Positions 1-8,996 of a DNA stretch of 8,996 nt are shown piece by piece. The translations under genes and the position numbers were made by a program. Location: contig CAMYJP010000158.1 in the NCBI GenBank assembly GCA_947258675.1, positions 1-8,996 of the forward strand, in the 5' to 3' direction. The notes under the pieces were generated by a model. That model worked only from the letters and a program-made list of their open reading frames with translations, had not been told where the DNA came from and did not search any database. The first letter of the stretch is position 1, and each line of letters opens with the position of its first letter. The stretch is from an uncultured Desulfobulbaceae bacterium. Lineage in GTDB: Bacteria; Desulfobacterota; Desulfobulbia; Desulfobulbales; BM004.

Positions 1-252
1 GATAGGAGAAGTAAGAACAATCCTCTTGGCGATTTTTAATTTATCGTGAAGAACTATCATGTCGTCTTTCAGTATGCATTTGCCGGTTTTGTCACACCCA
101 CCGCAACCTGTACAGGGATTTATATCTAAATCGCATAATCTAATAACTTCAGGTTGGCCTCCTGCCATTTCAGCACCACGAAGAAAAGCTTCAAGCAGTA
201 TTTCTGAGTTCCCATTTTTTCTGGGACTTCCTAGAAATGCAAGTATGTCCAT
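1..252 (-). CDS. Iron-sulfur flavoprotein / NAD(P)H-dependent FMN reductase-like protein, N-terminal part (cut by window edge)
   Basis: The minus strand reads open for 84 codons from an ATG at 252 to the window edge, so the C-terminal part is missing. The start MDILAFLGSPRKNGNSE is the phosphate-binding loop of flavodoxin-fold FMN proteins (GSPRxxGNS, about residues 8-16). Residues 47-59 carry a compact cysteine cluster, C47-x2-C50-x2-C53-x5-C59, typical of the iron-sulfur flavoproteins first described in methanogenic archaea and common in anaerobes, where a [4Fe-4S] cluster passes electrons to FMN. The ATG is supported by GGAG eight bases upstream (reading TGGAGCACTCAACATG). It lies about 130 bases downstream of malQ on the same strand, with no clear terminator between them, so co-transcription is possible but unproven. 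The electron acceptor cannot be told from sequence. The family call is firm; a precise function is not. Confidence 0.85.
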   Translation of the reverse strand, partial: MDILAFLGSPRKNGNSEILLEAFLRGAEMAGGQPEVIRLCDLDINPCTGCGGCDKTGKCILKDDMIVLHDKLKIAKRIVLTSPI

Positions 253-381
253 GTTGAGTGCTCCACTGATTCGAGAATGTTCGAACAGGCCAGCCTGAAA
301 TACCAAAAATTACGTGTTGATAATTCCTAGTCTCTGTCTGTGGTCAGTTTTGAATTGTTTTAATTTCGGGTTCTACAATCT

Positions 382-1926
382 TCATTTTTCATTTGCAGCA
401 GGAGCCCTTCTGTAAAAGGTGGTCTCATCTGCTAACCGGTTGCAGATATCATCGGTTAGAAACTCTGGTGCAATCCGCCATCGCCAATTACCATTGCATG
501 TACTGGGAGTATTCATTCTGCAGTCCTCGCCAAACCCGAGAACATCCTGCAGAGGTGTAATGGCAAGATCAGCAATTGAAGAGAAAGAAAGACGAATCAA
601 GTCCCAGTTGATCTGACCGCCATCATGATAATTGGCATACCTATTCACACGAGCACGGCCGGTCTCGGCCAGTTTCTCGCTGAGGTACCAGCCAACCGTA
701 GTATTATTATCATGCGTGCCTGTGTAGACAACACAGTTGGCGGTTGCAAAGTTGTGTGGAAGATAGGGATTGAGTTCATCAGAGTCAAAGGCAAAATGCA
801 GAATTTTCATACCAGGCAAGTTCAGATCATCTCTTAATTTTTCAACTTGTCTAGTAATAATTCCTAAATCTTCCGCAATTATAGTGAGATGAGAATTATT
901 TTTAAATATTTTTTTAAAGAAAAATTTTCCTGGGCCTTTAATCCAGCGGCCGTTTATGGCCGTGTCTTCGTGGGCTGGAATTTGCCAGGATGCCTCAAAG
1001 CCACGGAAATGGTCAATTCGTATCCATTCTACTGTTTTGAATATATACTCGAACCTATATTGCCACCAGGAATAAAGCTTTTTATTGTCTTCAGTTCTGC
1101 CAGTTTTCCATCTGTAAACCGGATTACCCCATCGTTGGCCTGTATCGCTGAAATAATCAGGAGGAACACCTGCTACATGAGAAGGCTGTGAGTTTTTTTT
1201 GTTTAGTTTAAAACAGGTTTGGTTAGCCCAAACATCAGAACTATCTAGGCCGACATAAAAGGGAATATCACCAATTAATGAAATCCCCCTCTCGGTTGCA
1301 TAATTATGCAGTTGGTTCCATTGTTCATAAAAGCAAAACTGTACAAACTTATGAAAAGAGATCCGGTGGGAAAGTTGTCGCCGGCTTTGAGCTAATGCAT
1401 TATCATTTCGCGCAGCTATAGGTTTAGGCCATTCGTACCAAGGCTTATTGTCATATTTTTCACCAAGGCTCATAAATAGGGCATAATCATCAAGCCAAGG
1501 ATTCTCGTTTTCGCAGAATTTGGAAAATCTTTTTATTTTAGGGTCTGTTTGAATATTCTTTTGGAATACTCCAAAAGCTTTTTCCAGCAGGGAAAACTTG
1601 TATTCAATAACCTTTTCATATTCCACTAGGTATTTTGAAAATTCCGGCTTGTCTTCCAAGTCCTTATTCTGCAGCAAACCCGTTTCAACCAATATTTCAG
1701 GGCTGATCAAAAGAGGATTGCCGGCAAAAGCTGATAAGCTCATGTAGGGTGAATTGTCAAGGCCAGGATTCGTTGGACCGGTAGGGAGAAATTGCCAATA
1801 TCGTTGTTTTGCATTGTGCAGAAAATTAATAAAATCATATGCGGATATTCCGAGATCGCCAATGCCATATTCTCCGGGTAAAGAGGTAATGTGTAAGAGA
1901 ATGCCGCTGCTGCGTTTTAATTTCAT
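382..1926 (-). CDS. malQ: 4-alpha-glucanotransferase (amylomaltase, GH77)
   Basis: This complete 514-residue cytoplasmic enzyme transfers alpha-1,4-glucan segments between maltodextrins, releasing glucose, and works in glycogen or maltodextrin metabolism. The length is normal for bacterial MalQ. The N-terminus has the GH77 opening SGILLHITSLPGEYGIGDLG (7-26). The three catalytic carboxylates are in their expected motifs: nucleophile D305 in RIDHFRG, acid/base E352 in AEDLG, and D406 in GTHDNNTT. Other family blocks are NSPYMSLSAFAGNP (58-71) and GDIPFYVGLDSSDVWAN (219-235). The loop before NSPY reads LPTGPTNPGLD, slightly longer than the usual LPLGPTGYGD. The ATG at 1926 has only a weak purine-rich ribosome site (AAAGAA). 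The stop TGA is at 384-382. No maltose or glycogen gene is adjacent, so its regulon is not visible here. Confidence 0.96.
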   Translation of the reverse strand: MKLKRSSGILLHITSLPGEYGIGDLGISAYDFINFLHNAKQRYWQFLPTGPTNPGLDNSPYMSLSAFAGNPLLISPEILVETGLLQNKDLEDKPEFSKYLVEYEKVIEYKFSLLEKAFGVFQKNIQTDPKIKRFSKFCENENPWLDDYALFMSLGEKYDNKPWYEWPKPIAARNDNALAQSRRQLSHRISFHKFVQFCFYEQWNQLHNYATERGISLIGDIPFYVGLDSSDVWANQTCFKLNKKNSQPSHVAGVPPDYFSDTGQRWGNPVYRWKTGRTEDNKKLYSWWQYRFEYIFKTVEWIRIDHFRGFEASWQIPAHEDTAINGRWIKGPGKFFFKKIFKNNSHLTIIAEDLGIITRQVEKLRDDLNLPGMKILHFAFDSDELNPYLPHNFATANCVVYTGTHDNNTTVGWYLSEKLAETGRARVNRYANYHDGGQINWDLIRLSFSSIADLAITPLQDVLGFGEDCRMNTPSTCNGNWRWRIAPEFLTDDICNRLADETTFYRRAPAANEK

Positions 1927-1962
1927 TTCTTTATATTTTTTAGGGAATTCTGTGAGAAAGTG

Positions 1963-1992
1963 ATTATATTCTGCAAATATTGTATAGGAAAA
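1963..1992 (-). promoter_or_regulatory. Candidate sigma-70 promoter for malQ
   Basis: On the minus strand a perfect TATAAT lies at 1968-1963. A weak -35-like TTTTCC sits at 1992-1987, with an 18-base spacer. Transcription would start near 1956, leaving a leader of about 30 bases before the malQ ATG. The -10 match is exact, but the region is AT-rich and the -35 is poor, so this is only a candidate. Confidence 0.35.
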
Positions 1993-2222
1993 GCGAAATA
2001 GCTGGGAAAATAAAGTATATCCAGTTGAAATTCATTTAACAAAATATATGGTGTTGGGCCTGCAAAGTTCGAATTTTAAATATAGTTGTGTTGAAACATG
2101 AATGTCAAGTTATCTTGGTTCAAATATGCATTATGAATTAAATAATATGGATATTAATATTGCCTCATATGTATTTATGTGGTAAGCTTCAGTATTTTAC
2201 GTCCTCCGGATAGAATGAGACA

Positions 2223-2250
2223 TTGCATGTGCTGAGAAAACACTTATACT
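2223..2250 (+). promoter_or_regulatory. Candidate sigma-70 promoter for the rpoD-family gene
   Basis: TTGCAT at 2223-2228 and TATACT at 2245-2250 are separated by 16 bases. The -10 matches consensus at five of six positions and the -35 at three. Transcription would begin near 2257, giving a leader of about 130 bases before the GTG start. This is a plausible but unproven promoter in an AT-rich region. Confidence 0.35.
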
Positions 2251-2388
2251 GTCGTCTAGCCACATGGTCGATCCCAAATCAAGAACTATGATCAAATCCC
2301 TGCAAATTCATTCTTTTTTCACCCACGAACATGATCATTGGAACCGTTATTCCGTTATTTATTATTGCGGATAAAGGAGTTTTGTCCC

Positions 2389-3732
2389 GTGCTTAGTGAT
2401 ATAAAATCAAAATTACTCGAAGCTGGAAAAGAAGAAGGTTGTATTACGTTCTCCCTTCTAAACAACCTGTTACCTGAAGATATTAAAGAACCGAACGCAA
2501 TTGAGGAGCTTTTTGATTTTTTGGGGGATAATAATATAGAAATTGTCTCAGAGGAAAAATCGGGACAGAAAAAGACCCTTTCCGGAGAGAGTTGGGAAGA
2601 TTATAAACTCAGTATTGCGAATGATGAAATCAGCCAGAAAGAGAATGTTGAAGGTGTTATTTCCGGACCGGATGAACCTCATGATCCTGAAGAAACTACT
2701 ACCACATACCTACGGGAAATGGGTCGGTTTGAGTTGTTAACACCTGCCGAGGAAGGGATCTACAGCAGAACCATTCGTGAAGGTTTTGATGCGATTATTC
2801 GAGCAATCAGAGAAGAGAATGTTGATATTAGTGAGTTGACAACGTTACGGGACAGGATTGATCTGTGGGAAAAACGGGATCCATCCTTGAAACCCAAAAA
2901 ACAACAACTTAATTATATGAAACAGGGTGTTACTAAAGCTGTTTTGAAATACCCGAAAATCAGAGCTCTTTTTGAGCTTCAGACTAAAATTGAAGCGTAT
3001 GCCAGGTCAATAGATACTGCAAAAGATGAAATGATTCGTGCCAATCTGCGTCTTGTTGTTAGTATTGCAAAACGCTACATGCAACAGGGATTGACACTTG
3101 CGGATCTGATTCAAGAGGGTAATCTAGGGCTCATGCGCGCTGTTTTCCGGTTTGATTACACTAAGGGAAATAAATTCAGCACCTATGCAAGTTGGTGGAT
3201 CAGACAGGCCATTACCAGAGCCATACTTGATAAAACACGCACGATTCGTTTGCCAGTGCATTTTTTAGAGTTAAGAAGCCAGTTTTTTAAGGCTTTTTAC
3301 TCTCTTCTCAAAGAACTTGGCAGAGAACCGACGCCGGTCGAGATTTCGAAACGAACCGATTTGCCAATGGATAAGATACTGGCAATTTTAGAAGCCTCCA
3401 GAGAACCAATTTCGCTTGAAACTCCTATAGGTGATGATGATAGTACATTAGGGGACTTTCTTGAAAATCAGGAATCAGTGTCTCCTTATGAAGCTGTTCA
3501 AAACAGAGAATTATCAAGCCGGGTGAAAACGATCCTTGGAACATTGAGCCAGAGAGAAGAGAAAATTATCAGGCTTCGTTTCGGCATTGGAGAAAAAGCG
3601 GAATATACCCTAGAGGAAATCGGTAAGCGTTTTAATGTGTCGCGGGAAAGGATCAGACAAATTGAAAAGAAGGCGCTAAACCGGTTGCGACACTCCAGCA
3701 GGCGAGATAAATTGAAGTATTTTCTTGATTGA
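2389..3732 (+). CDS. rpoD: RNA polymerase sigma-70 factor, RpoD family (short form)
   Basis: This sigma factor directs RNA polymerase to promoters. The frame is open from a TTG at 2338, but I choose GTG 2389 because AAGGAG (2374-2379) lies nine bases before it and the protein then starts directly in a short region 1.1 (MLSDIKSKLLEAGKEEG). This gives 447 residues. Region 1.2 is near residues 103-135 (TTTYLREMGRFELLTPAEEG). Region 2 is near 214-292 (ANLRLVVSIAKRYM, DLIQEGNLGLMRAV, FSTYASWWIRQAITRA), region 3 near 293-365, and region 4 near 376-443 with the helix-turn-helix YTLEEIGKRFNVSRERIRQIE. Residues matching the E. coli RpoD -10 readers (Q437, T440) are kept as Q273 and T276. Those for the extended -10 (H455, E458) are kept as H291 and E294. 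The non-conserved region between 1.2 and 2.1 is only about 65-75 residues, against roughly 245 in E. coli. It could be the primary sigma factor or a group 2 paralogue; the sequence alone does not decide. Confidence 0.93.
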   Translation: MLSDIKSKLLEAGKEEGCITFSLLNNLLPEDIKEPNAIEELFDFLGDNNIEIVSEEKSGQKKTLSGESWEDYKLSIANDEISQKENVEGVISGPDEPHDPEETTTTYLREMGRFELLTPAEEGIYSRTIREGFDAIIRAIREENVDISELTTLRDRIDLWEKRDPSLKPKKQQLNYMKQGVTKAVLKYPKIRALFELQTKIEAYARSIDTAKDEMIRANLRLVVSIAKRYMQQGLTLADLIQEGNLGLMRAVFRFDYTKGNKFSTYASWWIRQAITRAILDKTRTIRLPVHFLELRSQFFKAFYSLLKELGREPTPVEISKRTDLPMDKILAILEASREPISLETPIGDDDSTLGDFLENQESVSPYEAVQNRELSSRVKTILGTLSQREEKIIRLRFGIGEKAEYTLEEIGKRFNVSRERIRQIEKKALNRLRHSSRRDKLKYFLD

Positions 3733-3782
3733 TTTGTTTTGAAAGGTATTTGATTAAGCAAACCAGTCGTTTTTTATTACAT

Positions 3783-3825
3783 ATGTTGAGAGGGGAGCCA
3801 TGGAACCCTCTCAACATTTTTTTTT
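3783..3825 (+). terminator. Strong rho-independent terminator after the sigma factor gene
   Basis: ATGTTGAGAGGG (3783-3794) and CCCTCTCAACAT (3806-3817) form a perfect 12-bp stem around an 11-base loop that contains CCATGG. A run of nine T (3817-3825) follows at once. The hairpin starts about 50 bases after the sigma gene stop and points in the plus direction. There is no matching A tract on the left side, so it should not work on the minus strand. It insulates the sigma gene from the menaquinone cluster. Confidence 0.93.
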
Positions 3826-3994
3826 GCGTTAGGGTTACAGAACATTAATTCTTTGCCCTATCAAGCACACCCTCAATTTTTATCGAACCTTTTCTTCGTT
3901 GCTCAAATGGTGTAAGAATGCATTTCTCAAGAAAGGGTTATAGGTTCATGTCTTACCTAAGGGAAAAAATCTTAATAGGAATTGTTGATACCAG
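3826..3994 (+). other. Intergenic leader before mqnE
   Basis: These 169 bases follow the terminator, so the promoter of the menaquinone cluster should lie here. I found no -35/-10 pair that stands out, and no riboswitch-like fold. The bases just before the mqnE ATG hold no well-spaced Shine-Dalgarno (the nearest, AGGAA, is about 13 bases away). Confidence 0.4.
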
Positions 3995-5089
3995 ATGGAT
4001 GCATTAGTAAAAAAAGCCGGTCTTGGCGACATTTTAGAAAAGGTGAAGGATTCGGAACGATTAACACGTGAAGATGGTGTTCGTCTATTTCAATGCCCAA
4101 ATATTCTGGCAGTTGGTTTTTTAGCCAATATTGTAAGAGAAAGGCTTAATGGTGATAAGGCCTATTTCATTTATAACCAGCATATTAATTATTCTAATAT
4201 CTGTACAAACCTTTGCAAATTTTGTGCATATGGCAAGGATAAATCTTCAGAGCTTGCCTTTGAGTTTAGTGTTGATGAAGTGATGGAAAAGGTTCGTGAA
4301 AGACTTTCAGAACCGATTACCGAAGTGCATATGGTGGGTGGAATCCATCCTGATTTGCCCTATACTTATTACCTTGACCTTCTGCAAGGGATTAAGTCTG
4401 TTCGGCCTGAAGTACATATTCAGGCATTTACTTGTGTGGAAATTGCACATCTGGCTGACCTTGCCGGACTATCAATTGGTGATACTCTTCAGGAATTGAA
4501 AGATGCAGGTCTTGGATCCATACCAGGCGGTGGGGCTGAGGTTTTCAGTCCTAGAATACGGGAATTAACATGTGAGAAGAAATTATCTGGCGAAGGATGG
4601 ATCCAGGTTGCGAAGACAGCTCATCGACAGGGACTGCATAGCAACGCTACTATGCTCTATGGTCATATTGAAACTCTTGAAGAGCGAGTTGAACATTTAG
4701 AAATGCTTCGCACGGCGCAGGATGAGACTGGAGGGTTTCTTGCCTACATCCCACTGGCCTTTCACCCAAAAAATACTGAGTTGTCGCAAATTTCTAAGAC
4801 AACAGGACTTGAAGATTTAAAAAATGTAGCCGTAGCTCGCTGCTTCCTTGACAATTTCCCTCATATTAAAGCGTATTGGGTGATGATTGGACCGAAGCTA
4901 GCTCAAATAGCCCTATCATTTGGTGCTGACGATATGGATGGAACAGTTAAAGAAGAAGTTATTACTCATATGGCAGGAGCTGAAACTGAACAGCACATAG
5001 GGAGTGATACGTTGGTCAATCTCATTCGAGAGGCAGGACGGATTCCTGTTGAGAGGGATACCCTATATAATGTTATAAGGCAAAATTGA
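3995..5089 (+). CDS. mqnE: Aminofutalosine synthase (radical SAM)
   Basis: MqnE joins 3-[(1-carboxyvinyl)oxy]benzoate to S-adenosylmethionine by radical chemistry to give aminofutalosine, an early step of the futalosine menaquinone pathway. The 364-residue protein is full length. The radical SAM cluster motif is intact: C70-x3-C74-x2-C77 in the family context NQHINYSNICTNLCKFCAYG (61-80). Further MqnE blocks are MVGGIHPDLPYTYYLDLL (113-130), the SIPGGGAEVF segment (175-184) and AYIPLAFHPKNTEL (250-263). IPLAFHP separates MqnE from its paralogue MqnC, which has IPWPFQP. An in-frame TGA nine bases upstream makes the ATG at 3995 the first possible start in this stretch, though its ribosome site is weak. 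The stop codon overlaps a small ORF as TGATG. It heads the menaquinone cluster. Confidence 0.95.
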   Translation: MDALVKKAGLGDILEKVKDSERLTREDGVRLFQCPNILAVGFLANIVRERLNGDKAYFIYNQHINYSNICTNLCKFCAYGKDKSSELAFEFSVDEVMEKVRERLSEPITEVHMVGGIHPDLPYTYYLDLLQGIKSVRPEVHIQAFTCVEIAHLADLAGLSIGDTLQELKDAGLGSIPGGGAEVFSPRIRELTCEKKLSGEGWIQVAKTAHRQGLHSNATMLYGHIETLEERVEHLEMLRTAQDETGGFLAYIPLAFHPKNTELSQISKTTGLEDLKNVAVARCFLDNFPHIKAYWVMIGPKLAQIALSFGADDMDGTVKEEVITHMAGAETEQHIGSDTLVNLIREAGRIPVERDTLYNVIRQN

Positions 5090-5202
5090 TGGATCCGAAA
5101 AAAGATATTTTCTTTTTAATTGAGAAATTTCGAGGTCCACTCTTTTACCGGCTAAATTCCAAAACTCTCCGTCTGAGGCGGATCAAACAATGGAAATTTT
5201 AA
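5089..5202 (+). CDS. Candidate small ORF overlapping the mqnE stop (37 aa, unknown)
   Basis: An ATG at 5089 overlaps the mqnE stop in the arrangement TGATG, a usual sign of translational coupling. It opens a 37-codon frame ending with TAA at 5200-5202. The product begins MDPKKDIFFLIEKFRG and ends RLRRIKQWKF. It is strongly basic at the C-terminus, with no signal peptide, cysteine or membrane segment. I recognise no family. It has no Shine-Dalgarno of its own apart from what lies inside the mqnE end. It could be a real small protein, a decayed remnant, or chance. Confidence 0.25.
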   Translation: MDPKKDIFFLIEKFRGPLFYRLNSKTLRLRRIKQWKF

Positions 5203-5325
5203 CGCTGTATTCGTTGTGGCCTTTTTTTCAAATTTTCTCTATTTCGATTGCAAAACGACTTTTTGCGAGTCAGTTACAATTAACAATACGTAGGAGCATT
5301 TTTATAAGAATGTGACAAAATAATC
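5203..5325 (+). other. Non-coding leader before mqnC
   Basis: These 123 bases hold no gene that I can support. Two small overlapping hairpins are possible: GCAAAA (5250-5255) with TTTTGC (5261-5266), or GACT (5257-5260) with AGTC (5268-5271). Neither is followed by a T run. An AGGAG at 5292-5296 is too far from the mqnC ATG (29 bases) to serve it well, and a TAA at 5305-5307 in the mqnC frame blocks any longer start. Confidence 0.4.
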
Positions 5326-6279
5326 ATGGAGCAAATTTATAAAAAAATTCTTGAAGGTGGGCGGCTTACAGGCGATGATACTTTGGCTTTGGCAAAGAAG
5401 AGTGATTTTTATACCCTGGCTTTTCTGGCTGATGAAACCAGGAAAAGACTTCGTGAGGTCCTTTCTTTCGATGAATTAGCTAAAAAAATTAAGGAGACAC
5501 AGGATTTGGGGGGGACTCAGATTTTATTGCAGGGTGGGTTGCATCCTGATAAACCGCTTGAATTTTATGAAGAGATGTTGCAGTTCATCAAATCAACAGG
5601 AATTCATATCCACGGTTTTTCACCTCCTGAAGTTTATCATTTTTCGCAATTATCCGGCTTATCTTTAAATGATGTCTTGAAACGTTTGCAAAGAGCAGGG
5701 CTGGATTCCATACCAGGTGGTGGTGCTGAGATTCTTTCGGACAGGGTCCGAGAGATAGCCTCACCGCGAAAATGTTCTGCAGATCAATGGATTGATGTTA
5801 TGGAAAGAGCGCATAATCTTGGTATGCGCACATCTGCAACCATGATGTTCGGTCATATTGAAACCATGGAAGAACGGATTGAGCATCTCGGTCGAATAAG
5901 AGATCTTCAGGACAGGACCGGCGGCTTTACAGCATTTATTCCATGGCCCTTTCAACCAGCTAACAGTGCCTTTGAACATTTGCCAAAAGCTTCGGGGTTT
6001 TCCTATCTCAAAATGCTCGCTTTATCTAGAATATTTCTTGATAATGTTGATAATATTCAAGCCTCCTGGGTGACACAGGGGCCCAAAATCGCCCAACTTT
6101 CTCTCTTTTTCGGCGCTAATGATTTTGGAAGTACGATGATTGAAGAGAATGTCGTGGCCGCTGCTGGTGTAAGTTTCAGACTCACTGAAAAGGAAATACG
6201 GTTGCTGATTACTGATGCCGGTTTTGAACCCAAACAACGGTTGATGGACTATTCTCTTGCAGGTGGAAATGGAGAGTAA
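5326..6279 (+). CDS. mqnC: MqnC-like dehypoxanthine futalosine cyclase lacking the radical SAM cluster segment
   Basis: The closest family is MqnC, the radical SAM enzyme that cyclises dehypoxanthine futalosine in menaquinone synthesis. Matching blocks are TQILLQGGLHPDKPLEFY (64-81), IHIHGFSPPEV (93-103), LDSIPGGGAEILSDRVR (126-142), ATMMFGHIETMEERIEHL (171-188) and LQDRTGGFTAFIPWPFQP (194-211). The product is 317 residues against about 360 usual. After ADETRKRL (35-42) only four residues, REVL, precede SFDEL. In MqnE the corresponding stretch is 40 residues and holds the CX3CX2C cluster. The only cysteine in the whole product is C150. A second, two-residue gap relative to MqnE precedes IHIHGF. 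The frame is intact with no stop, so the loss is in frame. As written the protein should not bind a radical SAM [4Fe-4S] cluster and should not cyclise its substrate. The ATG has no good Shine-Dalgarno. The family call is firm; activity is doubtful. Confidence 0.88.
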   Translation: MEQIYKKILEGGRLTGDDTLALAKKSDFYTLAFLADETRKRLREVLSFDELAKKIKETQDLGGTQILLQGGLHPDKPLEFYEEMLQFIKSTGIHIHGFSPPEVYHFSQLSGLSLNDVLKRLQRAGLDSIPGGGAEILSDRVREIASPRKCSADQWIDVMERAHNLGMRTSATMMFGHIETMEERIEHLGRIRDLQDRTGGFTAFIPWPFQPANSAFEHLPKASGFSYLKMLALSRIFLDNVDNIQASWVTQGPKIAQLSLFFGANDFGSTMIEENVVAAAGVSFRLTEKEIRLLITDAGFEPKQRLMDYSLAGGNGE

Positions 6280-6282
6280 AGG

Positions 6283-7620
6283 TTGGAAAATCTGAAATTA
6301 TCAGATTATAACGGAAATATTCAATCAGTGTCTGACGTATTTCTTCATCGAGCACCCTGGGTCATAACAGTTTCTCAGAATCATTCCCGGTTTTCTCAAT
6401 TGGCGGATGCAGATTTCGATGAAAGTTACATCGAAGACGGTTGTGTCTGTTCCTGCAACGGGCGAATTTTGGACGTTGGTCGTTATAAGGATTTGAGAAA
6501 TGAATATTCAGGTGGTATGCTGGTTGACCATGAGTGCTGCATACTTACACCATCTCTGGTAAATGGTCACACTCATCTGGAACTCTCCCACCTTTTAAAA
6601 CTCGGAAAATCTCCTGGAATTAAGACAAGTCTGCCGACCTGGATACGAACGCTGATTACCAAGAGACAGGAGAGTGCATTACCAGAATCAGATATAATTA
6701 AAGCAGGGCGTCTGGCATTGGATCAAATGCATTCCGGAGGCATTGGTTTAGTCGGGGACATTGGCAATAGAGAATCCAGTAGAAAAATAGCCTATGGTTC
6801 AAAAACCGACGTGGTTTTTTTCCTTGAATTATTCGGCATGAGCAAAGATGCTGAAAAGAGGGTTCTGAAAAGGCTTGATCATGAAATTTCTGAAGATTTT
6901 GTCTGTACTGCTCATGCTCCGTATTCCACCAGCGCTGAATTAATCAGGTTATTGAAAAGCAAGGCTAATGAACAGCAAGCTGTTTTTTCCATTCATGTTG
7001 CTGAATCAGTTGATGAACTTGAATTCCTGCGTTATGGAAGTGGAGAATTTTCTGAATTACTCGTTGAAAAAGGTGTGATCGATCGTTCTTTTTCTCCGGT
7101 AATACAAAAGGGCATGGGATCGGTTCATTATCTTGATTCGCTTGGGGTCTTGGATGAAAAAACCATGTGTGTCCATGCCGTACATCTTGAACCATCAGAA
7201 ATTGAAATGCTGTCGAATCGGAACTGTAAAGTATGTTTATGTCCCGGTAGCAACCGATATCTTGGCGTAGGCAAGGCACCTGTAGCTTTTTTTCTAGCAA
7301 ATGGTATTCTGCCGGCTCTTGGTACCGACAGCCTGGCCAGTAATCCTGAAGTGAGCATTTGGCAGGAAATGCAGCATATCAGGCATGAGCATTTTGAAAT
7401 TAACCCGGCAGTTGTTTTTGCAATGGGCACAGTTGGCGGAGCTGAGGCCCTTGGACTTGGCAAAGAGTTGGGATCCTTGGAACCTGGTAAACGGGCTTCT
7501 TTTCTTGCAGTTCACTATGAAGAAAATTCTGCAAAGAATATTTTTGAGTTCCTGACAACCATTGGAAACGGGGTCCGCCTCTCTTGGATTAGTGAAAGCT
7601 ATAATGAAGAAAAATCCTAA
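6283..7620 (+). CDS. mqnX: Aminofutalosine deaminase-like amidohydrolase
   Basis: This amidohydrolase-superfamily protein (445 residues) most likely deaminates aminofutalosine to futalosine, the role of MqnX in organisms that do not hydrolyse aminofutalosine directly. The metal-binding set is complete: H96 and H98 in NGHTHLELSHL, H238 in SIHVAES, and D349 in LGTDSLASNPE. HAPYSTS (211-217) and HAVHL (298-302) are further family blocks. SLEPGKRASFLAV near 398-410 is the usual C-terminal beta-sandwich signature. The start is a TTG at 6283, chosen because GGAG (6271-6274) lies eight bases upstream and the next in-frame ATG would remove the N-terminal domain. It follows mqnC by three bases, and its TAA stop overlaps the mqnA ribosome site. 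Substrate choice within the chlorohydrolase/adenosine deaminase-like group rests on the neighbours MqnE, MqnC and MqnA; the fold alone would allow other nucleoside or triazine deaminases. Confidence 0.85.
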   Translation: MENLKLSDYNGNIQSVSDVFLHRAPWVITVSQNHSRFSQLADADFDESYIEDGCVCSCNGRILDVGRYKDLRNEYSGGMLVDHECCILTPSLVNGHTHLELSHLLKLGKSPGIKTSLPTWIRTLITKRQESALPESDIIKAGRLALDQMHSGGIGLVGDIGNRESSRKIAYGSKTDVVFFLELFGMSKDAEKRVLKRLDHEISEDFVCTAHAPYSTSAELIRLLKSKANEQQAVFSIHVAESVDELEFLRYGSGEFSELLVEKGVIDRSFSPVIQKGMGSVHYLDSLGVLDEKTMCVHAVHLEPSEIEMLSNRNCKVCLCPGSNRYLGVGKAPVAFFLANGILPALGTDSLASNPEVSIWQEMQHIRHEHFEINPAVVFAMGTVGGAEALGLGKELGSLEPGKRASFLAVHYEENSAKNIFEFLTTIGNGVRLSWISESYNEEKS

Positions 7621-7625
7621 GGAAG
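7619..7625 (+). promoter_or_regulatory. Ribosome binding site that sets the mqnA start
   Basis: AAGGAAG begins within the TAA stop of the preceding gene and lies seven bases (counted from AAGGA) before GTG 7631. This favours the GTG over the in-frame ATG at 7604, which would place the start inside the upstream gene. The overlap suggests translational coupling. Confidence 0.7.
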
Positions 7626-7630
7626 AGCAA

Positions 7631-8464
7631 GTGCAGGTGCGTATCGGTATGGTTAATTTCATCAATACCGCACCGATTTATGAAATATGGAAAAAAACCG
7701 TAAATAGGCCTGAATGGTTAATTAAGGCAGCGCCTCCAAACGTTCTAAATCAGATGCTGTATGAGGAAGAGCTTGAATTAGGTTGCGTATCTTCTTTTGA
7801 ATATGCTGCTCACCCATGGAAATACAGGATATTAAGTGATCTTTCCATTAGTGCATCTGGTCCGGTGGGGAGTGTCTTTCTTTTTTCCAGAGTTATTCCT
7901 GAAAAACTTTCTGACCAGCTTGTTCTGTTGAGTGGGCAGTCACAGACATCCGCCAGTCTGGTAAAGATTATTCTTGAAGAGTTTTACCAGGTTTTTCCGC
8001 ATTATATGACCGGCAATGTTCTTGAATCTCAGAAGAACGGCAAAAAAGCTGCGGCTGTCTTGGCAATAGGGGATGAAGCTCTCAAATTATTACATGATAA
8101 TGAGTACCCGGTGAAGCTTGATCTTGGAGAGGTATGGCAGAAACATACCGAGTTACCATTTGTTTTTGCAGTATGGGGTGTTCGTGAAGAGTTTTGTCAA
8201 AGACAGGCTGGTAGTGTTCAAGCAATTCATCAGGAACTTTTGCGATGTCTCAATGAAGGAAGGGCAAATCTAGATGACATCTGTAAAGATGTGGCGCCAA
8301 GGATACCGATGGAGCACGAAGCTTGTCTCAGGTACCTACAATCCATGGAATATGATTTAGGGCCGGAAAAATTAAAGGCACTTACTTGTTTTTTTGAGTT
8401 TCTCATTAAAAGGGGAGAGGCCGATTCTGAAGCATTGCCTATAAAAATATTTAACCAGAATTGA
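7631..8464 (+). CDS. mqnA: Chorismate dehydratase, menaquinone biosynthesis
   Basis: MqnA removes water from chorismate to form 3-[(1-carboxyvinyl)oxy]benzoate, the substrate of MqnE, and so commits chorismate to the futalosine route. The fold is that of a two-lobed periplasmic-binding-like protein, but there is no signal peptide, as expected for a cytoplasmic enzyme. With GTG 7631 as start the protein has 277 residues and begins MQVRIGMVNFINTAPIYE, the usual MqnA opening. Further family blocks are LGCVSSFEYA (50-59), ISASGPVGSVFLFS (73-86), SGQSQTSASLVK (101-112), AIGDEAL (145-151) and DLGEVWQKHTELPFVFAVW (164-182); the DLGxxW(x)nLPFVFAxW pattern is a hallmark. The frame is open upstream to a TTG at 7562 and an ATG at 7604, but both lie inside mqnX and lack a ribosome site as good as that of the GTG. 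Confidence 0.94.
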   Translation: MQVRIGMVNFINTAPIYEIWKKTVNRPEWLIKAAPPNVLNQMLYEEELELGCVSSFEYAAHPWKYRILSDLSISASGPVGSVFLFSRVIPEKLSDQLVLLSGQSQTSASLVKIILEEFYQVFPHYMTGNVLESQKNGKKAAAVLAIGDEALKLLHDNEYPVKLDLGEVWQKHTELPFVFAVWGVREEFCQRQAGSVQAIHQELLRCLNEGRANLDDICKDVAPRIPMEHEACLRYLQSMEYDLGPEKLKALTCFFEFLIKRGEADSEALPIKIFNQN

Positions 8465-8480
8465 ACAAACAGACATCAAA

Positions 8481-8996
8481 ATGGAATCCGTTGAAGAAAA
8501 AAAGGCGTTTGTCAGGGAAAAATTTTCCTCTATAAGCCCAAAGTATGATTTTTTAAACTCTCTCCTCAGTCTGCAGATCGATCGTTACTGGCGATGGGTT
8601 ACCACCAGAGAACTTAAGAGTTTTCAGGATGGAGCGGTATTGGACCTTTGTGCAGGAACTTTACCATTATCTCTTGAATTGACCAGACAAGTAGCTCTGC
8701 GCAAGGTCGTGGCTATTGATTTTTGTCAGGAGATGCTTGATTATGGTAAGAAAAATCTGCCGATCGCCGATGACAGACAATATAGGATTTTTCCAGTTTG
8801 CGGCGATGGTGAAGAAATACCAGCCAGGAATGAAAGCTTCAACGGTATCACCGTGGCGTTTGGGGTACGAAACCTGGCCAGGACTCAAATTGGCCTGCAA
8901 GAAATGTGGCGTGTTTTGAAGCCGAGAGGAAAATTATTAATTCTTGAGTTTTCCAGGCCTCGTAATTTTATAATCAAACCATTGTATACTTTTTAT
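8481..8996 (+). CDS. ubiE: Demethylmenaquinone methyltransferase, UbiE/MenG family (cut by window edge)
   Basis: UbiE/MenG uses S-adenosylmethionine to methylate demethylmenaquinone, the last step of menaquinone synthesis. The frame is open for 172 codons from ATG 8481 to the window end; the family is about 230-250 residues, so the C-terminus is missing. Family blocks are FSSISPKYDFLNSLLSLQID (15-34), motif I VLDLCAGTLPLSLEL (53-67), AIDFCQEML (78-86), FNGITVAFGVRNL (120-132) and MWRVLKPRGKLLILEFSRP (142-160). GVRNL and LEFSxP are specific to UbiE. Motif I reads AGTLP where most UbiE proteins have GGTGD. The gene is 16 bases after mqnA and in the same direction, which fits a role in the same pathway. 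No clear Shine-Dalgarno precedes the ATG, so translation may depend on coupling to mqnA. Confidence 0.93.
   Translation, partial: MESVEEKKAFVREKFSSISPKYDFLNSLLSLQIDRYWRWVTTRELKSFQDGAVLDLCAGTLPLSLELTRQVALRKVVAIDFCQEMLDYGKKNLPIADDRQYRIFPVCGDGEEIPARNESFNGITVAFGVRNLARTQIGLQEMWRVLKPRGKLLILEFSRPRNFIIKPLYTFY

Follow-up and report, generated by a model that had tools for sequence, protein, structure and literature searches.

An assembled mqnC homologue without its radical SAM cluster segment in the futalosine locus of an uncultured Desulfobulbaceae bacterium

MqnC is a radical SAM enzyme that cyclises dehypoxanthine futalosine (PMC8210684). The closest solved structures to full-length MqnC relatives, by sequence and by fold, are those of MqnE, the aminofutalosine synthase (PDB 6xi9 and 6xig), a member of the same fold family. 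Here we analyse a stretch of 8,996 nucleotides (the window; GC content 40.9%) in which mqnC, as assembled, lacks the segment that should hold the radical SAM cluster. Cells that lack an alternative menaquinone route should depend on MqnC, and a dead allele as assembled sequence therefore needs explanation; a search of six related genomes gave no menB and no menD over the family cut-off. We give about an even chance to the view that the sequence records a single recent event in which 111 nt were deleted in frame, a real null allele of an mqnC that was working until lately.

The genes of the window are collected in Table 1. Its mqnC occupies the usual syntenic place, between mqnE and the amidohydrolase and mqnA genes, in a futalosine operon whose reading frames are otherwise open. 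Matches to mqnE, mqnC, the amidohydrolase and mqnA occur together in 40 of the 49 loci compared and all six genes in 13 of the 49; at several of the remaining loci the contig ends cut the gene set. The homologues bear names such as Desulfobulbaceae, Desulfocapsa and Desulfobulbus, which point to the class Desulfobulbia, and the nearest protein to the window MqnE among the matches listed is 83% identical. The listed mqnA and amidohydrolase reading frames overlap by 59 nt (window 7562-7620); since the match of mqnA from a related locus (L097, discussed below) begins at residue 27, the true start of the window mqnA probably lies further downstream.

Table 1. Annotated features of the window (coordinates in window positions).
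Feature	Position	Strand	Remarks
FMN-reductase-like start	window left end	minus	named by eye from reading frames
malQ	between the FMN-reductase-like start and the rpoD-like gene	minus	
rpoD-like sigma factor	2338..3732	+	conserved neighbour
mqnE (aminofutalosine synthase)	3995..5089	+	364 aa, intact, CX3CX2C present
mqnC (cyclic dehypoxanthinyl futalosine synthase homologue)	5326..6279	+	317 aa, 37 residues including CX3CX2C missing
deletion junction	5449..5457	+	hybrid codon and invariant flanking codons
amidohydrolase, probable aminofutalosine deaminase (mqnF-like)	6283..7620	+	open; function suggested by place and a sub-cut-off NF006269 match
mqnA	7562..8464	+	open; PF02621; MqnA rather than MqnD suggested by place
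ubiE/menG-type methyltransferase	8478..8996	+	PF01209; window end cuts the gene

The product of the window mqnC is an MqnC by descent: in addition to its syntenic place, it matches MqnC on both sides of a gap, is nearer to MqnC than to MqnE or CofH, and retains the C-terminal CofH_C domain. Alignment shows that 37 residues are missing after residue 43, a loss of 37 codons or 111 nt that contains all of CX3CX2C, so that the protein is without the motif of an active radical SAM MqnC. A preliminary description of this DNA had reported an MqnC homologue with the cluster segment missing in frame, which is confirmed here, the reading frame being kept across the lesion with no internal stop; its estimate was about 110-135 missing bases, and the measured loss is 111 nt. 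It was also right that the paralogue MqnE has 40 residues at this site, with C70, C74 and C77, and that the single cysteine of the window product is C150. Against TIGR03699 the product scores 394.6 bits, below the cut-off of 428.1 bits, with a match that begins at residue 45 (profile position 71) and spans profile positions 71-340. A displacement of the missing segment within the window was considered and rejected: with residues 43-80 of a full-length relative (P0004) as a tblastn query, the sole significant match in the window was mqnE's own segment (4166-4237, E 7e-8), and all other matches were no better than E 0.4.

The lesion was found in no relative examined. CX3CX2C is present in 186 of the 187 MqnC-type proteins compared, a set assembled from a full-length search (best 120 of 8000 scored) and a second search, and the sole exception is the window protein, which is also the only one without the motif among the best 120 of 8000 scored matches. 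At the level of loci the motif is carried by 79 of 80, the exception (L035) being cut at a contig edge. When the junction region (residues 16-75) was used as the query, the window protein scored 116 bits and the next sequence 66 (best 120 of 1074), and no second sequence with the same junction appeared among the matches listed. The class of G001 has matches to the window MqnC in 224 of 257 genomes; among the matches listed for these 257 genomes none runs through the junction, all beginning at query residue 33 or later and so breaking off close to the junction or where a contig ends. When the window's mqnC product was aligned with those of 49 relatives (50 in all, each relative with at least 80% of the query matched), no other product had a gap run of more than 4 residues. 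The literature titles and abstract openings that we searched make no mention of a cluster-less MqnC. The alignment with MqnC proteins of related genomes, which the preliminary description had proposed as a check, points to a one-off event, and its suggestion of a non-catalytic partner is not supported, no second sequence with the junction being among the matches listed. The kept frame and the retention of motifs such as SIPGGGAE would agree with a genuine MqnC that works without a cluster, whether as a regulator or as a partner of MqnE with no catalysis of its own, but there is no second example among the sequences examined; the pattern of divergence, considered below, also bears on it.

The join itself can be read closely. 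The residue that follows the left flank is His in 181 of 181 full-length relatives, and the missing stretch ends in Gly in all 181. In the DNA of the loci compared, 66 motif matches, two of which (L003 and L092) are one genome and all of which were found with an expression that itself requires the His and the Gly, have CAT or CAC as the His codon and GGN as the Gly codon, with a spacing of exactly 37 codons in 65 matches and 36 in one. Residue R43 of the window protein is encoded by CGT (5452-5454). The simplest reading would place the breakpoint between 5452 and 5453, joining the C of the His codon to the GT of the Gly codon, although a later base change could blur this assignment. If the native gene had, like its relatives, CAY for the His and GGN for the Gly, no microhomology is visible at the join. 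A collapsed repeat would leave an overlap belonging to both sides, and the lack of any overlap common to the two sides argues against repeat collapse. The merging of two repeat copies was accordingly set aside, the junction base pattern requiring zero overlap, and with it the preliminary description's collapsed assembly in the strict sense. Within 5300-5600 there is one direct repeat, at 5378-5423, away from the join; this counts for little, as the comparison could not include the missing stretch. The exact junction 19-mer is absent from viral_contigs.

A technical join is another matter. A chimeric read, an amplification chimera or a scaffold misjoin may have dropped 111 nt from the assembly, the organism's own mqnC being intact, and we regard such an artefact as almost as likely as a recent null allele, at somewhat less than an even chance. 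The lesion rests on a single contig, and no second record, with a protein of at least 90% identity to the window MqnC or MqnE, is among the matches listed; both points count against a real deletion. Also in favour of an artefact, the remainder of the window MqnC looks constrained, a dead essential gene is unlikely a priori, and a random join would keep the frame by chance 1 time in 3. Against an artefact, the join has no visible overlap on which to collapse, and no gap of at least 3 residues occurs in the five other window genes compared with relatives. Moreover, as the junction needs no repeat, an overlap-based assembler would probably require reads spanning the join, that is, molecules carrying it.

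For the recent deletion, the consequences for the protein would be severe. When the full-length relative P0004 is modelled, the strand at 47-53 and the loop that bears the cluster cysteines fall within the lost stretch; the window model has two helices joined by a short turn. Both models were built on 40-row alignments and the control is also weak in places, cluster loop included, but the window model is the poorer of the two in mean pLDDT (70.6 vs 74.8) and pTM (0.66 vs 0.79), and when set against the MqnE structures it gives a TM-score by query of 0.62 vs 0.81-0.82 for the full-length control and an rmsd of 20.6-21.0 vs 4.8-6.4. With barrel strand 1 gone the models make a stable fold doubtful, which also tells against a cluster-less protein with another role, and with the [4Fe-4S] loop lost as well the product should be inactive. 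We propose that a Desulfobulbia-type bacterium had a working mqnC until lately, and that one in-frame deletion removed 111 nt, and with them the first barrel strand and the [4Fe-4S] loop in its entirety. A product with no cluster to cleave S-adenosylmethionine would not cyclise dehypoxanthine futalosine, and the allele would be null. The cells would then be without menaquinone by the futalosine route unless they hold a second mqnC, and this may be the start of pathway loss. Both the loss of activity and the existence of the deletion in cells are inferences.

The rest of the window MqnC is conserved much as in working MqnCs, and the loss therefore looks recent. At the 121 columns conserved in at least 99% of the 181 relatives, the window protein has 2 changes, one of them the junction codon, and at least 2 changes are seen in 3 of the 181 relatives; at 147 columns (97%) it again has 2 changes, a level of at least 2 being reached by 22 of 181, and at 181 columns (90%) it has 4, with at least 4 in 42 of 181. 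As the window was left out of the choice of columns, this comparison leans against it. On a fixed topology the MqnC/MqnE terminal branch ratio of the window is 1.17, 28th of 47. Counter to a recent loss, its mean pairwise MqnC/MqnE divergence ratio is 1.08, the second highest of 47 (range 0.91-1.15). The three tests of age do not fully agree, one of them being borderline; these sequences lend no support to a long period without function, whereas a short one would be possible. An old pseudogene is not favoured, given the lack of stops, the few changes at conserved sites and the ordinary terminal branch. The same figures weigh on a cluster-less MqnC with another role: the high mean divergence ratio speaks for it, but the terminal branch is ordinary and the sites that working MqnCs conserve have hardly changed, when a new role should bring drift. 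We consider that role very improbable. Of the three readings in the preliminary description, recent deletion fits best, in that no homologue examined shares the lesion, the rest of the protein is conserved, and the gene stands in its usual single-copy syntenic place.

A real deletion could also be harmless if a second intact mqnC lay elsewhere in the genome. A second mqnC has been reported in Streptomyces caniferus (PMC4763440), and one related genome (G080) has two mqnE-mqnC pairs. However, more than two matches were found in 4 of the 224 matching genomes, and one of those four has a clear second mqnC; the extra matches in the other three are pieces of MqnE. In 29 other related genomes there is, in each case, a single locus at MqnC level and a single one at MqnE level, and the window copy stands in the standard locus and has drifted little, where a redundant copy should have drifted more. 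A second copy is thus a reading to which we attach very little weight. The two pairs of G080, on contigs C391 and C139, include the only clear second mqnC that we saw and may be contamination.

Lesions in other genomes offer a comparison for the recent null allele. Eight genomes with a best mqnC match weaker than 1e-100 (G034, G047, G049, G055, G232, G241, G256 and G258) were searched again with full-length MqnC and the regions read, for G256 on one of two contigs. In four (G047, G055, G232 and G258) mqnC runs off the contig end; in G034 the contig stops at mqnE, at the end where mqnC would be expected next; G241 yielded only part of mqnE, which runs off the end; and the matches of G256 are spread over two contigs. 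Among these eight, an internal loss was found only in G049. At its locus L097 (G049:C164:1-12000, 2539-6323, minus strand) three genes are damaged, mqnE at its N-terminus and mqnC in two parts: mqnE is matched only from residue 54, mqnC (4625-5320, minus) lacks the cluster segment and has a second, in-frame gap of 28 residues where the codon at the join reads as a hybrid, and mqnA has a stop. The malQ, rpoD-like, amidohydrolase and ubiE genes of L097 are all open. G049 also has a second PF02621 gene, which is open and was assigned as mqnD, together with dsrA above cut-off; it has no match to menB and none to menD over cut-off.

L097 can be turned either way. With several losses in one locus it raises the suspicion that such lesions in public assemblies may be errors, which would favour a technical join in the window too. 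But its lesions are confined to mqnE, mqnC and mqnA and spare the flanking genes and the amidohydrolase (itself probably a pathway gene), and so look more like decay than random error. L097 may show a futalosine pathway that is decaying in an organism with dsrA, or it may be a faulty assembly; in the former case it could serve as an independent precedent in the class for a real deletion in the window. Two further loci have a broken mqnE. In L104 (G092:C1:19500-22500, 757-2101, minus) it is in two pieces, residues 1-224 and 218-361, interrupted by about 240 nt, possibly an insertion. In L105 (G150:C220:16000-20000, 1877-2960, minus) two pieces meet near residues 188-212, which would be a frameshift or a sequencing error.

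Our data suggest a recent, isolated breakage of the gene, be it real or technical, rather than a novel type of enzyme. The main value of the finding is a caution against scoring the futalosine pathway complete from a Pfam call: the window MqnC still draws a Radical_SAM call above cut-off, although it has no cluster ligands. Should the deletion be real, there would be relatives of sulfate reducers unable to make menaquinone by the futalosine route. A broader hypothesis, which we think improbable, is that some Desulfobulbia lineages are losing menaquinone synthesis through broken mqnC and neighbouring genes and live on community quinone or on none, the window being a first step and L097 a later one.

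Compared with described and related systems, the window MqnC resembles the MqnC family (TIGR03699) in synteny and in the conserved positions outside the missing segment, and its nearest MqnC protein among the matches listed is 71% identical over 98% of the query. It departs from that family in lacking the 37 residues and the three cluster cysteines and in scoring below the family cut-off. The window MqnE, 41% identical to the window MqnC in alignment, has kept CX3CX2C. The mqnC of G049 shares with that of the window the absent cluster segment and the same locus order. It differs in that its loss is larger and frame-breaking, accompanied by the 28-residue gap and by damage to mqnE and mqnA, and it belongs to another lineage, the MqnE of G049 being 78% identical to the window MqnE over the matched part.
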